DNA of 64,000 nucleotides from Micromonospora echinofusca (GTDB lineage: Bacteria > Actinomycetota > Actinomycetes > Mycobacteriales > Micromonosporaceae). The notes below the pieces were generated by a model that saw nothing but the letters and a program-made list of their open reading frames with translations, was not told the DNA's origin and did no database searches. Shown here one piece after another: positions 1-64,000 of this stretch. The position numbers were made by a program, and so were the translations under genes. The stretch lies in NCBI RefSeq assembly GCF_900091445.1, contig NZ_LT607733.1, positions 6,537,001 to 6,601,000 of the forward strand, read 5' to 3'. Every line of letters starts with the position of its first letter. Positions within the stretch are counted from its first letter, which is position 1.

Positions 1-233
1 AGGCCGCCATCGAGGCGGCCACCGAGCTGGGCGAGCGGCTGGTGGTGGTGCTCGGCGACCCGGCCTACTACCACCGGTTCGGCTTCGGTCGGGCCGACCG
101 GATGGGCCTGACCAGCCCCTGGTCGGGTCTCGGCGACCCCTGGCAGGCGCTGGTGCTGCCGCCGGCCACGAGCGGCGAGGGCCCGCCGCCGCGCGGCGAG
201 GTGCTCTTCCCGCCCCCCTGGTCCAAGGTCTGA
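1..233 (+). CDS. GNAT family N-acetyltransferase, C-terminal part
   Basis: Only the last 76 codons are present (first complete codon at 3); the gene begins upstream of the window. The visible part carries LVVVLGDPAYYHRFGF, the strand-turn with a Tyr-Tyr and R-F-G-F typical of the acetyl-CoA-binding end of YhbS-like GNAT enzymes, which acetylate small molecules or protein amines. The tail is rich in Pro and Gly and ends in WSKV. The substrate cannot be told from this fragment. It faces the ATPase gene tail to tail with a gap of about 90 bases. Confidence 0.75.
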   Translation, partial: AAIEAATELGERLVVVLGDPAYYHRFGFGRADRMGLTSPWSGLGDPWQALVLPPATSGEGPPPRGEVLFPPPWSKV

Positions 234-324
234 CGCCCCGCTGGCCCGACGCTCGACGCCCGCGCCGCGCCGGGCCCGCGCCGCCCTGATCGGCGTGGCG
301 CCCGTCCCGGTCCGTGGTGGCTGG

Positions 325-1566
325 TCAGGCCGGTTGGGTACGCAGGTAGCGGCCGAAGTGGGGGACGGTGAAGGCGACCGTGCCGCGTTCCCCGGAGTAG
401 ATCAGCCCCTTCTTGATCAGCGCGTCGCGGGCCGGGGAGAGGCTGGCCGGCTTGCGCCCCAGGGCGCGGGCGATCTCCGCCGTCGGCACCGCGGCGTCCA
501 TGTCGTCCCGGCCCCCGCCGTCGATCTCGCCCTCCACCAGGGACAGCGTGGCCATGGCCCGCATGTACTCGCGTTCGGCCGGGGTGGCCCGCTCGAAGCG
601 GGAACCGAAGAAGCCGACCGCCAGCTCGGCCTCGGCCTCCGGCGCGGCGACCCGTACGTCGGCGGCGGTGATCGGCGAGCGGGGCGCGTGGTCCCAGGTC
701 GCCTTCCCGTACGCCTGGACGAAGTACGGGTAGCCGCCCGACTTCTCGTAGAGCAGGTCGAGCGCCTTCTGCTCGTACTCCACCTCCTCGCGCTCGGCCG
801 GCGCGCAGAGCGCCTGGTCGGCGGCGATCCGGTCGAGCCGGTCGATGCGCTGGTAGCGGAACAGCCGCTCGGAGTACGACTTGGCCGCGCTGAGAACGGC
901 CGGCAGGTGCGGCAGCCCGGCGCCGACCACGATCAGCGGCGCGCCGAGCTGGGACAGCTCGTGGCAGGCAGCGCAGAGCGCGGAGACGTCCTCCGGGCCG
1001 AGGTCCTGCATCTCGTCGATGAAGATCGCGATGCCCGTGCCGACGTCGGCGGCCACCGCCGCGGCGTCGGTGAGCAGCTCGACCAGGTCGATCTCGATGT
1101 CGCCGGAGTCGGCGCGGCCGCTGGCGGCGGGTACGTCGATGCCGGGCTGCCAGCGGTCGCGCAGCTTCGGGGCGGCGTTGCCGCGACCGGTCGGCGCGGT
1201 GCGCTGGGCGAACGCCTTGAGCACGCCGAGGAAGGCGTCGATCCGGTCGGGGGCGCGGTGGCGGGGCGCCAGCTCCCGGACGGCCATGTGCAGCGCGGCG
1301 GCGATCGGGCGGCGCAGCGACTGGTCCGGCCGGGCCTCGATCTTGCCGCTGCCCCAGAGGTGGTTGATGGCCTGGGAGCGGAGGGTGTTGAGCAGCACGG
1401 TCTTGCCGACCCCGCGCAGCCCGGTGAGCATCAGGCTGCGTTCGGGCCGGCCCCGGGCGATGCGCTCCAGCACGACGTCGAAGACGTCCAGCTCGCGCCC
1501 CCGCCCGGCGAGCTCGGGCGGGCGCTGGCCGGCGCCCGGGGCGTACGGGTTGCGGACCGGATCCAC
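325..1566 (-). CDS. Orc1/Cdc6-like AAA ATPase with C-terminal winged helix
   Basis: A 413-residue STAND/ORC-like P-loop ATPase. Walker A is GLRGVGKT (residues 49-56) and Walker B is FIDEMQD (182-188). The C-terminal ~70 residues (AEIARALGRKPASLSPARD, then IKKGLIYSG) look like a winged-helix DNA-binding domain. Such proteins couple ATP hydrolysis to DNA or protein remodelling; the cellular role is unknown. GTG at 1566 is chosen because the protein then begins MDPVRNPYAPGAGQRPPELAGR and a -10-like GATACT lies 9 bases upstream, giving a near-leaderless mRNA. An ATG at 1659 would fall inside a perfect palindrome, so it is unlikely. An ATG at 1608 is possible but would translate the candidate operator. 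Confidence 0.85.
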   Translation of the reverse strand: MDPVRNPYAPGAGQRPPELAGRGRELDVFDVVLERIARGRPERSLMLTGLRGVGKTVLLNTLRSQAINHLWGSGKIEARPDQSLRRPIAAALHMAVRELAPRHRAPDRIDAFLGVLKAFAQRTAPTGRGNAAPKLRDRWQPGIDVPAASGRADSGDIEIDLVELLTDAAAVAADVGTGIAIFIDEMQDLGPEDVSALCAACHELSQLGAPLIVVGAGLPHLPAVLSAAKSYSERLFRYQRIDRLDRIAADQALCAPAEREEVEYEQKALDLLYEKSGGYPYFVQAYGKATWDHAPRSPITAADVRVAAPEAEAELAVGFFGSRFERATPAEREYMRAMATLSLVEGEIDGGGRDDMDAAVPTAEIARALGRKPASLSPARDALIKKGLIYSGERGTVAFTVPHFGRYLRTQPA

Positions 1567-1575
1567 GCATCGCAC

Positions 1576-1581
1576 AGTATC
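1576..1581 (-). promoter_or_regulatory. -10 box of the ATPase gene
   Basis: On the minus strand GATACT lies about 9 bases before the GTG at 1566, a spacing expected for a leaderless or nearly leaderless transcript. No clear -35 is seen; the region where it would lie is covered by the dyad at 1587-1606. Confidence 0.4.
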
Positions 1582-1586
1582 GGGCC

Positions 1587-1606
1587 GTCTAGCTGCGGGA
1601 CTAGAC
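1587..1606. promoter_or_regulatory. GTCTAG-N8-CTAGAC dyad, candidate operator
   Basis: GTCTAG at 1587-1592 and CTAGAC at 1601-1606 form a perfect dyad just upstream of the ATPase -10 box, where a repressor would block RNA polymerase. The same dyad with the same 8-base spacer recurs at 1670-1689. CTAG is rare in DNA of this composition, so two matched pairs within 105 bases are unlikely by chance. The binding protein is unknown; the ATPase itself, with its winged helix, is one candidate. Confidence 0.5.
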
Positions 1607-1656
1607 ATGCGTAGATGGGGCAACCGGCGTGTCGGGGCGTCGGAAGCCTCTCGACA

Positions 1657-1702
1657 CAAAACTAGGGCTGTCTAGCGTCCACGCTAGACAGCCCTAGTTT
1701 TG
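1657..1702 (-). terminator. Perfect 22-bp stem, terminator of the LppU-like gene, containing a second dyad
   Basis: Two 22-base arms (1657-1678 and 1681-1702) are exact reverse complements separated by 2 bases. The stem starts 5 bases after the stop codon of the LppU-like gene and its minus-strand end reads TAGTTTTG, so it can act as an intrinsic terminator, probably in both directions. Positions 1670-1689 inside it repeat the GTCTAG-N8-CTAGAC dyad found before the ATPase gene, so the same DNA may also bind a regulator. Confidence 0.75.
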
Positions 1703-1706
1703 GTAA

Positions 1707-2678
1707 TCAGCGCTTCTTCAGGCAGAGCACGTAGTCGAGGAAGTCCAGCGAGTTGTCGTGCACGTAGTTCGCGGTCGCCTCCGGGGCCCGGGTCTTGCAC
1801 CGGTCGCCGTCCGCCGTGCCCGGGATCCGCAGCAGCACCTCGTACGTGTTGGGGCCGCAGGGCACCTTCCGCAGCTCGGCGTCGGTGGCCGTACCGTCGT
1901 TGACGACGCAGTCGCCCTTGGCGAAGTCCCTCCTGCTGGGGCTCGGTTTGGCGGAGGTCGGCGCGGCGCTGGGCTCGTCCGTGGGCTCGCTCGTCGGCCG
2001 GCCCGTCGGCTGGCCGCTCGGGTTCACCGGAGCGCTCACCGTCGGGGTCGCGATCGGATCGTCGTCCTCGCCAGCCTGGTAGAACCCCCAGCCGACGAGG
2101 GCGAGGCAGGGGCAGAGCAGGAGGACCACGACCAGGCCGATGATCAACGCGACCTTGCCGGCGCCGCTCTTCGCCGGCGGAGCGGCCGGCGGCATCCCGT
2201 ACGCACCGGGGCCCGGCGGCGGGGCGCCCCACTGGTTACCCGGGGCGGGCGTCGGCCCGGCCGGCGGATACGGCCCGGCCGCCGGGTAGCCGCCCTGGTC
2301 CGCCGGCGACGGGTAGCCGGCGCCGGAACTGGGCGGCGGATAGCCCGCGCCGGAACTGGGCGGCGGGTAGCCCGCGCCGGAGGTCGGTGGCGGGTAGGCC
2401 GGCTCCGGGGTCGGCGGCTGCGGCTGGTTCCACATCGGGTCCGACTGCCCCCACTGCGGCTCACCACCGGACGGCGGCTGGCCCCACTGCGGCTCGCTGC
2501 CGGGCTGCTGCTGGCCCCACTGCGGGTCACCCCCCGGCTGCTGCTGGCCCCACTGTCCGGCGGCCGGCGGCTGACCCCACTCGGGCAGCGTCGGGTCGAT
2601 GGGTGGCGGGCCGCCCGGGGTGCCGGGTGGGCGCTGGTAGGGGTCCTCCGGCTGCGCGGGTGATCCGTAGGTCGTCAT
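1707..2678 (-). CDS. LppU-like Pro-rich single-pass membrane protein (paralogue 1)
   Basis: A 323-residue protein. Residues 1-170 are a Pro/Gly/Gln-rich cytoplasmic region with repeats of QWGQ units (about 42-78) and of a 9-residue GYPPPSSGA unit (about 93-123). One membrane helix follows (175-199), then a Thr/Pro linker and an outer domain of about 70 residues with four Cys (257, 274, 294, 319) ending VLCLKKR. The outer domain matches that of the next gene (G-C-V-N-D, Y-E-V-L-R-I, V-L-C-L-K) and resembles the LppU/SCO3897 family of unknown function. It lies downstream of its paralogue on the same strand with an 85-base gap, so they may be co-transcribed. Confidence 0.8.
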   Translation of the reverse strand: MTTYGSPAQPEDPYQRPPGTPGGPPPIDPTLPEWGQPPAAGQWGQQQPGGDPQWGQQQPGSEPQWGQPPSGGEPQWGQSDPMWNQPQPPTPEPAYPPPTSGAGYPPPSSGAGYPPPSSGAGYPSPADQGGYPAAGPYPPAGPTPAPGNQWGAPPPGPGAYGMPPAAPPAKSGAGKVALIIGLVVVLLLCPCLALVGWGFYQAGEDDDPIATPTVSAPVNPSGQPTGRPTSEPTDEPSAAPTSAKPSPSRRDFAKGDCVVNDGTATDAELRKVPCGPNTYEVLLRIPGTADGDRCKTRAPEATANYVHDNSLDFLDYVLCLKKR

Positions 2679-2763
2679 CTCTTCCTCAGGGGTGCGGGTG
2701 GATCAGGGGTGCGTGGTCCAGGGTGCGGTGCTCAGGGGGTGTGGATGGTGCCGGTCGCGGCGC

Positions 2764-3372
2764 TCAGCGCTGCTTCAGGCAGAGCACGAAGTCGAGGGTG
2801 TCCAACTCGCTGTCGAAGAAGTACCAGTTGGTGTAGCCGTCGACCTTCGCGCACTTCGCGGCGGCGTCCTTCTCGCCGCTGGTCGCCCCGTCGATGCGGC
2901 GCAGCACCTCGTACGTCTGCGGGGCACAGTCGCTGATCAGCAGCTTGGGCTTGCCGCCGGCGGGGCCGTCGTTGCGGACGCACTGGCCCGCCTTGACGAA
3001 GCGCGGGTCGGCCGAGGACTCGGGGGCGGGCGGCGTGCCCGGGGCGGCGGTGGCCGCGCCCGTCGTCGCCGTCGGCGGTTCGGTCTTCGCCGCGGGTGCG
3101 GGCTCGCTCGGCGTGGCGACCGGCGTGTCGTCGTCCTGACCGAGCAGGTAGAGCACGGCGGCGCCGCCGACGACCAGCAGGGCCACCGTCGCCAGCACCG
3201 CGACGACCGGGCCCGCCCGCCCGCGTCGGCGCTGCGGGGGCGGGGCGGGACTTCCCGCGTACGGGGCCTCCCCGCCACCCCACCCGCCGGCCGGCGGACC
3301 GTACGACTCGTCGGGGCGTCGCCCGTGCCACGGGTCCGGGTCCCCGTGACCCGGTGCTCCGTAGTTCGCCAT
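2764..3372 (-). CDS. LppU-like single-pass membrane protein (paralogue 2)
   Basis: A 202-residue paralogue of the adjacent gene: short Gly/Pro-rich cytoplasmic region (1-50), basic stop RRRGR, membrane helix (54-77), acidic Asp-Asp-Asp turn, Pro/Thr/Ala linker, and an outer domain with Cys 131, 149, 174 and 198 ending VLCLKQR. The four Cys positions match those of paralogue 1, so two disulfides are likely outside the cell. ATG at 3372 is chosen because the N-terminus MANYGAPGHG resembles the MTTYGSPAQP start of the paralogue. The gene is divergent from the EamA transporter. The function is unknown. Confidence 0.8.
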   Translation of the reverse strand: MANYGAPGHGDPDPWHGRRPDESYGPPAGGWGGGEAPYAGSPAPPPQRRRGRAGPVVAVLATVALLVVGGAAVLYLLGQDDDTPVATPSEPAPAAKTEPPTATTGAATAAPGTPPAPESSADPRFVKAGQCVRNDGPAGGKPKLLISDCAPQTYEVLRRIDGATSGEKDAAAKCAKVDGYTNWYFFDSELDTLDFVLCLKQR

Positions 3373-3452
3373 GCACGCCTCCCGTGCGAGTGGTGAGAGG
3401 CCGGCCACCAACGAGGGACGCCGACGCCGAGGCCACCGTAGCGTGTCCACCG

Positions 3453-4481
3453 ATGAGCCCACCTCCACCGAGTGCACCGCCGCCGGCCGACGCCGGCACC
3501 CGAACGGGCCCGGGAGCCGGGACCGTTCGTACGGCTGCCGCCAGGCCGGCGCTGCTCTGGACCGCTCTGCTGCTGGTCTACGTCCTCTGGGGCTCCACCT
3601 ATCTGGGCATCCGGATCGCGGTGGAGTCCATGCCGCCGCTCGGTTCCGCCGCCGCCCGGTTCGCCGCCGCCGCCCTGGTGCTGGCGATCGTGCTCCGGTT
3701 ACGGCGGGGGCGCGGCGCGCTGCGGGTCGACCCCTACCAACTCGCCTCGGCAGCGCTGGTCGGCGTGCTCCTGCTGGCCGGCGGCAACGGGCTGGTGGTG
3801 CTCGCCGAGTCCGGGCCGCCGGGGGTCGCGGTGCCCTCGGGGATCGCCGCGCTGCTGGTGGCCACCGTTCCGCTGCTGGTGGTGCTGTTGCGTACGGTCA
3901 CCGGCGACCGACCCCGGTCGTGGACGCTGGCCGGGGTGACGCTGGGCTTCGTCGGGCTGGTGCTGCTGGTGCTGCCGACCGGCGGGACGGGTGCCGTGCC
4001 GCTCACCGGGGCGCTGACCGTGGTCGTCGGCGCCACCTGCTGGTCGGTCGGCTCCTTCCTCTCCGGGCGCATCCGGATGCCCGCCGATCCGTTCGTCGCC
4101 ACCGTCTACGAGATGCTCGCCGGGGCGGCGGCACTCGCCGTTCTCTCGGTGGGCCGGGGCGAGCTGCGCGGCTTCGACCCGGGCACGGTGACGACCCGGT
4201 CGTGGCTCGCGCTCGCGTACCTGACGGTGGCCGGCTCGCTGGTGGCGTTCACCGCGTACGTCTGGCTGCTGCACCACGCCCCGATCTCGCTGGCCTCCAC
4301 GTACGCCTACGTCAACCCGGTGGTCGCGGTGGCGCTCGGCGCGTTGTTCGTGGCCGAGCCGGTCACCGCGCGGGTGGTGCTCGGCGGCGCGGTCATCGTC
4401 GCCGGGGTGGCCCTGGTGGTGAGCACCGAGAGACCGCGACGTCCCGCACCGGGGACCGCGCCGGAGCCGTCGCGGCGGTAG
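3453..4481 (+). CDS. EamA/DMT-family transporter with a TTA codon
   Basis: A 342-residue drug/metabolite-type exporter with about ten hydrophobic segments in two EamA repeats; the first begins ALLWTALLLVYVLWGSTYLGI. Such proteins move amino acids, purines or other metabolites across the inner membrane; the substrate is unknown. ATG at 3453 sits 8 bases behind TAGCGT (3439-3444), a leaderless start. Codon 83 (3699-3701) is TTA, very rare here, which could make translation depend on the bldA-type leucyl tRNA known from Streptomyces. The next gene starts 10 bases after the stop. Confidence 0.88.
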   Translation: MSPPPPSAPPPADAGTRTGPGAGTVRTAAARPALLWTALLLVYVLWGSTYLGIRIAVESMPPLGSAAARFAAAALVLAIVLRLRRGRGALRVDPYQLASAALVGVLLLAGGNGLVVLAESGPPGVAVPSGIAALLVATVPLLVVLLRTVTGDRPRSWTLAGVTLGFVGLVLLVLPTGGTGAVPLTGALTVVVGATCWSVGSFLSGRIRMPADPFVATVYEMLAGAAALAVLSVGRGELRGFDPGTVTTRSWLALAYLTVAGSLVAFTAYVWLLHHAPISLASTYAYVNPVVAVALGALFVAEPVTARVVLGGAVIVAGVALVVSTERPRRPAPGTAPEPSRR

Positions 4482-4491
4482 CGTCCGCCCC

Positions 4492-5121
4492 GTGTCGACG
4501 GGGCTGCTGGCGTGCGTGACACTGCTCGGCGCCCTGGCCGGCCTCGTCGCTCCCCGGGCCGCCCGCCACTTCACCGCCCCGCCCGCCGCAGGTGTCGTCA
4601 GGGCCATGCCGGGTGCGGCCGCGGGGGCGGTCGTGTTCGCCGGGCTCGCGGCGGCGCTGGGGGCCGACCCCGTTCTGCCCGTCCTCCTCGTGCTGGCGGC
4701 CGTCGGGCTGGTGCTCGCCCTGGTCGACCTGGCCTGCCTGCGGCTGCCCGACCCGCTGGTCGGCACCGCCGCGCTGGTCGCCGCCGTCGGCCTGGCCGGC
4801 GCGGCGCTGAGCTCCGGCAGCCCCGGGCGGCTGCTCGGGGCGGCGGCCGGGGCCGCGCTCTGCTTCGCCTGCCACGTGGTGCTGGCGTTGCTGCCCGGTT
4901 CCCGGCTGGGCTTCGGCGACGTGAAGCTCGCCGCCGTCCTGGGCCTGCCGCTCGGCTGGCTCGGCGGCTCGTCCCTGGCGCTCGGGCTGCTCCTGCCGCA
5001 CCTGCTGCACGGCGCGGTGGTGCTCGTCCTGCTGGCCGCCGGCAGGGTGCGCCGCGACACCCCGCTCCCGCTGGGCCCGGCCCTGCTCACCGGCGCCTGG
5101 CTGGCCGCCCTGACCGCCTGA
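4492..5121 (+). CDS. A24-family prepilin peptidase
   Basis: A 209-residue polytopic membrane aspartic peptidase. The catalytic pair is visible: Asp79 in LALVDLACLRLPD and Asp143 in GFGDVKL (140-146). The family cleaves the leader of type IV prepilins or Flp/Tad pilins; this short form lacks the N-terminal methylase domain, as is common for actinobacterial Tad-type enzymes. No pilin gene is nearby. GTG at 4492 follows TAGCGT, whose TAG is also the stop codon of the transporter gene, so the gene may have its own promoter overlapping that stop. Confidence 0.85.
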   Translation: MSTGLLACVTLLGALAGLVAPRAARHFTAPPAAGVVRAMPGAAAGAVVFAGLAAALGADPVLPVLLVLAAVGLVLALVDLACLRLPDPLVGTAALVAAVGLAGAALSSGSPGRLLGAAAGAALCFACHVVLALLPGSRLGFGDVKLAAVLGLPLGWLGGSSLALGLLLPHLLHGAVVLVLLAAGRVRRDTPLPLGPALLTGAWLAALTA

Positions 5122-5206
5122 GGCCGCCGCACGGACAGGTGCACCGGCCGCCCTGACCGCCTGACGCTCCGCACGGACAGGTGCACCGGGCGCCCTGACC
5201 GCCTGA
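5107..5206 (+). repeat. Tandem ~43-bp repeat spanning the 3' end of the prepilin peptidase gene
   Basis: The 15-mer GCCCTGACCGCCTGA occurs at 5107-5121, 5150-5164 and 5192-5206, and the stretch between copies (GCACGGACAGGTGCACCGG) is repeated too. The first copy is the last five codons, including the stop, of the peptidase gene. The gene end has therefore been duplicated about 2.3 times downstream, probably by replication slippage. Confidence 0.85.
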
Positions 5207-5211
5207 GCGCT

Positions 5212-5253
5212 CACCCCGCGGCCGGACCGAGGCCTACGGTCCGAGCGCGGGTG
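5212..5253. terminator. Hairpin between convergent peptidase and EndoQ-UvrD genes
   Basis: CGGACCG (5223-5229) and CGGTCCG (5237-5243) pair, with further G/C pairing outside (CACCCCGCG against GCGCGGGTG). It ends 3 bases before the stop of the minus-strand fusion gene, so it could stop transcription from both sides. There is no U-run. Confidence 0.5.
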
Positions 5254-5255
5254 GC

Positions 5256-8200
5256 TCAGATCAGGCGGAGCTGGCGGTCGCGGGGGCGGCGGGGCTCGGC
5301 CTCGCCGAAGCGCTCGAACAGGCCCGGGTCGATGGCGCCGAGGAACGGCGACGGTACGCACTCGCGTTCCGTTCCGTGTCGGCTGCGACGGGCGGCGTGG
5401 GTGACGTACAGCCGGTCCTGGGCGCGGGTCAGCCCGACGAAGAAGAGCCGTCGCTCCTCGGCGATCGCGTCGTCGTCGGGCATGCTGCCGGGCCAGCGCA
5501 GCGGGAGCAGCCCGTCCTCGGCGCCGACCAGGAAGACCACCGGGAACTCCAGCCCCTTGGCGGCGTGCAGGGTGAGCAGCGTGACCGCCTCGGCGCGGGG
5601 GTCGAGCGCGTCCACCTCCGCGCCGGTGGCGAGCTGGGAGAGGAACAGCGGCAGGTCGTCGCCGCAGCGGCGGGCCAGCGGGGTGAGCAGGTCGACGGCC
5701 GAGCGGACGTCCTCCGGGCGTACCGCGCCGGAGCCGTCCAGCGTGGGCACCGCGAAGCGCTCCGCCAGCACCTGCCCGGCCAGCCGGACGCGGGCGGCCA
5801 GCGAACCGTCGAGCCCGTCGGCGTGGCGCAGCTCGCGGGCGATGGCGGACACCCCGGGCCGGTCCCGCAGCCGGTCGTGCGAGCGCTTCTGCACGGGGAT
5901 GTTCGCCCGCGCCAGCGCGTCCACGATCGGTGCGGCCTGGGCGTCGGTGCGGTAGAGCACCGCGATGTCGGAGAAGGAGAGCGAGGTGGACCGGCCGTCG
6001 ATGCGCCCCGAGTCCAGGGACCGGTGGGAGAGCCCGCCGACCAGCTCGTCGATGGTGCGTACGACGAAGTCGGCTTCGTCGGCGACGGACGCCGCCGGGT
6101 AGCGACCCACCAGCGGGGCCTCCGGGTCGAGCCGGGCCGGGTCGAGGCGGCGACCCCGGACCAGCGACGACGGCGCGATGGCCTGCACGGCGGCGGCCAG
6201 GATCGGGGCCGAGGAGCGGTAGTTGCGGTTCAGCCGGACCAGCCGGGCGTCGGTGAAGTCCTGTGAGAAGCGCAGGAAGTAGCCGACGTCGGCGCCCCGG
6301 AAGGAGTAGATCGCCTGGTCCGGGTCGCCGATCGCGCAGAGGTTGCCGTCGGCGGGGCTGAGTAGGCGCAGCAGCTCGTACTGCACCTCGTCGACGTCCT
6401 GGTACTCGTCGACGAAGATCCAGCGCCAGCGCTCCCGGTACCGCTGCACCAGCTTCTTGTCGGCCTTCAGCAGCGCGACCGGCAGGGTCAGCAGCTCGTC
6501 CAGGTCCACCAGGTCCTGCTTGCGTAGCAGTGCCGCGTAGGCGGTGTCGTCGTCGCCGGCCTCGGCGCGGGCCTCCGCCCGCTGGGCGTCGTCGGCGATC
6601 CGGAAGTCCGCCGGGAGGCCGACGGCGTCGGCGTTCTCCCGCAGGATCGTCAGCCCCAGCGAGTGGAAGGTGCCGACGGTGACGTCCTCGGCGACCGGGC
6701 CGAGCAGGCCGTCGAGGCGGTGCCGCAGTTCCTCGGCGGCCCGCCGGGTGAACGTGATCGCCAAGCACTGCTCGGGGAAGACGTTCAGCTCCGCGCAGAG
6801 GTAGGCGATCCGGTGGGTCAACGTCCGGGTCTTGCCGGTGCCCGGCCCGGCCACGATGAGCAGCGGACCGCCCGGCGCGGAGGCGGCCACGCGCTGCATG
6901 GCGTCCAGGCGGTCCAGCAGGCCGGTGCCGACCTCCTCCATCCCGGCGAGCATCGGCTCGAACGGCTCGTGCGGCGAGGGCGTCGGCGCGATCGGGGGCG
7001 GCGGCGCGGGCGGTGCGGCCTTGCGCTTGGGCTCGGCCCTGGCCGCCGTCGGGCGCTTGGCCCGGGGCTTCGGCGCCGGCTCCGCGGGGGTGCGCTGCGC
7101 CGGCACGGGTACGTCGAAGAGGGTCTCCTGCGCCGTACCGGCGTCGCCGCCCAGCTCGGCCGGGTCGAAGAGGGTGATGACGCCGTACTCGCCGTCGTAG
7201 CCGGGGACGCGGCGCACGTCGCCCCGGCGCAGCCGGCCGATGCCCTCGGCGAGCAGTTCCCCGCCGACCCGGCCGATCTCGTCGAGCGGCGTGGTGGTGA
7301 GGATCTCCAGCTCGGGGCCGAGCGCGGCGATCAGCTCGTGGAGTTTCCCCTCGACCCGCTTGGACCGGGCACCCACCTTGTTGAGTTCGCCGAGGATCTC
7401 GGCCAGCGGCACCAGGTGGGTGACGTCGCGGGCGTGCGCGGGGCGGTGCCCCGACGGGCGGTCGGCCAGCTCCTCGATCCGGCTGAGCACGCCGACGGTC
7501 AGCGGCTTGCCGCACTCGGGGCAGCGGCCACCGGCGGCCCGGGTCTGCTCGGGCGACCAGTTGACCCCGCAGAGCCGGTGCCCGTCCGCGTGGTACTTGC
7601 CCTCCTCGGGGAAGAACTCGATGGTCCCGGCGAGCCCGTCACCCGTACGCAGGGCGTCGCGGATGGCGAAGTAGTCGCGGGCGGTGGCGAAGACGGTGGC
7701 CTCCCGGGCCAGCGCCGGCGGCGAGTGCGCGTCCGAGTTGGACACCAGTTGGTAGCCGTCCAGGCTGCCGACGCGCCAGTTCATCCCGGGGTCGGAGGAG
7801 AGGCCGGTCTCCACCGCGAAGATGTGTTCGGCGAGGTCGGCGTAGCAGTCGGCGATCGCGTCGAAGCCCGACTTGGAGCCCAGCGCGGAGAACCACGGGG
7901 TCCAGATGTGCGCCGGCACCAGGTAGCCGTCCGCGCTGGCCTCCAGCGTGATCTCCAGCAGGTCCCGGGAGTCCAGGCCGAGGATCGGCCGGCCGTCCGA
8001 GCCGAGGTTGCCGATCCGCCCGAGCGCGGCGTTGAACCGGGCCACCGCGTCCAGGTCGGGCAGGTAGATCAGGTGGTGCACCTTGCGGGTGCGGTCGTCC
8101 CGCTTGTAGATCGTGGAGATCTCCACGCTGAGCATGAACCGGACCGGGTCCGCCTCCGCCTCGCTGGCCAGCCGGGGCGGCAGCCGGCGGGCGATGTCCC

Positions 8201-8465
8201 GCTCCGCCTCCGGGCTGAGTCGGTGCAGGCCGGGCTCGGCCGGGTGCAGCGTCTCGCGGAGGTGGTCGTACCAGGCGGGGTGGGTGAAGTCGCCGGTGCC
8301 GAGCACTCCGATGCCCTTGCGCCGTGCCCACCAGCCGAGGTTGGGCAGGGTCAGGTCGCGGCTGCACGCGCGCGAGTACTTCGAGTGGATGTGCAGATCC
8401 GCGACGAACGGCGAAGGGCCGCCGGGGGGTGCGGGACTGAACGGAGGCACGCCGCATCCTGTCAC
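5256..8465 (-). CDS. EndoQ-type PHP endonuclease fused to UvrD/PcrA helicase
   Basis: A 1069-residue two-enzyme fusion. Residues ~20-430 resemble endonuclease Q: PHP metal motifs ADLHIHSKYSRA (from 22), GTGDFTHP (~57), PAHIWTPWF (~184) and SNSDAHSP (~242), then TIEFFPEEGKYHADGHR, Cys299 and CPEC (315-318) of a zinc site, and GYDGEYG (~422). A Pro/Lys/Ala-rich linker (~450-510) leads to a full SF1A helicase: Walker A AGPGTGKT (~539), TFTRRAAEEL, Walker B FVDEYQD, GDPDQAIYSFRG, LNRNYRS and LTLHAAKGLEF. EndoQ cuts DNA 5' of deaminated or abasic bases; UvrD would unwind from the nick. GTG at 8465 is the likely start; a longer reading to 8531 lacks family similarity. Confidence 0.9.
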   Translation of the reverse strand: MTGCGVPPFSPAPPGGPSPFVADLHIHSKYSRACSRDLTLPNLGWWARRKGIGVLGTGDFTHPAWYDHLRETLHPAEPGLHRLSPEAERDIARRLPPRLASEAEADPVRFMLSVEISTIYKRDDRTRKVHHLIYLPDLDAVARFNAALGRIGNLGSDGRPILGLDSRDLLEITLEASADGYLVPAHIWTPWFSALGSKSGFDAIADCYADLAEHIFAVETGLSSDPGMNWRVGSLDGYQLVSNSDAHSPPALAREATVFATARDYFAIRDALRTGDGLAGTIEFFPEEGKYHADGHRLCGVNWSPEQTRAAGGRCPECGKPLTVGVLSRIEELADRPSGHRPAHARDVTHLVPLAEILGELNKVGARSKRVEGKLHELIAALGPELEILTTTPLDEIGRVGGELLAEGIGRLRRGDVRRVPGYDGEYGVITLFDPAELGGDAGTAQETLFDVPVPAQRTPAEPAPKPRAKRPTAARAEPKRKAAPPAPPPPIAPTPSPHEPFEPMLAGMEEVGTGLLDRLDAMQRVAASAPGGPLLIVAGPGTGKTRTLTHRIAYLCAELNVFPEQCLAITFTRRAAEELRHRLDGLLGPVAEDVTVGTFHSLGLTILRENADAVGLPADFRIADDAQRAEARAEAGDDDTAYAALLRKQDLVDLDELLTLPVALLKADKKLVQRYRERWRWIFVDEYQDVDEVQYELLRLLSPADGNLCAIGDPDQAIYSFRGADVGYFLRFSQDFTDARLVRLNRNYRSSAPILAAAVQAIAPSSLVRGRRLDPARLDPEAPLVGRYPAASVADEADFVVRTIDELVGGLSHRSLDSGRIDGRSTSLSFSDIAVLYRTDAQAAPIVDALARANIPVQKRSHDRLRDRPGVSAIARELRHADGLDGSLAARVRLAGQVLAERFAVPTLDGSGAVRPEDVRSAVDLLTPLARRCGDDLPLFLSQLATGAEVDALDPRAEAVTLLTLHAAKGLEFPVVFLVGAEDGLLPLRWPGSMPDDDAIAEERRLFFVGLTRAQDRLYVTHAARRSRHGTERECVPSPFLGAIDPGLFERFGEAEPRRPRDRQLRLI

Positions 8466-8550
8466 GACCGCGCCATAACCCACCCGTCGCCACGCACACC
8501 CGTGACCTGAGCATCCGGTGCTGGACAACACCGGCCGCCCGCGCTATGGG

Positions 8551-9822
8551 TCAGCGGGAGCGCAGCTCCACCAGGGTGATCTGGGGTTCGGCGCCGACGC
8601 GCACCGGCGGGCCCCAGAAGCCGGCGCCGTTGGTGACGTAGACCTTCGTGCCGTCGACCTCGCCCAGGCCGGAGACCACCGGCTGCTGGAGCTTCACCAG
8701 CAGGTTGAACGGGACCATCTGGCCGCCGTGGGTGTGCCCGGAGAGCTGGAGGTCGACGCCGAACTTCGCCGCCTCGACCGCCGCCACCGGCTGGTGGGCG
8801 AGCAGCACCACGGGGCGGTTCGGGTCGCGGTCGCCGAGCGCCGCCGCGTAGTCCGCCGGGGCGGCCAGGCCGGTGCCGGCGGCCGTGACGTCGTTCACCC
8901 CGGCCAGGTCGAGTACGCCGCCCCGGGCCTGGATCTCCGTCCGCTCGTTCTGCATGACCCGCAGGCCGAGGCGGTCCAACTCCTGGACCCACTCCTCGAC
9001 GCCCGAGTAGTACTCGTGGTTGCCGGTGACGAAGTAGCTGCCGTGCCGGGACCGCAGCCCGCGCAGCGGCTCGGCGGCCTCGCCCAGCTCCGCGACCGAG
9101 CCGTCGACCAGGTCGCCGACGACGGCGACGATGTCGGCGTCCAGGCGGTTGATCGCGGCGACGATCCGCTCGGTGTGCGCCCGGCCGCGCAGCGGGCCGA
9201 GGTGGATGTCGGAGACGGTGGCGATCCGCAGGCCGTCCATGCTGCGGGGGAGCTTGGCCAGCGGGATCTGCACCCGGTCGAGCTGCGGCGGGCCGAGGGC
9301 GGTGCGGATGCCGTACCCGGTGAGACCGGTCGCCGTGAGCCCGGCGAAGATCGCGGCCCCACGGGCGAGCAGCAACCGGCGGGCCGGGTCGTGGTCGGGC
9401 TGCCCGACGGCTCCGGCGGCCGGCGGGTCGGCCGGACCCGCCGCGCCCACCGCGGAGGGCTCGGGCGCGGCGGAGACCATGGCGGGCTCGGGTGCGGCGG
9501 CGGTGGGCTCCGCGGCGGCGACCTGGCGACGCAGCACGAGCTTCGTCACCGCCATCGGCACTTCCAGCGCCACGAGCAGGACGAGCAGGTAGAACATGAC
9601 GGCGAGCCAGAGGTAGCCCGGCCACGCGAGCCAGTAGAGGCCCGCCTGGGTGCCGACCATGGTCGCCGGTACGAGCAGCGCGAGCACCAGGGCGGTGATC
9701 CCGCCGATCCGCCGCCAGCGCCCCGGGGTGGTGGTGTCCCGCACCAGGCGCTTCCACAGGTAGAGGTGGATCAGGCCGGTGACCAGCCCTATGGTGGCGA
9801 CGAACGCCAGTGCCGCCAGCAT
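8551..9822 (-). CDS. Membrane-anchored metallophosphoesterase
   Basis: A 423-residue protein. The first ~100 residues hold four hydrophobic helices, followed by an Ala/Pro linker, a further hydrophobic stretch (~150-170) and a calcineurin-like phosphoesterase domain: VSDIHLGP with Asp205 and His207, GDLVDG, GNHEYY, LAHQP and SGHTHGGQ give the full two-metal site. The substrate is unknown; YkuE/YaeI-like relatives act on lipid or cell-envelope phosphates. ATG at 9822 is taken because the first helix MLAALAFVATIGLVTG begins there. It follows moaD by 13 bases on the same strand. Confidence 0.87.
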   Translation of the reverse strand: MLAALAFVATIGLVTGLIHLYLWKRLVRDTTTPGRWRRIGGITALVLALLVPATMVGTQAGLYWLAWPGYLWLAVMFYLLVLLVALEVPMAVTKLVLRRQVAAAEPTAAAPEPAMVSAAPEPSAVGAAGPADPPAAGAVGQPDHDPARRLLLARGAAIFAGLTATGLTGYGIRTALGPPQLDRVQIPLAKLPRSMDGLRIATVSDIHLGPLRGRAHTERIVAAINRLDADIVAVVGDLVDGSVAELGEAAEPLRGLRSRHGSYFVTGNHEYYSGVEEWVQELDRLGLRVMQNERTEIQARGGVLDLAGVNDVTAAGTGLAAPADYAAALGDRDPNRPVVLLAHQPVAAVEAAKFGVDLQLSGHTHGGQMVPFNLLVKLQQPVVSGLGEVDGTKVYVTNGAGFWGPPVRVGAEPQITLVELRSR

Positions 9823-9835
9823 GTGTGCGCCTCCC

Positions 9836-10195
9836 TCAGCCGCCCGCGAAGGGCGGCAGGACGTCGATCGTGGCCCCGGCCGGAAGCGGTGCCCGCCGAT
9901 CATGACAGGTCACGCCGTCGACGAGGAAACTCGCCACCTTCAGCACGGCGGCGAGCCGTTCGCCGTGCCGTTCGGTCAACTCGACGAGGAGTTCGTCCAG
10001 GGACCGGCCGCCGGATGCGGTCTCCTCGGACCGGCCGGCGGCGGCCCGCGCCCCGGCGAAGTAGCGGACGGTCAGCGGCGCCCCGGCGCCGGCAGCCGGT
10101 TCGGCCGGGGTCGGTTCGGGCTCGGCCGGGCCTGTGTGCGCCGGTGGGGCCGGGGCCGCTGCCCAGGTACGGCCCGCGTGCGTCGGTGCCGCCAC
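9836..10195 (-). CDS. moaD: MoaD/ThiS-family sulfur carrier
   Basis: A 119-residue protein: about 38 residues of low-complexity Ala/Pro-rich extension, then a beta-grasp domain starting LTVRYFAGARAAAG and ending LPPFAGG. The terminal Gly-Gly is the site adenylated and thiocarboxylated for sulfur transfer by molybdopterin synthase in molybdenum cofactor synthesis. GTG at 10195 lies 2 bases after the moaA stop, so translation is coupled to moaA. No moaE is seen in the window. ThiS is less likely given moaA next door. Confidence 0.87.
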   Translation of the reverse strand: MAAPTHAGRTWAAAPAPPAHTGPAEPEPTPAEPAAGAGAPLTVRYFAGARAAAGRSEETASGGRSLDELLVELTERHGERLAAVLKVASFLVDGVTCHDRRAPLPAGATIDVLPPFAGG

Positions 10196-10197
10196 GG

Positions 10198-11211
10198 TCA
10201 GCCTCCGATCGCGGACATCGGCCGGGCGGGCTGGAGGAAGGCCGGGTCGTCGATGCCGTGCCCGGCCCGCTTTCCCCACATCGCGGTGCGCCAGCGCCGG
10301 GCCAGCTCGTCGTCGTCCGCTCCGGCCCGCAGGGCGCCGCGCAGGTCGGACTCCTCGGTGGCGAAGAGGCAGGCGCGGACCTGCCCGTCGGCGGTGAGCC
10401 GGGTGCGGTCGCAGTCGCCGCAGAACGGCCGGGTGACGCTGGCGATCACGCCGACCCGGGCGGGGCCGCCGCCGACCAGCCAGGTCTCGGCCGGCGCCGC
10501 GCCGCGCTCCGCCGGGTCGGGGGTCAGGTCGAACTCCCCGCGCAGGGAGGCCAGGATCTCGTCGGCGGTGACCATGGTGTCGCGGTTCCAGCCGTGCTGG
10601 GCGTCCAGCGGCATCTGCTCGATGAACCGCAGCTCGTAGCCGTGCGCGAGGGCGAAGCGCAGCAGCGGTGGCGCCTCGTCGTCGTTGACGCCGCGCATCA
10701 GCACCGAATTGATCTTGACGGGGGTGAGCCCGGCGGCGGCTGCCCCGGCCAGCCCGGCGAGCACGTCCGCCAGGCGGGGGCGCCGGGTCAGCCGGGCGAA
10801 CCGCTCCGCATCCAGGGTGTCAAGCGAGACGTTCACCCGGTCCAGCCCGGCGGCGTGCAGCGCGGGGGCGAGCCGGTCCAGCCCGATGCCGTTGGTCGTC
10901 AGTGAGATCCGGGGGCGCGGCTCCAGCGCCGCCACGGCGGCCACGATGCCGACCAGGCCGGGCCGGATCAGCGGCTCCCCGCCGGTGAACCGCACCTCGG
11001 TGACGCCTAGCAGGCGCACCGCGACCCCGACCAGCCGGACGATCTCGTCGTCGTCGAGCAGTTGCGGGCCGGGCAGCCAGGCCAGCCCTTCGGCCGGCAT
11101 GCAGTAGGTGCAGCGCAGGTTGCACTTGTCGGTCAGGGAGACCCGCAGGTCCCGGGCGACGCGGCCGTACCGGTCGGCGAGGACGCCGGCGGTCGGCGGG
11201 GCGGCGGTCAC
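10198..11211 (-). CDS. moaA: GTP 3',8-cyclase MoaA
   Basis: A 337-residue radical SAM enzyme for the first step of molybdenum cofactor synthesis, converting GTP to 3',8-cyclo-GTP. Visible are the N-terminal [4Fe-4S] motif Cys30-x3-Cys34-x2-Cys37 (CNLRCTYC), GGEP (77-80), the second cluster Cys264, Cys267 and Cys281, and the C-terminal Gly-Gly needed for catalysis. Length matches the family. GTG at 11211 overlaps the stop of the upstream kinase-like gene (GTGA), so the three genes kinase, moaA and moaD form one transcription unit. Confidence 0.95.
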   Translation of the reverse strand: MTAAPPTAGVLADRYGRVARDLRVSLTDKCNLRCTYCMPAEGLAWLPGPQLLDDDEIVRLVGVAVRLLGVTEVRFTGGEPLIRPGLVGIVAAVAALEPRPRISLTTNGIGLDRLAPALHAAGLDRVNVSLDTLDAERFARLTRRPRLADVLAGLAGAAAAGLTPVKINSVLMRGVNDDEAPPLLRFALAHGYELRFIEQMPLDAQHGWNRDTMVTADEILASLRGEFDLTPDPAERGAAPAETWLVGGGPARVGVIASVTRPFCGDCDRTRLTADGQVRACLFATEESDLRGALRAGADDDELARRWRTAMWGKRAGHGIDDPAFLQPARPMSAIGG

Positions 11212-12122
11212 CCGTCGACGGTAGCGCGCCCGAGCCCGGCCAGCGCCGCCCGGGCGGTACGGGCGACCGCATCCCGGTACGCCGCGCCGAACAGGGCGGC
11301 GTGCACCAGCATCAGGTGGAGCTGGTGCAGCGGCACCCGCTCCCGCCACCCGTCGGCCAGCGGCCACTCCTGCGCGTACGCGGCGAGGATCCGGTCGAGG
11401 TGCGGTGCGCCCCCGAAGAGGGCCAGCTGAGCCAGGTCGGTCTCCCGGTGCCCGCCGTGCGCCGCCGGGTCGACCAGCCAGACCCTGTCGTCCGCGCCCC
11501 AGAGCGCGTTGCCCGGCCAGAGGTCGCCGTGGATCCGGGCCGGCGGCTCGTCCCCGCCGAACTCGCCGATCCGCTCGACGACCTGCTCGACCAGCACGGC
11601 CTCGACGTCGGTGAGCCCGCCGCCGGCCACCGCGCGGCGCAGGTGGGGCAGCAGCCGGCACCGGGCGAACCAGCGCGACCAGGGGCCGTCGTCCGGCCTG
11701 TTGTCCTGCGGGAGGGACCCGACGAAGCCGGCCCAGTCGGCCCCGAACGCCGGTGCGCCGGCCCGGTGCAGGGCCGCCAGCTCGCGACCGAACCGTTCGG
11801 CCGCCTCGGGCGTCGGCTCGCCGGGCTCGATCCACTCCAGCGCGAGCAGCCCGGGCAGCGCCACGACCACCTCCGGTACGGCGACCGCCCCGGCCTCGCG
11901 CAGCCACCGCAGGCCGGCCGCCTCGGCGGCGAAGAAGCCCTCGGGCACCGGTCCTCCGGCGGTCTCCGGCCAGGTCTTGGCGAAGACCGAGTGCCCGTCG
12001 TCCAGGGTGAGCCGGGACGCGGCGCAGATGTCGCCACCGGCGACCGGCGTCTCCCGGATCCGCTGGTGGGTCAGGAAGGTCGGCAGGTGCTCCGGGTGTG
12101 CCCGCAGGTACGCCAGATCCAT
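11208..12122 (-). CDS. Fructosamine kinase family protein
   Basis: A 304-residue aminoglycoside-phosphotransferase-fold kinase: DGHSVFAKTWP near the N-terminus supplies the ATP-binding Lys, RIHGDLWPGNALW is the catalytic loop, and LVDPAAHGGHRETDLAQL is the metal-binding segment with the fructosamine-kinase pattern. Relatives phosphorylate ketosamines so that glycated proteins or small amines are repaired. ATG at 12122 (MDLAYLRAHPEHLP) is chosen over upstream in-frame codons because the family similarity begins there. Its stop overlaps the moaA start, an unexplained pairing. Confidence 0.85.
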   Translation of the reverse strand: MDLAYLRAHPEHLPTFLTHQRIRETPVAGGDICAASRLTLDDGHSVFAKTWPETAGGPVPEGFFAAEAAGLRWLREAGAVAVPEVVVALPGLLALEWIEPGEPTPEAAERFGRELAALHRAGAPAFGADWAGFVGSLPQDNRPDDGPWSRWFARCRLLPHLRRAVAGGGLTDVEAVLVEQVVERIGEFGGDEPPARIHGDLWPGNALWGADDRVWLVDPAAHGGHRETDLAQLALFGGAPHLDRILAAYAQEWPLADGWRERVPLHQLHLMLVHAALFGAAYRDAVARTARAALAGLGRATVDG

Positions 12123-12178
12123 CTGCGCAAGGTAACGCGCCGACGGCGTCCCGTCCCGCCGGAAACGGGCTGTCGTGA

Positions 12179-12224
12179 ATCTTGGACGATTTCGGCCCCG
12201 CAGAGGGCTTGTTAGCTCCAAGAT
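12179..12224. repeat. Small palindromic element with ATCTTGGA / TCCAAGAT ends
   Basis: ATCTTGGA (12179-12186) and TCCAAGAT (12217-12224) bracket a 30-base interior in the gap between the kinase-like and DUF4192 genes. The end sequence resembles that of the element at 63049-63102 (GATCTTGG / CCAAGATC), but the interior differs. It looks like a dispersed intergenic repeat; no function can be assigned. Confidence 0.5.
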
Positions 12225-12310
12225 CGCCGGGGCTCGGTGCGGGGCGTGCCCGTTGGGGGTGGCGTCCGAGGGGCGAGAATCGGCTGAGCTGCATAGATAC
12301 TCTCCGTGTC

Positions 12311-12336
12311 TGTGGATAACCCGTGTGTCGTCCACA
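12311..12336. promoter_or_regulatory. Pair of DnaA-box-like sequences
   Basis: TGTGGATAA (12311-12319) is an exact copy of the classical DnaA box TTATCCACA on the minus strand; TCGTCCACA (12328-12336) is a one-mismatch partner on the plus strand. They lie about 40-65 bases before the DUF4192 start codon, where DnaA could affect its promoter. Confidence 0.45.
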
Positions 12337-12376
12337 GGGGCCGGCAGTCGATCCGCCCCCGCCGCAGGCTGCAGCC

Positions 12377-13417
12377 ATGACCCCGACCGACCGCCCCCGG
12401 CTCGCCGTCCGTTCCCCCGCCGACCTCATCGCCGCCGTGCCCTTCCTGCTCGGCTTCCACCCGACCGACAGCGTCGTCGTGGTGGCGATGCGGGGCCGCC
12501 GGATCACCTTCGCCGCCCGCGCGGACCTGCCCGACCTCGCCGACCCGCGGGACCCTGCCGGCCACCTCGCCGGCGTCGTCGCCCGGCAGCACGCCGAGAC
12601 CGCCACGGTCCTCGGCTACGGTCCGGCGCCGCTGGTCACCCCGGCGGTCGACGCCGTGCGCGCCGCGCTCACCACCGCCGGGCTCCCCGTGCTCGACGCC
12701 CTGCGCGTCACCGAGGGCCGCTACTGGTCGTACCTCTGCACCGAGCCGGCGTGCTGCCCGCCCGACGGCACCCCCTACGACGTCGGCGCGAGCGAGGTCA
12801 GCGCGGCAGCCGTCTTCGCCGGCCAGGTCGCGCTGCCCGACCGGGCCGCCCTGGTCGCGCAGGTCGCCCCGGTGACCGGTCAAGCCCGTTCGGCCGTACG
12901 CCGGGCCACCGCCCGCGCCGGGCGACGCCTCGCGGCCCTGCTCGACCAGGAGCCCGCGACCGACCCGCGGGGCGGGCGGGCGGTCCGCGCGGCGGGGACG
13001 GCGGCGGTACGCTCCGCGCTGCGCCGGCAGCGGCGGGGGCAGCGCCTCAGCGACGACGAGGTCGCCTGGCTGAGCGTGCTGCTGACCCAGGTGCCGGTAC
13101 GCGACCACGCCTGGGAGCGCACCGACGGGCGGGACGAGGACATCGCGCTCTGGACCGACGTGCTGCGCCGGGCCGAGCCGGAGCTGATCGCCGTGCCGGC
13201 CGCGCTGCTGGCGTTCGCGGCGTGGCGGGCGGGGCAGGGTGCGCTGGCGGCCGTGGCCCTGGAGCGGGCCCTGGCCGAGCACCCCGGCCACTCGATGGCG
13301 CTGCTCCTCGATGACCTGCTGCGCCGGGGCGTGCCGCCGTCGGAGCTGGACGGCTGGCCGGCGGTGGAAACGCCCGGGGTGCTACGCCGCCGGCGCAGCC
13401 GACGCGGCCCCCGCTGA
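12377..13417 (+). CDS. DUF4192 family protein
   Basis: A 346-residue soluble protein. It opens LAVRSPADLIAAVPFLLGFHPTDSVVVVAM, the signature start of the actinobacterial DUF4192 family, and has the conserved GRYWSYLCTEPACCPPDGTPY segment with a Cys-Cys pair (about residues 113-135). The C-terminal half is helical, ending in a basic tail (RRRRSRRGPR). No biochemical function is established. ATG at 12377 is chosen because the family sequence begins a few codons later. A DnaA-box pair lies just upstream. It converges on the serine hydrolase gene with only 6 bases between stops. Confidence 0.85.
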   Translation: MTPTDRPRLAVRSPADLIAAVPFLLGFHPTDSVVVVAMRGRRITFAARADLPDLADPRDPAGHLAGVVARQHAETATVLGYGPAPLVTPAVDAVRAALTTAGLPVLDALRVTEGRYWSYLCTEPACCPPDGTPYDVGASEVSAAAVFAGQVALPDRAALVAQVAPVTGQARSAVRRATARAGRRLAALLDQEPATDPRGGRAVRAAGTAAVRSALRRQRRGQRLSDDEVAWLSVLLTQVPVRDHAWERTDGRDEDIALWTDVLRRAEPELIAVPAALLAFAAWRAGQGALAAVALERALAEHPGHSMALLLDDLLRRGVPPSELDGWPAVETPGVLRRRRSRRGPR

Positions 13418-13423
13418 CTCCCG

Positions 13424-14596
13424 TCAGAGCATCCCGAGCGCGGCTCCGATGACGGCCTGAGCCGTACGGCTGAGCTCCTCACCCTTGGCGTCGGTCCCGG
13501 TGATCGAGTACTGCGTCCGGAACCGGCCGTCGCGGGTGGACGCCACGCCGGTCAGGTAGCCGAACCGGGAGCCCGTCTTGATCCACAGGACTTCGCCTCC
13601 GGGCAGCGGGAACGCGGTGAGCCCGGCGCTGTAGCGGGCCGGACCACCGGAGACGTCGGGGACAGCGGGCAGGGTGAACATCTCGGCCAGTTGGGCCGGC
13701 GGCACGACCCGGCCGGCGAAGAGCGCGGTGACGAACGTGTCCAGGTCGGCGAGGCTGGAGATGACGTTGCCGGAGGCGGGGGTGAAGGTCTGGCTCCAGG
13801 TCGTGGCGTCCATCAGTTCGGTGGCTCCGTCGCGTACGACGGCCTGGTATCCGTGTGCGTGCGGACCGAGGATGCGCGGGTCGTCGCCAGGGGCGTACGT
13901 GTCTCGCAGGCGGAGCGGGCGGGCGATCCGCCGGTCCAGCTCCCGCGCGTACGCGTGGCCGGTGACCTTCTCCACCAGCAGGCCGGCGACGATGTAGCCC
14001 ATGTTGGTGTAGTGCTGCTTCGTCCCGGGTGCGAACTGCCTGGGGTTGCGCAGGCCGAGTCGCACGATCTGCTCCGGGGTCCACCTGTCGTACCGGTGGG
14101 CGAGCTGCCACTCGATGCCGTCCGGCATGGTCGGGCTGGGGATGCCGTTGGTGTGGTCGAGCAGTTGGCGGACGGTGACGGTCGGGTAGTCGGCGGGCAG
14201 CAGCCCGGGCAGGTGACGCTGCACCGGGTCGGCCAGGCCGATGCGGCCCTCGGCGACCAGTTGCAGCACCAGTGCGGCGGTGAAGACCTTGGTGACGCTG
14301 CCGATCCGGAAGCGTGCGTGCGGCGGCACGGGGGCCTGACTGCGCAGGTCCCGGACGCCGGTGGCGCCGGTCCAGCAGCCGTCCGGGGTGATGATCCGGA
14401 CCTGGGCGCTGGTGGCGTCGGAGTTGGGTAATCCGGCGATCGCCTGCCGGAGTGGGCCGGGGTCGAGGGTGCCGGGGCGGCAGCCGGCGGCGGAGCGGGC
14501 CGGGGGTGCGGCGGTGACCGCGCCCGGGGTCACGACGGTCAGCACGGTGGCGAGCGCCGTCGCGACGAGAGCGGTCCGGCCATTCACGATTCTCAT
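13424..14596 (-). CDS. Secreted serine hydrolase (beta-lactamase / D-Ala-D-Ala carboxypeptidase family)
   Basis: A 390-residue exported protein. Residues 1-30 form a signal peptide (basic MRIVNGR, hydrophobic core, Ala-x-Ala site before PPARS). The class C penicillin-binding fold is shown by Ser100-V-T-Lys103 (RIGSVTKVF), Tyr196-T-Asn198 (HYTNMGY) and a late KTG triad (IKTGSRFGY). Streptomyces R61-type DD-carboxypeptidases and esterases share this layout; whether peptidoglycan or another ester/amide is the substrate is unknown. ATG at 14596 is chosen for the signal peptide. Confidence 0.88.
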   Translation of the reverse strand: MRIVNGRTALVATALATVLTVVTPGAVTAAPPARSAAGCRPGTLDPGPLRQAIAGLPNSDATSAQVRIITPDGCWTGATGVRDLRSQAPVPPHARFRIGSVTKVFTAALVLQLVAEGRIGLADPVQRHLPGLLPADYPTVTVRQLLDHTNGIPSPTMPDGIEWQLAHRYDRWTPEQIVRLGLRNPRQFAPGTKQHYTNMGYIVAGLLVEKVTGHAYARELDRRIARPLRLRDTYAPGDDPRILGPHAHGYQAVVRDGATELMDATTWSQTFTPASGNVISSLADLDTFVTALFAGRVVPPAQLAEMFTLPAVPDVSGGPARYSAGLTAFPLPGGEVLWIKTGSRFGYLTGVASTRDGRFRTQYSITGTDAKGEELSRTAQAVIGAALGML

Positions 14597-14768
14597 GACA
14601 TCGAGCCTTGCCTCCCGGTGCCGGCCGGGCATCGGGGAGATTCCCCTGGCGCACCCGCATCGGACGATCGGGGATAACCCGGTCATCCGTGGCAGCGGCT
14701 CGACCTCGGGGACACCAACGTGGCAGGCGTGCATGGCCGCGCGGCAGATCAGGTCCGGCGACGTCCTG

Positions 14769-15620
14769 TCACCCCCCGTCCTCCTCGCGCGTGGCCCGCT
14801 GTCGGTAGCTGCTCAGGGAGAGGCCGAGTACCGACCGGAACTCGTTGGCGAGGTGGGCGTGGTCGCTGTAGCCGAGGTCGGCGGCGACCGTGGCCAGGGT
14901 CGTGTCCGGGTCGGTACGCAGGCGTTCGGCCGCCTCCTGTAGCCGACGCCGACGGATCATCGTCGACGGCGGCAGCCCGACGTACCGTCCCGCGAGCCGC
15001 TGCAACGAGCGGGTGGACAGGCGCACGCGTACGGCGGCATCCTCGACCGTCCGGATCGTCGGATCGGTGTCGATGGCCTCGGCCATCGCGTTGGCCAGCA
15101 GCGCCTCGTCGTTCGGCCGTGGGATCGTGTCGCTGAGCCACCCCGCGAAGGCATCGACGGCCCGGCGGTGCCGGGTCTGCCGGTCGCCCGGCCCGGTCAT
15201 CTCGCGGTGCACCCGCTCGTGCAGGACGGGTAGGTCCACGGCCTCGTAGCGGTCCCGCAGGGCCGCCGGATCCGCGACGAGATGGCGTACGGCCGCCGGC
15301 CGCAGCAGGGCGCCGACGGCCCAGCCCGTGCCGGTGAGGTCACGGTACGAACCGCCGGTCGTCGGTCCGGAGATGCCGACCGCGTCCGGTTCGACGACGA
15401 GGTTGCAGGCGGGGAAGGCGATCAGCTGCTGCCGGGAGGACCGCCCCGGCTGGATCTGCCACTCCGGGATCCAGAACCATCGCACAAGCTGCCGCACCGC
15501 ATCCGGCGGCGGGAGCCGGTCGAACGTGGGCAGCCGCGCCGGGTAGAGGACACCCCGTGGGCTCGCCGCATCCGTGCCGGCCGCCTGGCGCGAATCTTCA
15601 AGCCGGCCCACGCCCGCCAT
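14769..15620 (-). CDS. AraC-family transcriptional regulator
   Basis: A 283-residue regulator. The N-terminal part (WFWIPEWQIQPG... FPACNLVVEPD) resembles the cupin-like sensor of AraC proteins that respond to small aromatic or carbonyl compounds. The last ~100 residues are the two helix-turn-helix unit: TVEDAAVRVRLSTRSLQRLAGRY and TTLATVAADLGYSDHAHLANEF. It is divergent from the VOC gene with 16 bases between start codons, so it very likely controls that gene and itself from the shared region. An alternative start lies a few codons downstream. Confidence 0.85.
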   Translation of the reverse strand: MAGVGRLEDSRQAAGTDAASPRGVLYPARLPTFDRLPPPDAVRQLVRWFWIPEWQIQPGRSSRQQLIAFPACNLVVEPDAVGISGPTTGGSYRDLTGTGWAVGALLRPAAVRHLVADPAALRDRYEAVDLPVLHERVHREMTGPGDRQTRHRRAVDAFAGWLSDTIPRPNDEALLANAMAEAIDTDPTIRTVEDAAVRVRLSTRSLQRLAGRYVGLPPSTMIRRRRLQEAAERLRTDPDTTLATVAADLGYSDHAHLANEFRSVLGLSLSSYRQRATREEDGG

Positions 15621-15636
15621 TCCTACGATCGGTCAC

Positions 15637-16143
15637 ATGACTGCAACGAGCCGAGCCGCCGACGGTGAGCACACCACGAACGGTACGCCGCACGGCGCCA
15701 CCAGCCTGACCCCCTTCCTGGCGATCCCCGACGCACGCGGCGCCATCGACTTCTATCGGGACATCTTCGGTGCCCGGGTGGTCGACGTGACCGAGATGGG
15801 CGGAGTCGTGGCCCACGCCGTCCTCGACTTCGGCCACGGGCTGCTGCAACTCGGGGAGCCGATGCCCGACTACGGGCTCGTCGCGGCACCCGAAGGGGAC
15901 CAGGACTGCTACTCGATGGGCCTCTACTGCCCGGACGTGGACGCGGTCGTCGCCCGGGCCGAGGCGGCCGGCGCCGTCGTCCGTGAGGCGCCGTCCACCT
16001 TCGTGTCCGGCGACCGGTTCGCCAGCATCAGGGACCCCTTCGGCGTACGGTGGTCGGTCATGACCCGGGTGGAGGACCTCTCCGAGAAGGAGAGCGCGCG
16101 ACGGGTCGCCGAATGGGCCGAGCAGCAGAACCAAGCGAGCTGA
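15637..16143 (+). CDS. VOC (glyoxalase/bleomycin-resistance) family protein
   Basis: A 168-residue protein with the paired beta-alpha-beta-beta-beta motifs of the vicinal oxygen chelate fold: TPFLAIPDARGAIDFYRDIFGA in the first half, then YCPDVDAVVARAEAAGA and RDPFGVRWSVMTRVED in the second. It resembles PhnB/YdfO-type members rather than glyoxalase I, so the reaction is not known. ATG at 15637 lies 8 bases after TACGAT (15623-15628), a leaderless start. The AraC gene next door is its probable regulator. Confidence 0.87.
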   Translation: MTATSRAADGEHTTNGTPHGATSLTPFLAIPDARGAIDFYRDIFGARVVDVTEMGGVVAHAVLDFGHGLLQLGEPMPDYGLVAAPEGDQDCYSMGLYCPDVDAVVARAEAAGAVVREAPSTFVSGDRFASIRDPFGVRWSVMTRVEDLSEKESARRVAEWAEQQNQAS

Positions 16144-16388
16144 CACGAAAAGGCGAGCGTCGCCTGGAAGACCTAACGTGTCGGGCGTGAGGAACGAAGG
16201 CTGGTTGGCGGGACACCAGGGACTCCTACGAGACGGTCGTGACCTCGCCCGAGAGCAGGCTCGGCGGCATCCTCTTCGCACGTCGGCATCCCTAGCCCTG
16301 TCCCGCGAGCCATGGCCGTTGTCAGGCGGGTCCGACCCGAGCGGTACGGGGCCGTGGGAGACGCCGACCGGCCGGTAGGGTCGTCCGC
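16144..16388. other. Gap without a supported gene
   Basis: The 245 bases between the VOC gene and the acyltransferase-like gene give short readings on both strands (for example 66 codons from 16178), but none resembles a known family and none has a convincing ribosome site. TAGGGT at 16376-16381 is the likely -10 of the next gene. The rest may be remnant DNA. Confidence 0.5.
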
Positions 16389-17333
16389 GTGGACCTGGAC
16401 GACACCGCCGCCCGGCTCGGGGTGCCCGTCGAGGACGTCGAACGCGTACACCGGCTCGCCGGTGACCGGCCGTCGGCTCCGCTGCCCGCCAGGGCCGACG
16501 CGCCCGCGATCCTCGACCGGCTCGCGGTACGGCCGGACGACGCCGCCGAGATCATGGCGGGCTGGCCCGACTCCGACTCCCCACTCTGGACGCCGGAGCT
16601 CCGCTGGCTGCTCGACCGGTCGATCGCCCTGGTCCGCGCCGATCTCGGGGGCCACGGTTGGCTGCCGCCCGGTCCGGAGTTGCCGCGCGAGCGGGGTCCC
16701 GCCTGGCGGCATCTCTACGTGTACGCGTACCTCGCCCTGCTCGACGCTGTCAGGGGATACCACCGCGACCACGGCATCGCCGACGCCGTTTCGTGGGCGA
16801 CCCTCGCGGACCTGGGCCGCAACCTCGCGATCGACCGGCGAATGCAGCGCGAGGGCTGGCCGGTCATGCAGAGCTGGCTGACGCTGCACGCCCGCGGCGG
16901 CCTCTACGAGCTGGGCCGGCTGCAACACCAGCGCGGCGGCACCGCCCTCGACCTGCACATCCCCGAGGCGGGGCCGCTCACCTCGGAAGCGGTCGCGGCG
17001 TCGCTCGACCAAGCCCGCGCGTTCTTCCCGCGTCACTTCCCCGACGAGCACTACACCGCGTTCGCCTGTGGCTTGTGGCTGCTCGACCCGCAGCTACTGG
17101 AGTACCTGCCCGACGACTCCAACATCGTCCGGTTCCAGCGGATGTTCGAGCTGGAGCCCTACGAGGAGCCGGAAGGGCTGGACGCCGACGTCGAGGTGCT
17201 GCGGTTCGTGTTCCGCACCCTGACCACGCCACTCGACGAACTGCCGCGCCACACCGTGCTCCAGCGCGCGATCGTCGATCACCTGAAGGCCGGCCGCCAC
17301 TGGCGCATCCGCCGAGGCCGTTTCCCGTTCTAG
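16389..17333 (+). CDS. Acyltransferase-domain protein (NAT_N / GNAT_C type)
   Basis: A 314-residue soluble protein resembling the actinobacterial family annotated as acyltransferase domain-containing: an N-terminal helical part (DDTAARLGVPVEDVERVHRL) and a C-terminal GNAT-like part with NLAIDRRMQREGWPVMQSW and GGLYELGRLQHQR, then FACGLWLLDPQLLEYLP. Relatives are thought to be acyl-CoA-using enzymes, but no substrate is known. GTG at 16389 lies 7 bases behind TAGGGT, a leaderless start. The gene sits immediately before a zone of gene remnants and repeats. Confidence 0.7.
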   Translation: MDLDDTAARLGVPVEDVERVHRLAGDRPSAPLPARADAPAILDRLAVRPDDAAEIMAGWPDSDSPLWTPELRWLLDRSIALVRADLGGHGWLPPGPELPRERGPAWRHLYVYAYLALLDAVRGYHRDHGIADAVSWATLADLGRNLAIDRRMQREGWPVMQSWLTLHARGGLYELGRLQHQRGGTALDLHIPEAGPLTSEAVAASLDQARAFFPRHFPDEHYTAFACGLWLLDPQLLEYLPDDSNIVRFQRMFELEPYEEPEGLDADVEVLRFVFRTLTTPLDELPRHTVLQRAIVDHLKAGRHWRIRRGRFPF

Positions 17334-17423
17334 CGCGTGTTTTAGAAGCGGTGCGGTCGGATCGCAGTCCTGGCGCGTTCCGACGGCGTTCCGGCAGGCG
17401 GAAGACCTGGACGGCGCGCAAAG

Positions 17424-17521
17424 CTGACGAACCACTCCCCCGGGAACGCCGATACCTGTGCGGCATAAAAATACCCGTGTGGTATCGGGCGAACGGACTA
17501 CACGCCGTCGTCGAGATCCGG
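17424..17521. repeat. ~98-bp intergenic repeat, copy 1
   Basis: This stretch matches 18955-19053 over its whole length apart from scattered substitutions. A stem-loop lies in the centre: GATACC (17451-17456) pairs with GGTATC (17481-17486) around the A-rich GGCATAAAAATACC. Paired changes on the two stem sides between copies suggest that the fold is kept. It follows the acyltransferase-like gene. It may be a non-autonomous mobile repeat or a conserved RNA or terminator element. Confidence 0.75.
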
Positions 17522-17600
17522 CGCAGCCAGTCACGGCTTATGAAACAGAAGGTGGCACCCCAGCCCCACTCCGGCCGTCTGCGGCTGCGTGTACGAGGGG

Positions 17601-17790
17601 TCAATTCCTGAGCCTGCGCACCGCAGTCGAAGACACCGTGACCAGTTCGGGCTGCGCGGGCAGGAACACCGTGGGGACACCGAGCGACTCGTTCATCGCG
17701 GCGAGCTGGTACTCGCTCTGCAGGTCGGTGGTGTTCCGCAAGCCGCGGACGATCACTCCTACTCCGTGGTCACGGCAGTAGGCCAGCGGC
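17601..17790 (-). pseudogene. Remnant of a coaD-like pantetheine-phosphate adenylyltransferase gene
   Basis: Read on the minus strand, about 60 codons ending at a TGA (17601-17603) give YCRDHGVGVIVRGLRN, then QSEYQLAAMN and TVFLPAQPELVTVSSTAVR. These match the C-terminal half of CoaD-type nucleotidyltransferases (V-I-V-R-G-L-R, Y-E-x-Q-x-A-x-M-N, and S-S-T/S at the end). The N-terminal nucleotide-binding half is missing: at about 17790 the similarity stops where a methyltransferase remnant begins on the other strand. No frameshift is seen inside the fragment, so the loss may be recent. Confidence 0.7.
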
Positions 17791-17793
17791 GAG

Positions 17794-18066
17794 GTGGCGA
17801 CGTACTACGCGAGGCACCGGCGAGGTTACCCGCCCGAGGTGCTCGACGCCCTCGTCGGAGCGTTCGGCCTCGACGCCGACGACACGGTGGTCGACCTCGG
17901 CTGCGGCACCGGCCAGTCGAGCCTCCCGCTCGCCGCCCGGGTCGGGGCCGTCGTCGGCGTGGACCCGGAGCCGGACATGCTGGTCCTGGCCCGCCAGGCC
18001 GCCCTCGACGCCGCGACGGTCAACACCACGTGGCTGCTCGGCGCGGACAGCGACCTGCCCGCGCTG
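17794..18066 (+). pseudogene. Remnant of a class I SAM-dependent methyltransferase gene
   Basis: The reading VATYYARHRRGYPPEVLDAL then TVVDLGCGTGQSSLPLA (motif I) and VVGVDPEPDMLVLARQ (motif II) is the N-terminal third of a methyltransferase of about 250 residues. Similarity ends near 18066 at LPAL; what follows is low-complexity sequence including a direct repeat of CGCCACTACCGGGAG (18072-18118). The first residues of the family also seem cut where the coaD-like remnant starts. Both ends are lost, so no active enzyme is expected. Confidence 0.7.
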
Positions 18067-18232
18067 GACCACGCCACTACCGGGAGGACCGCCTCCGGGA
18101 GCGCCACTACCGGGAGCGACGGCATGGCGTTCTCCGTCGAAAGATGTAGGGGACGTTCGTTCCACGGACCGAGTCGGCGGGTACGGTGCCGGCACAGAAT
18201 GGTTCCGTGCCCCAACCCACCGCGAGCACCGC

Positions 18233-18928
18233 ATGAGTGTCGGACTGCTGCTGACGCTCGCCGGCCTGGCCCTGGTCGACAGCACGAGCATCGGCACGCT
18301 CTTCATCCCCGTCTGGCTGCTGCTCGCACCCGGGCCGGTCAACGCCCGCCGGATCCTCGGCTACCTCGGCACCATCGTCGTCTTCTACTTCGGCGTCGGG
18401 CTGCTGCTCGCCCTCGGCGGCAGCCGGCTGGCCGACGTCCTCGGCGGGGCGATGGACAACCGGCCGGTGCTCTGGGCCCAACTCGTCCTCGGGGTCGGGC
18501 TGTTCGTGCTGAGCTTCCGCTACGACGGCAAGCGGCGTCCGCGCAGCGGAGGCGTGCTGCGCTGGCGGGACCGGGCCACCGCCGGCGACTCCTCGGCGCG
18601 GTGGCTGGTGGGGCTGGCGCTGCTCGCCGCGCTCGCGGAGGTGGCGACGATGCTGCCGTACCTCGGCGCGGTCGGCCTGCTGACCACCTCGGGTCTCGGC
18701 GCGGCCGAGATGGTGGGGCTGCTCGCCGGCTACTGCCTGGTCATGGTGCTGCCGGCGGTGCTGCTGCTGGCGGCCCGGGTGACCCTGCCGAGGCTGATCG
18801 AGCCGGTGCTGGCCCGGCTCAACGCCTGGATCATGCGGACCTCCGGCAGCATGCTCGGCTGGGTCCTCGGCATCGCCGGCTTCCTGCTGGCCCGCGACGC
18901 CGCGTTCCGGCTGGGGCTGTTCAGCTAG
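18233..18928 (+). CDS. GAP/Sap-like multi-pass membrane protein
   Basis: A 231-residue membrane protein with about six hydrophobic helices. It begins MSVGLLLTLAGLALVDSTSIGTLFIPVWLLLAPG, the signature start of the GAP (PF11139, Sap/sulfolipid-addressing) family. Mycobacterial relatives help export cell-wall lipids; the role here is unknown. It lies between two gene remnants and repeat copy 2, converging on fdhD, and no obvious partner gene is adjacent, so it may be part of the same acquired segment. Confidence 0.82.
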   Translation: MSVGLLLTLAGLALVDSTSIGTLFIPVWLLLAPGPVNARRILGYLGTIVVFYFGVGLLLALGGSRLADVLGGAMDNRPVLWAQLVLGVGLFVLSFRYDGKRRPRSGGVLRWRDRATAGDSSARWLVGLALLAALAEVATMLPYLGAVGLLTTSGLGAAEMVGLLAGYCLVMVLPAVLLLAARVTLPRLIEPVLARLNAWIMRTSGSMLGWVLGIAGFLLARDAAFRLGLFS

Positions 18929-18954
18929 GGGCGCATTTCAACGGCATGTGAGGC

Positions 18955-19053
18955 CTGGCGAACCACTGCCGCCGGAACGCTGATACCTGTGGGGCATAAA
19001 AATGCCTCTGTGGTATCGAGACGGAGAGGACCACACCGCCGCCGTCGAGCCCG
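18955..19053. repeat. ~98-bp intergenic repeat, copy 2
   Basis: Direct-orientation copy of 17424-17521. Its stem-loop uses GATACC (18982-18987) and GGTATC (19012-19017), and the inner arms GGCAT and ATGCC pair better than in copy 1. It lies between the convergent GAP-family and fdhD genes, where it could act as a terminator. The two copies bracket the coaD-like and methyltransferase remnants. Confidence 0.75.
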
Positions 19054-19068
19054 GCACACGACGCGGGG

Positions 19069-19941
19069 TCAGGTGGCTGTTCCGGCCGTGGCCACGCGGT
19101 CGGGGCGGGCGTAGACGTTCATCGCGTCGCCGCGCAGGAAGCCGACCAGCGTCAGCCCGGCCTCCTCGGCCAGCTCCACCGCCAGGGTGCTCGGCGCGGA
19201 GACCGCCGCGAGCAGCGGCACCCCCGCCATCCACGCCTTCTGGGTCAGCTCGAAGCTCGCCCGCCCGGAGACCAGCAGGACGTGCCCGGCCAGCGGTAGC
19301 CGCCGCTCGCGGACCGCCCAGCCGACCACCTTGTCGACGGCGTTGTGTCGGCCCACGTCCTCCCGCAGCACCACCAGGTCGCCGTCGGCGGTGAACAGAC
19401 CCGCCGCGTGCAGGCCGCCCGTGCGGTCGAAGCCGCGCTGCGCCGCGCGCAGCCGGTCCGGCAGCGCGGTCAGGACCGCCGCCGGCACGGTCAGCGGGTC
19501 GTCGCCCACCGCGAAGACCGATCGGGTACGCACGGCGTCGATGCTCGCCTTGCCGCACACCCCGCAGGAGCTGGTGGTGTAGAAGTTCCGCGCCGGGTCG
19601 ACGGCGGGTTCGGGCACGCCGGGTGCCAGCACCACGTCCACCACGTTGTACGTGTTGGGCGTCTCCGCGCCGGCGCAGAGCTGCGCGGTGCGTACGTCGT
19701 CGGCGGCGCGGATCAGCCCCTCGGTCAGCAGGAAGCCGATCGCCAGGTCGAGATCGTCGCCGGGCGTACGCATGGTCACCGCGAGCGGCCGTCGCCGCCC
19801 GGGGCCGGCCGCACCGACCCGGATCTCCAGCGGTTCCTCCACGGCCAGGCTGTCCTGCCGGCGTACCGAGGTGCGGCCGGTGGCCGCCGCCGCGTCGAGG
19901 TCGATGCGGAGCACGCCGCGCCGGTCAGTCGCCCGTCCCAT
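19069..19941 (-). CDS. fdhD: Formate dehydrogenase accessory sulfurtransferase FdhD
   Basis: A 290-residue protein that carries sulfur from a cysteine desulfurase to the molybdenum or tungsten cofactor of formate dehydrogenase. The conserved Cys pair is present in TTSSCGVCG (Cys126 and Cys129), with [31 protein letters not shown] and [13 protein letters not shown] as further family blocks. Length is normal. It is divergent from mobA with 51 bases between starts. No formate dehydrogenase gene is in the window. Confidence 0.93.
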
Positions 19942-19992
19942 CCCGTCATCCTGCACCCCCGGCCCGGGCCGCCGCGCGGCTACCGTGGCCGG

Positions 19993-20613
19993 ATGGACGC
20001 GTACGCGGCGGTGGTGCTGGCGGGCGGGGCAGCGCGGCGGATGGGGGGCGTCGACAAGCCGGCCCGGACGGTCGGCGGCCTGCCCATGCGGGAGCGTGTG
20101 CTCGCGGCGGTCGCCGACGCCGCGCCGCGCATCCTGGTCGGCCCGCCCGGACCGGTGCCCGCCGGGGTGCGGCTGACCCGGGAGGATCCGCCGGGCGGCG
20201 GTCCCGTCGCCGCCTCGGCGGCCGGGCTGGCCCTGCTCGACCCCGGTACGCCGGTGGTCGCCCTGCTCGCCGCCGACCTGCCCCTGCTCACCCGCGCGGC
20301 GGTCGGGGAGCTGCTCGACCACCTCGACGCCGGCCACGACGGCGCCTGCTACGTCGACGTCGACGGCCGGCGGCAGACCCTCTGCGGCGTCTGGCGGGTG
20401 GCTCCGCTGCGCGCCGCCCTGGACCGCCTCGCCACCGAGCGCGCTGGCGGGCGCCCCGGCAGCTCCGTCGCGTCGCTGGCCGGGGCACCGATCAGGGCGC
20501 TGCTCGCCGGGCTGCGGGTGCGCGAGGTGCCGTGGGCCGGTGGTGGCCCGCCGCCCTGGTTCGACTGCGACACTGACGAGGACGTACGCCGGGCGGAGGA
20601 GTGGACGCGATGA
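19993..20613 (+). CDS. mobA: MobA-like molybdenum cofactor guanylyltransferase
   Basis: A 206-residue nucleotidyltransferase. The N-terminal [16 protein letters not shown] is the GTP-binding signature; [10 protein letters not shown] carries the metal-binding Asp, and [17 protein letters not shown] is the usual C-terminal end with N/D-T-D/P-D. MobA attaches GMP to molybdopterin for bis-MGD enzymes such as formate dehydrogenase, consistent with fdhD next door. ATG at 19993 lies 6 bases behind TACCGT, a leaderless start. The gene ends in an ATGA overlap with the DUF6457 gene. Confidence 0.9.
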
Positions 20614-20876
20614 CGGTCATGGACGACTGGGTGACGGCGGCCTGTGCCGAGCTGGACCTCGACCCCGCCCAGGTGCCGGTGCCGGCCGTGCTCGACCTGG
20701 CCAAGGACGTTGCGCACCAGGTGCTGCGCCCGGGCGCGCCCGTCAGCGCGTACCTCCTCGGGCTCGCGGTCGGGCGGGGCGCGGACCCGGCCGGCGCCGC
20801 AGCCCGGCTCAGCGCGCTGGCCGCCCAGTGGCCGGTGGGGCTCGACGCCGAGCGGCCGGGCGGGACACCCGCCTGA
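20610..20876 (+). CDS. DUF6457 small protein
   Basis: An 88-residue helical protein starting [18 protein letters not shown] and containing [29 protein letters not shown], the DUF6457 pattern. In actinobacteria this family sits beside mobA or moeA, and the ATGA overlap with mobA (start at 20610) implies coupled translation, so a role in molybdenum cofactor handling is inferred. No catalytic residues are recognised. A GTG at 20601 is an alternative start. Confidence 0.82.
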
Positions 20877-20956
20877 CCTCCGCTGTCCGATCACGGTCGG
20901 GCTGATTCGCCTCCCCCTTCCCGTGGGTAGGGTGACCTTGACGGACGGAGGCGATC

Positions 20957-22063
20957 ATGACGGCAGACCACCCCTCGGCGCCGGGCGGCGACTCGCCCGG
21001 CATCCTGCCGGCGCACCACGAGCCGATCCTGCTCGACGAGCCCAGCACGGCCGACCTGCGGGCCAAGGTCACCCAGGCCTGGCACGAGTTCGCCCGCGCG
21101 CTGGCCGGGCGGTTGGCGGCGCTGCCCACGGGCACGCACGTGGAGCTGACCCTCGACCCGACGGCCTCCGGCACCGGCGACGCGGTCTACTCGGTCAGCA
21201 TCGACGTGCGCGAGGAGGGCCAGCTGGCCGCCCGCGCGGTCGGCAACGCGACCCTGCCGGAGGGCTACCGGCTCGACCGGGCCGCCGTGGCGGACATGAT
21301 CGCGCTCGGCTGGTCGCCGCCCGGCGTGGTGCCGGGCTCCGGGGAGTACTTCGGGCTGGACAGCGGCACCGCCGAGGCCACCCGGCTGGCGGCCCTGCTC
21401 ACCCGCACGCTGCGCGACGTCTACGGCGCCCCGCACCCCGCCTTCCTCGTCTACCTCATCCACGACGCCGAGGGCGAAGCGCTGCCGGTGGAGCCGCTGG
21501 GCACCGCGCGCAGCGAGTTCGGCCCCGACCGCAACGTGGAGGCCGACCTGGACGAGGCGCTCGCGACGGCCGCCGCCGCCCAGGCGCCCGAGCACGACGC
21601 GGCCGCGCTCGCCGAGCAGGTCCGCACCGTCGTCTCGACCATGCTCAAGTCGGAGCCGGACCGGTTGCAGGTCGACTCCGACGGCGACATCAACATCCGC
21701 GCCGGTTCGGCGATGGTCTTCGTCCGGGTCCGGGACAACCCGCCGCTGGTGGACGTCTTCTCCCCGGTGCTCACCGAGGTCGAGCCGACCGAGCGGCTCT
21801 ACGTGAAGCTCTCCGAGCTGACCAACCGGATGCCGATCGGCCGGCTCTACTGCGCCGACGACACCGTGTGGGCGTCCATCCCCGTCTTCGGCCGCAACTT
21901 CCAGGCCACCCACCTCATGCTGGCGGTCCAGGTGATGACCGGGCTGGCGGACGAGCTGGACGACCGCCTGCACGGCGAGTTCGGCGGGAAGCGCTTCTTC
22001 GGCGAGGGCGACAAGCCCGTCAAGCGGGACCAGGGCGAACACCGCACCGGCATGTACCTCTGA
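20957..22063 (+). CDS. YbjN/T3SS-chaperone-fold protein
   Basis: A 368-residue soluble protein with a duplicated layout. The N-terminal half (TADLRAKVTQAWHEFARAL, then VYSVSIDVREEGQLAARAV) is of unknown type. The C-terminal half (VSTMLKSEPDRLQVDSDGD, NIRAGSAMVFVRVRDNPP, VDVFSPVLTEV and HLMLAVQVMTGLADELDDRL) has the fold of YbjN and type III secretion chaperones, which bind peptides. Actinobacterial genomes hold many such proteins with unknown roles. A ribosome site GGAGG lies 7 bases before ATG 20957. Confidence 0.78.
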   Translation: MTADHPSAPGGDSPGILPAHHEPILLDEPSTADLRAKVTQAWHEFARALAGRLAALPTGTHVELTLDPTASGTGDAVYSVSIDVREEGQLAARAVGNATLPEGYRLDRAAVADMIALGWSPPGVVPGSGEYFGLDSGTAEATRLAALLTRTLRDVYGAPHPAFLVYLIHDAEGEALPVEPLGTARSEFGPDRNVEADLDEALATAAAAQAPEHDAAALAEQVRTVVSTMLKSEPDRLQVDSDGDINIRAGSAMVFVRVRDNPPLVDVFSPVLTEVEPTERLYVKLSELTNRMPIGRLYCADDTVWASIPVFGRNFQATHLMLAVQVMTGLADELDDRLHGEFGGKRFFGEGDKPVKRDQGEHRTGMYL

Positions 22064-22112
22064 TCCACGCCCCGCCACCGGTGGGCGACGGGGTGGAGCC
22101 CGGATCGGTGGT

Positions 22113-22157
22113 GGCGGGTGGAGCCCGGAAACCCCGAGAAACCGGGCCCCACCCGCC
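22113..22157. terminator. Bidirectional hairpin between convergent genes
   Basis: Sixteen-base arms at 22113-22128 and 22142-22157 pair with one mismatch around a 13-base loop, between the stops of the YbjN-like gene (22063) and the beta-propeller gene (22170). It is GC-rich and lacks a U-run, as is common in actinobacteria. Confidence 0.65.
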
Positions 22158-22169
22158 GGGGAGGGAGGA

Positions 22170-24053
22170 TCAGGTCACGGGGAGCCAGTCGAGGCTCCGG
22201 GCGGTGGCCGGGTCGGTGGCCCGCAGGCCGGCGGCGGAGACGGTCCAGAGCACGTCCCCGACCAGCAGCGACCGCAGCACCGGGCCCGACGGGCCGGTGT
22301 GGGAGACCGTGCCGACCTCGCCGATGTCGGTCCCGGACACCCGCAGCAGGCGTACGTCGTCGCCGACCGGCAACGCCACCAGGCCCGTCTCCGGGTGGTG
22401 CAGGAAGGCGTGCGTGTCGTGCTCCAGCGCGGAGTACGCCCTCGGCACGTGCCACTGGTCGAGTCGGCTCGGACGGGCCGGATCGCGGACGTCGAACAGC
22501 GACACCTGGAGCCCTTGCGTCCGCCCCCGCCGGTCGGCCTCCTGGCCCACCCCGAGCAGCCGGCCCTCCGGCAGCGGGTGCAGGTACGCCGAGTACCCGG
22601 TGATCTTCAGCTCGCCGGTGACCCGGGGCGCGGTCGGGTCGCGCAGGTCGACCGCGTAGAGCGGGTCGGTGAGCCGGAACGTGACCATGTACGCGGAGCC
22701 GCCGAGGAAGCGCACGGAGTAGATCCGCTCGCCGGGGCCGAGGCCGGTGACCGCGCCCGTGCTAACCAGCGTGCCCCCGTCGGGGCGCAGCACGTGGACG
22801 GCCGACTCGGAGGTGGGGCGGGCGCCCCACGTGTCGCCGGTGGTGGTGGCCACCCGCAGGTGCCCCTGCCACTCCGAGAGCGCGTACTGGTTGACGAGCG
22901 AGCCGGGCACCGAGCCGGAGGCCACGTAGCGGGGACGCCCGGGCGCGCCGGTGTCGAACCGGTGGATCTCGGTGACCTGGGGCCCGCGCCGCCGGACGCC
23001 CCCGCTGGGCGGGCCGGGCCGGGTCGTCTCCGGCCGCTCCCCGGCGAGGTAGAGGCTGGACCCGGTGCCGTAGGCGGTGGTCGCGTCGGCGGCGACGCTG
23101 ACCGGATCGCCGTCACCGAGGCGGTCGCGGCCGAGGTCGAAGCTCAGCACGGTCAGCATCGACGTGCCGGACCAGGCGGGCGGGCGGCTCAGCCGGTCAC
23201 AGCCGACCCGGCCGGCGTGCCGCTCCGCCCCGGCCGTCCACTCGTACGCGGGCAGCCACGCCTCCACCCCGGCGGTGGCGATCACCGCGCGGTTGGCGGC
23301 GGTCCGCGTCGCGTCGGTGCCCCGTTCGGCGTACGGGAAGACCAGCCGGGGGCCGGTGCGGACCACGACCCGCGCGGTGGACCCGGTCTGCCGGGCGTCG
23401 ACGAGGTTGCCGTCCATCCGGTAGGTGCCGAGCACCCGTGGCGTGCCCGCGAGGTCGACGAGGATCAGGCGCGGGGCGGTGCGGGGCCGCGCGCCACGGG
23501 TCGCCGGCTGCATCTCCGGGCCGACCTGCGTCAGCACCAGCGCCCGGTCGCCGTGCAGCAGCAGGTTGGCCTGCTCTCCCCAGCTCAGCTCCGGCATCGT
23601 CCGCGTGAGGTCGAGGCGGCCGGTCTCCCGCCGGGCGGCCGGGTCCACCACCCGCAGCACGCCCCGGGTGACGGTCACGATCCGCCGCCCGTCGGTCTTG
23701 ACGAGGTCCGGCTCGTCGGCGCCGGCCTCGTGCACGTTGGTCGTGGAGTGCTCCTGCGCGGGCTGGGCGGACTGGGCCGACGCCCGGGACCCGGACGCGC
23801 CCTTCGCGGCCTCGCTGAAGGCGGCACCCGTACGCCAGCCGTCACCGAAGCCCCACGGGCCGACGGAGGCTGCGGCGGCGGCGCGGAGCCCGGCCAGCGC
23901 CTCGGCGCAGGAGTCGTAGGAGACCAGCACGGGCGCGGCCGTGGGCTGCCGGGGGCCCGGTGGGTCGGGCGGCACCGCCGGGATCGCGCTGCCGCCGAGC
24001 AGGGTGAGCGCGGCCAGCGTGCCGACCGCGAAGATGGGGGCTCCCCGTGTCAT
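22170..24053 (-). CDS. Secreted beta-propeller domain protein
   Basis: A 627-residue exported protein of the Beta_propel family (PF09826). Residues 1-25 look like a signal peptide (MTRGAPIFAVGTLAALTLLGG). The diagnostic segment STTNVHEAGADEPDLVKTDG followed by RRIVTVTRGVLRVVD is at ~105-140, and blade-like repeats follow (LLHGDRALVLTQVG, RYVASGSVPGSL, ERIYSVRFLGGSAYMVTFR). The family is widespread in actinobacteria and archaea and has no assigned reaction; a surface binding or adhesion role is a guess. It is alone on its strand between two hairpins or gaps. Confidence 0.85.
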   Translation of the reverse strand: MTRGAPIFAVGTLAALTLLGGSAIPAVPPDPPGPRQPTAAPVLVSYDSCAEALAGLRAAAAASVGPWGFGDGWRTGAAFSEAAKGASGSRASAQSAQPAQEHSTTNVHEAGADEPDLVKTDGRRIVTVTRGVLRVVDPAARRETGRLDLTRTMPELSWGEQANLLLHGDRALVLTQVGPEMQPATRGARPRTAPRLILVDLAGTPRVLGTYRMDGNLVDARQTGSTARVVVRTGPRLVFPYAERGTDATRTAANRAVIATAGVEAWLPAYEWTAGAERHAGRVGCDRLSRPPAWSGTSMLTVLSFDLGRDRLGDGDPVSVAADATTAYGTGSSLYLAGERPETTRPGPPSGGVRRRGPQVTEIHRFDTGAPGRPRYVASGSVPGSLVNQYALSEWQGHLRVATTTGDTWGARPTSESAVHVLRPDGGTLVSTGAVTGLGPGERIYSVRFLGGSAYMVTFRLTDPLYAVDLRDPTAPRVTGELKITGYSAYLHPLPEGRLLGVGQEADRRGRTQGLQVSLFDVRDPARPSRLDQWHVPRAYSALEHDTHAFLHHPETGLVALPVGDDVRLLRVSGTDIGEVGTVSHTGPSGPVLRSLLVGDVLWTVSAAGLRATDPATARSLDWLPVT

Positions 24054-24152
24054 GGGCGGTTCGACGCGCCCGGCCGCCGGGCGGTTCCGGCCTTCCTCCG
24101 CCCTTCCGCGCCGCTTCTCCCGGGGTGCCGTCTCGCCGGCGGCCCGCGCGGG

Positions 24153-24611
24153 TCAGCGGGGGGAGGGACCGACGCCGGGGGACTCGACCAGCCGGGAGAG
24201 CACGATGGTGCTCCGGGTCGAGGTCACGAAGGGCTCGGCCCGCAGCCGCTCCAACGCCGCCTCCAGGTGCGCGATGTCGGCGGCCCTCAGGTGTACGAGC
24301 GCGTCGGCCTCGCCCGAGACGGTGTACGCGCCCACCACCTCGGGGTGCCGGCGGGTGGCCACCCCGATCTGCGCCGGCGTGGTGCGTCCGGCGCAGAACA
24401 ACTCGACGAACGCCTCCGTGGTCCAGCCGACGGCGGCGGGGTCGACGACGGCGGTGAAGCCCCGGATCACGCCGGCCGACCGCAGCCGGTCGACCCGCCG
24501 CTTGACCGCCGGGGCGGAGAGCGACACCCGCTGGCCGATGTCCGCGTACGAGGCGCGGGCGTCCGCGACGAGCAACGCAATGATCCGCTGGTCTACGGCA
24601 TCTATCTGCAA
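24153..24611 (-). CDS. Lrp/AsnC-family transcriptional regulator
   Basis: A 152-residue regulator: helix-turn-helix IDAVDQRIIALLVADARAS / YADIGQRVSLSAPAVKRRVDRL at residues 2-50, then a RAM/ACT-like ligand domain (VVGAYTVSGEADALVHLRA) that binds amino acids and sets oligomer state. TTG at 24611 is favoured: AGAGG lies 8 bases upstream and the family begins with IDAVDQ; an ATG at 24632 would add seven residues. It is divergent from the dimethylargininase gene with 68 bases between, so it probably controls that gene in response to an amino acid such as arginine. Confidence 0.85.
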   Translation of the reverse strand: MQIDAVDQRIIALLVADARASYADIGQRVSLSAPAVKRRVDRLRSAGVIRGFTAVVDPAAVGWTTEAFVELFCAGRTTPAQIGVATRRHPEVVGAYTVSGEADALVHLRAADIAHLEAALERLRAEPFVTSTRSTIVLSRLVESPGVGPSPR

Positions 24612-24679
24612 CGTTCCGCCTCTGGGAAGCAACGGTTGTGGCTGTTACCAAAGTTCGAGGGTACCTACCCTTGGTCACC

Positions 24680-25504
24680 GTGAACCAGCAGCGAGTCCCG
24701 CGAAAGCGGACATATCTCATGTGCTCGCCCGAGCACTTCGCGGTCGAGTACGCGATCAACCCGTGGATGGACGTGTCCACCCCGGTCGACTCGGAGCTTG
24801 CGGTCAAGCAGTGGGACCGGCTGCGGGAGACCCTGGTCGGCCTCGGCCACGAGGTGCACCTGCTGACGCCCGAGCGGGGCCTGCCCGACATGGTCTACGC
24901 GGCCAACGGGGCGTTCGTGGTCGACGGCACGGTCTACGGCGCGCAGTTCAAGCACGAACAGCGGGCCGCCGAGGCCGCCGCCCACCGGGCCTTCTACGAG
25001 TCGCGGGGCTGGCGGTTCATCGCGCCGATCGAGACCAACGAGGGCGAGGGCGACTTCGCGTACCTGCCGGAGGCGCACGGTGGGCTGATCCTCGCCGGGC
25101 ACGGCTTCCGTACCGAGCTGCCGGCGCACGCGGAGGCGCAGGAGGCGCTGGGCCGGCCCGTGGTGTCGCTGCGCCTGGTCGACCCGCGCTTCTACCACCT
25201 GGACGTCGCGCTCGCCTCCATCGACGACGAGAACGTCGTCTACTACCCGGGCGCCTTCTCCGCCGCCAGCCAGCGGGTGCTCACCCAGCTCTTCCCCGAC
25301 GCGGTGGTCGCCGACGCCGAGGACGCCCTGGCCTTCGGCCTCAACCTGGTCAGCGACGGGCTCAACGTGGTGCTCAACAGCGAGGCGACCCGGCTGGCCG
25401 GGAAGCTGAAGGCGGCCGGCTACCACCCGGTCCCGGTCGAGCTGGCCGAGCTGAAGAAGGGCGGCGGCAGCGTGAAGTGCTGCATCGCCGAACTCCGCCC
25501 CTGA
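24680..25504 (+). CDS. ddaH: Dimethylarginine dimethylaminohydrolase-like enzyme
   Basis: A 274-residue amidinotransferase-fold hydrolase. RTYLMCSPEHFAVEYAINPWM at the N-terminus, the His of RFYHLDVAL and the catalytic Cys in SVKCCIAELRP (Cys267/268) are as in dimethylargininases, which release citrulline and dimethylamine from methylated arginine; some relatives act on arginine itself. GTG at 24680 is chosen because TACCCT (24666-24671) lies 8 bases upstream; an in-frame start at 24638 would be ahead of that promoter. The divergent Lrp/AsnC gene is the likely regulator. Confidence 0.85.
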   Translation: MNQQRVPRKRTYLMCSPEHFAVEYAINPWMDVSTPVDSELAVKQWDRLRETLVGLGHEVHLLTPERGLPDMVYAANGAFVVDGTVYGAQFKHEQRAAEAAAHRAFYESRGWRFIAPIETNEGEGDFAYLPEAHGGLILAGHGFRTELPAHAEAQEALGRPVVSLRLVDPRFYHLDVALASIDDENVVYYPGAFSAASQRVLTQLFPDAVVADAEDALAFGLNLVSDGLNVVLNSEATRLAGKLKAAGYHPVPVELAELKKGGGSVKCCIAELRP

Positions 25505-25527
25505 CCCGTTTCCGCCATGCCGCCCCA

Positions 25528-25554
25528 CCCGCCCACCCACGGTGGGTGGGCGGG
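25528..25554. terminator. Bidirectional hairpin after ddaH
   Basis: CCCGCCCACCCA (25528-25539) and its exact complement TGGGTGGGCGGG (25543-25554) form a 12-bp stem with a 3-base loop between the convergent stops of ddaH and the binding-protein gene. Confidence 0.75.
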
Positions 25555-25555
25555 G

Positions 25556-26752
25556 TCAGCCCAGGGTGGCCAGTTCGGTCACCAGGACGTTCGAGAGGAC
25601 CTGCCCGTCGAGCTGCACCTCGCGCAGGTACCACTTCTGCTGCGGCGTACGGGGCTGGTTGAACTGCCACAGCCCGCGCGGGCTGTCGATCTGGCCGATC
25701 TTGCCGAGGGCGAGGTTGACCTGCTGCGGGGTGGGTGAACCGCCCGCGAGCCGGATCGCCTGGTCGAGCACCTGCGCGGCGTCGTACGAGGCCATGGCGT
25801 AGGTGGTGGGCGAGGTGCCGTGCTTCTTGCGGTACGCGGAGGCGAACCGGCGGTTGGCCGTGTTGTTCAGGTCGGACGAGTAGTTGAGGGCCGTCTGGAT
25901 GCCCAGCGCGTCCTCGGCCTTGACGCTGCTGAGCACCGCGCCCTCGGTGAGGAAGCCGGGGGCGTACACCTTGCCGGTGAACCCCTCGATGCGCAGCTGC
26001 TTGATGAACTCGACGGCCGCCGGCCCGGCGAAGAAGCAGAACACCGCCGACGGGTTCCGGCCCAGCGCCGTGCGGATGTCGGCCCGGTACGCGGACTTGG
26101 ACGGGTTGGTGTGGACGCCCGTGGAGACCGTGGCGTCCTTGATCCGGGGGTCGGACTCGCCGAACTCCTGCCGGAAGCCCCGGATGACGTCCTGGGCGGG
26201 GACGCTGTCCGGCGCGATGATCGCCAGCCGCGCCGAGTCCGGCAGCTGTTCGCGCAGGTAGCGACCCAGTGCCCGGCCCGCCTCGTCCAGCACGTACGAC
26301 GTCCGCCAGATGTAGACGACGCTCTGGAGGCTGGACGGCGAGGCGTTGGAGCCGATCAGGGGCACCCGGGCCTGCTCGACGGTGTCCCGGATGCCGGACA
26401 TGACGTTCGCGTCGACCACGCCGGTGAGGGCGAGTACGCCCTGCTTGAGCAGCCCTTCGACGGCCGCCTTGCCGGTCTTGACGCTCTCGCCCTCGTCGGC
26501 GGTGAGCAGGGTGGTCGGGTGCCCACCCAGCAGCTTCTCGTTGAGGTCGAGGAAGAGCTGGAAGCCGTTGGTGATCTCATCGCCGATCGCCTTGAGGCCG
26601 CCGCTGGTCGGCGCCACGAGGCCGATCTTGATGGGGCTTCCGGGGCTGGCCGACTCGCCGTCGGCGTCGTCGGTGCCGCATCCGGCGACCAGTCCGGCCG
26701 TACCGAGAGCGGCCAGGAGTTGGAGGGCCCGCCTGCGGTTCATCTGCGACAC
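25556..26752 (-). CDS. Branched-chain amino-acid-type ABC substrate-binding lipoprotein
   Basis: A 398-residue type 1 periplasmic-binding protein. The signal peptide MSQMNRRRALQLLAALG ends in lipobox L-V-A-G-Cys25, preceded by twin Arg (NRRRA), so Tat export is possible. The mature part starts IKIGLVAPTSGGLKAIGDE and has ADEGESVKTGKAAVEGLL and VPLIGSNASP, as in LivJ/AmiC-like receptors. No permease or ATPase gene is adjacent, so it may be an orphan receptor or sensor. GTG at 26752 has AAGGA about 5 bases upstream. Confidence 0.87.
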   Translation of the reverse strand: MSQMNRRRALQLLAALGTAGLVAGCGTDDADGESASPGSPIKIGLVAPTSGGLKAIGDEITNGFQLFLDLNEKLLGGHPTTLLTADEGESVKTGKAAVEGLLKQGVLALTGVVDANVMSGIRDTVEQARVPLIGSNASPSSLQSVVYIWRTSYVLDEAGRALGRYLREQLPDSARLAIIAPDSVPAQDVIRGFRQEFGESDPRIKDATVSTGVHTNPSKSAYRADIRTALGRNPSAVFCFFAGPAAVEFIKQLRIEGFTGKVYAPGFLTEGAVLSSVKAEDALGIQTALNYSSDLNNTANRRFASAYRKKHGTSPTTYAMASYDAAQVLDQAIRLAGGSPTPQQVNLALGKIGQIDSPRGLWQFNQPRTPQQKWYLREVQLDGQVLSNVLVTELATLG

Positions 26753-26832
26753 CGAGTTCCTTCCGGGGGAGCGTTGCAGGGCGGATCACGCCCCCTCGGC
26801 GTTCTACCCGGTCAGCGACGCTGCGTCAATGC

Positions 26833-27630
26833 CTAACGATCTTCCTGGAGGGATCGGAAAGCAGCCGTGATCTGCGGCCATGCCGCCGACTCCGGATCGA
26901 TGAGCCCGAAATGCTCGCATTCTGGCAGCTCAAGAAGGGCGATATCGCCACCCGAGGCGCGGCCGGCCGCCACGAACTCCCGGCTCATCGCGATGGGCAC
27001 CTGCTGATCCAGTGCGCCATGCGCGACTACTGTGCGTGTTGGTGTTGGCACCGACAATCGTGGATCCGCCTCGGCGTACCGCTCGGGGTGCTCCACCGGT
27101 CCGCCGCCGAGCAGCGCGGCCACCGCCCCCTCGTCCAGATCCAGCCGGTACGCCTCCGCGAGGTTCGACACCGGGGCCAGCGCCAGTACGCCGCCGACGG
27201 CGGCCGGGGCGGTCGTGGCCACGTACAACGCCAGGTGTCCCCCGGCCGAGTGGCCCACCAGCAGCGGCGGCCCGGCGGCGACGCGGCCGGGCAGCGCCTC
27301 GGCCGCGAGCCGGGGCAGCTCCTTGACGCCGGTCAGCACGTCGGTCAGCGTCGCCGGCCAGCCGCCGCCCGGCTGCCCCGTCCGCCGGTACTCCACCTGG
27401 GCCACCGGGTGGCCCAGCGCGGCCAGCCCGACGGCCAGCGGGTCGGTGTGCCGGCGGTCGTACTCGGCCCGCCAGAAGCCGCCGTGCACCACCACGACCA
27501 GCCGTCGGGCCGGGCCCGACCCGGCGGGAGCACGCAGGTCGGCGACCTGGTCCGGATGGTCGCCGTAGGAGACGGTGACGTCGGGGGCCGCGGTGGGCCG
27601 GCTGAGCACGTCGCGGGGGTCGGCGGGCAT
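26833..27630 (-). CDS. Alpha/beta hydrolase, arylformamidase-like
   Basis: A 265-residue serine hydrolase. HGGFW (49-53) forms the oxyanion loop, and GHSAGGH gives nucleophile Ser128. A late Asp (VAHGALDQQVP) and His (ECEHFGLID) complete the triad. The HGGFW and GHSAGGHLA pair is typical of kynurenine formamidase and related esterases. No tryptophan-catabolic gene is nearby, so the substrate is open. ATG at 27630 lies 6 bases behind TACGGT on the minus strand, a leaderless start, divergent from bpa with about 92 bases between. Confidence 0.83.
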   Translation of the reverse strand: MPADPRDVLSRPTAAPDVTVSYGDHPDQVADLRAPAGSGPARRLVVVVHGGFWRAEYDRRHTDPLAVGLAALGHPVAQVEYRRTGQPGGGWPATLTDVLTGVKELPRLAAEALPGRVAAGPPLLVGHSAGGHLALYVATTAPAAVGGVLALAPVSNLAEAYRLDLDEGAVAALLGGGPVEHPERYAEADPRLSVPTPTRTVVAHGALDQQVPIAMSREFVAAGRASGGDIALLELPECEHFGLIDPESAAWPQITAAFRSLQEDR

Positions 27631-27722
27631 GGCGCGACCGTAGCGCGGATCACGCGGGGTTCCGAGGTCGGGGATCGGTCCCCGGACGCATGGGCGCTCG
27701 CGGCTGGGTAAAGATGGTTCCC

Positions 27723-28322
27723 ATGACCGAAGCGCACTCCGCTGGACAGAACGACGAGCCGGGCCAGGATGGCACCGGTCGCTCCGGAACGGTGGTGGTG
27801 GTGGGCCCGGACGGGCGGCCCGTCGGCACCGTGCAGACCGACGAGGCACACGGCGAGGACCCGACCCGACTGGTCGAGCAGCCGGCCAAGGTGATGCGGA
27901 TCGGCAGCATGATCAAGCAGCTGCTGGAGGAGGTCAAGGCCGCCCCGCTCGACGATGCCAGCCGGCACCGGATGCGGGAGATCCACGAGCGGTCGATCGT
28001 CGAGCTGAAGGAGGGGCTCGCCCCCGAGCTGCGCGAGGAGCTGGAGCGCATCTCGCTGCCCTTCACCGAGGAGAAGGCGCCCAGCGAGGGCGAGCTGCGC
28101 ATCGCGCACGCCCAGCTCGTCGGCTGGCTGGAGGGCCTGTTCCACGGCATCCAGGCGGCCCTGGTCGCGCAGCAGATGGCCGCCCGCGTGCAGCTGGAGC
28201 AGATGCGCTCCGGCCGGCAGGCGCTGCCGAGCGGCCCGGGCGCCGGCATGCTGCCGGGCATGCCGGGGATGGGCCAGCCGCCGCAGGGCGGCGAGGGCCA
28301 CAGCACCGGCCAGTACCTCTGA
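27723..28322 (+). CDS. bpa: Bacterial proteasome activator Bpa
   Basis: A 199-residue protein of the Bpa/Rv3780 (DUF2587) family, an ATP-independent ring activator of the actinobacterial 20S proteasome. The four-helix core is seen as PAKVMRIGSMIKQLLEEVK, RMREIHERSIVELKEGL, ELREELERISLPF and ELRIAHAQLVGWLEGLFHG. The protein ends GQYL, the C-terminal motif that docks into the proteasome alpha ring. The N-terminal 45 residues are acidic and disordered. ATG at 27723 lies 8 bases after TAAAGA; two in-frame upstream starts are less likely. The proteasome genes themselves are not here. Confidence 0.93.
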   Translation: MTEAHSAGQNDEPGQDGTGRSGTVVVVGPDGRPVGTVQTDEAHGEDPTRLVEQPAKVMRIGSMIKQLLEEVKAAPLDDASRHRMREIHERSIVELKEGLAPELREELERISLPFTEEKAPSEGELRIAHAQLVGWLEGLFHGIQAALVAQQMAARVQLEQMRSGRQALPSGPGAGMLPGMPGMGQPPQGGEGHSTGQYL

Positions 28323-28327
28323 CCGTC

Positions 28328-28354
28328 CGGCCGGCCGGGGACCCCGGCCGGCCG
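28328..28354. terminator. Near-perfect palindrome between bpa and HAD gene
   Basis: Thirteen-base arms at 28328-28340 and 28342-28354 are exact complements, joined by a single base; in RNA the inner pairs open to give a loop. It fills the gap between convergent stops and probably ends transcription both ways. Confidence 0.7.
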
Positions 28355-28355
28355 C

Positions 28356-29168
28356 TCACCCCACCCCGAAGACCTTTTCCAGGTACGCGGCCACGCCGTC
28401 CGCCGAGTTCGCCGCCGTGACCTCGTCGGCGATCTCCAGGACGGCGCGGTGCGCGTTCGCCACGGCCACTCCCCGCCCGGCCCAGGTCAGCATGGGTACG
28501 TCGTTGGGCATGTCGCCGAAGGCGAGCACGTCCCGGGCGTCGATGCCCAGCCGCGCGCAGTACCAGGCCAGACCGGCCGCCTTCGTCACGCCGGACGCGG
28601 AGATCTCCACCAGCCCCGAGTACGACGAGTGGGTCGCCTCCGCCAGCCCTTCCAGGGCGGCGGCCACCAGCGCGACGAACGCGTCGGGATCCTGTTCCGC
28701 CGAGCGGGCCAGCAGCTTCACCGCCGGCGCCGCCAGCAGCTCCTCGGGGGTCTCGACCGCCCGGATCGCGTCGTGGTCGGCGTCCCAGCGCAGCGGGTAG
28801 TGCGCCTCGTGCCGCATCTGCCGGCTGTCGACGATCTCGACCGCGAAGCTGACCTCGGGCACCTCGGCGCGCAGCCGCTTGGCCACCTCGGCGAGCAGGT
28901 GCGGGGCGAGCGGGTCGGCCCGCAGCACCTCGTCGGCGACCGGGTCGTAGACCACCGCGCCGTTGGCGCAGATCGCCGGCAGCGGCTCGGCGAGCTGCTC
29001 GTACACCATCTTCAACCAGCGGATGGGACGGCCGGTGACCAGCACGACCGGCGTGCCCCGCGCGGAGAGCCGGGCCAGCACCTCGGCGGTGTGCGGGCTG
29101 AGCGTGCGGTCGTCCCGGAGCAGGGTGCCGTCGATGTCGGTGGCGATCAGCCGTGGTGCCTCTCCCAT
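28356..29168 (-). CDS. HAD-superfamily (Cof-type) phosphatase 1
   Basis: A 270-residue Cof/YidA-type phosphatase: motif I ATDIDGTLL (Asp11, Asp13), motif II VTGRP, a type IIB cap in the middle, motif III VKLLARS region, and motif IV FGDMPNDVPML. Such enzymes remove phosphate from sugar phosphates or nucleotides; the substrate is unknown. Its ATG overlaps the stop of the upstream HAD gene (ATGA), so the two paralogues are translated from one mRNA. Confidence 0.88.
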   Translation of the reverse strand: MGEAPRLIATDIDGTLLRDDRTLSPHTAEVLARLSARGTPVVLVTGRPIRWLKMVYEQLAEPLPAICANGAVVYDPVADEVLRADPLAPHLLAEVAKRLRAEVPEVSFAVEIVDSRQMRHEAHYPLRWDADHDAIRAVETPEELLAAPAVKLLARSAEQDPDAFVALVAAALEGLAEATHSSYSGLVEISASGVTKAAGLAWYCARLGIDARDVLAFGDMPNDVPMLTWAGRGVAVANAHRAVLEIADEVTAANSADGVAAYLEKVFGVG

Positions 29169-29989
29169 CAGCGGGACAGTAGCCGATCGAGGTACACCGC
29201 CACCCCGTCGTCGTCGTTGCGCAGGGTCACCTCGTCGGCGACGGCCCGGACCAACGGGTGGGCGTTGGAGACCGCGACCCGGGCCCAGCCGGCCCACTCG
29301 AACATCGGCAGGTCGTTGGGCATGTCACCGAAGACCAGCACCTCGGCCGGGTCGACGCCGAGGCGCTGCGCCACCACGGTCAGCCCGGTGGACTTGTCCA
29401 CCCCCGGCGGGCAGATCTCGACGAAGTCGAGCCCGGCCTGGGTGAGGGTGGCCACCTCCGGCGGGACGATCCGCCGGGCCACCTCGAGCAGTTCGTCGAC
29501 GTGGTGGTCGGCGGTCCGGACGAAGGCCTTGATCACGTCGCAGGAGAGACAGTCGGCGCGGCTGCGCGTCTCGAACTCGTTCTGGTAGGGCCAGCTCGCG
29601 TGGTAGTCGCCCCAGAGCGGGGCGCCGTGCTCGTCCGACGCCTCGACCATCACCGTCAGCGGCCCGACGGTCGCCTCCAGGTCGGCCAGCAGCGTGGCCA
29701 GCACCTCGGCGGAGAGGCGCTCGTCGCGGAGCACCACCGGCCCGGCCGGGTCGCTCTGGTCGACCACCCGGCCGCCGCCAGCCATCACCAGGAAGTCCGC
29801 GGCGCGGATGTCGTTGCGGGTCATCTCGGCCAGCCGGGGCCCGCGACCGGTGGCACCGACCACCGGGATCCCCGCGGCCCGCACCCGGTCGAGCACCTCA
29901 TGGGTGTACGCGGAGACGGTGTCGTCGCTGCGGACGAGCGTCCCGTCGAGATCCGTGGCGATCAGCTTGGGCAGTCCCGGGCGGGTCAT
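29168..29989 (-). CDS. HAD-superfamily (Cof-type) phosphatase 2
   Basis: A 273-residue paralogue of the downstream gene: motif I ATDLDGTLV (Asp13, Asp15), motif II GATGRG, and FGDMPNDLPMFEWAG near the C-terminus. The cap domain differs and contains a Cys pair (DCLSCDV) not seen in paralogue 1, so the substrates probably differ. A strong ribosome site AAGGAGG lies 4 bases before ATG 29989, unlike the leaderless neighbours. First gene of a two-gene unit. Confidence 0.88.
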   Translation of the reverse strand: MTRPGLPKLIATDLDGTLVRSDDTVSAYTHEVLDRVRAAGIPVVGATGRGPRLAEMTRNDIRAADFLVMAGGGRVVDQSDPAGPVVLRDERLSAEVLATLLADLEATVGPLTVMVEASDEHGAPLWGDYHASWPYQNEFETRSRADCLSCDVIKAFVRTADHHVDELLEVARRIVPPEVATLTQAGLDFVEICPPGVDKSTGLTVVAQRLGVDPAEVLVFGDMPNDLPMFEWAGWARVAVSNAHPLVRAVADEVTLRNDDDGVAVYLDRLLSR

Positions 29990-30242
29990 CGTTCCTCCTT
30001 CGCCCGCCGCCGTCGCAGCCAGCCGTCTCGGTCCTCGGTGCCTCGACCCTGAGTGACGGCGGGCAGCAAACGTACCTCGCGGGAGGGGCCCCGGCCATGG
30101 CGTTCCGGCGAATGCCGTGCCAACGGACGACGGCCCGCCGGTGTCCCCGTCCGGGACCCTCCACCTGGCCGGGCCGGGCGGTCCCGGCCTCGTCGGGCCG
30201 AGCGGGCGCCGGGTCGAGCGGGCGGGCCGGAGCGGAGCCGGG

Positions 30243-30989
30243 TCAGTCCTGGAGCTCGGGGCGGGCGAAGGGGATGGCCGGCCCGACGGTGAGGTCGGCC
30301 GGCGCGGGCGGGCCGTCGTCCGCCACGTCCCGCGCCCTGCGGCGACGCCAGCCCACCGGCTCCGGGTCGTCGGCGTCGTCCGCCGCACGCCCCTCGTCCG
30401 CCTTCCCGGCGGGCGGGGCGGCGCCGGCCGGGGCCAGCTTCAGCGACGCCGCGAACAGGGCACAGGCCACGAACGCCGTCACCAGGCCCCGGCCGTACTC
30501 GACCTGGAACCCGTCGTCCGTGGAGTAGAAGAAGACCCGCTGCGCGGCCTCGTCCAGCGAGGCGGCGGCCGCGACCAGCAGCCCCAGCAGCGCCACGGCC
30601 AGGGCCAGCCCGGCGAGCCGGGCGTTGGGGCGTACCGCGCCAGTGCCGCGCAGCGCGAGCACCACCGCGCAGACCAGGGCGAACAGCCCGACCAGGTAGC
30701 CCACCCCGAAGCCGCCGATGTCGGACACCCCGCCCGGCACCCGCAGCGGCGTGTTGCCCTGCGGCCCGCCGTTGGGGATCGTCATGATCTGCCACTCGCC
30801 GAGCATCGAGGCGAGGGCGGCCACCGCGCCGAGCCCCGCGAGCAACACCGGCAGTCGGCGGTCCCGGCCCAGGCCGGAGAACGTACGCCCGAACCGGCGC
30901 GGCCCGGCCGGCTCCGCTGTGCCCCACTCCAGGACGGCCGCACCGTCGGACCGGTGTTCCTGCCGGGGAATGGGGGAATCCTGGGACAT
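30243..30989 (-). CDS. Four-helix membrane protein of unknown function
   Basis: A 248-residue protein. A basic/Pro-rich cytoplasmic start is followed by about four hydrophobic helices (PVLLAGLGAVAALASML; GYLVGLFALVCAVVLAL; LAGLALAVALLGLLVAA; GLVTAFVACALFAASL) with an outer loop GEWQIMTIPNGGPQGN, and an acidic then basic tail (DDADDPEPVGWRRRRARD). It does not match a family I can name. ATG at 30989 has GGAAGGG 7 bases upstream. It is divergent from osmC-like gene at 31102. Confidence 0.65.
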   Translation of the reverse strand: MSQDSPIPRQEHRSDGAAVLEWGTAEPAGPRRFGRTFSGLGRDRRLPVLLAGLGAVAALASMLGEWQIMTIPNGGPQGNTPLRVPGGVSDIGGFGVGYLVGLFALVCAVVLALRGTGAVRPNARLAGLALAVALLGLLVAAAASLDEAAQRVFFYSTDDGFQVEYGRGLVTAFVACALFAASLKLAPAGAAPPAGKADEGRAADDADDPEPVGWRRRRARDVADDGPPAPADLTVGPAIPFARPELQD

Positions 30990-31101
30990 CGGCCACCCTT
31001 CCGCGTTCGCGGGCCTGCCCCGAATCATGACACAGTACGCACCCCGCGACTCGGAGCGTGAACGGTCGCCGGCTCGTGCCCGGTGGGCTAGCGTCGGGTG
31101 C

Positions 31102-31533
31102 ATGCCTATCCGTACCGCTTCCGCACAGTGGCAGGGCAACCTCACCGAGGGGTCCGGCACGATCCGTACCGGCAAGGGCGGGTTGCAGGGGAACTACTCC
31201 TTCAAGTCCCGTTTCGAGGAGGGCGAGGGCACCAACCCCGAGGAGTTGATCGGGGCGGCCCACGCCGGCTGCTTCTCGATGGCGTTCTCCAAGGCGCTCG
31301 CCGAGGCCGGCTCTCCCTCCACCTCCGTGGAGACCACCGCCAAGGTCCACCTCGACAAGACCGACGCCGGAATGACGGTGACCCGCATCGAGCTGGACAC
31401 CGTCGGCCAGGCGCCCGGCATCGACGAGGCGCAGTTCACCAAGCTCGCGGAGACCGCCAAGGAGAACTGCCCGATCTCCCGCCTGCTCTCCCCGGGCGCC
31501 CAGATCAGCCTGACCGCCCGCCTCGCTTCCTGA
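31102..31533 (+). CDS. OsmC-family peroxiredoxin-like protein
   Basis: A 143-residue protein with the OsmC/Ohr fold: TNPEELIGAAHAGCFSMAFSK carries the first redox Cys and ENCPISRLL the second, the pair that reduces organic hydroperoxides. The start MPIRTASAQWQGNLTEGSG is typical of the OsmC rather than Ohr branch. ATG at 31102 lies 7 bases behind TAGCGT (31089-31094), a leaderless start. It stands alone with no MarR/OhrR-type regulator nearby. Confidence 0.9.
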   Translation: MPIRTASAQWQGNLTEGSGTIRTGKGGLQGNYSFKSRFEEGEGTNPEELIGAAHAGCFSMAFSKALAEAGSPSTSVETTAKVHLDKTDAGMTVTRIELDTVGQAPGIDEAQFTKLAETAKENCPISRLLSPGAQISLTARLAS

Positions 31534-31678
31534 CCGTCCCACCCTCGGTGTCGACCGCCACGGGAAGGACGTTCCCGTGGCGGTCCGCCGGCCCTACGCG
31601 GACCGCCCTGCCGAGCGGCCGGGGATCCGCCCTCCCGACCGGCGCGGGCGGGCCGGGTCGTCGGGCAGAATGGGCGGG

Positions 31679-32029
31679 GTGCCGGTGGAGATGAGTCGCG
31701 AGCGCTTCGAGGAGCTGGTCGGCGACGCGCTCGACGAGGTGCCAGAGGAACTCCTCGCCCTGATGAGCAACGTCGTGATCCTGGTGGAGGACGACCCGCC
31801 CCCCGGCGAGGACCTGCTCGGCCTCTACGAGGGGCACGCCCTCACCGAACGGGGCTGGGACTACGCCGGCGTGCTGCCGGACCGCATCCTGATCTACCGC
31901 AATCCGATCCTGCGCATCTGCGACGACGACGAGGACGTCGTCGACGAGGTCGCGGTGACGGTGGTGCACGAGATCGCCCACCACTTCGGCATCGACGACG
32001 CCCGCCTGCACGAGCTGGGCTGGGGCTGA
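31679..32029 (+). CDS. Zincin-like metallopeptidase family protein
   Basis: A 116-residue protein of the small metallopeptidase family PF06262: VTVVHEIAHHFGIDDARLHELGWG supplies HExxH, a third His and a downstream Asp/Glu for zinc. The first half (SRERFEELVGDALDEVPEELLALMSNVVILVEDDPP) is the conserved helical lead. The peptidase activity and target are unproven. GTG at 31679 is chosen because CAGAAT lies 8 bases upstream and the family similarity begins a few residues later; a longer reading to 31577 is not supported. Confidence 0.87.
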   Translation: MPVEMSRERFEELVGDALDEVPEELLALMSNVVILVEDDPPPGEDLLGLYEGHALTERGWDYAGVLPDRILIYRNPILRICDDDEDVVDEVAVTVVHEIAHHFGIDDARLHELGWG

Positions 32030-32120
32030 CGGGGCGTGGCAGGGCCGGTCGGCCGGTGGTCGGCGGTTGCCACGGTCGCCTACCGTCGGTCCAGGTACCA
32101 CGAACTCAGGAGGCACTTCC

Positions 32121-32843
32121 ATGCGCAGCGAGCTGTTCTCGGCGGAGAACCTTGAGAAGGAGTCCGCGCAGCCCGGCATGCGGCTGCAGAACTCCAAGAT
32201 GCTGAAGATCGAACTCAACGGCGAGGCGATGGCCCGGGTCGGGTCGATGGTCGCCTACCAGGGGCAGGTGCAGTTCCAGGCGCTCGGCTCCGGCGGGCTC
32301 GGCAAGTTCCTGAAGCAGAAGCTGACCGGCGAGGGCGTCCCGCTGATGAAGGTCTCCGGTCGGGGGGACGTCTTCCTCGCCGACTTCGCCAAGGACGTGC
32401 ACGTCATCGACCTGGAGCCCGGCGACGCGCTCTCGATCAACGGTTCCAGCGTGCTGGCCTTCGACTCCACCCTCCAGTACGACATCCGGATGGTCGGCGG
32501 GGCCGGCATGGCGTCCTCGTCGGGCCTGTTCAACTGCGTCTTCAGCGGGCACGGGCGGATCGCCATCACCACCAAGGGCACCCCGGTGGTGCTCAACGTC
32601 GACGCGCCCACCTACGTGGACCCGCAGGCCGCGGTCTGCTGGTCGGCCAACCTCCAGACCGGCTACCACCGCGCCGAGCAGCTCGGCCTCGGCACGCTGC
32701 TCGGCCGGCGCACCGGCGAGTCGTTCACGATGAGCTTCGCCGGGCAGGGCTTCGTCGTCGTCCAGCCCTCCGAGGAGCCGCCGATCATGGGCAGCGGCTC
32801 CCAGGAGCAGCAGGGCGGTCTGCTCGGCGGCCTGCTGAGCTGA
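32121..32843 (+). CDS. AIM24-family protein
   Basis: A 240-residue protein of the AIM24/TRAP-like beta-fold family (MVAYQGQVQFQ, GVPLMKVSGRGDVFLAD, VHVIDLEPGDALSINGSSVLAFD, CVFSGHGRIAITTKG), named for a mitochondrial protein but common in actinobacteria. The bacterial role is unknown; envelope or metal-stress links have been proposed for neighbours elsewhere. The C-terminus GGLLGGLLS is hydrophobic. A ribosome site AGGAGG lies 8 bases before ATG 32121. It converges on pheA across 193 bases of GC-rich DNA without a gene. Confidence 0.85.
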   Translation: MRSELFSAENLEKESAQPGMRLQNSKMLKIELNGEAMARVGSMVAYQGQVQFQALGSGGLGKFLKQKLTGEGVPLMKVSGRGDVFLADFAKDVHVIDLEPGDALSINGSSVLAFDSTLQYDIRMVGGAGMASSSGLFNCVFSGHGRIAITTKGTPVVLNVDAPTYVDPQAAVCWSANLQTGYHRAEQLGLGTLLGRRTGESFTMSFAGQGFVVVQPSEEPPIMGSGSQEQQGGLLGGLLS

Positions 32844-33036
32844 CCCGCGCCACCCGCCACCGCCCCCGCACCGCGCTCGTCCGGCCCCGCCGGCCCCGAC
32901 GCCGGCCGGGGGCGGTGCCGTTGCGGGCCCGCCGTCGGCAGCGCGAGCCGTGCCGGTTCCGGGCCCGCCGGCGGTGGTGAGGGTCGCGTCGTCTCCCGAC
33001 CGCCGTCGGCGGCGAGAAGCGTGGCCGGGGCCGCGC

Positions 33037-33990
33037 TCAGTTCAGGTCGCCGGCGCGGAGGCGGGCCAGCCAGGCGGCAGCGTCGGCATAGTCGGCGTCC
33101 GAGAGGCCGGCCGGGGCCGGGATCGGGCGGTCGCCCGCCCCGGGGAACCTCTGCCGGGGGTACGAGCCCAGGAAACGCACGTCGGCGCAGACCCGGCGCA
33201 GCCCCTGCAACGCCTCGCCGAGCCGTACGTCCGCCACGTGGCCGGCGCAGTCGAGGAAGAAGACGTAGCGGCCGAGGGCCTCGCCGGTCGGACGGGACTC
33301 GATCCGGCTCATGTTGACCCCCCGGACGGCCAGCTCCATCAGCACCGACAGCAACGCGCCCACCCGGTCGTGCGCGATGTAGACCGCCAGGGACGTCACG
33401 TCGTCGCCGGTCGGTGGCGGGGGCGGCCCGGGACGGGACACCAGTGCGAAGCGGGTCACCGCGTCCGGGTGGTCGGCGATCTTGTCGGCGAGCACGTCGA
33501 GCCGGTGCCGGCCGGCCCCGATCGGGGCGCAGATCGCCGCGTCGTACTCGCCGGCGGCGGCTCCGGCGGCCGCCGCGCCGTTGGAGAGCACGTCGACCAC
33601 GACGGCGTCGGGCAGGTGCGTGCGCAGCCAGCCACGGCACTGGGTGGACGCCTGCGGGTGGGCGGCGACGCTGCGCACGTGGGGAAGGGCCGTGCCGGGC
33701 CGCGCGGCGAGCACGAACTCGACCGGCAGGATCACCTCGCGGGTGATCACCAGGGGTTCGCCCTCGGCGAGTTCGTCCAGGGTGACCCCGACCGCGCCGC
33801 CGATCGAGTTCTCCAGCGGCACCAGGGCCGCGTCGGCCTCCCCGGCCCGTACGCTCTCCAGCGCCTCCGGCACGCTGCGCGCCGGCGTGCGGCTGCCCCG
33901 CTCGGCGGCGGGGAGGCTGTTCAACGCCTGCTCGGCGAAGGTGCCCTCCGGCCCGAGGTAGACGAAGCGCGTCGGCGGTGTTCCCGGCAT
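33037..33990 (-). CDS. pheA: Prephenate dehydratase
   Basis: A 317-residue single-function prephenate dehydratase converting prephenate to phenylpyruvate in phenylalanine synthesis. YLGPEGTFAEQAL opens the catalytic domain, VPLENSIGGAV and the diagnostic VTRFALV (Thr-Arg-Phe) close it, and an ACT regulatory domain follows (GALLSVLMELAVRGVNMSRIESRP) for feedback by phenylalanine. ATG at 33990 lies 6 bases behind TAGGCT on the minus strand, a leaderless start. A C-terminal tail of about 40 residues follows the ACT domain. Confidence 0.95.
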   Translation of the reverse strand: MPGTPPTRFVYLGPEGTFAEQALNSLPAAERGSRTPARSVPEALESVRAGEADAALVPLENSIGGAVGVTLDELAEGEPLVITREVILPVEFVLAARPGTALPHVRSVAAHPQASTQCRGWLRTHLPDAVVVDVLSNGAAAAGAAAGEYDAAICAPIGAGRHRLDVLADKIADHPDAVTRFALVSRPGPPPPPTGDDVTSLAVYIAHDRVGALLSVLMELAVRGVNMSRIESRPTGEALGRYVFFLDCAGHVADVRLGEALQGLRRVCADVRFLGSYPRQRFPGAGDRPIPAPAGLSDADYADAAAWLARLRAGDLN

Positions 33991-33999
33991 GGCGACAGC

Positions 34000-34677
34000 C
34001 TACGCACCAGGTACGTCGAGCGACCCGGCGTCGCAGACGCGCGTCCGGATGCCGGGCGGCCCGGCGGCACGGACCTCGGCGGTGCAGACGTCGGTGCCGG
34101 CGGTGACCAGCCGCGGAGCGCCCGGCCGGCCCTGCGTGACCACCTGGAGCGTCTCGTGCCCGGTCACGTCGAGCACGGTGTAGTGCCACTCGCCGGCGCA
34201 GAGCGGCCCGGTGCGCACCCGGACCCGGACGCCGTTCGGCAGCACGCCACCCCGGCCCCGCACCAGGTCCACGATCCGCGCCCCGGAGGGGCCGTCGGGG
34301 CAGGGGACCGCCACCAGGCCGGAGTCGGGCGTGGGGGTGACCGCCCCGGTGTCCGGCAGGCCGGTGGGGGGCGGGGGGCTCGGTGGGACGCTGGGCGTCG
34401 CGGGGGGCACGGAGCGGGTCGGGACGGTGGTCGGCGCGGGCTCGCGCAGCTCCGGCGGGGTGCCGCAGCCGGCCAGTGGCACCGCGACCAGCAGCGCGAC
34501 GGCCGCGAGCCGTCGGGCGTGCGGCGAGACCGGGGTCCGGCGGGCGTACGGCGGCGGGGCCGGCCGGTCGGGGTGCGGGCGCGATCGACCCGCTCCGGGC
34601 CCGGCGGCGGGGCCGGGCGGTCGGGCGGAGGTGTCGTGGCGCGAGGGGGTGGGCGGCACGGCCGATCCTCGGGACAT
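34000..34677 (-). CDS. Putative lipoprotein with an unusual N-terminal extension
   Basis: A 225-residue protein. Residues ~51-70 (HARRLAAVALLVAVPLAGC) look like a lipoprotein signal with lipobox L-A-G-C, followed by a Pro/Thr linker and an outer domain with three further Cys. The signal is preceded by about 50 Pro/Arg-rich residues, and no ATG, GTG or TTG lies in frame between them (the Val codon just before the signal is GTC). ATG 34677 has GACGCT 5 bases upstream. The function is unknown; it ends 10 bases before the pheA start. Confidence 0.6.
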   Translation of the reverse strand: MSRGSAVPPTPSRHDTSARPPGPAAGPGAGRSRPHPDRPAPPPYARRTPVSPHARRLAAVALLVAVPLAGCGTPPELREPAPTTVPTRSVPPATPSVPPSPPPPTGLPDTGAVTPTPDSGLVAVPCPDGPSGARIVDLVRGRGGVLPNGVRVRVRTGPLCAGEWHYTVLDVTGHETLQVVTQGRPGAPRLVTAGTDVCTAEVRAAGPPGIRTRVCDAGSLDVPGA

Positions 34678-34742
34678 CGGGGAGCGTCACTGCGGCCGGG
34701 AGGCCGAGCCCATCCTAGGAGCATCCGGCGGCCGGGTGAAGA

Positions 34743-35132
34743 TCAGCCGAGGACGCGATGGCCGGCGCGTTCCAGCGCGGCGGTCGCCTCGCGGAGCCGT
34801 ACGGCGGGAACCAGCAGGTAGTCGGTGTCGTAGGTGGAGAAGGCGACCACGCTGACCCGGGCCGCGGCGAGCGGGTCCACCAGCGCGGCGAGGGTGCCGC
34901 TGACCGCCAGGTCGAGCGGCTCGGCGACCCGCAGGCAGCGCCAGGCGGTCTCCCCGACGGCCTGCTCGGGCGCCCGGTCGGCGGGGCAGATCAGCGAGAT
35001 CCCGTCGGCCGTCCAGCTCACCGTGACGACGTCTCCGTCGCTCAGCCCGCCCGACAACTCGGGCGGCAGGGCGGAGCCGGCGGCCAGGCGGCAGACGGCG
35101 TACTTCCCCGGCAGCAGAGCGATATCGAGCAT
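34743..35132 (-). CDS. ACT-domain (CASTOR-like) protein
   Basis: A 129-residue protein with two ACT-like halves: LPGKYAVCRLAAGSALP... GDVVTVSWTADGISLICP, then LAVSGTLAALVDPLAAARVSVVAFSTYDTDYLLVP, the CASTOR/DUF2241-like pattern that senses amino acids in related proteins. It may bind an amino acid, but no partner is known. ATG at 35132 lies 6 bases behind TAAGGT on the minus strand, a leaderless start. Confidence 0.82.
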   Translation of the reverse strand: MLDIALLPGKYAVCRLAAGSALPPELSGGLSDGDVVTVSWTADGISLICPADRAPEQAVGETAWRCLRVAEPLDLAVSGTLAALVDPLAAARVSVVAFSTYDTDYLLVPAVRLREATAALERAGHRVLG

Positions 35133-35207
35133 GAGGGCACCTTACGGCCTCGGTACGGGCCCGCCCCAGATTCGCCGCGTGCGGCGAACGCCACATCCCG
35201 CCGCTGC

Positions 35208-35666
35208 TCAGACCGGGGAGAAGAACGTGAGTGAACCGGCGACCGTCCCCCTGGTGAACACCGGGGTGGAGATCGCGTCGACGGTCGAGTCCGGCGCGTC
35301 GGCCGACGCGCCCTGGACCCGCAGCAGCCCCCGGGCCAAGCGCCCGGAGGAGAGGGCGAGCAGCGGCGGGATCTTGTCGATCTCGGGCTCGGTCAGCTCG
35401 CAGCGGTTGGCGGTGAAGTCGAGCAACCGCAGCCCGCCGTCGAGCAGCGGCAGCCCGGTCACGTCCTCCGGGTCGCCCAGGCAGAGCAGTTCGCAACCGG
35501 CGTCGGATACGGCGACGACCCTCGTCCCGGCGTCGATGAGCAGGCACGGCTCGGCGGCGCTGGAGACGGTCGACGACCACCGACCGAGGTTGTCGAACTC
35601 CTGCTCTGTCGATGTTCCCGCCGCGGGCACGAACACGTCAGAGAGCGAGAGTTCGACGTGGGCCAC
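35208..35666 (-). CDS. PAS-fold single-domain protein
   Basis: A 152-residue soluble protein. The centre (EPCLLIDAGTRVVAVSDAGCELLCLGDPEDVTGLPLL) reads like a PAS domain, with no kinase, HTH or other output domain attached, so it may act by binding a partner. GTG at 35666 has AGGAGG 4 bases upstream and is preferred to a start at 35699. The neighbours do not suggest a pathway. Confidence 0.6.
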   Translation of the reverse strand: MAHVELSLSDVFVPAAGTSTEQEFDNLGRWSSTVSSAAEPCLLIDAGTRVVAVSDAGCELLCLGDPEDVTGLPLLDGGLRLLDFTANRCELTEPEIDKIPPLLALSSGRLARGLLRVQGASADAPDSTVDAISTPVFTRGTVAGSLTFFSPV

Positions 35667-35842
35667 CGCGCCTCCTATGTACACCGACGGTCCGTCCACG
35701 CTAGCCGGTCGTCGCGGGTGTCGCCGACCGCGCGGGGTCGCCGGGCCGCCGGTGGGTGAGGGAATGCCCTGACCAGGCGGCCGGCGACGGCGCGGCCGAC
35801 GGGTGCCGACCGGCGCCCGGGTGCGTGGCGTCGCCGGTGACG

Positions 35843-36583
35843 TTACCGTCGGTTGGCCGGCTTGTCAGCGGCCGTTCGGCCGTCCTCGTACCACCGGTAG
35901 TCGGCGGCCGGACGGTACGCGCCGTTCAGCCAGGTCTCCGGGTGCTGCGCGACCCGGGACAGCTTCTCGGCCGTGGCCGGGCTGATCCGGCTCCCCCCGG
36001 CGACGAGCAGGCGGTCCAGCTCGCGGTGGGTGGCCATGAGGCAGTCCTTCGGCAGGCCGTAGACGCTGATGACGCCGGAGCCGACGAAGGTCAGCACCGG
36101 CGTCACCGGGATCGGCAGCCCCACCGCTTCGGAAAGGGCCTTGCTGGCGCGCTTGGCGTCGCGGCGGGCCTCGGCCACGTAGGGCGGCCGCTTCCCGTTG
36201 ATCTGGACCACGTCGCCGGCGACCAGCACCCGGGCGCGGCCGTGGTCGGCGATGGTGACCGCGAAGAGCCCGCTCGGACCGATGGCGAGGAAGCCTGCGC
36301 GTTCGTCGCGTTCGTGGTCGAGCAGGAGGTCGGTCGCGTCCGTGCGGGGCCACTCGATGACGTGCCACGCGGGCCCGAGATGGTCGAGCCGGCCGAGCGC
36401 CCGTGCCCCGGCCGCCTCCAGCCGCCGGGCGTCCCGCTCCGCGCGACGGCGGCGGGCCCACTCCAACGGGGACGGACGGACGGGCGCGAGCACCCCCGGC
36501 GACTCCACGCGGGGGTGTGGCACCGCTGCGGGCGGCAGTGCCCGACTGGACGGTACGGCTCGACGAGCGGGAAAGACAGTCAT
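35843..36583 (-). CDS. NERD (nuclease-related) domain protein
   Basis: A 246-residue protein. After a Pro/Arg-rich start, residues ~65-170 resemble NERD: GARALGRLDHLGPAWHVIEWPRTDATDLLLDH, ERAGFLAIGPSGLFAVTI (the usual lysine/aspartate site is altered), then VVQINGKRPPYVAEARRDAKRASKAL and TPVLTFVG. NERD is a restriction-endonuclease-like fold, but the activity is doubtful given the weak catalytic core. ATG at 36583 has GGAGG 5 bases upstream. It is divergent from arcA. Confidence 0.72.
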   Translation of the reverse strand: MTVFPARRAVPSSRALPPAAVPHPRVESPGVLAPVRPSPLEWARRRRAERDARRLEAAGARALGRLDHLGPAWHVIEWPRTDATDLLLDHERDERAGFLAIGPSGLFAVTIADHGRARVLVAGDVVQINGKRPPYVAEARRDAKRASKALSEAVGLPIPVTPVLTFVGSGVISVYGLPKDCLMATHRELDRLLVAGGSRISPATAEKLSRVAQHPETWLNGAYRPAADYRWYEDGRTAADKPANRR

Positions 36584-36678
36584 CGCGACCTCCGGCAAAA
36601 GGTCCCTCGAAGTTATGTCCTCACTACCCTACGTTGCCAGTCCCCCGTGTCGGCAAGTTGGAACGCCGGAGTGAGTGC

Positions 36679-36699
36679 GGATGAATGCCATATTCATCC
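36679..36699. promoter_or_regulatory. 21-bp palindrome upstream of arcA, candidate operator
   Basis: GGATGAAT (36679-36686) and ATTCATCC (36692-36699) form a perfect dyad with a 5-base spacer. The TGAAT/ATTCA core is that of the ARG box bound by ArgR-type arginine repressors, but the usual core spacer is 4. It lies about 36 bases upstream of the -10 box TACGCT (36735-36740) of arcA. Confidence 0.5.
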
Positions 36700-36746
36700 A
36701 CCCCTGTTTTATCGGATGCCGCCAAACCCTGCCCTACGCTGCGAGG

Positions 36747-37985
36747 GTGACCCACTACGTGGACAGCGAAGTCGGTCGGCTCGGTACGGTGCTCCTGCAC
36801 CGCCCCGGCCCCGAACTCGCCCGGCTCACCCCCCGCAACAACGACTCGCTCCTGTTCGACGCGATCCCCTGGGTCGGACGCGCCCAGGAGGAGCACGACG
36901 CCTTCGCCGCCGCCCTGCGCGAGCGCGGGGTCGAGGTGCTCTACCTCGCCACCCTCCTCGCCGAGACGCTCGCCGTCGCCGACGCGCGGGCCGAACTCAC
37001 CGAGCAGGTGCTCGGCTCGCCGAGGCTCGGCGACTCGCTGCGGGCCCGGGTCGCCGAGCACCTCGCGTACCTCGACCCGGTGGCGCTCGCCGACGTGCTC
37101 ATCGCCGGGCTGGCCCACGAGGAGTTGCGGGTCAGCCGGGAACGGCCGGGCGGTCTCGTCTACTCCCTGATGGACCGGCACGACTTCGTCATCGACCCGC
37201 TGCCGAACCTGCTGTTCACCCGGGACTCCTCGTTCTGGGTCGGCGACCGGGTCGGGGTGACCAGCCTGGCGATGCCGGCGCGGCGGCGCGAGACCACGCT
37301 GACCGACGCCATCTACCGGTACCACCCGCGCTTCGCCGGCACGGAACTCGTCTACCAGCCCGGCCTGGAGCACCTGGAGGGCGGCGACGTGCTGCTCCTC
37401 GCGCCGGGGGTGCTGGCCGTCGGCGTGGGCGAGCGGACCACCCCGGCCGGCGCGGAGCGCCTCGCGCGGCAGGTCTTCGCCGCCGGGCTCGCGCACACGA
37501 TCCTCGTCGTGCCGATCGCCCAGGAGCGGGCGACCATGCATCTGGACACCGTCTGCACGATGGTGGACGTCGACGCGGTGCTGATGTACCCGAACATCGC
37601 CCACACGCTGTCGGCGTACACCGTCATCGCTGGCGCGGACGGCGCGGACCCGCGGGTCGACGGCCCGGCGCCGTTCCTGCGGGCCGCCGCCGACGCGATG
37701 GACCTGCCCCAACTCCGGGTCATCGACACCGGCCTGGACCCGGTCACCGCGGAACGCGAGCAGTGGGACGACGGAAACAACACCCTGGCGATCGCGCCCC
37801 GGCTCTGCGTGGGCTACGAGCGCAACACCGAGACCAACGCGCAGCTGGAGCGGGCCGGCATCGAGGTCATCCCGATCGCCAGCTCGGAGCTGGGCTCGGG
37901 CCGGGGCGGGCCGCGCTGCATGTCCTGTCCCCTGGTCCGCGAGCCGCTGGGCGGGGCGAAAACGCCCCCTGCCAGCCGCCCGTAG
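36747..37985 (+). CDS. arcA: Arginine deiminase
   Basis: A 412-residue arginine deiminase converting arginine to citrulline and ammonia. Visible signatures are LHRPGPELARLTPRN at the start, NLLFTRDSSFWVG, LEHLEGGDVLLL, the acidic/His pair TMHLDTVCTMVD, and the catalytic Cys391 in RGGPRCMSCPLVRE. Length is normal. GTG at 36747 lies 6 bases behind TACGCT, a leaderless start, with the 21-bp palindrome upstream as a likely control site. No carbamate kinase or ornithine carbamoyltransferase gene is adjacent, so the full ADI pathway is not encoded here. Confidence 0.94.
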   Translation: MTHYVDSEVGRLGTVLLHRPGPELARLTPRNNDSLLFDAIPWVGRAQEEHDAFAAALRERGVEVLYLATLLAETLAVADARAELTEQVLGSPRLGDSLRARVAEHLAYLDPVALADVLIAGLAHEELRVSRERPGGLVYSLMDRHDFVIDPLPNLLFTRDSSFWVGDRVGVTSLAMPARRRETTLTDAIYRYHPRFAGTELVYQPGLEHLEGGDVLLLAPGVLAVGVGERTTPAGAERLARQVFAAGLAHTILVVPIAQERATMHLDTVCTMVDVDAVLMYPNIAHTLSAYTVIAGADGADPRVDGPAPFLRAAADAMDLPQLRVIDTGLDPVTAEREQWDDGNNTLAIAPRLCVGYERNTETNAQLERAGIEVIPIASSELGSGRGGPRCMSCPLVREPLGGAKTPPASRP

Positions 37986-38025
37986 CCGCACCGGTGCGGA
38001 CCACGAGGCCGCCGGGCCGGGCCCG

Positions 38026-38060
38026 CCCGGTGCCCCCGCCGCGACGGCGGGGGCACCCGG
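38026..38060. terminator. Bidirectional hairpin after arcA
   Basis: GGTGCCCCCGCC (38029-38040) pairs perfectly with GGCGGGGGCACC (38046-38057) around a 5-base loop, between the convergent arcA and DUF5926 stops. Confidence 0.75.
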
Positions 38061-38061
38061 C

Positions 38062-38946
38062 TCAGCGCAGGGTGAGCTGGCGGCCGAGCAGGCCGTGGCG
38101 GGCCCGCCGGCCGGCGGCGTCCAGCGGGGCCGGCTCGGCGAGGGCCTCCGCGTACCGCTTGGCGAAGTCGGCGACCGGCTGCTCCCAGTCGGCGGCCGGG
38201 ACGTCCTCCGGCAGGTCCCAGACGGGCACCAGCCGGCCGTGGGCCCGGAACATGCCCGCGAACCGGGTGTTCCCGCCGAGGACCAGCGTGCCCGCCACGC
38301 TCAGCCGGGCCAGCGCGTCCAGCGCGGCGTCCTCGTCGTCGGGCAGCACCCAGCGCACGTGCGCCTTCTCCGGCACCTGGCACCAGTACGCCGCGCGGGC
38401 GGCGGTGAGCCGGACGGTCGGATAGATGGCGGCGTTCGCCCGCTCCAGGGACGCCTGCACGTTCGGGTCGTCGCCGGCCCCCGGGTCGAGCCAGAACTCG
38501 AACCCGTCGTGCATGCTGACCTCCAGCGGGCCGTCGACCAGGACGTCCTGCAACCGGGGGCCGGGGCCGGGCAGCGGCGGCACGGCCACGGGGCGCCCCG
38601 GCTCGGTCCGCAGCGCGCAGAGCAGCGCCTCAGCCAGGTCCCGGGAGACGTCGCCCGACTGGATGTGGCGCTGGAGCCCGATGAGGACCCGCCCGTCGGG
38701 CTTGGTCATGGCAGGGGTGGCCATCGGCAGCACGGTGGCCAGGACGACCTCCCGGTCGCCGAACTCCTCCACCAGGGCGGGAGCCAGCCGCAGCGGCGCC
38801 GAGGCGGCCGGCACCAGTTCCCGCAGGGCGATCCACTCCGGCTCGTCGGTCAGCCCCTCGAACGGTCGGGGCACGAAGATGTCCCGCACCTTCTCCCGCT
38901 TGGGGGTGGCTTCGGCGGCCCGCTGGCTCTTTCGACGCTTGCTCAC
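38062..38946 (-). CDS. DUF5926 family protein
   Basis: A 294-residue protein beginning MSKRRKSQRAAEATPKREKVRDIFVPRPFEGL, a basic start typical of the actinobacterial DUF5926 family, with VLATVLPMATPAMTKPDG, then LQRHIQSGDVSRDLAEALLCAL and SMHDGFEFWLDP. Some relatives carry an SEC-C zinc motif, absent here. The function is unknown. GTG at 38946 lies 8 bases behind TAGGCT on the minus strand, a leaderless start. Confidence 0.85.
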   Translation of the reverse strand: MSKRRKSQRAAEATPKREKVRDIFVPRPFEGLTDEPEWIALRELVPAASAPLRLAPALVEEFGDREVVLATVLPMATPAMTKPDGRVLIGLQRHIQSGDVSRDLAEALLCALRTEPGRPVAVPPLPGPGPRLQDVLVDGPLEVSMHDGFEFWLDPGAGDDPNVQASLERANAAIYPTVRLTAARAAYWCQVPEKAHVRWVLPDDEDAALDALARLSVAGTLVLGGNTRFAGMFRAHGRLVPVWDLPEDVPAADWEQPVADFAKRYAEALAEPAPLDAAGRRARHGLLGRQLTLR

Positions 38947-39006
38947 GGCGACACAGCCTAGAGGCCCCGGCCGGGCGGCGGGGGCAGGACCCGCCCTCGC
39001 GGTCGG

Positions 39007-39456
39007 TCAGCCGGCCACGGCCAGGTCCGACCGGGTGATCTCCGCCGGGTCGAACTCGGCCCACACGCTCTGGCCCAGGCCGTCGCGCTCGACTCCCCAG
39101 CGGTCGGCCAGCCCCGAGACGATGTGCAGCCCCCGGCCGTCGGCGGCGTCGGTGTCGGCGACCCGCATGGTGGGGCCCGCGGCGGCGCCGCCGTCGGTCA
39201 CCCGGAGCTGCACCTGTTGCCCGCCCAGTGCGGCGCGTAGCCGCCAGGCCACCCGAACCACCCCGCCCGGCAGGGGGTCCGCGTGCCGGACCGCGTTGCC
39301 CACCAGCTCGGCCAGGACCGCGACGAGGTCGGCCAGGAGCGGCGGGGGTACGACGTCGGTCAGTTCCTCGGCGAGCCGTCGCCGCGCCAGCCGTGCTCCA
39401 GCGGGGTGGTGAGGCACCACCACGCACCATGCCCGATCGGCAGCTCCCGTCGACAC
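39007..39456 (-). CDS. RsbW-like ATP-binding protein (anti-sigma-factor kinase fold)
   Basis: A 149-residue single HATPase domain: LVAVLAELVGNAVRHADPLPGG (N box), LRVTDGGAAAG (G1) and ADGRGLHIVSGLADRWGV (G2) are the ATP site of RsbW/SpoIIAB-like kinases, which bind sigma factors or anti-anti-sigma proteins. No sigma factor is nearby. GTG at 39456 has GAAGG upstream. It lies 34 bases downstream of the histidine kinase gene on the same strand, and the two may act together. Confidence 0.82.
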   Translation of the reverse strand: MSTGAADRAWCVVVPHHPAGARLARRRLAEELTDVVPPPLLADLVAVLAELVGNAVRHADPLPGGVVRVAWRLRAALGGQQVQLRVTDGGAAAGPTMRVADTDAADGRGLHIVSGLADRWGVERDGLGQSVWAEFDPAEITRSDLAVAG

Positions 39457-39490
39457 CTTCGCCCCTTCACGCCCCCGTTGCCCGTCGCCG

Positions 39491-40948
39491 TCACCCGCGG
39501 GGCAGCCGCACCTCTGCGACCGTACCGCCACCGGCCCTCGGCCGTAGGGATACCCATCCATTCTGCTGTTCAACGATCCGACGGACGAGATAGAGGCCGA
39601 GTCCGGCCCCGGGATAGCGGCGACGGTCGCCCGACTCGCCCTGCCAGAACCGGTCGAATGCCCGCTCCACGTGCTCCGGCGGGATGCCGACGCCTCGGTC
39701 GCCGACCTGGAAGAAGACCGTCGACCCGTCGGCCCCGGCGGTGATCTCGACGGGCGAGTCCGGCGCGGAGTACTTGCCGGCGTTCGTGCACAGCTCCGTG
39801 AGCATGGTGGCCAGGCTCGGCCGGTGGCCGAGCGCCTTCGGCAGGTCGGCGGGGAGGCTCAGGACGAGCCGCCGCCGCAGCTCCGCCGGCAGGTCGGCCG
39901 CCGCCGTGCGCAGCGCGTCCCCGAGGTCGTACGGGGCGGGGGGATCGTCGCCCGGCCCCGCCTCGGCGGCGGAGGAGAGCAGCCGGTCCACCAGCCGGGC
40001 CAGCTCGTTGGCGCGTTGCCCGATCACCCGGGCGGCCTGCCGCCGGTCGGTCTCGGTCAGCGACTCCCAGTGGTCGGTGAGCGTGTCCGCGTAGCCCTTG
40101 ATGACGGTCACCGGCGTACGCAGCTCGTGGCTGGTCACCGCGACGAAGAGGTCCCGGTCGTGGTCGCGGCGCTGCTGGTCGGTGATGTCGCGGAAGGTGA
40201 CCACCCGCAGGGTGCCGGGACCGGGCAGCTCACCCGAGGTGATCTTCAGCCAGCGCCCGTCCGGCAGCCGGTGGTCGAGCACCCGCCCGGAGGGGGGCAG
40301 CGGGAAGGGCAGCGGCCGGTTGAGTGCCTGGTCCGTGGGGCGGCCGGTGACCCGCGCGGCGGCCGGGTTCCAGAGCCGGACGTGACCGTCGCGGTCGACC
40401 ACGGCCAGGCCGTCCGCCAGCGCCGCCACCACCGGCCCGTCGCCGTGCACGGGCAGCCCGGTCTGGTCGCCGTACATGTGGGCGATGCAGGAGGCGACGT
40501 AGCCCACTACGGCGTGCTGCTCGGCGTCCAGCCGGTCGGCGCCGTCCGGGTAGAGCACGTGCAGACTGCCGACCGTCAGGCCGCCGACCTCCGCGCGGGA
40601 GACCACCATCCGCCGCAGGCCCCGCTCGGCGAGTGCGCCGGAGAGCCCGCCGGTGCACTCGTCCGTGCGGGCCTGGCGTACGCGGGCGCCGGAGAGCAGG
40701 CAGACGGTGGCGGGGTCGTCGGCCGGCACGGGGTGGCCGACGGCCCACTCGGCGGCGCCGGTGGCGGCGATCACCCGGCCGCCGGTCGGCGCGAACTCGA
40801 CGAACGCCGTACCCGCCGCACCGAGCGCCGACTGGGCGACGTCGAGCAGGTGGATGAGCACCGGCAGGCCGGTGCCGCCCGAGTTGATCATTTCGATCAC
40901 CGTGGTGTGGCCGGCGATGAGAGCGGAGAAATCGGTGCGCTCCGGCAT
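39491..40948 (-). CDS. Cytoplasmic GAF-PAS sensor histidine kinase
   Basis: A 485-residue sensor kinase without membrane helices: GAF-like domain (~25-160), PAS domain (~170-260, LADGLAVVDRDGHVRLWNPAAARVTG), HisKA with phospho-acceptor His274 in SHELRTP, and HATPase (~370-480, CTNAGKYSAPDSP, VGDRGVGIPPEHVERAFDRFW, GAGLGLYLVRRI). No response regulator is adjacent. The GAF domain suggests sensing of an internal ligand or redox state. An RsbW-like gene follows on the same strand. Confidence 0.88.
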   Translation of the reverse strand: MPERTDFSALIAGHTTVIEMINSGGTGLPVLIHLLDVAQSALGAAGTAFVEFAPTGGRVIAATGAAEWAVGHPVPADDPATVCLLSGARVRQARTDECTGGLSGALAERGLRRMVVSRAEVGGLTVGSLHVLYPDGADRLDAEQHAVVGYVASCIAHMYGDQTGLPVHGDGPVVAALADGLAVVDRDGHVRLWNPAAARVTGRPTDQALNRPLPFPLPPSGRVLDHRLPDGRWLKITSGELPGPGTLRVVTFRDITDQQRRDHDRDLFVAVTSHELRTPVTVIKGYADTLTDHWESLTETDRRQAARVIGQRANELARLVDRLLSSAAEAGPGDDPPAPYDLGDALRTAAADLPAELRRRLVLSLPADLPKALGHRPSLATMLTELCTNAGKYSAPDSPVEITAGADGSTVFFQVGDRGVGIPPEHVERAFDRFWQGESGDRRRYPGAGLGLYLVRRIVEQQNGWVSLRPRAGGGTVAEVRLPRG

Positions 40949-41072
40949 GCTCCGAGTGTGCCCCGCCGGCCCGTCCCGGGACACCCCTGCCCGGCGCTCA
41001 GCACGACCGCCCGCGCGGGCTGCCGCCCGGCGGCTGCCTGCCCGACCGGTCCGTCGCTCGGCGCCACGCCGG

Positions 41073-41864
41073 TCAGCGGCCCAGGCGGGCCAGCGTGTGC
41101 GCCGGCCGGTCGGTGATGATGCCGTCCACCCCGGCGGCCAGGACGAGGTCCAGGTCGGCCGGCTCGTTGACGGTCCACACGTAGACCTGGTTGCCCGCCG
41201 CCCGCAGCGCGGGCACCAGCTGCGGGCGGGCCCGCACCAGGGCGACGCCGGGGCCGGCGGTCCGGATGCCGAACGGCAGCCGCCCCAGCCGCACCCAGCG
41301 CGGCAGCACGTCCAGCAGCAGCACCGTGGGCAGGCCGGGGGCCAGCCCCCGGGTCCGGCGTACGGCCAGCGGGGAGAACGACATCACGGTGACGCGTACC
41401 GGATCGTCCGGTTTCGGCTCGGCCAGGCCGTAGCGGCGCAGCAGCGCGACGAGCCGGCGCTCGACGTTCCCGCCGTGACGGGAGGGGTGCTTGGTCTCCA
41501 CCAGCAGCCGCACCGGCCGGCCCGCGGCCAGAACCGCGTCCAGCAGCCGCTCGAGGGTCAGCAGCCGGGTGTGCGACTCGTCCAGCACCTCGTCGCCGTC
41601 GGCGGGCGCGCAGCCGGGGTGCCAGGAGCCGAAGTCCAGCGCCTCCAGCTCCGCGAGGGTACGGGCGCTGACCAGCCCCTGGCCGTTGCTGGTGCGGTCG
41701 AGCCGACGGTCGTGCACGCAGACCAGGTGCCCGTCGCGGGTCAGCCGGACGTCGCACTCCAGCCCGTCCGCGCCCTCGTCGAGGGCACGCAGGTAGGCCG
41801 CGAGAGTGTGCTCGGGCAGGTCGTGGGAGGCACCGCGGTGGGCGAAGACGAGAGGGGCGTCCAT
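41073..41864 (-). CDS. Glycerophosphodiester phosphodiesterase
   Basis: A 263-residue GDPD/UgpQ-type enzyme that splits glycerophosphodiesters to glycerol 3-phosphate and an alcohol. The active site is visible: FAHRGASHDLPEHT (His9, Arg10), LECDVRLTRDG (Glu36, Asp38), VCVHDRRLDRT (His51), and the late VYVWTVNEPADLDLVLAAGVDGIITDRP. No signal peptide is present, so it is cytoplasmic. ATG at 41864 lies 7 bases behind TAGGAC on the minus strand. It follows the rhodanese gene by 10 bases. Confidence 0.92.
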   Translation of the reverse strand: MDAPLVFAHRGASHDLPEHTLAAYLRALDEGADGLECDVRLTRDGHLVCVHDRRLDRTSNGQGLVSARTLAELEALDFGSWHPGCAPADGDEVLDESHTRLLTLERLLDAVLAAGRPVRLLVETKHPSRHGGNVERRLVALLRRYGLAEPKPDDPVRVTVMSFSPLAVRRTRGLAPGLPTVLLLDVLPRWVRLGRLPFGIRTAGPGVALVRARPQLVPALRAAGNQVYVWTVNEPADLDLVLAAGVDGIITDRPAHTLARLGR

Positions 41865-41874
41865 CCCGCCCGTC

Positions 41875-42210
41875 CTAGAGGACCCGGCCCGGCTGCCCGT
41901 CCTCGCCGACCACCGGTCGCCCGGCGGCGGCCCACTCGCCCATCCCGCCCTCGACGTTGCGCACCTGGTCCCAACCGTTGCGCATGAGGTAGGTGACGAC
42001 CTGCGCGGAGCGCCCGCCGGAGCGGCAGATGACGGCGACGTCGCGGTCGGTCGGCACTTCGGCGATGCGGGCCGGCAGCTCCATCATCGGCAGGTGGTGC
42101 GCGCCGGGGGCGTGGCCGGCGTTCCACTCGTCGTCCTCCCGGACGTCGAGCAGGTACGCGTCGTCGGCGATCTCGGGCACGGTCACGGTGGGAACCTGGG
42201 ATCCGAACAC
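41875..42210 (-). CDS. Single-domain rhodanese
   Basis: A 111-residue sulfurtransferase domain: YLLDVREDDEWNAGHAPGAHHLP (CH2A-like region) and the active loop ICRSGGRSAQ with Cys62, followed by NVEGGMGEWAAAGRPVV. It can carry persulfide or arsenate-like substrates; the partner is unknown. GTG at 42210 lies 6 bases behind TAGGCT on the minus strand, a leaderless start. It probably shares a transcript with the GDPD gene downstream. Confidence 0.9.
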   Translation of the reverse strand: MFGSQVPTVTVPEIADDAYLLDVREDDEWNAGHAPGAHHLPMMELPARIAEVPTDRDVAVICRSGGRSAQVVTYLMRNGWDQVRNVEGGMGEWAAAGRPVVGEDGQPGRVL

Positions 42211-42263
42211 GGGCCAAGCCTAGATCCTCGCCCGGCCGGCCGGCGGCGGGCCGGTCCCCGGCG

Positions 42264-43202
42264 TCACAGTCGGGTGACCCAGCGCGGGTTGGCCCGCGCC
42301 CAGTCCGGTACGCGGGTGCCGCGTACCGCCTCGAAGAGGCCGTTCCCGCCGTTGTCGAGGACCACGTACGACACCTGGTCGATGGTCTGTGGGTGGGAGG
42401 GGACCTGCACGCCGCGCAGCGCGTCGGCCGGCAGGTCGCGTAGCGCGAGGACCAGCTCCTCCAGCGGTACGCCGTTGGTGTCCACGGTCAACGAGCCGCC
42501 GACGGCGCGGATCACCTGGTCCAGCTTGACCGGGTTGGTCCGCAGCGACGTCTCGCTCGTGCGTTCCAGCACGGCCCGGAGCAGTTGCTGCTGGTGGGTC
42601 TGCCGGTCGTAGTCGCCGCCCGGCAGGTCGTAGCGCTGCCGGACGTAGTCCAGCGCCTCGCCGCCGTCCATCTGCTGGCAGCCGGGCGGGAAGACGCGAT
42701 CGGTGTGGATCGAGCGGACCTCGGTGTCGACGCACATGCGTACGCCGCCGAGCAGGTCGATGACCTTGCGGAAGCCGGAGAAGTCGATCAGGGCCGCGCC
42801 GTCGAAGCGGATGCCGGTCAGCCGGGCCAGGGTGGCCGAGAGCAGCCGGGTGCCGGGCTGGCCGCCCCCGCCGTGCTCGTACGCCGCATTGATCTTGTCC
42901 TGGCCGCCGCCGTAGCCGTTGCCGGCGGGGATGGCGACGAGCAGGTCACGGGGCACGGAGACCAGGTACGCCTCGCGCCCGCCGGCCGGGACGTGCACGA
43001 TGAGGATGGTGTCCGAGCGGCGGTCCGCCGCGCTGCCGCTCTGCCACCGGTCGGTCCCCACCAGCAGGTAGTTCAGTGGCCCGTCGGGGTCGGTGCGCTT
43101 CTGGCGGGCGCTGGGGTCGAGCAGTTGCTCCCGCACGACGCTGCGCTCGTAGCGGTCGGTCAGGGTGCGTAGGCCCGCCACGGCGAGCCCGGCCAGCAGC
43201 AC
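42264..43202 (-). CDS. LytR-CpsA-Psr (LCP) family protein 1
   Basis: A 312-residue LCP enzyme that would attach teichoic-acid-like or other polymers to peptidoglycan. LCP blocks are present: NYLLVGTDRW, SDTILIVHVP, VSVPRDLLV, KINAAYEHGG, GALIDFSGFRKVIDLLGGV and DYVRQRYDLPGGDYDRQ. GTG 43202 leaves only a short hydrophobic lead, while the frame upstream back to a stop near 43345 encodes a basic stretch and RVRWPRLLLGLGLALV, a proper membrane anchor, but without any ATG, GTG or TTG. The real start may therefore be non-standard (CTG) or lost by mutation. Confidence 0.83.
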   Translation of the reverse strand: MLLAGLAVAGLRTLTDRYERSVVREQLLDPSARQKRTDPDGPLNYLLVGTDRWQSGSAADRRSDTILIVHVPAGGREAYLVSVPRDLLVAIPAGNGYGGGQDKINAAYEHGGGGQPGTRLLSATLARLTGIRFDGAALIDFSGFRKVIDLLGGVRMCVDTEVRSIHTDRVFPPGCQQMDGGEALDYVRQRYDLPGGDYDRQTHQQQLLRAVLERTSETSLRTNPVKLDQVIRAVGGSLTVDTNGVPLEELVLALRDLPADALRGVQVPSHPQTIDQVSYVVLDNGGNGLFEAVRGTRVPDWARANPRWVTRL

Positions 43203-43376
43203 GAGGGCCAGGCCCAGGCCGAGCAGCAGCCGGGGCCAGCGGACGCGGCGCGGCCGGGCGGGCCGGGGAGCGACCCCCCGGCTCCGGCCGTCGTCCGCCG
43301 ATCTGGACGTGACGCCTCCCCGCGACCCGTACGTGAACGCTTCTCACGTCAGGCTACGAGGCGATCAGGGCGGCCC

Positions 43377-43460
43377 GGGCCGCTTCGCCGACATTGCCCG
43401 GCCCGGGCTGCTTGGCGGGAATTGCCCGGCCGGGGCCGCTTCGCCGACATTGCGCGGCCC
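43377..43460. repeat. Three tandem copies of a 28-bp unit
   Basis: Units lie at 43377-43404, 43405-43432 and 43433-43460. Copies 1 and 3 differ at one position; copy 2 differs at about eight. The core is GGGCCGCTTCGCCGACATTG followed by a GC-rich end. The array sits between LCP 2 (stop at 43502) and LCP 1. No spacers or cas genes are present, so it is not CRISPR. Confidence 0.85.
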
Positions 43461-43501
43461 GGTCGGCCATCCGGCGGGCCGGTATCCCCGGGCGGGCCCG
43501 G

Positions 43502-44716
43502 CTACTCGCGGTTGGAGACCACCTCGGGGTTGGCGAAGACGAACTCGGCCAGCTTGTCCTGCTTCGCCGCGCGGAACATGTCCAGCGTCTGCGCGCTGAG
43601 CGTCTCGCGGGTGCCGTCGCTGTGGAAGGTGCCGCCGTTGGTCTTCAGCATCACCAGGTCGTTGCCGGTCACCCCGCGCATGGTGAAGACGAAGTCGGCG
43701 ACCGGCACGCCGCCGGTGTCGAGGATGAACGCCTTTCCGGCCGCGTCCATCAGCTTGTTCAGCTTGATCGGGTTGGTCAGCGTCCCGTCCTGGGTGGCCT
43801 TCTTCGCCATCGCCTTGATCAGCTGCTGCTGGTTCTGCTGCCGGTCGTAGTCGCCGTTCTTGAGGCTCTTGCGCTGCCGGGAGTAGTCCAGCGCCGCCCA
43901 GCCCTCCATCTCGCGGCAGCCCTTCTTGTGCACCACGGGCGTCCGCTGCTTGCCGGTCTTCTTCGCGTCGGCGTTCCACATCGGCTTGCCGTCCACGTAC
44001 GACATGTGGATCGACTCGACCTCCTGCTTGACGCAGATGCGGACGGTGCCGAGGGCCTCGATGACGTTCTTGAAGCCGCCGAAGTTGATGATCGCCGCGC
44101 CGTCGAAGCTGATGCCGGTCATCTTCTTGATCGTCTGCGCCATGAGCTGGGCGCCTCCCTCCCAGCCGCCGCCGTTGCGCGCGCCGGCCTGGAACGCCGC
44201 GTTGATCTTGTCGGTGCCGCCCGAGTAGCCGCTCTTCTTGAACGCCGGGATCTGCGCCTCGGTGTCCCGGGGGATCGAGATCAGGTACGCCTGGTCGTGC
44301 GTCGCCGGGATGTGCAGCACGATGATGCTGTCCGCCCGCACGTCGTCGGCGGCCCACCGCTCCCGGGCGTCCACGCCGAGCAGCAGCATGTCGATCGGAC
44401 CGTCCAGGCTGGCGCCACCCTCGGCGTCGGTCTTGCCCGCGTCACCGAGCAGGTTGCGCTGGGCGATGTTGCCGGTGGCGCTGCTGATCAGGGCCTTGCT
44501 GCCGACGATCGCCGCGCCGCTGGCCACCATCAGCACGGCGCCGAAGATCAGGGTGAGTCGGGCCCAGAGCGGGTCCTTGCGGCGCGACCGCTTCCTCGCG
44601 GACCCGCCACCGGGCTTGCCGCCCTTGACGGGCTGCTTCGGGATGCTCGTGGAGGCCCGGACCGGGCCACGGGGGGACTCCAGCGCCGGAGGGCGACGGC
44701 TGGTCTGAACCGGCAT
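43502..44716 (-). CDS. LytR-CpsA-Psr (LCP) family protein 2
   Basis: A 404-residue LCP protein: basic cytoplasmic start (residues 1-50, ARKRSRRKD), one membrane helix (~53-75, LTLIFGAVLMVASGAAIVG), then the extracytoplasmic domain with IDMLLLGVDARE, ADSIIVLHIP, LISIPRDTEAQIP, KINAAFQAG, GAAIINFGGFKNVIEALG and YSRQRKSLKNGDYDRQQNQQQ, the Arg/Asp set that binds polyprenyl pyrophosphate. A long-spaced -10 TAAAGT lies about 35 bases before ATG 44716, with GGAG before the start. Confidence 0.92.
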   Translation of the reverse strand: MPVQTSRRPPALESPRGPVRASTSIPKQPVKGGKPGGGSARKRSRRKDPLWARLTLIFGAVLMVASGAAIVGSKALISSATGNIAQRNLLGDAGKTDAEGGASLDGPIDMLLLGVDARERWAADDVRADSIIVLHIPATHDQAYLISIPRDTEAQIPAFKKSGYSGGTDKINAAFQAGARNGGGWEGGAQLMAQTIKKMTGISFDGAAIINFGGFKNVIEALGTVRICVKQEVESIHMSYVDGKPMWNADAKKTGKQRTPVVHKKGCREMEGWAALDYSRQRKSLKNGDYDRQQNQQQLIKAMAKKATQDGTLTNPIKLNKLMDAAGKAFILDTGGVPVADFVFTMRGVTGNDLVMLKTNGGTFHSDGTRETLSAQTLDMFRAAKQDKLAEFVFANPEVVSNRE

Positions 44717-44882
44717 GCGTGCTCCAGCTCGCGTTGTCAGGGGGCGGGATCACTTTACGGACGCTTTCCCGTCCTGGCGAGGTCGTCCGACCGTCAAATA
44801 CCGTTCGTACGGCCGTCATCCAGGAGAACTGACCGAATGGACAGATCGATACGGCTGATCGGCGGTTGGCTCACAGGAAGCG

Positions 44883-44941
44883 GCCGGCCGGCCCTCCGAA
44901 TCGTGATGACGTCCGTCGATCACGAGGGAGAGCCGGCCGGC
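44883..44941 (-). terminator. Large hairpin downstream of LCP 3
   Basis: GC-rich arms starting at 44883 and ending at 44941 pair outside (GCCGGCCGG), and an inner TCGTGAT/ATCACGA dyad (44901-44907, 44919-44925) closes the stem. It lies 9 bases after the LCP 3 stop on the minus strand. Confidence 0.6.
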
Positions 44942-44949
44942 GGCGCCGC

Positions 44950-46185
44950 TCAGTTTCCGGTGCCGTCCTTCTTCTGGTTGGCCTCGACCCAGGCAGTCAT
45001 GGTGTCGGCCGACATGGCCTTGTACATGGTCAGCGCCTTCTCCTTGTCGGACACCACCACCGACTCCCCGTTGATGGTCTGGCTGCCGACGTGCGGACTG
45101 GTCACGAAGGTGAGGTTCTCGCCGCGCAGGTTGCGGAACTGCACCCCCATGTCGACCAGCGAGAAGCCCTGGTCGACGGTGACCGCGGCGGTCACCGACT
45201 TGAGGAAGTCGTTCAGCTTCTTCGGGTTGGTCAGCGTGCCCGTGCTCGCCGCCTTGTCCATCAGGGCGCGGAGGAACTCCTGCTGGTGGCGCATCCGGGC
45301 GAAGTCGCCGTCCGGGAACTGCTTGCGCTGCCGGATCCAGTCCAGCGCCTCGGCGCCGTCCATGTGGTTGGTGCCCTTGGTGAACGTCCGGTACGGCTTG
45401 TGGATCGAGGTGACGGTCCGCTCGACCTTGAGGTCGACGCCGCCGAGCGCGTCGGTGACCTGCTTGAAGCCGGCGAAGTCGATCGCCATCACGTGGTCGA
45501 GCCGCACGTCCGTGAAGCACTCGACCGTCCGGACGGCCAGCGGCAGCCCGCCGAAGGCGAAGGCACCGTTGATCTTCCCCCGCTGCCCGGAGCCGCAGTC
45601 CGCGCTGGCGCTCTCCGGGATCGGCACGTAGAGGTCGCGGGGGATGGAGACCAGGTAGGCCTTCTGGTGGTCCGACGGGATGTGCATCACGATGATCGTG
45701 TCGGCCCGCCACTTGCTGGACTTGTCCACCGGGGCGTCCGGGTCCCGGGAGTCGCTGCCGACCAGCAGGATGTTCAGCGCACCGTCCACCGCCTTGGCCG
45801 GGCGGCCCCCGGTGATCTCCGAGAACGGATCGGTGCGGGCCAGGTCGTCGTTGAGGCCGCGGGCGTAGAACCAGGCGCCCGCCCCGCCGAGCACCGCGAG
45901 CACCAGCACCGCCACGCCGGCCACCAGGGCGATGCGGCCCCAGCGTGGGCGTACGCCCCGCCTGCCCGGCCGCTCCGGCCCGCCCGGACCGGTCGTCCCA
46001 CCCGGCCCGCCGGGGCCGGCGGGACCACCCGGGCCACCGGCGCGTGGCTCGTCCGGGGACGGGGACCAGCGGGCCTCGGCGGGCCGGGCGCGGCCGGCGT
46101 CCCGGCCGGAGCCGGGCACCGAGGCGCGCCCGGCGCTGCGGTGCAGGTGCGGGAGCGGAACTCCGGCGGGCATGGTCGCTGACAT
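44950..46185 (-). CDS. LytR-CpsA-Psr (LCP) family protein 3
   Basis: A 411-residue LCP protein with a Gly/Pro-rich cytoplasmic region (PGGPAGPGGPGG), one membrane helix (~85-107, IALVAGVAVLVLAVLGGAG) and the catalytic domain: NILLVGSDSRD, ADTIIVMHIP, VSIPRDLYVPIP, KINGAFAFGG, HVMAIDFAGFKQVTDALGGV and WIRQRKQFPDGDFARMRHQQ. ATG at 46185 lies 7 bases behind TACCCT on the minus strand, a leaderless start. It has its own hairpin downstream, so the three LCP genes are probably separate transcripts. Confidence 0.92.
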   Translation of the reverse strand: MSATMPAGVPLPHLHRSAGRASVPGSGRDAGRARPAEARWSPSPDEPRAGGPGGPAGPGGPGGTTGPGGPERPGRRGVRPRWGRIALVAGVAVLVLAVLGGAGAWFYARGLNDDLARTDPFSEITGGRPAKAVDGALNILLVGSDSRDPDAPVDKSSKWRADTIIVMHIPSDHQKAYLVSIPRDLYVPIPESASADCGSGQRGKINGAFAFGGLPLAVRTVECFTDVRLDHVMAIDFAGFKQVTDALGGVDLKVERTVTSIHKPYRTFTKGTNHMDGAEALDWIRQRKQFPDGDFARMRHQQEFLRALMDKAASTGTLTNPKKLNDFLKSVTAAVTVDQGFSLVDMGVQFRNLRGENLTFVTSPHVGSQTINGESVVVSDKEKALTMYKAMSADTMTAWVEANQKKDGTGN

Positions 46186-46262
46186 GTAACTCAGGGTACG
46201 TACGCGCGGCCACTGTCGCCCCGTAGCGCCGCCGACGTGTGCGCCGACGGCTGGCACGCCCG

Positions 46263-47237
46263 CTAGACCATCCGCTCGCGGAAGTACTCGATGGTGCGGC
46301 GCAGGCCGTCCTCGGGCGCCACGGTCGGCTCGTATCCGAGCAGCTCGCGGGCGAGGGTCAGGTCCGGCCGGCGCATCTCCGGGTCGTCCGCGCTGCGGGT
46401 GATGTACGTCACCTCGGAGGCGCTGCCGGTGAGCGACACGATCGTCTCGGCCAACTCCCGCATGCTCATCTCGTGCTCGGTGCCGCAGTTGATCGGCCCC
46501 GTCTCGCGCGAGTCGAGCAGCAGCAGGATGCCGCGCACCAGGTCGGAGACGTAGCAGATCGAGCGGGTCTGGTTGCCGGTGCCGTGCACGGTGATCGGCT
46601 CGTCGCGCAGCGCCTGGGAGATGAAGGTCGGGATGGCCCGGCCGTCGTCCGGGCGCATCCGTGGGCCGTACGTGTTGAAGATCCGGACGATGGCCGTGTC
46701 CAGGCCCCGGCTGCGGTGGTAGGCCATGGCGGCCGCCTCGGAGAAGCGCTTCGCCTCGTCGTAGACGCTGCGGATGCCGATCGGGTTGACGTTGCCCCAG
46801 TACGACTCGCGCTGCGGGTGCTCCTTCGGGTCCCCGTACGCCTCGGAGGTGGAGGCCATCAGGAAGCGGGCGCCGTCGGCGACCGCGCGGTCCAGCAGGT
46901 GCAGGGTCGCCACCGAGCCGACGCGGAGGATCTCCACCGGCAGCTTCTCGAAGTCGGTCGGGCTCGCCGGCGAGGCCATGTGCAGGATGGCGTCGAACCG
47001 CTCGGCCAGCGCCGGGTGGGTCGGCAGGCCGTCGGAGATGTCGGCCTCGACCAGGGTGAAGTTCGGCTCGTCCAGCAGGTGGGCGACGTTCTCCTTCGAC
47101 CCGGTGACGAAGTTGTCGAGCGCGACCACGGTGCAGCCGCGGGCCATCAGGGCGTCCACCAGATGCGACGGTACGAAGCCGGCGCCGCCCGTGACGAGGA
47201 TGCGGTGACCGGGTCCGAAACGGGCGACAGCGTTCAT
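46263..47237 (-). CDS. NAD-dependent epimerase, UDP-glucuronate-decarboxylase-like
   Basis: A 324-residue short-chain dehydrogenase fold: ILVTGGAGFVPSHLVDALM (nucleotide site; the usual Ile-Gly is Val-Pro), LDNFVTGSKENVAHLL, ASTSEAYGDPKEHPQ, and the catalytic Tyr and Lys in SVYDEAKRFSEA, with RIFNTYGPRMRPDDGR. This matches UDP-xylose synthases and related sugar epimerases that make precursors for cell-surface polymers, fitting the LCP genes downstream. ATG at 47237 lies 7 bases behind TAGGCT on the minus strand. Confidence 0.9.
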   Translation of the reverse strand: MNAVARFGPGHRILVTGGAGFVPSHLVDALMARGCTVVALDNFVTGSKENVAHLLDEPNFTLVEADISDGLPTHPALAERFDAILHMASPASPTDFEKLPVEILRVGSVATLHLLDRAVADGARFLMASTSEAYGDPKEHPQRESYWGNVNPIGIRSVYDEAKRFSEAAAMAYHRSRGLDTAIVRIFNTYGPRMRPDDGRAIPTFISQALRDEPITVHGTGNQTRSICYVSDLVRGILLLLDSRETGPINCGTEHEMSMRELAETIVSLTGSASEVTYITRSADDPEMRRPDLTLARELLGYEPTVAPEDGLRRTIEYFRERMV

Positions 47238-47272
47238 GCCGGTCAGCCTACCGAGTGCCCAGGGCCGCCCCG

Positions 47273-47312
47273 GCGCAAGGAAGGGGCCCCCGTCGCCGGG
47301 GGCCCCTTGCGC
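47273..47312 (-). terminator. Strong hairpin after the actP-like gene
   Basis: GCGCAAGG...GGGGCCCCC (from 47273) pairs with GGGGGCCCCTTGCGC (ending 47312), apart from a 4-base bulge, around GTCG. It lies 15 bases past the symporter stop on the minus strand. Confidence 0.8.
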
Positions 47313-47326
47313 ACTGCTGCCGGCCG

Positions 47327-49000
47327 TCAGTGGGCGCCGGCGCCGGTCACGGCGCGCACCTCCAGCTCCGCGTACTTCTCCTCGTCGTGCTCCTTGGAGA
47401 TCACGGTGCCGATCCAGCCGCACAGGAAGCCGAACGGGATGGACAGGATGCCCGGGTTGGACAGCGGGAACCACTGCCAGTCCTGCTCGGGGAACATCGA
47501 GGTGGGCGCGCCGGAGACCACCGGCGAGAAGAACACCAGCAGGACGGCGGAGAGCAGGCCGCCGTAGATGGCCCACACCGCGCCCGAGGTGTTGAACCGC
47601 CGCCAGAACAGGCTGTAGAGGATCGCCGGCAGGTTGCCCGAGGCGGCCACCGCGAAGGCCAGCGCCACCAGGAAGGCCACGTTCAGGTTCTGCGCGTAGA
47701 TCGACAGCACGATCGAGATTGCGCCGATCACCAGGGCGGAGACCCGGGCGACCTTGACCTCCTGCCGCTCGGAGGCCTTCCCGTCCTTGATGACGTTGGC
47801 GTAGAAGTCGTGCGCCAGGCTGGACGAGGAGGCCAGGGTCAGGCCGGCCACCACCGCCAGGATCGTGGCGAAGGCGACCGCCGCGATGATGGCGAGCAGG
47901 GTGGCGCCGCCCAGGTCGCCGCCGAGGAAGTCGATGCCGAGCGCCTCGGCGAGCTGCGGTGCGGCCGTGTTGCCGGCCTTGTCCTGCGCAGTGATCGCCT
48001 CTCTGCCGACCAGGGCCGCCGCGCCGAAACCGAGGGCCAGGGTGAGCAGGTAGAAGGTGCCGATGATGCCGATCGCCCAGAGCACGCTCTTGCGGGCCGC
48101 CTTCGCCGTCGGCACGGTGTAGAAGCGGATCAGGATGTGCGGCAGCCCGGCGGTGCCGAGCACCAGCGCGATGCCGAGCGACAACAGGTCCATCTTGTTG
48201 TAGAAGGTCTGCATCGCGTTGCCGGCCACCTCCACGCCGTACCGCCCGCCCGGCTTGAGGAAGTTCTCTCCCTTGCCCGATGCCGCCGCCGCGTCGCCGA
48301 GCAGGGTGGAGAGGTTGAACTTGTAGTGCGCCAGCACCAGCAGGGTCATCACGAGGGCGCCACCCATGAGCAGGAACGCCTTGACGATCTGCACGTACGT
48401 GGTGCCCTTCATGCCGCCCACCGTGACGTAGATGATCATCAGGGCGCCCACCATGATGATGGTGGCCACCTTCGCGGTGTCGGCGTCCATGCCGAGGAAC
48501 GTGGTGCCAGGCTTGATGCCGAGCAGCAGCGCGACCAGCGCGCCCGCGCCGACCATCTGCGCCAGCAGGTAGAAGATCGACACGGTGATGGTGGAGACGG
48601 CCGCGGCGGTCCGCACCGGGCGCTGGCGCATCCGGAAGGCCAGCACGTCGGCCATCGTGTAGCGGCCGGAGTTGCGCAGCAGTTCGGCGACGAGCAGCAG
48701 CGCGACCAGCCAGGCGACCAGGAATCCGATGGAGTAGAGGAAGCCGTCGTAGCCGTACAGGGCGATCATGCCGGCGATGCCGAGGAACGACGCGGCCGAC
48801 ATGTAGTCGCCGCCGATCGCCATGCCGTTCTGGAACCCGGAGAAGGAGCGCCCGCCGGCGTAGAAGTCGGTGGCCGTCTTGGTCTGCCGGCTGGCCCAGA
48901 TGGTGATGACCAGGGTCACCGCCACGAAGACCAGGAACAGGGCGATGGTGAGGTTGCGGGCGGTGGTGTCGCCCGCCTCAGCCGCGAGGACCGTGTTCAT
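47327..49000 (-). CDS. actP: Cation/acetate symporter (ActP/MctC-like)
   Basis: A 557-residue sodium:solute symporter with about 13 helices. Signatures are TATDFYAGGRSFSGFQNGMAIGGDYMSAASFLG, YTMADVLAFRMRQRPVR, GGMKGTTYVQIVKAFLL, TAGLPHILIRFYTVP and ASSSSLAHDFYANVI, as in ActP and MctC, which take up acetate and other short acids. Its start overlaps the upstream DUF485 gene by 23 bases. A CRP-like dyad lies upstream of that gene. Confidence 0.92.
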   Translation of the reverse strand: MNTVLAAEAGDTTARNLTIALFLVFVAVTLVITIWASRQTKTATDFYAGGRSFSGFQNGMAIGGDYMSAASFLGIAGMIALYGYDGFLYSIGFLVAWLVALLLVAELLRNSGRYTMADVLAFRMRQRPVRTAAAVSTITVSIFYLLAQMVGAGALVALLLGIKPGTTFLGMDADTAKVATIIMVGALMIIYVTVGGMKGTTYVQIVKAFLLMGGALVMTLLVLAHYKFNLSTLLGDAAAASGKGENFLKPGGRYGVEVAGNAMQTFYNKMDLLSLGIALVLGTAGLPHILIRFYTVPTAKAARKSVLWAIGIIGTFYLLTLALGFGAAALVGREAITAQDKAGNTAAPQLAEALGIDFLGGDLGGATLLAIIAAVAFATILAVVAGLTLASSSSLAHDFYANVIKDGKASERQEVKVARVSALVIGAISIVLSIYAQNLNVAFLVALAFAVAASGNLPAILYSLFWRRFNTSGAVWAIYGGLLSAVLLVFFSPVVSGAPTSMFPEQDWQWFPLSNPGILSIPFGFLCGWIGTVISKEHDEEKYAELEVRAVTGAGAH

Positions 49001-49349
49001 GGCCCACCTCCCCCATCTCGGCGCGGATCCGGTCGGCGACCGGGTCGATCTTCCGGCCGGCGAACCGGGAGTAGAGCCAGGCGATGAGGAAGGTGGAGAC
49101 GAACTGGAGCAGACCGAAGACGAGGGCGACGTTGATGTTGCTGCCGAAGAGCTTCGTGCCCATGAAGTCCCGCGCGTACGCGGACAGGATCACGTAGAGC
49201 GCGTACCACAGGAAGAACGCGACGGTCATGGGGAAGATGAAGCCGCGCAGCGTGCGTCGCAACCCGGCGAACTCGTCCGACCGCTGTACGGCCAGGTACC
49301 GCTCCGCCGCCGAGGCCGACGGCGTGGACGCGGGTGTGTCCGTGGACAT
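48978..49349 (-). CDS. DUF485 small membrane protein, symporter partner
   Basis: A 123-residue protein with two membrane helices: RRTLRGFIFPMTVAFFLWYALYVILSAY and FGLLQFVSTFLIAWLYSRFAGR, the DUF485 (YjcH) pattern. DUF485 genes are nearly always placed before actP-type symporters and are thought to help their assembly. The reading frame overlaps the symporter start by 23 bases, so translation is coupled. ATG at 49349 has GGTGG 9 bases upstream. Confidence 0.9.
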   Translation of the reverse strand: MSTDTPASTPSASAAERYLAVQRSDEFAGLRRTLRGFIFPMTVAFFLWYALYVILSAYARDFMGTKLFGSNINVALVFGLLQFVSTFLIAWLYSRFAGRKIDPVADRIRAEMGEVGHEHGPRG

Positions 49350-49473
49350 TTGTGGATCACCACCTTCACAGGCATGGGGGAGTTTCGCGCACGGTAGAAA
49401 GCGCGCTCCCCGCCGGGGAAGGGCGAGATCGACGTCGGTCGGCGGCTGCGCCGAACGGCACGGTGGGTGCGCC

Positions 49474-49491
49474 GAGTGACCCAGCTCACTC
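49474..49491. promoter_or_regulatory. CRP-like dyad GAGTGA-N6-TCACTC
   Basis: GAGTGA (49474-49479) and TCACTC (49486-49491) with six bases between contain the core GTGA-N6-TCAC of CRP/FNR-family sites. It lies about 125 bases upstream of the DUF485 start codon. Confidence 0.5.
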
Positions 49492-49587
49492 CGTTCACCG
49501 GTAGCGGGCGCGGCGCCGACCCGCCGAGCGGTCGTCCGGTCGCCGCGGTGCGGTGTCGACGTCAGGCCGGGCCCGGAGCCGCCGTCG

Positions 49588-50118
49588 TCAGGTCAGCTCG
49601 CGGTAGCGGCCCCGGTAGTGCAGCAGCGGGTCCGTCTCCCCGGCCAGCTCGACCGCCTCGATCGTGGCCTCCACCAGCAGGCCCCAGCCGTACCCGCGGG
49701 CGGAGTCGAGCCGGCACCCCGCCCAGCCGCCGGCGTCGGCCGGCACGGGACCGTAGGGGGTGTCGGTCCACGCGCCGGTGGCGAACAGGCCGCCGGGGGA
49801 CGGGAAGAGGCCCGCGAACCGGTCGGCGAGTTGCCGGTGCGCCGGGCCGAGCGGGGTCACCGCGAAGCGGCCGGCGGACTCGACCGCCGCCCACAGGTCG
49901 GACTCCGGGTCGACCAGGCCGAGCAGCCGGTCCGGCTCACCCTCCGCGACCAGCGTGGAGGAGACCGTCAGGCCCGCCGGCTCGGGCGCCGTCCAGAGCG
50001 TCACCGGCGACGCCAGCCGACCCCGCAGCCGGCGTACGGGCGAGCGCTGACCAGCGGGCACGGCGAACGGGTCGGTGTGGTGGATCTCGGCACCCGGCTC
50101 ATGATTCACGTGAAACAT
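49588..50118 (-). CDS. Flavin reductase-like protein
   Basis: A 176-residue flavin-reductase-fold protein: RLRGRLASPVTLWTAPEPAGLTVSSTLVAEGEP, LGLVDPESDLWAAVESAGRFAVTPLG, and GWGLLVEATIEAVELAGETDPLLHYRGRYREL. The family binds FMN and either reduces it for a partner oxygenase or acts on an unknown substrate. The first codons at 50118 (M-F-H-V-N-H) are read from the parS-like site, and the family similarity begins later, so a downstream start is possible. Confidence 0.8.
   Translation of the reverse strand: MFHVNHEPGAEIHHTDPFAVPAGQRSPVRRLRGRLASPVTLWTAPEPAGLTVSSTLVAEGEPDRLLGLVDPESDLWAAVESAGRFAVTPLGPAHRQLADRFAGLFPSPGGLFATGAWTDTPYGPVPADAGGWAGCRLDSARGYGWGLLVEATIEAVELAGETDPLLHYRGRYRELT
50102..50117. 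promoter_or_regulatory. parS-like ParB-binding site
   Basis: TGATTCACGTGAAACA matches the bacterial parS consensus TGTTTCACGTGAAACA at 15 of 16 positions, with an intact central palindrome TTCACGTGAA. ParB would bind here for chromosome segregation. It overlaps the start of the flavin reductase gene. Confidence 0.7.
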
Positions 50119-50215
50119 TGTGCGGCCTGCCCCGCCCCGACGGGCCCGGAAGTGGCCCCTGGCGAGTGTACGAATACTGCGCCCACGACCCTGAGCGGCG
50201 AATCATGGACGTTCT

Positions 50216-50245
50216 GCGCCCCTCCAGGGGCCGTTTCCTTCCAAG
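50216..50245. repeat. Degenerate copy of the palindromic element at 63049-63102
   Basis: Read on the minus strand this is CTTGGAAGGAAACG then GCCCCTGGAGGGGCGC, which matches CTTGGTAGGAAAGT then GCCCCTGGAGGGGCGC at 63055-63084. The outer right arm is missing. It lies 19 bases past the SRPBCC stop, so its CCCCT/AGGGG hairpin could help end that transcript. Confidence 0.6.
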
Positions 50246-50263
50246 TCTCGACTGCTGAAGGGG

Positions 50264-50758
50264 TCAGTCGTCGGCGGCCAGGGAGCGGCGGGCGGCGGCC
50301 AGCACCTCCGGGTCCGCGCAGCCGGCGGCGTACCCGGCGATCCGGCGGCGGATGTCGCGGCCGAGCAGCCAGGAGCCGATCCGCTCCGCGACCGGGCGCA
50401 GGAACGCGGGCCGGCAGCGGAAGTTGTACCGCCAGGTGGCGACGGTGGAGCCGGGCTCCGTGGCAGGCGCGAACCGCCAGCCGCCGGCGAACATCTCGAA
50501 GAACCACGGCCCTCGCACCATCTTCATGCCGACGTGGCTGGGTGGCGCCCAGGAGACGTACTCGCTGACCATCGCCAGGCCGTGCCGGGACCGGGTGAAG
50601 GTGCGCACGCCCTTGCCGGGCCGGGTCGCCCCGTCGGTGAAGTGCTGCTCACGGACGAACGGGTCCCACCGGTAGCGCACCGGCGCCGTGGTCTGGGAGA
50701 CCGCGAAGGCCAGCTCGGGCGGGACCGGCACGGTGACCACCGCTTCGACGACGGGCAT
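50264..50758 (-). CDS. SRPBCC (START-like) family protein
   Basis: A 164-residue protein: EAVVTVPVPPELAFAVSQTTAPVRYRWDPFVREQHF is the start of a polyketide-cyclase/START helix-grip fold, with GMKMVRGPWFFEMFAGGWRF and TVATWRYNFRCRPAFLRPVAERIGSWLL later. Members bind hydrophobic ligands; the ligand here is unknown. ATG at 50758 lies 6 bases behind CACAAT on the minus strand. Confidence 0.82.
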   Translation of the reverse strand: MPVVEAVVTVPVPPELAFAVSQTTAPVRYRWDPFVREQHFTDGATRPGKGVRTFTRSRHGLAMVSEYVSWAPPSHVGMKMVRGPWFFEMFAGGWRFAPATEPGSTVATWRYNFRCRPAFLRPVAERIGSWLLGRDIRRRIAGYAAGCADPEVLAAARRSLAADD

Positions 50759-50859
50759 CAGGCCATTGTGCCGCCGACCGGCAACCACCGCGTCCGGAGT
50801 GCGCCGGCGTGCCATCCGCCCCCGCCGGGCTGGCGAACGTCGCCGGTGCCCGCCCGCCG

Positions 50860-52548
50860 TCAGCGGCGCGGGGTCACCGTGGCGAGCAGCTCCGGCATCC
50901 GGCGGTCCAGCACGTCGCCCGCCAGGTACGCGCCGAGCAGCGCCGCACCGAGGCCGTACGCGGCCCCGAGCGGCAGGGCCAGCCAGAGCCAGACGTCGCC
51001 GAGCAGCCCTGCGGCCACCACCATCGGCACCGCCGCCACCGCCGTGGCGAGCATCGCCAGCAGGGTGAGGAAGCTCTTCGCGATGCCGGCACCGGTGTTC
51101 AACGCGAACGGGTTGCTCGTCTCCGGCAGCGAGTACGCCCCCAGCACCGAGACGAAGCAGTTCACCGCCAGCCCCGCGCCGTACGTGGCGAACAGGGTGC
51201 CCGCCATCAGCCCGATCCAGCCGGGCTCGCCGAGGACCACCGCGACGACCACGGAGATCACCACCAGCATCGGCAGGACGTAGAGCGAGAACGCGGCCAT
51301 CCGGGCGCGCAGCTCCTGCTGGCCGGAGACGCCCGCGACCACGTTCGCCGCGTACGCGCTGCCGTCGAAACCGAACTGGTTGGCCACGGTGACGGCGGCG
51401 AGCAGCCCGACGAAGAGCATCGACACGCTCGACAGCAGCGGGGACGAGTCGAGACTGGCGGTGAACCCCTCCGCGCTGTCGACGGTGAAGCCCGAGCCGC
51501 CCAGGTTGACCATGACCGGCACGAAGAGACCGACGACCGCGACGGTGATCAGGTTGGCCCGGCGTCGGGCGTCCCGCCACCAGTAGCGGGCCTCCCTGGC
51601 GACGAGGGCGCCGAACCGGTCCCGCCGGGCCCAGCCGACCGCCCTCGGGAAGAGCTGTGCGACCGCCCCGCCGGTCGTACCGCGCTGGGCGCGGACCGGC
51701 CCGGCACTGGCGGCACCCACCATGGCGGACTCCAGGGAGCGGGACCACCAGGCCAGCAGCGCGACGATCGTCGCCGCCGTGATCAGCAGCTTCACCGGCG
51801 CGGCCCAGAGGCGGCCCGCGGCCATGTCGATGCCGGCCGTCCAGGGCGCCCCGAACGGGGTCCAGCCGACCACCTCGGCCACCCCGTCGAGCCGGTCCCA
51901 GTCGGCGTCGCCGAGGGCGGCGACGCCCAGGAGCTGCAACGGCCCGATCAGCGCCGCGAGCACGGCGAGCAGCACGGCGGCCAGGTCACGGACCCGGCGG
52001 GACCGCAGGGCGGTGGCGAAGGCGCTGGTCACGGCCCGTGCCGCCGCCACGCAGAGTAGCAGCCCGGCGACCACCCCGACGAGGGCGACCGCGGCGGCCG
52101 ACCAGCCGCCCAGCGATCCGGCGGTGACCACCAGGCCGCACAGGGCCAGCAGCACCGCGATCGTGGGGACGCTGACGAAGGCGGCGGCGAAGAGCCCGGT
52201 GACGAGCGTACGGCGGGGCAACGGCAGCAGCGCGAACCTCGCCGGGTCCAGCGTCTCGTCCACCCCGAAGAAGACCAGCGGCAGCAGCAGCCAGCCGAGC
52301 ACCGTCAGGCCACCGCCGAAGGCGGCCACCATGAGCGCGTAGCGGCTCTCGCCGGCCAGGCCGGGCGCGGCGAAGAGGAAGAAGCCGGTGCCGGCGAACC
52401 AGAGCCCGAGCACCGCGCCGCCCACGAAGAGCGCCACCCGCCAGGCCTGCCCCCGGAAGTTGTTGCCCATCACCCGCAGCTTGAGCCGGACGAAGTGCCG
52501 GGCCGAGACCGGCCGGGCGGGCGCGGCGGAGACGGTCGGCCCACTCAC
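50860..52548 (-). CDS. ABC transporter permease (large, ABC-2 type)
   Basis: A 562-residue membrane protein with about 12 helices and a long cytoplasmic part (GWARRDRFGALVAREARYWWRD). It pairs with the ATPase gene upstream, whose stop overlaps its start in GTGA (start 52548). The size and paired-core layout fit exporters with the permease as a fused dimer. The substrate is unknown. Confidence 0.82.
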   Translation of the reverse strand: MSGPTVSAAPARPVSARHFVRLKLRVMGNNFRGQAWRVALFVGGAVLGLWFAGTGFFLFAAPGLAGESRYALMVAAFGGGLTVLGWLLLPLVFFGVDETLDPARFALLPLPRRTLVTGLFAAAFVSVPTIAVLLALCGLVVTAGSLGGWSAAAVALVGVVAGLLLCVAAARAVTSAFATALRSRRVRDLAAVLLAVLAALIGPLQLLGVAALGDADWDRLDGVAEVVGWTPFGAPWTAGIDMAAGRLWAAPVKLLITAATIVALLAWWSRSLESAMVGAASAGPVRAQRGTTGGAVAQLFPRAVGWARRDRFGALVAREARYWWRDARRRANLITVAVVGLFVPVMVNLGGSGFTVDSAEGFTASLDSSPLLSSVSMLFVGLLAAVTVANQFGFDGSAYAANVVAGVSGQQELRARMAAFSLYVLPMLVVISVVVAVVLGEPGWIGLMAGTLFATYGAGLAVNCFVSVLGAYSLPETSNPFALNTGAGIAKSFLTLLAMLATAVAAVPMVVAAGLLGDVWLWLALPLGAAYGLGAALLGAYLAGDVLDRRMPELLATVTPRR

Positions 52549-53309
52549 TGCGACAGCCACGCCAACTCCTCGCCGGTCGCCGTGCGGCCGCCGACCACCT
52601 CGACGAAGACCTCCTCCAACGAGCGGCCGTTGCGCACCTCGGCGATGGGGCCGACCCGCTTGATGGTGCCCGCCGCGAGGATCGCCACGTGCGAGCAGAG
52701 CCGCTCGACGACCTCCATCACGTGGCTGGAGAAGACGACCGTGCCGCCGCCGGTCACGTACCGGTGCAGGATGTCGCGGATCAGTGCGGCCGACACCGGG
52801 TCGACCGCCTCGAAGGGCTCGTCCAGCACCAGCAGCCGGGGCCCGTGCAGCAGCGCGCAGGCCAGGCCGATCTTCTTCTTCATGCCCGCCGAGTAGTCGA
52901 CCACCAGGGTCCGGCCGGCGTCGCCGAGTGCGAGCACGTCCAGCAGCTCCGCGGCCCGCTGGTCGACCACCGCCGGGTCCATCCCCCGCAGCAGGCCGTG
53001 GTACGCGAGCAGTTCCGCGCCGCTGAGCCGGTCGAAGAGCCGTACGCCGTCGGGCATCACGCCGAGCAGTTGCTTCGCCCGTACCGGGTCGGTCCAGACG
53101 TCGTGACCGAGCACCCACGCGCCGCCGGCGTCCGGCCGGAGCAGCCCGACCGCCATCGACAGGGTGGTGGTCTTCCCCGCGCCGTTCGGGCCGAGCAGGC
53201 CGTAGAAGGAACCGGCCGGCACGTCGAGGTCGACACCGGCCACCGCGACCTTGCCGTCGAACTGTTTCGCCAGGCCACGCAGGGAGAGCGCCGGGTGCTC
53301 AGCAGTCAT
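52545..53309 (-). CDS. ABC transporter ATP-binding protein
   Basis: A 254-residue ABC ATPase: Walker A GPNGAGKT (40-47), Q-loop region, signature YSAGMKKK (139-146) in place of LSGGQ, Walker B LLVLDEP (159-165), and switch His in FSSHVMEVVE. The changed signature is common in some ABC-2 exporters. It is the first gene of a two-gene unit with the permease; its stop overlaps the permease GTG. Confidence 0.92.
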   Translation of the reverse strand: MTAEHPALSLRGLAKQFDGKVAVAGVDLDVPAGSFYGLLGPNGAGKTTTLSMAVGLLRPDAGGAWVLGHDVWTDPVRAKQLLGVMPDGVRLFDRLSGAELLAYHGLLRGMDPAVVDQRAAELLDVLALGDAGRTLVVDYSAGMKKKIGLACALLHGPRLLVLDEPFEAVDPVSAALIRDILHRYVTGGGTVVFSSHVMEVVERLCSHVAILAAGTIKRVGPIAEVRNGRSLEEVFVEVVGGRTATGEELAWLSQ

Positions 53310-53401
53310 GCGTCGACCGTATCCGGCCCGGACCAGCCGGCGCTCCGGCCGCAGGATGATCCCCGGTCATCCCCGAGTCGTACCCGGGTCCGGCCGGCGC
53401 G

Positions 53402-55042
53402 CTACAGCCGCAGCGCCTCCGGCGCGTGCAGGCGGAGCATGGTCGCCCCGACGTCGGCCGGCGCCCGGCGGCGGGTCACCACCGAGACCGCCACCATCAC
53501 GGTGAAGGCGAGCGGCACCGTCCAGGCGGCCGGCTGCGCGGTGAGCGTCGCGGGCCAGCCGGACAGCGGCGGACCGAGCACCGTGACCAGCACCGCCGCG
53601 ACCGCCGCGCCGCCGCCGACCAGGATCCCGGCGGCGGCGCCGAGGTCGGTCAGGCCACGCCACCAGATGCCGAGCACCAGCAGGGGGCAGAAGCTGGACG
53701 CGGCGACCGCGAAGGCCAGCCCGACCACCTGCGACACGTCCAGGTCGGCGAGGTTGAGGGCGAGGACCGCCGGCACGGCCCCGGCGATCACCGTGGCGAG
53801 GCGGAAGCCGCGTACCGAGCCCCGCCCCAGCACGTCCGTCGAGATCACCCCGGCGACGCTGGTGAGCAGCCCCGACGAGGTGGAGAGGAAGGCCGCGAAC
53901 GCGCCGGCCGCGACCAGCGCGGCGAGCAGCTGGCCGGTGGTGCCGTCGCCGAGCGCGGCGCCGGGCAGCAGCACCACCACCGCGTCGGTCTGCCCGGTCA
54001 CCAGCAGTTGCGGGGTGTAGATCCGGCCGAGCACCCCGTAGATGGTGGGCAGCAGGTAGAACGCCCCGACGAGGGCGAGCACCACCAGCGTGGTGCGGCG
54101 GGCGGCGGCGCCGTCCGGGTTGGTGTAGAAGCGCACGAGCACGTGCGGCAGCCCCATGGTGCCGAGGAACGTCGCCAGGATCAGCGAGTAGGTGGCGAAC
54201 AGACCCCGGTCGTCGTCCCCGGCGGTGCTGGGCAGCAGCCAGTCGGCGGCGTCCGTGGCCACTCCGGAGACCTCCGGCACCGGGTCGCCGGCGGCGAAGG
54301 AGAGCTCGTCGCCGGGGCGTACCTCCTGGATCCGGCCGTCGGGCAGGGTGAGGGTCGCGCGGTGCTCGACCACGACGGTGGTCGCGGTCCGGAACGTCGG
54401 CCCGTCGGGCGGGGTCACCGCCGGGCGGGCGTCGGCATGCCACTGCAACGCCAGGAAGATCGCCGGTACGGCCAGCGCGGTCAGCTTCAGCCAGTACTGG
54501 AAGGCCTGGACGAAGGTGATCGCGCGCATGCCGCCGAGCGCGACGTTGGCGGTGACCACCACGGCCACCAGCAGGGCCCCCAACGGGTACGGCGAGCCGG
54601 TCACCGTGGCCAGCGTCAGCCCCGCCCCCTGGAGCTGCGGCACGAGGTAGAGCCAGCCGATGAAGATCACGAAGACGGTGGCCAGGACGCGCAGCCGGCG
54701 CGACCCGAGCCGCAGCTCGCAGAAGTCCGGCAGGGTGAACGCGCCGGAGCGGCGCAGCGGCGCGGCCACGAAGAGCAGCAGGGCCAGGTAGCCGGCGGCG
54801 AAGCCGACGGGATACCAGAGCACGTCGACGCCGTACTTGAGGATCAGCCCCGCGACCCCCAGGAAGCTCGCCGCCGACAGGTACTCCCCGCCGATCGCGG
54901 CGGCGTTCCAGGTCGGGCTGATGACCCGCGAGGCGACCAGGAAGTCGGAGGTGGTGCGCGCCAGCCGCAGCCCGTAGAAGCCGATGCCGACGGTGACCAG
55001 GGTGACCGCCACGATCGCCGGTACGACGAAGCCGTTGCCCAC
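53402..55042 (-). CDS. Sodium/solute symporter, second ActP-like
   Basis: A 546-residue symporter of the same family as the gene at 47327. It has FLVASRVISPTWNAAAIGGEYLSAASFLGVAG, PDFCELRLGSRRLRVLATV, GGMRAITFVQAFQYWLKL, MGLPHVLVRFYTNP and STSSGLLTSVAGVISTDVLG. An insert of ~75 residues (about 205-280) rich in Asp/Pro/Thr between two helices is not seen in the first copy. GTG at 55042 lies 2 bases after the stop of the small upstream gene. Confidence 0.88.
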   Translation of the reverse strand: MGNGFVVPAIVAVTLVTVGIGFYGLRLARTTSDFLVASRVISPTWNAAAIGGEYLSAASFLGVAGLILKYGVDVLWYPVGFAAGYLALLLFVAAPLRRSGAFTLPDFCELRLGSRRLRVLATVFVIFIGWLYLVPQLQGAGLTLATVTGSPYPLGALLVAVVVTANVALGGMRAITFVQAFQYWLKLTALAVPAIFLALQWHADARPAVTPPDGPTFRTATTVVVEHRATLTLPDGRIQEVRPGDELSFAAGDPVPEVSGVATDAADWLLPSTAGDDDRGLFATYSLILATFLGTMGLPHVLVRFYTNPDGAAARRTTLVVLALVGAFYLLPTIYGVLGRIYTPQLLVTGQTDAVVVLLPGAALGDGTTGQLLAALVAAGAFAAFLSTSSGLLTSVAGVISTDVLGRGSVRGFRLATVIAGAVPAVLALNLADLDVSQVVGLAFAVAASSFCPLLVLGIWWRGLTDLGAAAGILVGGGAAVAAVLVTVLGPPLSGWPATLTAQPAAWTVPLAFTVMVAVSVVTRRRAPADVGATMLRLHAPEALRL

Positions 55043-55044
55043 CC

Positions 55045-55512
55045 TCAGCGCTCCGGCCGCTGGACCAGGTCGGTGAAGTCCTGCTCGTTCCGTTCGGCGA
55101 GCCGCACGTACGCCCACCCGACGGCGATCAGGAACGGGAACGACACCACCCCGAGCAGCAGCCAGGGCAGGTGGACGCCGAACACGGTGACCCGGCCGAC
55201 GGCGGGGGCGACGGCGAAGAGCCACGGCAGCCCGCCGAGCCCGATCGCCACCACCAGGGAGAGCCGCAGGGCCAGCGCGAACTGGGCCCGGACCAGCCCC
55301 CGGACGAGGGCGTCGCCGACGCGGGTCTGCTCGGCCAGCTCGGCGCGGGTACGTTCCGCGCGGTCCTCCCGGCGGGACACCTCGGCCAGCACGATCCGCG
55401 CCCTGGGCTGGGGTGGCGTGGGCTGCCCCGGCACCCCGGGCCGGCCCGCGTGCTCCGGCGCCCCGGGCCGGCTCGACCGGGGCGCCGGGACGGGATCGTC
55501 GGCAGCGGCCAC
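55045..55512 (-). CDS. Small two-helix membrane protein, partner of the second symporter
   Basis: A 155-residue protein: Pro-rich start, a basic/acidic helical stretch (EVSRREDRAERTRAELAEQT), then two membrane helices (LSLVVAIGLGGLPWLFAVAP; LPWLLLGVVSFPFLIAVGWAYVRLAER). It sits 2 bases before the symporter GTG, the same place as DUF485 before the first symporter, and the AERNEQDF end is like DUF485. It is probably the accessory subunit. GTG at 55512. Confidence 0.78.
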   Translation of the reverse strand: MAAADDPVPAPRSSRPGAPEHAGRPGVPGQPTPPQPRARIVLAEVSRREDRAERTRAELAEQTRVGDALVRGLVRAQFALALRLSLVVAIGLGGLPWLFAVAPAVGRVTVFGVHLPWLLLGVVSFPFLIAVGWAYVRLAERNEQDFTDLVQRPER

Positions 55513-55606
55513 CTCGGCAGTCTCGCCCGATCGCCGTGATTGTCAAGGGCGCTCCGTCGGCGTCGCGCCGGTGGGGCGGCCCCGACCGGACCCACCCCAC
55601 CGGGCC

Positions 55607-55658
55607 TGTGGACAACCTGTGGAGAACGGGTCACCCCTGTGGATAACTCTGTGGGAAC
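55607..55658. promoter_or_regulatory. Cluster of DnaA-box-like sequences
   Basis: TGTGGACAA (55607-55615), TGTGGAGAA (55618-55626), TGTGGATAA (55638-55646) and a weaker TGTGGGAAC (55650-55658) are all in the same orientation. The first and third are exact DnaA boxes as used in high-GC and classical origins (TTGTCCACA and TTATCCACA). The gap lies between the small symporter gene and the DUF5701 stop. Confidence 0.55.
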
Positions 55659-55692
55659 CGGTGACCGGCTGCCGGCCACTCCGCCCCGACGC

Positions 55693-56358
55693 TCACTTTG
55701 CGCCGGCGTGCTCCAGCCCCACGCGCTCCGGGCGGGCGGAGGCGGAGCCGAGCCAGGTGTGCGGGTTGCCGTACCAGCACCAGCCGAGCTTCGGCGCGTT
55801 CTGGCTGATCCAGAGCGCCGGCACCCGCTTGTCGCCGCAGCGGGAACCGACCAGCGAGAAGCACTTGTTCTTCGCCAGCGCCTCGGGGTGCAGGGTGACG
55901 AAGGCGAGCCCCTCGTCGATGGTGAGCGGCAGCCGCCCCTGGCCGGTGACCACCTCCATGGCGGCGGCGGGGGCCAGGTTCAGCGTCTCCTCGCCCCGGT
56001 CGACGTCGAAGAGCAGGTACGCGGGACCGGCCGGCACCTCCAGCTCCTTGATCGGATCGAACTTCGGCAGGTCGCCCTCGGCGTAGTGCCGGTCGACGAT
56101 GCCCGGCTTCCGCTTGCCGGCCAGGGTGGTCAGCGCGACGCGCTCCTCCACCGGCACCAGGTCACGGGTGACCACCAGGAGGAAGGGCACCCGCCCCTCC
56201 GTCGGGGCGGGCAGGCCCGCCGATCCGGCGACGGCCGCCGCGCGCAGCGGCGCGACCAGGTCACGGAAGGCGTCCTCGGTCAGCTCGGCCAGGGCCGGAT
56301 AGCCCAGCTCCACCAGCCGGTCGAGCTGGCGGTCGAATTCGGTCGCGGCGTCGAACAA
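55693..56358 (-). CDS. DUF5701 family protein
   Basis: A 221-residue soluble protein with VPFLLVVTRDLVPVEERVALTTLAGKRKPGI and the C-terminal GWCWYGNPHTWLGSAS that marks DUF5701. No reaction is known. The TTG at 56358 is chosen because AAGGAGG lies 5 bases upstream, one of the strongest ribosome sites in the window, unlike the leaderless genes. A repeated-GTAC operator lies just upstream, so expression is probably induced. Confidence 0.82.
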   Translation of the reverse strand: MFDAATEFDRQLDRLVELGYPALAELTEDAFRDLVAPLRAAAVAGSAGLPAPTEGRVPFLLVVTRDLVPVEERVALTTLAGKRKPGIVDRHYAEGDLPKFDPIKELEVPAGPAYLLFDVDRGEETLNLAPAAAMEVVTGQGRLPLTIDEGLAFVTLHPEALAKNKCFSLVGSRCGDKRVPALWISQNAPKLGWCWYGNPHTWLGSASARPERVGLEHAGAK

Positions 56359-56373
56359 GGCGGCCTCCTTTTG

Positions 56374-56400
56374 TCGTACGGAGTACCGTACAGCGTACGA
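56374..56400. promoter_or_regulatory. Repeated GTAC dyad, candidate operator
   Basis: TCGTACG (56374-56380) and CGTACGA (56394-56400) form a perfect dyad, and two further GTAC tetramers lie between them (56383-56386, 56388-56391). It is 16-42 bases upstream of the TTG start of the DUF5701 gene and would overlap its promoter, as a TetR- or MarR-type operator often does. Confidence 0.5.
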
Positions 56401-56439
56401 CGACGCGTGCCTATTCCCGGCCCGCGAGGAAGATCCGGG

Positions 56440-57222
56440 TCAGCGGTTCCAGTCCTGCTTCGCCGCGCGGACCAACTTGTCCTTCAGCTCGCGGGTGTGC
56501 CGGCGGCTGACCGGCAGCTCCGCCGAGTCGATCACCACGACGTAGCCGGAGTTGACCAGCCGCAGCTCCGCGATCAGCTTCAGCTGCACCAGGTACGAGC
56601 GGTGGATCCGGACGAACCCGGCATCCGCCCAGCGTTCCGCGAGCGTCGCCAGCGACACCCGCACCAGGTGGGAGCCGTCGGCGGTGTGCAGGCGGGCGTA
56701 GTCGCCCTGGGCCTCCACCCACCGCACCGCCGAGCGGGGCAGCATCCGCGTGGTGCCCGCCAGCTCGATGGGGATGGTGGGATCCTCCTCCGCCCGGGCC
56801 AGCGCTGCCGGGTGCGACGGCACCACCCGCGCGCCGATCACCCGGCGCAGGGACTCGGCGAGCCGTTCGGCGCGTACGGGCTTGCGGACGTAGTCGGTGG
56901 CGCCCAGGTCGAACGCGTCCACCGCCCCGTCGTCGTACGCGGTGACGAAGACGATCGCCGGTGGCCGGGCGAAGCGCCGCAGCACCCGGGCCAGCTCCAT
57001 GCCGTCCAGCCCGGGCATCCGGATGTCGAGGAAGACCACGTCCACGTCGCCGTCGCGCAGCACCCGCAGCGCCTCCGTCGCGTCGCCCGCCGTGTGCAGC
57101 CGCGCCACCCGGGGATCGGCCCGCAGGTGGTACGCCAACTCGTCCAGCGCCGGCGGCTCGTCGTCGACCGCCAGCACCCGCAGGAACCCGGCCGTGCCCA
57201 CCTCCGCGGTCCGCTCGATCAC
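56440..57222 (-). CDS. LytTR-family response regulator
   Basis: A 260-residue regulator: receiver domain with acidic pocket LAVDDEP and phospho-acceptor Asp66 (FLDIRMPG), Lys in DYVRKPVRAERL, then a LytTR DNA-binding domain (DYARLHTADGSHLVRVSLATLAERW, GFVRIHRSYLVQLKLIAEL). GTG at 57222 overlaps the stop of the histidine kinase gene (GTGA), so the pair is translated together. In actinobacteria this pair often sits near acetate or pyruvate symporters, as here. Confidence 0.92.
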   Translation of the reverse strand: MIERTAEVGTAGFLRVLAVDDEPPALDELAYHLRADPRVARLHTAGDATEALRVLRDGDVDVVFLDIRMPGLDGMELARVLRRFARPPAIVFVTAYDDGAVDAFDLGATDYVRKPVRAERLAESLRRVIGARVVPSHPAALARAEEDPTIPIELAGTTRMLPRSAVRWVEAQGDYARLHTADGSHLVRVSLATLAERWADAGFVRIHRSYLVQLKLIAELRLVNSGYVVVIDSAELPVSRRHTRELKDKLVRAAKQDWNR

Positions 57223-58469
57223 GAGCCGGCCCGTACGCCGGGGTGGAACTTCGGCACCCGCATGCTCACCTTCGTACCCGAGCCGAGGCCCGTCTCGACG
57301 ACCAGGCCGAAGCCGTCGCCGAAGACCGACCGGAGCCGCTCGTCGACGTTGGAGAGCCCGACGTGCTGGCCCGGGTCGTCTCCGACGCCGGCCAGTGCGG
57401 CGTCGCCCGGGCCCCCGGCGGCGCCGGCCAGCTCGGCGATGCCGGCGGTCAGCGTGCTCGGATCCATCCCCACTCCGTCGTCCTCCACGGTGATGTGGCA
57501 CTCGGTTCCCGCGTCCCGGGCCTCGATGCTCACCATGCCCGTGCCCGGCTTGCGGGACAACCCGTGCCGGACGGCGTTCTCCACCAGCGGTTGCAGGCAG
57601 AGGAAGGGCAGCGTCACGGGCAGCACCTCCGGGGCGATCTGGAGCCGCACCTGGAGCCGGTCGCCGAACCGGGCCCGCTCGATGGTCAGGTAGCGGTCGA
57701 TCGAGCGCAGCTCCTCGGCCAGCGTGGTGAACTCGCCGTGCGCCCGGAACGAGTACCGCGTGAACTCGGCGAACTCCAGGATCAGCTCCCGGGCCCGGTC
57801 CGGGTCGGTGCGGACGAACGAGCCGATCGCGGTCAGCGCGTTGTAGATGAAGTGCGGGCTGATCTGGGCGCGCAGGGCGCGTACCTCGGCGCGGGCCAGC
57901 CGCTCCCGCGACGAGTCCAGCTCCGCCAGGGCCAGTTGGTTGCCCGCCCAGTGCGCGGTCTCCAGGGTGGCCTGCACCAGGCCCGGCTCCGGCTGACCGT
58001 CGGCGACCGCGACCAGTGCCCCGACCCGACGCCCGTCCGCGCCGGTCAGCGGGGCTACGACCGCCCCGCGCACCGGGCAGTCCACCCGGTCGCAACGCAG
58101 CTCCGGATCGCCGAGGACGGTCGAGCGGCCGGACGCCACCGCCCGCCCGGCCGCCGCGACCAGCTGCGCTTCGTGGTGCCCGCCCCGCCCGTCGAGGGCG
58201 AGCACGCCCTCCCGGTCCGTCAGCGCCAGCCCGGCCGCCCCCACGAGCGCCCGCAGATGGCGTACGGCCTTCGCCGCGTTCGCGGCGCTCAGGCCCGCGC
58301 GCAGCGGCTCGGCGGCCAGCCCGGCGGTGTGCAGCACCTCGTACGTGGCCCGCTGGGTGGCCGTGGCGATGCCCCGCCGCGCGCGCAGCCGGACCACCGC
58401 GAACACGGCCGCCCCCAGCGCGGCGAGCAGCGAGACGACACCGAAGACGCCCGAGAGGTTGCCACCCAC
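57219..58469 (-). CDS. LytS-type sensor histidine kinase
   Basis: A 416-residue kinase: one N-terminal membrane helix (SGVFGVVSLLAALGAAVFAVV), a GAF-like region (CPVRGAVVAPLTGADGRRVGALVAVADG), the His_kinase phospho-acceptor in QISPHFIYNALTAIGSFV, and HATPase blocks LVENAVRHGL and VEDDGVGM. Only one helix means the signal may be cytoplasmic. GTG at 58469 is chosen because the helix begins there. The response regulator overlaps its stop by 4 bases. Confidence 0.9.
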   Translation of the reverse strand: MGGNLSGVFGVVSLLAALGAAVFAVVRLRARRGIATATQRATYEVLHTAGLAAEPLRAGLSAANAAKAVRHLRALVGAAGLALTDREGVLALDGRGGHHEAQLVAAAGRAVASGRSTVLGDPELRCDRVDCPVRGAVVAPLTGADGRRVGALVAVADGQPEPGLVQATLETAHWAGNQLALAELDSSRERLARAEVRALRAQISPHFIYNALTAIGSFVRTDPDRARELILEFAEFTRYSFRAHGEFTTLAEELRSIDRYLTIERARFGDRLQVRLQIAPEVLPVTLPFLCLQPLVENAVRHGLSRKPGTGMVSIEARDAGTECHITVEDDGVGMDPSTLTAGIAELAGAAGGPGDAALAGVGDDPGQHVGLSNVDERLRSVFGDGFGLVVETGLGSGTKVSMRVPKFHPGVRAGS

Positions 58470-58507
58470 GCAGCGATCCTGGCCCCTGCCGGCCCGCAGG
58501 CCAAGGG

Positions 58508-60091
58508 TCAGTACGCGCCCTTGCGGGCGAGCACCACCCCGACCGTGCGCCACAGGATGCTCAGGTCGTACGCCAGCGACCAGTTGTCGACGTAGTAGAG
58601 GTCGAGCCGGACCGCCTCGTCCCAGGACAGGTCGGAGCGGCCGGAGACCTGCCACAGCCCGGTCATGCCCGGCCGGACCAGCAGCCGGCGGCGTACGTCG
58701 CCGAGGAAGTCGCCGTCGTCGGCGGGCAGCGGGCGCGGCCCGACCAGCGACATCTCGCCCTTCAGCACGTTGATCAGCTGCGGCAGCTCGTCCAGCGACG
58801 AGGCCCGCAGGAAGCGGCCCACCGGGAAGACCCGGGGATCCTGTTTCATCTTGAACAGCATGCCGTCGGTCTCGTTGCGGTCGACGAGGCTGGCCAGCCG
58901 GTCCTCCGCGTCCACGTACATGGTGCGGAACTTCCAGACCCGGAAGGTGCGGCCCTCGTGGCCCACCCGGGGCTGGCGGAAGAAGACCGGACCGGGGTCG
59001 GAGAGCCGGATCGCGACCGCGATGGCCAGGAAGACCGGGGCGAGCAGCAGCAGGCCGAGCCCCGCGGCCACCCGGTCCATCAGGTTCTTGGCCAGCAGCG
59101 CCGGCCCGGAGAGGGTCGGCTCCTCGACGTGCAGCAGCGGCAGGCCCTCGATCGGGCGGATGTGCACCCGGGGGCCGGCGATGTCGGTGAGCTGCGGGGC
59201 GACGACCAGGTCGACGCCGGAGCCCTCCAGCTGCCAGGCCAGCCGGCGCAGCTCGCCCGGCTCCGAACTCGCCGAGCCGCAGACCGCGATCGTGTCGCCG
59301 CCGACCTCCCGCACCAGGGCGAGGACGTCGCGGCCCGCGTACACCGGGACGGGGGTCTCGATGCCCTTGGCCGCCGCGTAGCCGTCGGTGATGTGGATGG
59401 CGACCGGCATCAGCCCGGCGGCCGGATTGCGGGTGACCGCCGTGTAGACCTCCAGGCACTCCGGCAGGGTGCCGATCAGCACCATCCGATGGCCGGCCTG
59501 GCTGATGTTGCGCCGGACCACGTGCAGCACGAAGCGGCAGAGGATCCGGTTGAGCAGGATCAGCAGCAGCGCCGCGAGCAGGGCGGTGCCGACCGTGTAG
59601 CGGGACAGGTCGGTCTTGGTGGCGAAGGCGAGGAAGGACACCGTCGCGGCGACGGCGACGCCGGCCCGGATCACCCGCTTGTACTCGTCCGGACCCAGGC
59701 CGAGGTAGCGCCGGTCGTACGCCCGGTTGGCCCAGAGGCTGACGATCCAGCCGAGCGGCAGGAGTACGAACGCCACCGTGTGGAACCACGTGGGGTCCTG
59801 CTCGGCGTTGTAGAAGCCCGCGCGCGACTGGTCGAACGTCTCGATCGCGATCAGGCTGGCCACCGCGGCGGCTGCGAAGTCGAGCAGCAGCAGGAGGGTG
59901 ATGTAGGGCCGGTGCCAGCGGGACACGCGGCGGCGGGCCCGAGCCCACGCGGACCGGGGTACGCCGTTGTGGGACGGCGGTGCCGGCGGCTGGATCTCGA
60001 AGCTGTCGACGTGCCGCACGAGTTTGCTCCGGCCTGTGTTGGTTACCGGGCGCTGGAGGCTTGTCGTCACCTCACCCATGTCCTCCCGCAT
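58508..60091 (-). CDS. Polyprenyl glycosylphosphotransferase (sugar transferase)
   Basis: A 527-residue initiating transferase (WbaP/WcaJ type) that puts a sugar phosphate on undecaprenyl phosphate. After a Pro-rich start come four membrane helices (~60-190), a Rossmann-like part (HRMVLIGTLPECLEVY) and the C-terminal catalytic block: MDRVAAGLGLLLLAPVFL, VWKFRTM, LRASSLDELPQLINVLKG, MSLVGPRPLP and RPGMTGLWQVSGRSD. The start may be ATG 60091, ATG 60079 or GTG 60070. It probably starts a cell-surface polymer; neighbours supply GT4 and CDP-alcohol enzymes. Confidence 0.92.
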   Translation of the reverse strand: MREDMGEVTTSLQRPVTNTGRSKLVRHVDSFEIQPPAPPSHNGVPRSAWARARRRVSRWHRPYITLLLLLDFAAAAVASLIAIETFDQSRAGFYNAEQDPTWFHTVAFVLLPLGWIVSLWANRAYDRRYLGLGPDEYKRVIRAGVAVAATVSFLAFATKTDLSRYTVGTALLAALLLILLNRILCRFVLHVVRRNISQAGHRMVLIGTLPECLEVYTAVTRNPAAGLMPVAIHITDGYAAAKGIETPVPVYAGRDVLALVREVGGDTIAVCGSASSEPGELRRLAWQLEGSGVDLVVAPQLTDIAGPRVHIRPIEGLPLLHVEEPTLSGPALLAKNLMDRVAAGLGLLLLAPVFLAIAVAIRLSDPGPVFFRQPRVGHEGRTFRVWKFRTMYVDAEDRLASLVDRNETDGMLFKMKQDPRVFPVGRFLRASSLDELPQLINVLKGEMSLVGPRPLPADDGDFLGDVRRRLLVRPGMTGLWQVSGRSDLSWDEAVRLDLYYVDNWSLAYDLSILWRTVGVVLARKGAY

Positions 60092-60343
60092 GACACGGGC
60101 CGCTCACTCGCCGTGAGGGCCCGGTCGCCCACCGTCCCAGTCTCCCACGCGGGCGCCGACCCGCGCGCTGCCCCGAGGGACAATGCGCCGGTGTGGTGCC
60201 GCCGGGCGTCTGGCCGGCTCCGCGCCATTTCAGAAGCCGGGGACCGAGCCACTATACCGATGGATGACGGGCCCGGTAGAGCCGCAACTCAGACCTTCGA
60301 CGCGGGACGGCCGATTCCGTTCCGTAGTCGGCAGTGTCGTCAC

Positions 60344-61204
60344 TCACCGTACAAGTCGAGAGAGCCGACGGTCAGCGAGCGGCTTCCCGCCGGTCTGGCA
60401 GGTCGCGCAGTACTGGAGGCTGGAATCGGCGAACGAGACCTCGCGGACGGTGTCCCCGCAGACCGGGCAGGGCTGCCCCGTGCGGGCGTGCACCTTCAGC
60501 CCCGAGCGCTTCTCGCCCTTCAGCTCGGCCGCCTTCTGCCCGACCGACCGGCGCACCGCGTCGCCGAGCACCTCCCGCGTCGCCGCGTGCAGGGTCGCCA
60601 GCTGGTCGTCGGTCAGCCGATTGGTCAGCGCGAACGGCGACAGCTTCGCCGCGTGCAGGATCTCGTCGGAGTACGCGTTGCCGACCCCGGCCAGCACCGT
60701 CTGGTCGGTGAGCACGCCCTTGACCTGGCCCTTGCGGCTGCGCATCCGCTCGGCGAAGGTGGCCGCGTCGGCGGCGAGGGCGTCGGGGCCGAGCCGGGCC
60801 ACCCCGGGCACCGCCGCCGGGTCCGTGACCAGGTAGACGGCGAGGCTCTTCTGGGTGCCGGCCTCGGTCAGGTCGAAGCCCGAGCCGTCGTCGAGGCGTA
60901 CCCGCAGCGCGATCGGTCCCTTCCCGGGGCGCAGCGGGGCTGCGGACGGAAACGCCTCCCGGTAGTGCAGCCAGCCCGCCCGGGCCAGGTGAACCACCAG
61001 GTGCAGCTCGCCGTCGAGCACCACGTCGAGGAACTTGCCATGCCGGCGGGCGTCCGTCACGGTCCGCCCGGCGGCGGCGGTCGGCGCCGGGTCGTACGTC
61101 TTCAGGGCGCTGATCGCGGCGACCTCCAACCGGTCGACGCGCCGCCCCACCGCGCGCTCACGCAGGTAGTCCGTGAGCGCCTCGACCTCCGGTAGTTCGG
61201 GCAC
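60344..61204 (-). CDS. Fpg/Nei-family DNA glycosylase
   Basis: A 286-residue base-excision glycosylase/lyase. It begins with Pro2-Glu3 (VPELPEVEAL), the catalytic N-terminal proline once Met is removed; GVGNAYSDEIL is the helix-two-turn-helix, and a zinc finger is formed by Cys246, Cys249, Cys266 and Cys269. Lys in AGTQKSLAVYL resembles the Nei1/Fpg2 branch of actinobacteria, so the preferred lesion is uncertain. GTG at 61204 lies 6 bases behind TACCGT, sharing the promoter region with the GT4 gene. Confidence 0.9.
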   Translation of the reverse strand: MPELPEVEALTDYLRERAVGRRVDRLEVAAISALKTYDPAPTAAAGRTVTDARRHGKFLDVVLDGELHLVVHLARAGWLHYREAFPSAAPLRPGKGPIALRVRLDDGSGFDLTEAGTQKSLAVYLVTDPAAVPGVARLGPDALAADAATFAERMRSRKGQVKGVLTDQTVLAGVGNAYSDEILHAAKLSPFALTNRLTDDQLATLHAATREVLGDAVRRSVGQKAAELKGEKRSGLKVHARTGQPCPVCGDTVREVSFADSSLQYCATCQTGGKPLADRRLSRLVR

Positions 61205-61210
61205 CAGCCA

Positions 61211-61220
61211 ACGGTAGCCT
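61211..61220. promoter_or_regulatory. Overlapping divergent -10 boxes
   Basis: TAGCCT (61215-61220, plus strand) and TACCGT (61216-61211, minus strand) share two base pairs within a 10-bp segment. Each is 6-8 bases before a GTG start (61229 and 61204). Both genes would give leaderless mRNAs from one bidirectional promoter. Confidence 0.6.
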
Positions 61221-61228
61221 TCTTTCCC

Positions 61229-62479
61229 GTGAGAATCGTGGTGGCGCACAACCGGTACCGGGAGGCTCAGCCCTCCGGTGAGAACACCATCGTCGACGCG
61301 GAGATCGCCCAGCTCACCGCGGCCGGGGTGGAGGTGCTGCCGTTCATCCGCAGCTCGGACGAGATCCCGTCGATGTCGAAGTCGGCCAAGGCGCTGCTGC
61401 CGATCTCGCCGATCTGGGCGCCCCGCGCGCAGGAGGACCTGAGCCGGCTCATCACCGAGCACCGGCCCGACGTGCTGCACCTGCACAACCCGTACCCCCT
61501 GATCTCGCCCTGGATCGTGCGGACCGCGCACCGGCACGGCGTGCCGGTGGTGCAGACGGTGCACAACTACCGCCAGGTCTGCTCCTCGGGGCTCTACTTC
61601 CGCGACGGGATGATCTGCCAGGACTGCCGGGGCCGGGCCCTGGGCGTGCCGGCGATCGTGCACCGCTGCTACCGGGGCTCGCGGGCGCAGAGCGCCCTCA
61701 TGGCGACCACGCTGGCCGTGCACCGGGGCACGTGGCGCTCGGTGGACCGGTTCGTCGCGCTCACCTCGGCGGTCGCCGACCACCTGCGCGACTACGGCAT
61801 CCCGGCAGAGCGGATCGTGGTCAAGCCGAACGGCATCCCCGACCCGGGGGCGCCCGCGCCGCTCGGCGACGGCTTCCTCTACATGGCCCGGCTGTCCCCG
61901 GAGAAGGGGCTCGACCTGCTGCTGGACGCCTGGCGGCGGCACCCGGACGGGGCGCTCGGCCCGCTGCGCATCGCGGGTGACGGCGAGCTGCGCCCGCTGG
62001 CCGAGGCCGCCGCCGCCGAGCGCGCCGACGTGACCTACCTCGGGCCGCTGGACCGCGCCGGGGTGCGCGCCGCGATCGAGGCCAGCGCGGTCATCGTGGC
62101 CGCCTCCACCTGGCACGACGTGCTGCCCACCGTGATCATCGAGGCGTTCGCCGCCGGCCGCCCGGTGCTCGGCACCGCGCTCGGCGGCATCCCGTACCTG
62201 CTCGGCGCCGACGCCCCCCGCGAGCCCGCCGGCACCGGCCCGGCCGCCGTCGCCACGGCCGCCCCGGGGGAGGGTCGCGTCGCGCTGCCCACCGGCGTGG
62301 CGGCGGGCGAGGCGGGCTGGGTGGTGCCCCCGGAGCCGGCCGCCATGGCCGCCGCCCTGCCGGTGGCCCGGGCCGGCGCGGCGACGCTGGCCCCGGCGGC
62401 CCGCGCCCGCTACGAGCGCACGTTCCACCCCGACGTGGTCACCAAGCGCCTCCTCGACGTGTACGCCTCCTTGAGCTGA
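61229..62479 (+). CDS. Glycosyltransferase family 4 protein
   Basis: A 416-residue GT-B enzyme: MRIVVAHNRYREAQPSGENTIV at the acceptor domain, HLHNPYPLISPWIV, VVQTVHNYRQVCSSGLYFRDG, then the donor domain LYMARLSPEKGLDLLLDAW, and EASAVIVAASTWHDVLPTVIIEAFAAGRPVLGT with the E-x7-E signature. It transfers a sugar from a nucleotide sugar to an unknown acceptor, likely for a surface polysaccharide. A Cys-rich loop (CQDCRGRALGVPAIVHRC) is common in this subgroup. GTG 61229 is leaderless. Confidence 0.9.
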   Translation: MRIVVAHNRYREAQPSGENTIVDAEIAQLTAAGVEVLPFIRSSDEIPSMSKSAKALLPISPIWAPRAQEDLSRLITEHRPDVLHLHNPYPLISPWIVRTAHRHGVPVVQTVHNYRQVCSSGLYFRDGMICQDCRGRALGVPAIVHRCYRGSRAQSALMATTLAVHRGTWRSVDRFVALTSAVADHLRDYGIPAERIVVKPNGIPDPGAPAPLGDGFLYMARLSPEKGLDLLLDAWRRHPDGALGPLRIAGDGELRPLAEAAAAERADVTYLGPLDRAGVRAAIEASAVIVAASTWHDVLPTVIIEAFAAGRPVLGTALGGIPYLLGADAPREPAGTGPAAVATAAPGEGRVALPTGVAAGEAGWVVPPEPAAMAAALPVARAGAATLAPAARARYERTFHPDVVTKRLLDVYASLS

Positions 62480-62985
62480 CCGCCCCTCCGCGCTGCACCA
62501 CCTCGCTTGCCGGGGCGGCGGTGTATCGGACGCTCGTGGGCTCTCTGAGCGGACGGCACCCGTAGTGGCCCGCCGCTACTCGTTTCCGCCATGGCGGTGA
62601 GGTCGTCGCCGCTGAATATGACGCAGCCGAGGATGTCGGCCAGGACCCTCCGCTGTAGGTGTGTCAGGGCGTTCACGAAGATCGCGGCGTCGATTCCTGC
62701 CGCCCGGCACGCCTCGGCGATTTCCCGGACCTTGCCGTGTGTCAGCAGCGTCCGGCGGGAGAAGGGTTGGGACATCCGGGCAGCCCCTCCTGGGCGCTCC
62801 TGCCACCGGTCGGAAGCGCCTCGGCGCTGAACGTACCGACCCACCACCCGGCTGCCGCGGGCCTCGGCCAGGGCGGCAAGCTCGTCGAGCCGGCCCTCGT
62901 ACTGCTTCTCCTTGGCCGAGAACAGACCGATGAGTACGACGTCGGCGCCGTCGAGCGGGTTACCAGCGTCCCCGTACTGCTTCAC
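62410..62985 (-). CDS. HflX N-terminal-domain protein without G domain
   Basis: Up to 191 residues. VVLIGLFSAKEKQYEGRLDELAALAEARGS, VVGRYVQRRGAS, HGKVREIAEACRAAGIDAAIFVNALTHLQRRVLADILGCVIFSGDDL match the N-terminal ribosome-binding domain of HflX (GTP-bdg_N), but no G1-G5 motifs follow. The last ~55 residues are low-complexity and overlap the end of the GT4 gene by 70 bases on the other strand, which suggests a shortened gene that reads on to the next stop. It may be a stand-alone small protein or a truncated paralogue. Confidence 0.6.
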   Translation of the reverse strand: MKQYGDAGNPLDGADVVLIGLFSAKEKQYEGRLDELAALAEARGSRVVGRYVQRRGASDRWQERPGGAARMSQPFSRRTLLTHGKVREIAEACRAAGIDAAIFVNALTHLQRRVLADILGCVIFSGDDLTAMAETSSGGPLRVPSAQRAHERPIHRRPGKRGGAARRGGQLKEAYTSRRRLVTTSGWNVRS

Positions 62986-63048
62986 GCTGACGTGATCGCT
63001 TCTACCGTGCCACCTTCCGGGAACTCCATTCTGCTGCTTGGGACGGCT

Positions 63049-63102
63049 GGAGATCTTGGTAGGAAAGTGCCCCTGGAGGGGCGCTCTCCTGCCAAGATCT
63101 CC
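63049..63102. repeat. 54-bp palindromic element
   Basis: GGAGATCTTGG (63049-63059) and CCAAGATCTCC (63092-63102) are exact complements, and the inside (AGGAAAGTGCCCC / GGGGCGCTCTCCT) pairs too, with three mismatches or wobbles over 25 bp and a 4-base loop. It lies 64 bases upstream of the HflX-N start. A degenerate copy is at 50216-50245. It may be a REP-like mobile repeat, a regulatory RNA fold or a terminator for minus-strand transcription. Confidence 0.75.
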
Positions 63103-63223
63103 GCCGCCACGGTGATGGGCGACTCACGTGCGGTCAGTCGTGGTGTCGTGCCGTCCGAGCGGTCGCACAGACGGGGCAGCTCGACAGGGGCCGAAGAGGG
63201 GTAGGCCGCCCCGGCGTCGCACC

Positions 63224-63946
63224 TCAGCGCAGTGAGGCGCGGGCGGAGAAGGCGATGCTGGCGAGCAGGAAGCCGCCGTTGACGATCGTGAACGCCACCA
63301 TCACCCAGAGGACCAGACCCGGGGCGAAGGCCAGCACCAGACCGGCGGCGAAGATCACCGCGCCGTAGTCGCGGACCAGCTTCACGAGGCGTACGGGCAG
63401 GGAGGTCGAGGTGACCATGCTGGCGGCGTTCGGGCCGGCCTGCATCACGGAGGTGACCAGGTTGACCATCCAGGTGCCGGCGAAGATCGCGACCAGCCAG
63501 CTCGGCGTCGACGGCTCCTGCGCCACGGCCGTCGCCGCCAGGGCGGCGACCAGGGCGATCTGGGCGGCCACGTCGCACAGCACGTCGACCCGGGCACCCG
63601 CCGCGCTGCCCTGACCCGTCACCCGGGCCAGCTGGCCGTCGGCGCAGTCCAGGCAGTACGCCACCTGCCAGCCGACCAGCGCGAGCAGCCCGACCGCCCA
63701 GGCCGGTACGTCGCCGGCGGCGACCCGCCCGGCGAGCGCGACCACGGTGACCGAGGTGGCCAGGCCGAGCACCAGGTTGGCGATGGTCAGCGCCGTCGGG
63801 CGCAGCCCGAGGCGCTGGGCGACGAGCGCGAAGACCGCGCCCAGCCACTGGCTGATCGATTCGCTGAACAGGCCGCCGCCCCGGTTGACCCGGTGGAAGT
63901 CGGCGACGGTGGGACGGGGCTCAGCCAAGGTGGTCGCGGATTGCAC
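63224..63946 (-). CDS. CDP-alcohol phosphatidyltransferase
   Basis: A 240-residue membrane enzyme with about five helices. The family motif is complete: Asp100-x2-Asp103-Gly104-x2-Ala107-Arg108-x8-Gly117-x3-Asp121-x3-Asp125 (DCADGQLAR...). It joins a CDP-activated lipid or polyol with an alcohol to make phospholipids or polyol phosphates. GTG at 63946. It overlaps the end of the next gene by 26 bases, so it is in one unit with it. Confidence 0.9.
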   Translation of the reverse strand: MQSATTLAEPRPTVADFHRVNRGGGLFSESISQWLGAVFALVAQRLGLRPTALTIANLVLGLATSVTVVALAGRVAAGDVPAWAVGLLALVGWQVAYCLDCADGQLARVTGQGSAAGARVDVLCDVAAQIALVAALAATAVAQEPSTPSWLVAIFAGTWMVNLVTSVMQAGPNAASMVTSTSLPVRLVKLVRDYGAVIFAAGLVLAFAPGLVLWVMVAFTIVNGGFLLASIAFSARASLR

Positions 63947-64000
63947 CGGCGTAGTCTGCCAGCCGCTCCCGCGTCTCGGTAGGCGACATCGCCAGGTGTT
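63921..64000 (-). CDS. Unknown protein, C-terminal end only
   Basis: The last 25 codons (HLAMSPTETRERLADYAGAIRD, then HLG and TGA at 63921-63923) of a gene that begins beyond the window. The tail is helical and amphipathic. Its overlap with the CDP-alcohol transferase start implies coupled translation, and such genes often encode nucleotidyl- or glycosyltransferases, but the fragment cannot decide. Confidence 0.55.
   Translation of the reverse strand, partial: HLAMSPTETRERLADYAGAIRDHLG

What the first reader, a model, noticed from the sequence alone, without database searches (positions are those of the whole stretch)
5256..8465. EndoQ-type PHP nuclease fused to a UvrD helicase
Residues ~20-430 carry the whole set of EndoQ-like motifs (DLHIHS, GTGDFTHP, SNSDAHSP, FFPEEGKYHADGHR, CPEC zinc site, GYDGEYG), a repair nuclease best known from archaea that nicks 5' of uracil, hypoxanthine or abasic sites. 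The same protein then has a complete SF1A helicase with intact Walker motifs. A lesion nickase joined to a helicase suggests a one-protein pathway: nick, unwind, resynthesise. An Fpg/Nei glycosylase is also in the window, though not linked. I have no knowledge of a biochemical study of this fusion.
Basis: partly seen in the sequence, partly recalled or inferred. Interest (0 to 1): 0.75.

Follow-up and report, generated by a model that had tools for sequence, protein, structure and literature searches.

The report
EndoQ–UvrD fusion with clamp-like tail
A soil bacterium (Micromonospora) makes one long protein that joins a DNA nickase built like those that cut beside decayed bases to a DNA-unwinding motor, and ends in a short tag like those that hook repair enzymes onto the replication clamp; the same joined protein occurs in many distantly related bacteria but appears not to have been studied.

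The parts
5256..8450 (-). endoQ-uvrD fusion gene, 1064 codons, GTG start at 8450, stop 5256-5258
   Evidence: identical database copy P0002 starts at the same codon
7143..8414 (-). EndoQ module (PHP catalytic domain, zinc-binding domain and C-terminal domain)
8382..8399 (-). PHP motif I, DLHIHS
   Evidence: D18 and H22 in 53 of 53, H20 in 52 of 53 aligned fusions
8100..8123 (-). EISTIYKR, E110 = PfuEndoQ Glu76 (metal ligand)
   Evidence: role from PMC8307549 passages
8070..8084 (-). KVHHL, H125 = PfuEndoQ His84 (metal ligand)
7893..7916 (-). PAHIWTPW, H181 = PfuEndoQ His139 (metal ligand and base gate)
7797..7811 (-). ETGLS, G216 and S218 = PfuEndoQ Gly169 and Ser171 (base pocket)
7719..7742 (-). 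SNSDAHSP, PHP motif (D240, H242)
   Evidence: D240 and H242 in 53 of 53, N238 in 46 of 53
7512..7580 (-). zinc site H-x2-C-x15-C-x2-C (first Cys of PfuEndoQ replaced by His)
   Evidence: His in 52 of 53, Cys in 1; the three Cys in 53 of 53
6927..7142 (-). Pro/Ala-rich linker, pLDDT below 50 over residues 436-508
   Evidence: sequence
7116..7130 (-). QETLF directly after the EndoQ module: clamp-motif-like sequence resembling the QxTLF C-terminus of many stand-alone bacterial EndoQ proteins
   Evidence: suggestive only
5298..6926 (-). SF1A UvrD/PcrA-type helicase with short 1B and 2B subdomains
6828..6848 (-). Walker A GPGTGKT
   Evidence: K540 and T541 in 53 of 53
6396..6410 (-). Walker B / motif II DEYQD
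   Evidence: D681, E682 and D685 in 53 of 53
5418..5435 (-). motif VI GLTRAQ
   Evidence: R1009 in 53 of 53
5259..5273 (-). C-terminal QLRLI, putative β-sliding-clamp-binding motif
   Evidence: consensus from PMC11139829 passages

Best explanation
It is an EndoQ-family lesion nickase fused to a compact UvrD-type 3'-5' helicase and tethered by its C-terminus to the β sliding clamp. Proposed working order: the C-terminal QLRLI (and perhaps QETLF in the linker) holds the protein on the clamp; the EndoQ module flips uracil, hypoxanthine or an abasic site out of DNA and nicks the strand 5' of it, leaving 3'-OH and 5'-phosphate; the helicase, on a flexible linker, loads on the intact strand at the nick, moves 3'-5' along it and peels the lesion-bearing strand off from its 5' end; a polymerase starts from the 3'-OH, a 5' nuclease removes the flap and ligase seals. 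Shown here: domain make-up, folds (predicted), conserved catalytic and pocket residues, conserved tail motif, distribution. Inferred: substrates, polarity and loading strand, clamp binding, order of steps, partners.
For: Fold and residues; residue roles from PMC8307549 passages. Characterised EndoQs, including one from Bacillus pumilus, nick 5' of uracil and at hypoxanthine, xanthine and AP sites (PMC6202378 passages). The 13 motor residues tabulated are invariant in 53 fusions. Tail motif in 62 of 67 fused frames with a stop (shuffle rate 0.8%), in 120 of the 120 best-matching proteins listed (of 7,997 matches), and not at the ends of the genome's own PcrA-like and UvrD2-like (label recalled) helicases. 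Of 120 listed stand-alone EndoQ proteins, 118 have the looser Q-x-x-[LIM]-[FLIWY] in the last 12 residues (shuffles 1.7%). Archaeal EndoQ binds and is stimulated by PCNA through a C-terminal PIP box, and that paper notes β-clamp motifs in the C-terminal region of bacterial EndoQ homologues (PMC4858679 passages). Gene in 36 of 37 genomes of the genus, window genome included; the neighbouring metallophosphoesterase frame recurs in 26 loci, the number of Micromonosporaceae loci among the 80. No wide partner gene in distant loci. No match of the EndoQ half in the phage or plasmid collections.
Against: No biochemical or genetic datum for any fusion. The same genome encodes four UDG-superfamily matches, one EndoV and NucS, so the enzyme would be redundant for uracil and hypoxanthine. 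The residue aligned to Pfu Asn191 is not invariant (46 of 53). The Actinomycetota tail QLRLI/L departs from the QL(S/D)LF consensus at positions 3 and 5. By the strict pattern used for the fusions only 12 of the 120 stand-alone proteins score, and seven other stand-alone frames (L089, L109, L115, L116, L118, L132, L140) show no such tail, so the ancestral link of the motif to EndoQ is unsure. No SOS-like or PafBC-like site (patterns recalled) lies in the 8450-8600 region. The NCBIfam TIGR00375 score (150.9) is below its cut-off (326.6). Short 1B/2B could mean a translocase rather than a helicase. Five family members without the helicase lie nested among the fusions.
Confidence: 0.6

Rival explanations
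1. Motor-first scanning nickase: the helicase/translocase runs along single-stranded DNA near forks or R-loops and drives the EndoQ module along it, which cuts when it meets a deaminated base; unwinding after the nick is not its main job.
For: PfuEndoQ cuts uracil and hypoxanthine in single-stranded DNA as well as duplex (PMC11354406 passages). The 2B subdomain is short in all 53 fusions and 1B in most. Clamp-like tail.
Against: Cutting a single-stranded template at a fork would make a broken end, which is risky (inference). UvrD-type motor motifs of true helicases are intact.
Confidence: 0.2
2. Anti-phage defence: a nickase-plus-UvrD machine that attacks phages with uracil or other unusual bases, by analogy with Gabija (nuclease GajA plus helicase GajB).
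For: Of 51 PADLOC families matched by the whole protein, 24 of the 25 shown are GajB models and one is a DRT helicase model, which I read as general UvrD kinship. PMC8307549 mentions a possible antiviral role of bacterial EndoQ (passages). Patchy distribution across phyla.
Against: 36 of 37 genomes of the genus have it, with neighbours kept across Micromonosporaceae, as for a housekeeping gene. The EndoQ half has no PADLOC match. No match in the phage or plasmid collections. The clamp-like tail fits repair better.
Confidence: 0.1
3. The EndoQ module keeps the fold but has a different substrate (another base lesion, a mismatch or a structure), so the protein is a structure- or lesion-specific nickase-helicase outside deamination repair.
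For: About 30% identity to PfuEndoQ; the Asn191 position varies; one zinc ligand differs; redundancy with UDG, EndoV and NucS.
Against: The Glu76, His84, His139, Gly169 and Ser171 equivalents are all invariant.
Confidence: 0.1

Closest known systems
Endonuclease Q (PfuEndoQ, TkoEndoQ, MacEndoQ, B. pumilus EndoQ)
   Same: Whole EndoQ fold (predicted), metal-site and base-pocket residues, zinc-binding domain, clamp-type motif at a C-terminus
   Different: Fused to a helicase; first zinc Cys is His; the clamp-like motif stands at the end of the helicase, with a QETLF-like sequence after EndoQ
UvrD/PcrA/Rep SF1A helicases
   Different: N-terminal EndoQ; 1B and 2B short; ends about 13 residues after the UvrD-like fold with a clamp-like motif, leaving no room for a Tudor-type tail; far below the PcrA, UvrD and Rep equivalog cut-offs
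Stand-alone bacterial EndoQ (P0122-P0241, where named mostly Patescibacteria-type groups)
   Same: L037, the query of that search, is 45-48% identical to the EndoQ module and has the same H-x2-C zinc variant; clamp-like C-terminus in 118 of 120 by the looser pattern
   Different: No helicase; several carry the database name 'DNA helicase UvrD', apparently carried over from the fused form
Gabija (GajA-GajB), AddAB/RecBCD and AdnAB helicase-nucleases
   Same: Nuclease working with a UvrD-superfamily motor
   Different: Unrelated nuclease domains; the first is a defence system, the others process DNA ends (recalled)

Membership tests
Endonuclease Q family | PHP metal-site residues (Pfu Glu76, His84, His139; PHP motifs HxH, SDAH) | tested here: met
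   Aligned positions 53 of 53, except H20 at 52 of 53 (roles)
Endonuclease Q family | Base-pocket residues Gly169 and Ser171 beside His139 | tested here: met
   53 of 53 each
Endonuclease Q family | Zinc site of four Cys in the C-terminal half | tested here: inconclusive
   Three Cys in 53 of 53; the first Cys is His in 52 of 53, a plausible zinc ligand
Endonuclease Q family | EndoQ fold over its whole length | tested here: met
Endonuclease Q family | NCBIfam TIGR00375 cut-off (a model threshold, not a biochemical definition) | tested here: not met
   150.9 bits against 326.6; none of the 396 genomes of the phylum reached the cut-off, 2 of 14 controls did
Endonuclease Q family | Nicks 5' of uracil, hypoxanthine and AP sites | not testable with these tools
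   needs purified protein
SF1A UvrD/PcrA helicases | Motor motifs Q, I, II, III, IV, V, VI | tested here: met
   13 tabulated residues in 53 of 53
SF1A UvrD/PcrA helicases | Full-size 1B and 2B subdomains | tested here: not met
   Against the PcrA gaps: 2B stretch 31-58 residues in all 53 (PcrA 125); 1B stretch 16 here, 1-62 across the 53 with 6 of 53 at 50 or more (PcrA 61)
PcrA/UvrD/Rep equivalogs | NCBIfam cut-offs | tested here: not met
   384.6 of 911.2, 305.2 of 1144.45, 294.7 of 951.45 bits
β-clamp-binding proteins | QL(S/D)LF-type short motif in a flexible segment | tested here: met
   62 of 67 by pattern; residues 1050-1064 of the model have pLDDT under 50
β-clamp-binding proteins | Physical binding to the clamp | not testable with these tools
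   needs purified proteins
Gabija | GajA nuclease partner | tested here: not met
   The EndoQ half has no PADLOC family; the whole protein matches GajB-type helicase models

The most novel reading that the evidence does not exclude
Bacteria in about nine phyla own a glycosylase-independent excision-repair route carried by one clamp-riding protein. It holds the β clamp, possibly at two points (after the nuclease and after the motor), nicks beside deaminated or lost bases, then uses its own stripped-down UvrD motor to expose the damaged strand for resynthesis. It would be the bacterial counterpart of the archaeal EndoQ-PCNA pathway with the missing strand-displacement motor built in.
Probability: 0.35. 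Interest if true: 0.8.

Novelty: new variant of a known kind. Interest (0 to 1): 0.62.

Why it matters
How the nicks made by archaeal EndoQ are repaired is called elusive in a review (PMC8438529 passages). A natural fusion of EndoQ to a helicase with a clamp-binding-like tail points at the next step (clamp-held strand displacement) and makes it testable in one protein. The papers seen here describe bacterial EndoQ as limited to a few groups such as Bacillus and Desulfovibrio (passages); the survey here finds the fused form in loci named to about nine phyla. The family also shows a UvrD-type motor with a short 2B subdomain, and some stand-alone EndoQs are named 'DNA helicase UvrD' in databases.

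Tried and rejected
Operon or system reading: among loci outside Micromonosporaceae, of the 15 largest neighbour clusters printed the largest spans 8 loci and looks like an ABC-transporter ATPase (my reading of the sequence), and the rest span 3 or 4; so I treat it as a gene without a fixed partner. SOS or PafBC control: consensus scans gave matches window-wide and none in 8450-8600; the 48 SOS-like matches exceed the shuffles (mean 21.6, largest 31) for reasons not followed up. A separate two-gene arrangement as ancestor: the only case among the 80 loci, L102, is two frames that meet beside a run of A, so it may be a sequencing error, decay or slippage and is not used as evidence. Broken copies set aside as possible draft-assembly artefacts, unproven: G016 (no helicase half in its contig), G057 (helicase split between two frames), L050. 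The QETLF linker motif as a second clamp site is only suggestive: the strict pattern is in 6 of 53 fusions (shuffles 0.2%), a looser xLF form in 37 of 53 (shuffles 2.4%), and a QxTLF-like form in 100 of 120 listed close relatives. I first wrote that 1B is short family-wide; one search shows 6 of 53 with near-normal length, so I limit that claim to this protein and most others. The PfuEndoQ structure papers could not be read (not held), so residue roles come from a review's passages. A phage search with the whole protein matched 136 records; the 15 shown match the helicase half only.
Full report
What is there. The plus strand of 5256-8465 is broken by stops in the frame translated; the minus strand is open. 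The gene most likely starts at the GTG at 8450: the identical database copy P0002 is 1064 aa and begins there. The organism is a Micromonospora by its closest named protein records (M. echinofusca, 99% identity); the window lies in a 7.0-Mb single-contig genome. The protein has three parts: EndoQ module (residues 13-436), linker (437-508) and helicase (509-1051), followed by a short tail. Residue numbers below are in the 1064-aa protein.

The tail. A2 was built from the window plus 52 of the 66 complete fused loci listed; 14 were left out (13 Micromonospora or Salinispora relatives and L080). Its invariant columns include Q1060, five residues from the end, although the residues before it vary. 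Of 67 fused frames with a stop, 62 match Q[LMI]x[LMIF][LMIFVW] in the last 25 residues, 58 of them exactly at the end; shuffling the last 45 residues gives 0.8%. Of the five misses, L050 is a broken frame, and L067, L070, L101 and L103 end QQRLF, QPRLL, QMSFDF and QFSLF. Of the 24 frames from outside Actinomycetota (two of unnamed phylum), 20 carry QLSLF, QLDLF, QLELF or QLKLF. QL(S/D)LF is the β-clamp-binding consensus; position 4 is Leu or Met and the last Phe, Leu or Ile, and position 3 is free (PMC11139829 passages). All 120 proteins listed (best of 7,997; Micromonospora where named) end QLRLI, QLRLL or QLRLM. The genome's own PcrA-like and UvrD2-like helicases end without it, whereas its NucS ends ELTLF. 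Of 120 stand-alone EndoQ proteins listed, 118 have the looser Q-x-x-[LIM]-[FLIWY] in the last 12 residues (shuffles 1.7%), 111 end exactly QxxLF, and 36 end QKTLF; by the strict pattern only 12 of 120 score. Against this, seven other stand-alone frames (L089, L109, L115, L116, L118, L132, L140) show no such tail. In the fusion the place just after the EndoQ module reads QETLF. The archaeal enzyme binds PCNA by a C-terminal PIP box, and the same paper notes β-clamp motifs in the C-terminal region of bacterial EndoQ homologues (PMC4858679 passages). So a clamp motif on bacterial EndoQ is not new; its place at the end of an attached helicase is what I add.

Distribution. With the first 430 residues as query, 36 of 37 genomes of the genus (window genome included) and 3 of 24 other genomes of the order match. 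Two of these copies are broken in their drafts: G016 and, in the order, G057. In the phylum, 7 of 396 genomes match A1 (TIGR00375 gives 9, two of them weak): five have frames over 1000 aa, G088 is cut at a contig end, and G332 is stand-alone. The fused loci carry names from Actinomycetota, Chloroflexota, Myxococcota, Verrucomicrobiota, Planctomycetota, Pseudomonadota, Binatota, Elusimicrobiota and Melainabacteria; those outside Actinomycetota are metagenome-derived by their titles, so single assignments may be wrong. In the phylum of L108, 6 of 301 genomes match: 2 with frames over 1000 aa and 4 short. In the phylum of L087, 33 of 294 match: 10 near-full-length matches lie in frames over 1000 aa, two partial matches lie in long frames, and 21 are in shorter frames, some perhaps cut by contig ends. 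In some searches only the best 4-6 first-look candidates per genome were scored. Of the ten long frames, nine gave loci (L129-L131, L133-L138) and all nine show a Walker A after EndoQ.

Context. The gene stands about 100 bp after a metallophosphoesterase gene on the same strand, with a MoaA-like gene further upstream. The metallophosphoesterase frame recurs in 26 loci, the number of Micromonosporaceae loci among the 80. Outside that family no wide partner appears within the roughly 6 kb of flank: the largest cluster spans 8 loci and looks like an ABC-transporter ATPase, the others printed 3 or 4 (15 clusters shown). The EndoQ half has no match at E 1e-5 in 50,697 phage or 72,556 plasmid records. 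The genome also has four UDG-superfamily matches, one EndoV, NucS, five Fpg/Nei-type matches and other UvrD-type helicases.

How it would work. EndoQ leaves 3'-OH and 5'-phosphate after cutting on the 5' side of the lesion (PMC4357722 passages); SF1A helicases move 3'-5' (recalled). Inference: to remove the lesion strand the motor must load on the intact strand opposite the nick; moving 3'-5' there peels the damaged strand from its 5' end, making a flap for a 5' nuclease while a polymerase extends the 3'-OH. Loading on the nicked strand would instead unwind away from the lesion. The clamp would mark the place and bring the polymerase. PfuEndoQ also cuts uracil and hypoxanthine in single-stranded DNA (PMC11354406 passages), so a motor-first scanning role stays open.

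Literature. Searches of the open-access library listed no paper whose title, abstract start or (where I opened it) passages describe an EndoQ-UvrD fusion. The lists were capped (30 of 94, 25 of 87, 15 of 223), papers were seen as listings or passages plus one section, and subscription papers are not covered. Databases do hold the proteins, as 'UvrD-helicase domain-containing protein' or 'TIGR00375 family protein'. The precomputed Pfam label PF27218 is shared by fused and stand-alone proteins and seems to be the EndoQ family; no call gave its name.

Verdict. Observation confirmed; interpretation partly supported; a new variant of a known family, with a testable mechanism.

Noticed in passing
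window 8551-9903 (-): Metallophosphoesterase gene (Pfam Metallophos, 450 aa) ends about 100 bp upstream of the fusion on the same strand; its frame recurs in 26 loci, the number of Micromonosporaceae loci among the 80.
   Followed up: partly
window 60884-61201 (-): Fpg/Nei-type glycosylase match, one of five in the genome.
   Followed up: no
L102 about 7229-7254: EndoQ and helicase halves lie in two frames that meet beside a run of ten A in a Gastranaerophilales bin; sequencing error, decay or slippage not distinguished. The second frame still ends QLTLF.
   Followed up: partly
P0124, P0134, P0217, P0235: About 415-aa stand-alone EndoQ proteins are named 'DNA helicase UvrD' in NCBI although the listed Pfam label shows no helicase domain.
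   Followed up: no
window, many sites: SOS-box-like pattern TCGAAC-N4-GTTCGA (3 mismatches allowed) occurs 48 times against 21.6 in shuffles; perhaps a codon or palindrome bias.
   Followed up: no
L074 and L076: EndoQ modules of Kibdelosporangium and Rhodococcus rhodnii fusions sit close together on a long shared branch across families, which suggests recent transfer or a mislabelled assembly.
   Followed up: no
L141: NucS of this genome ends in ELTLF, itself a clamp-motif-like C-terminus.
   Followed up: no
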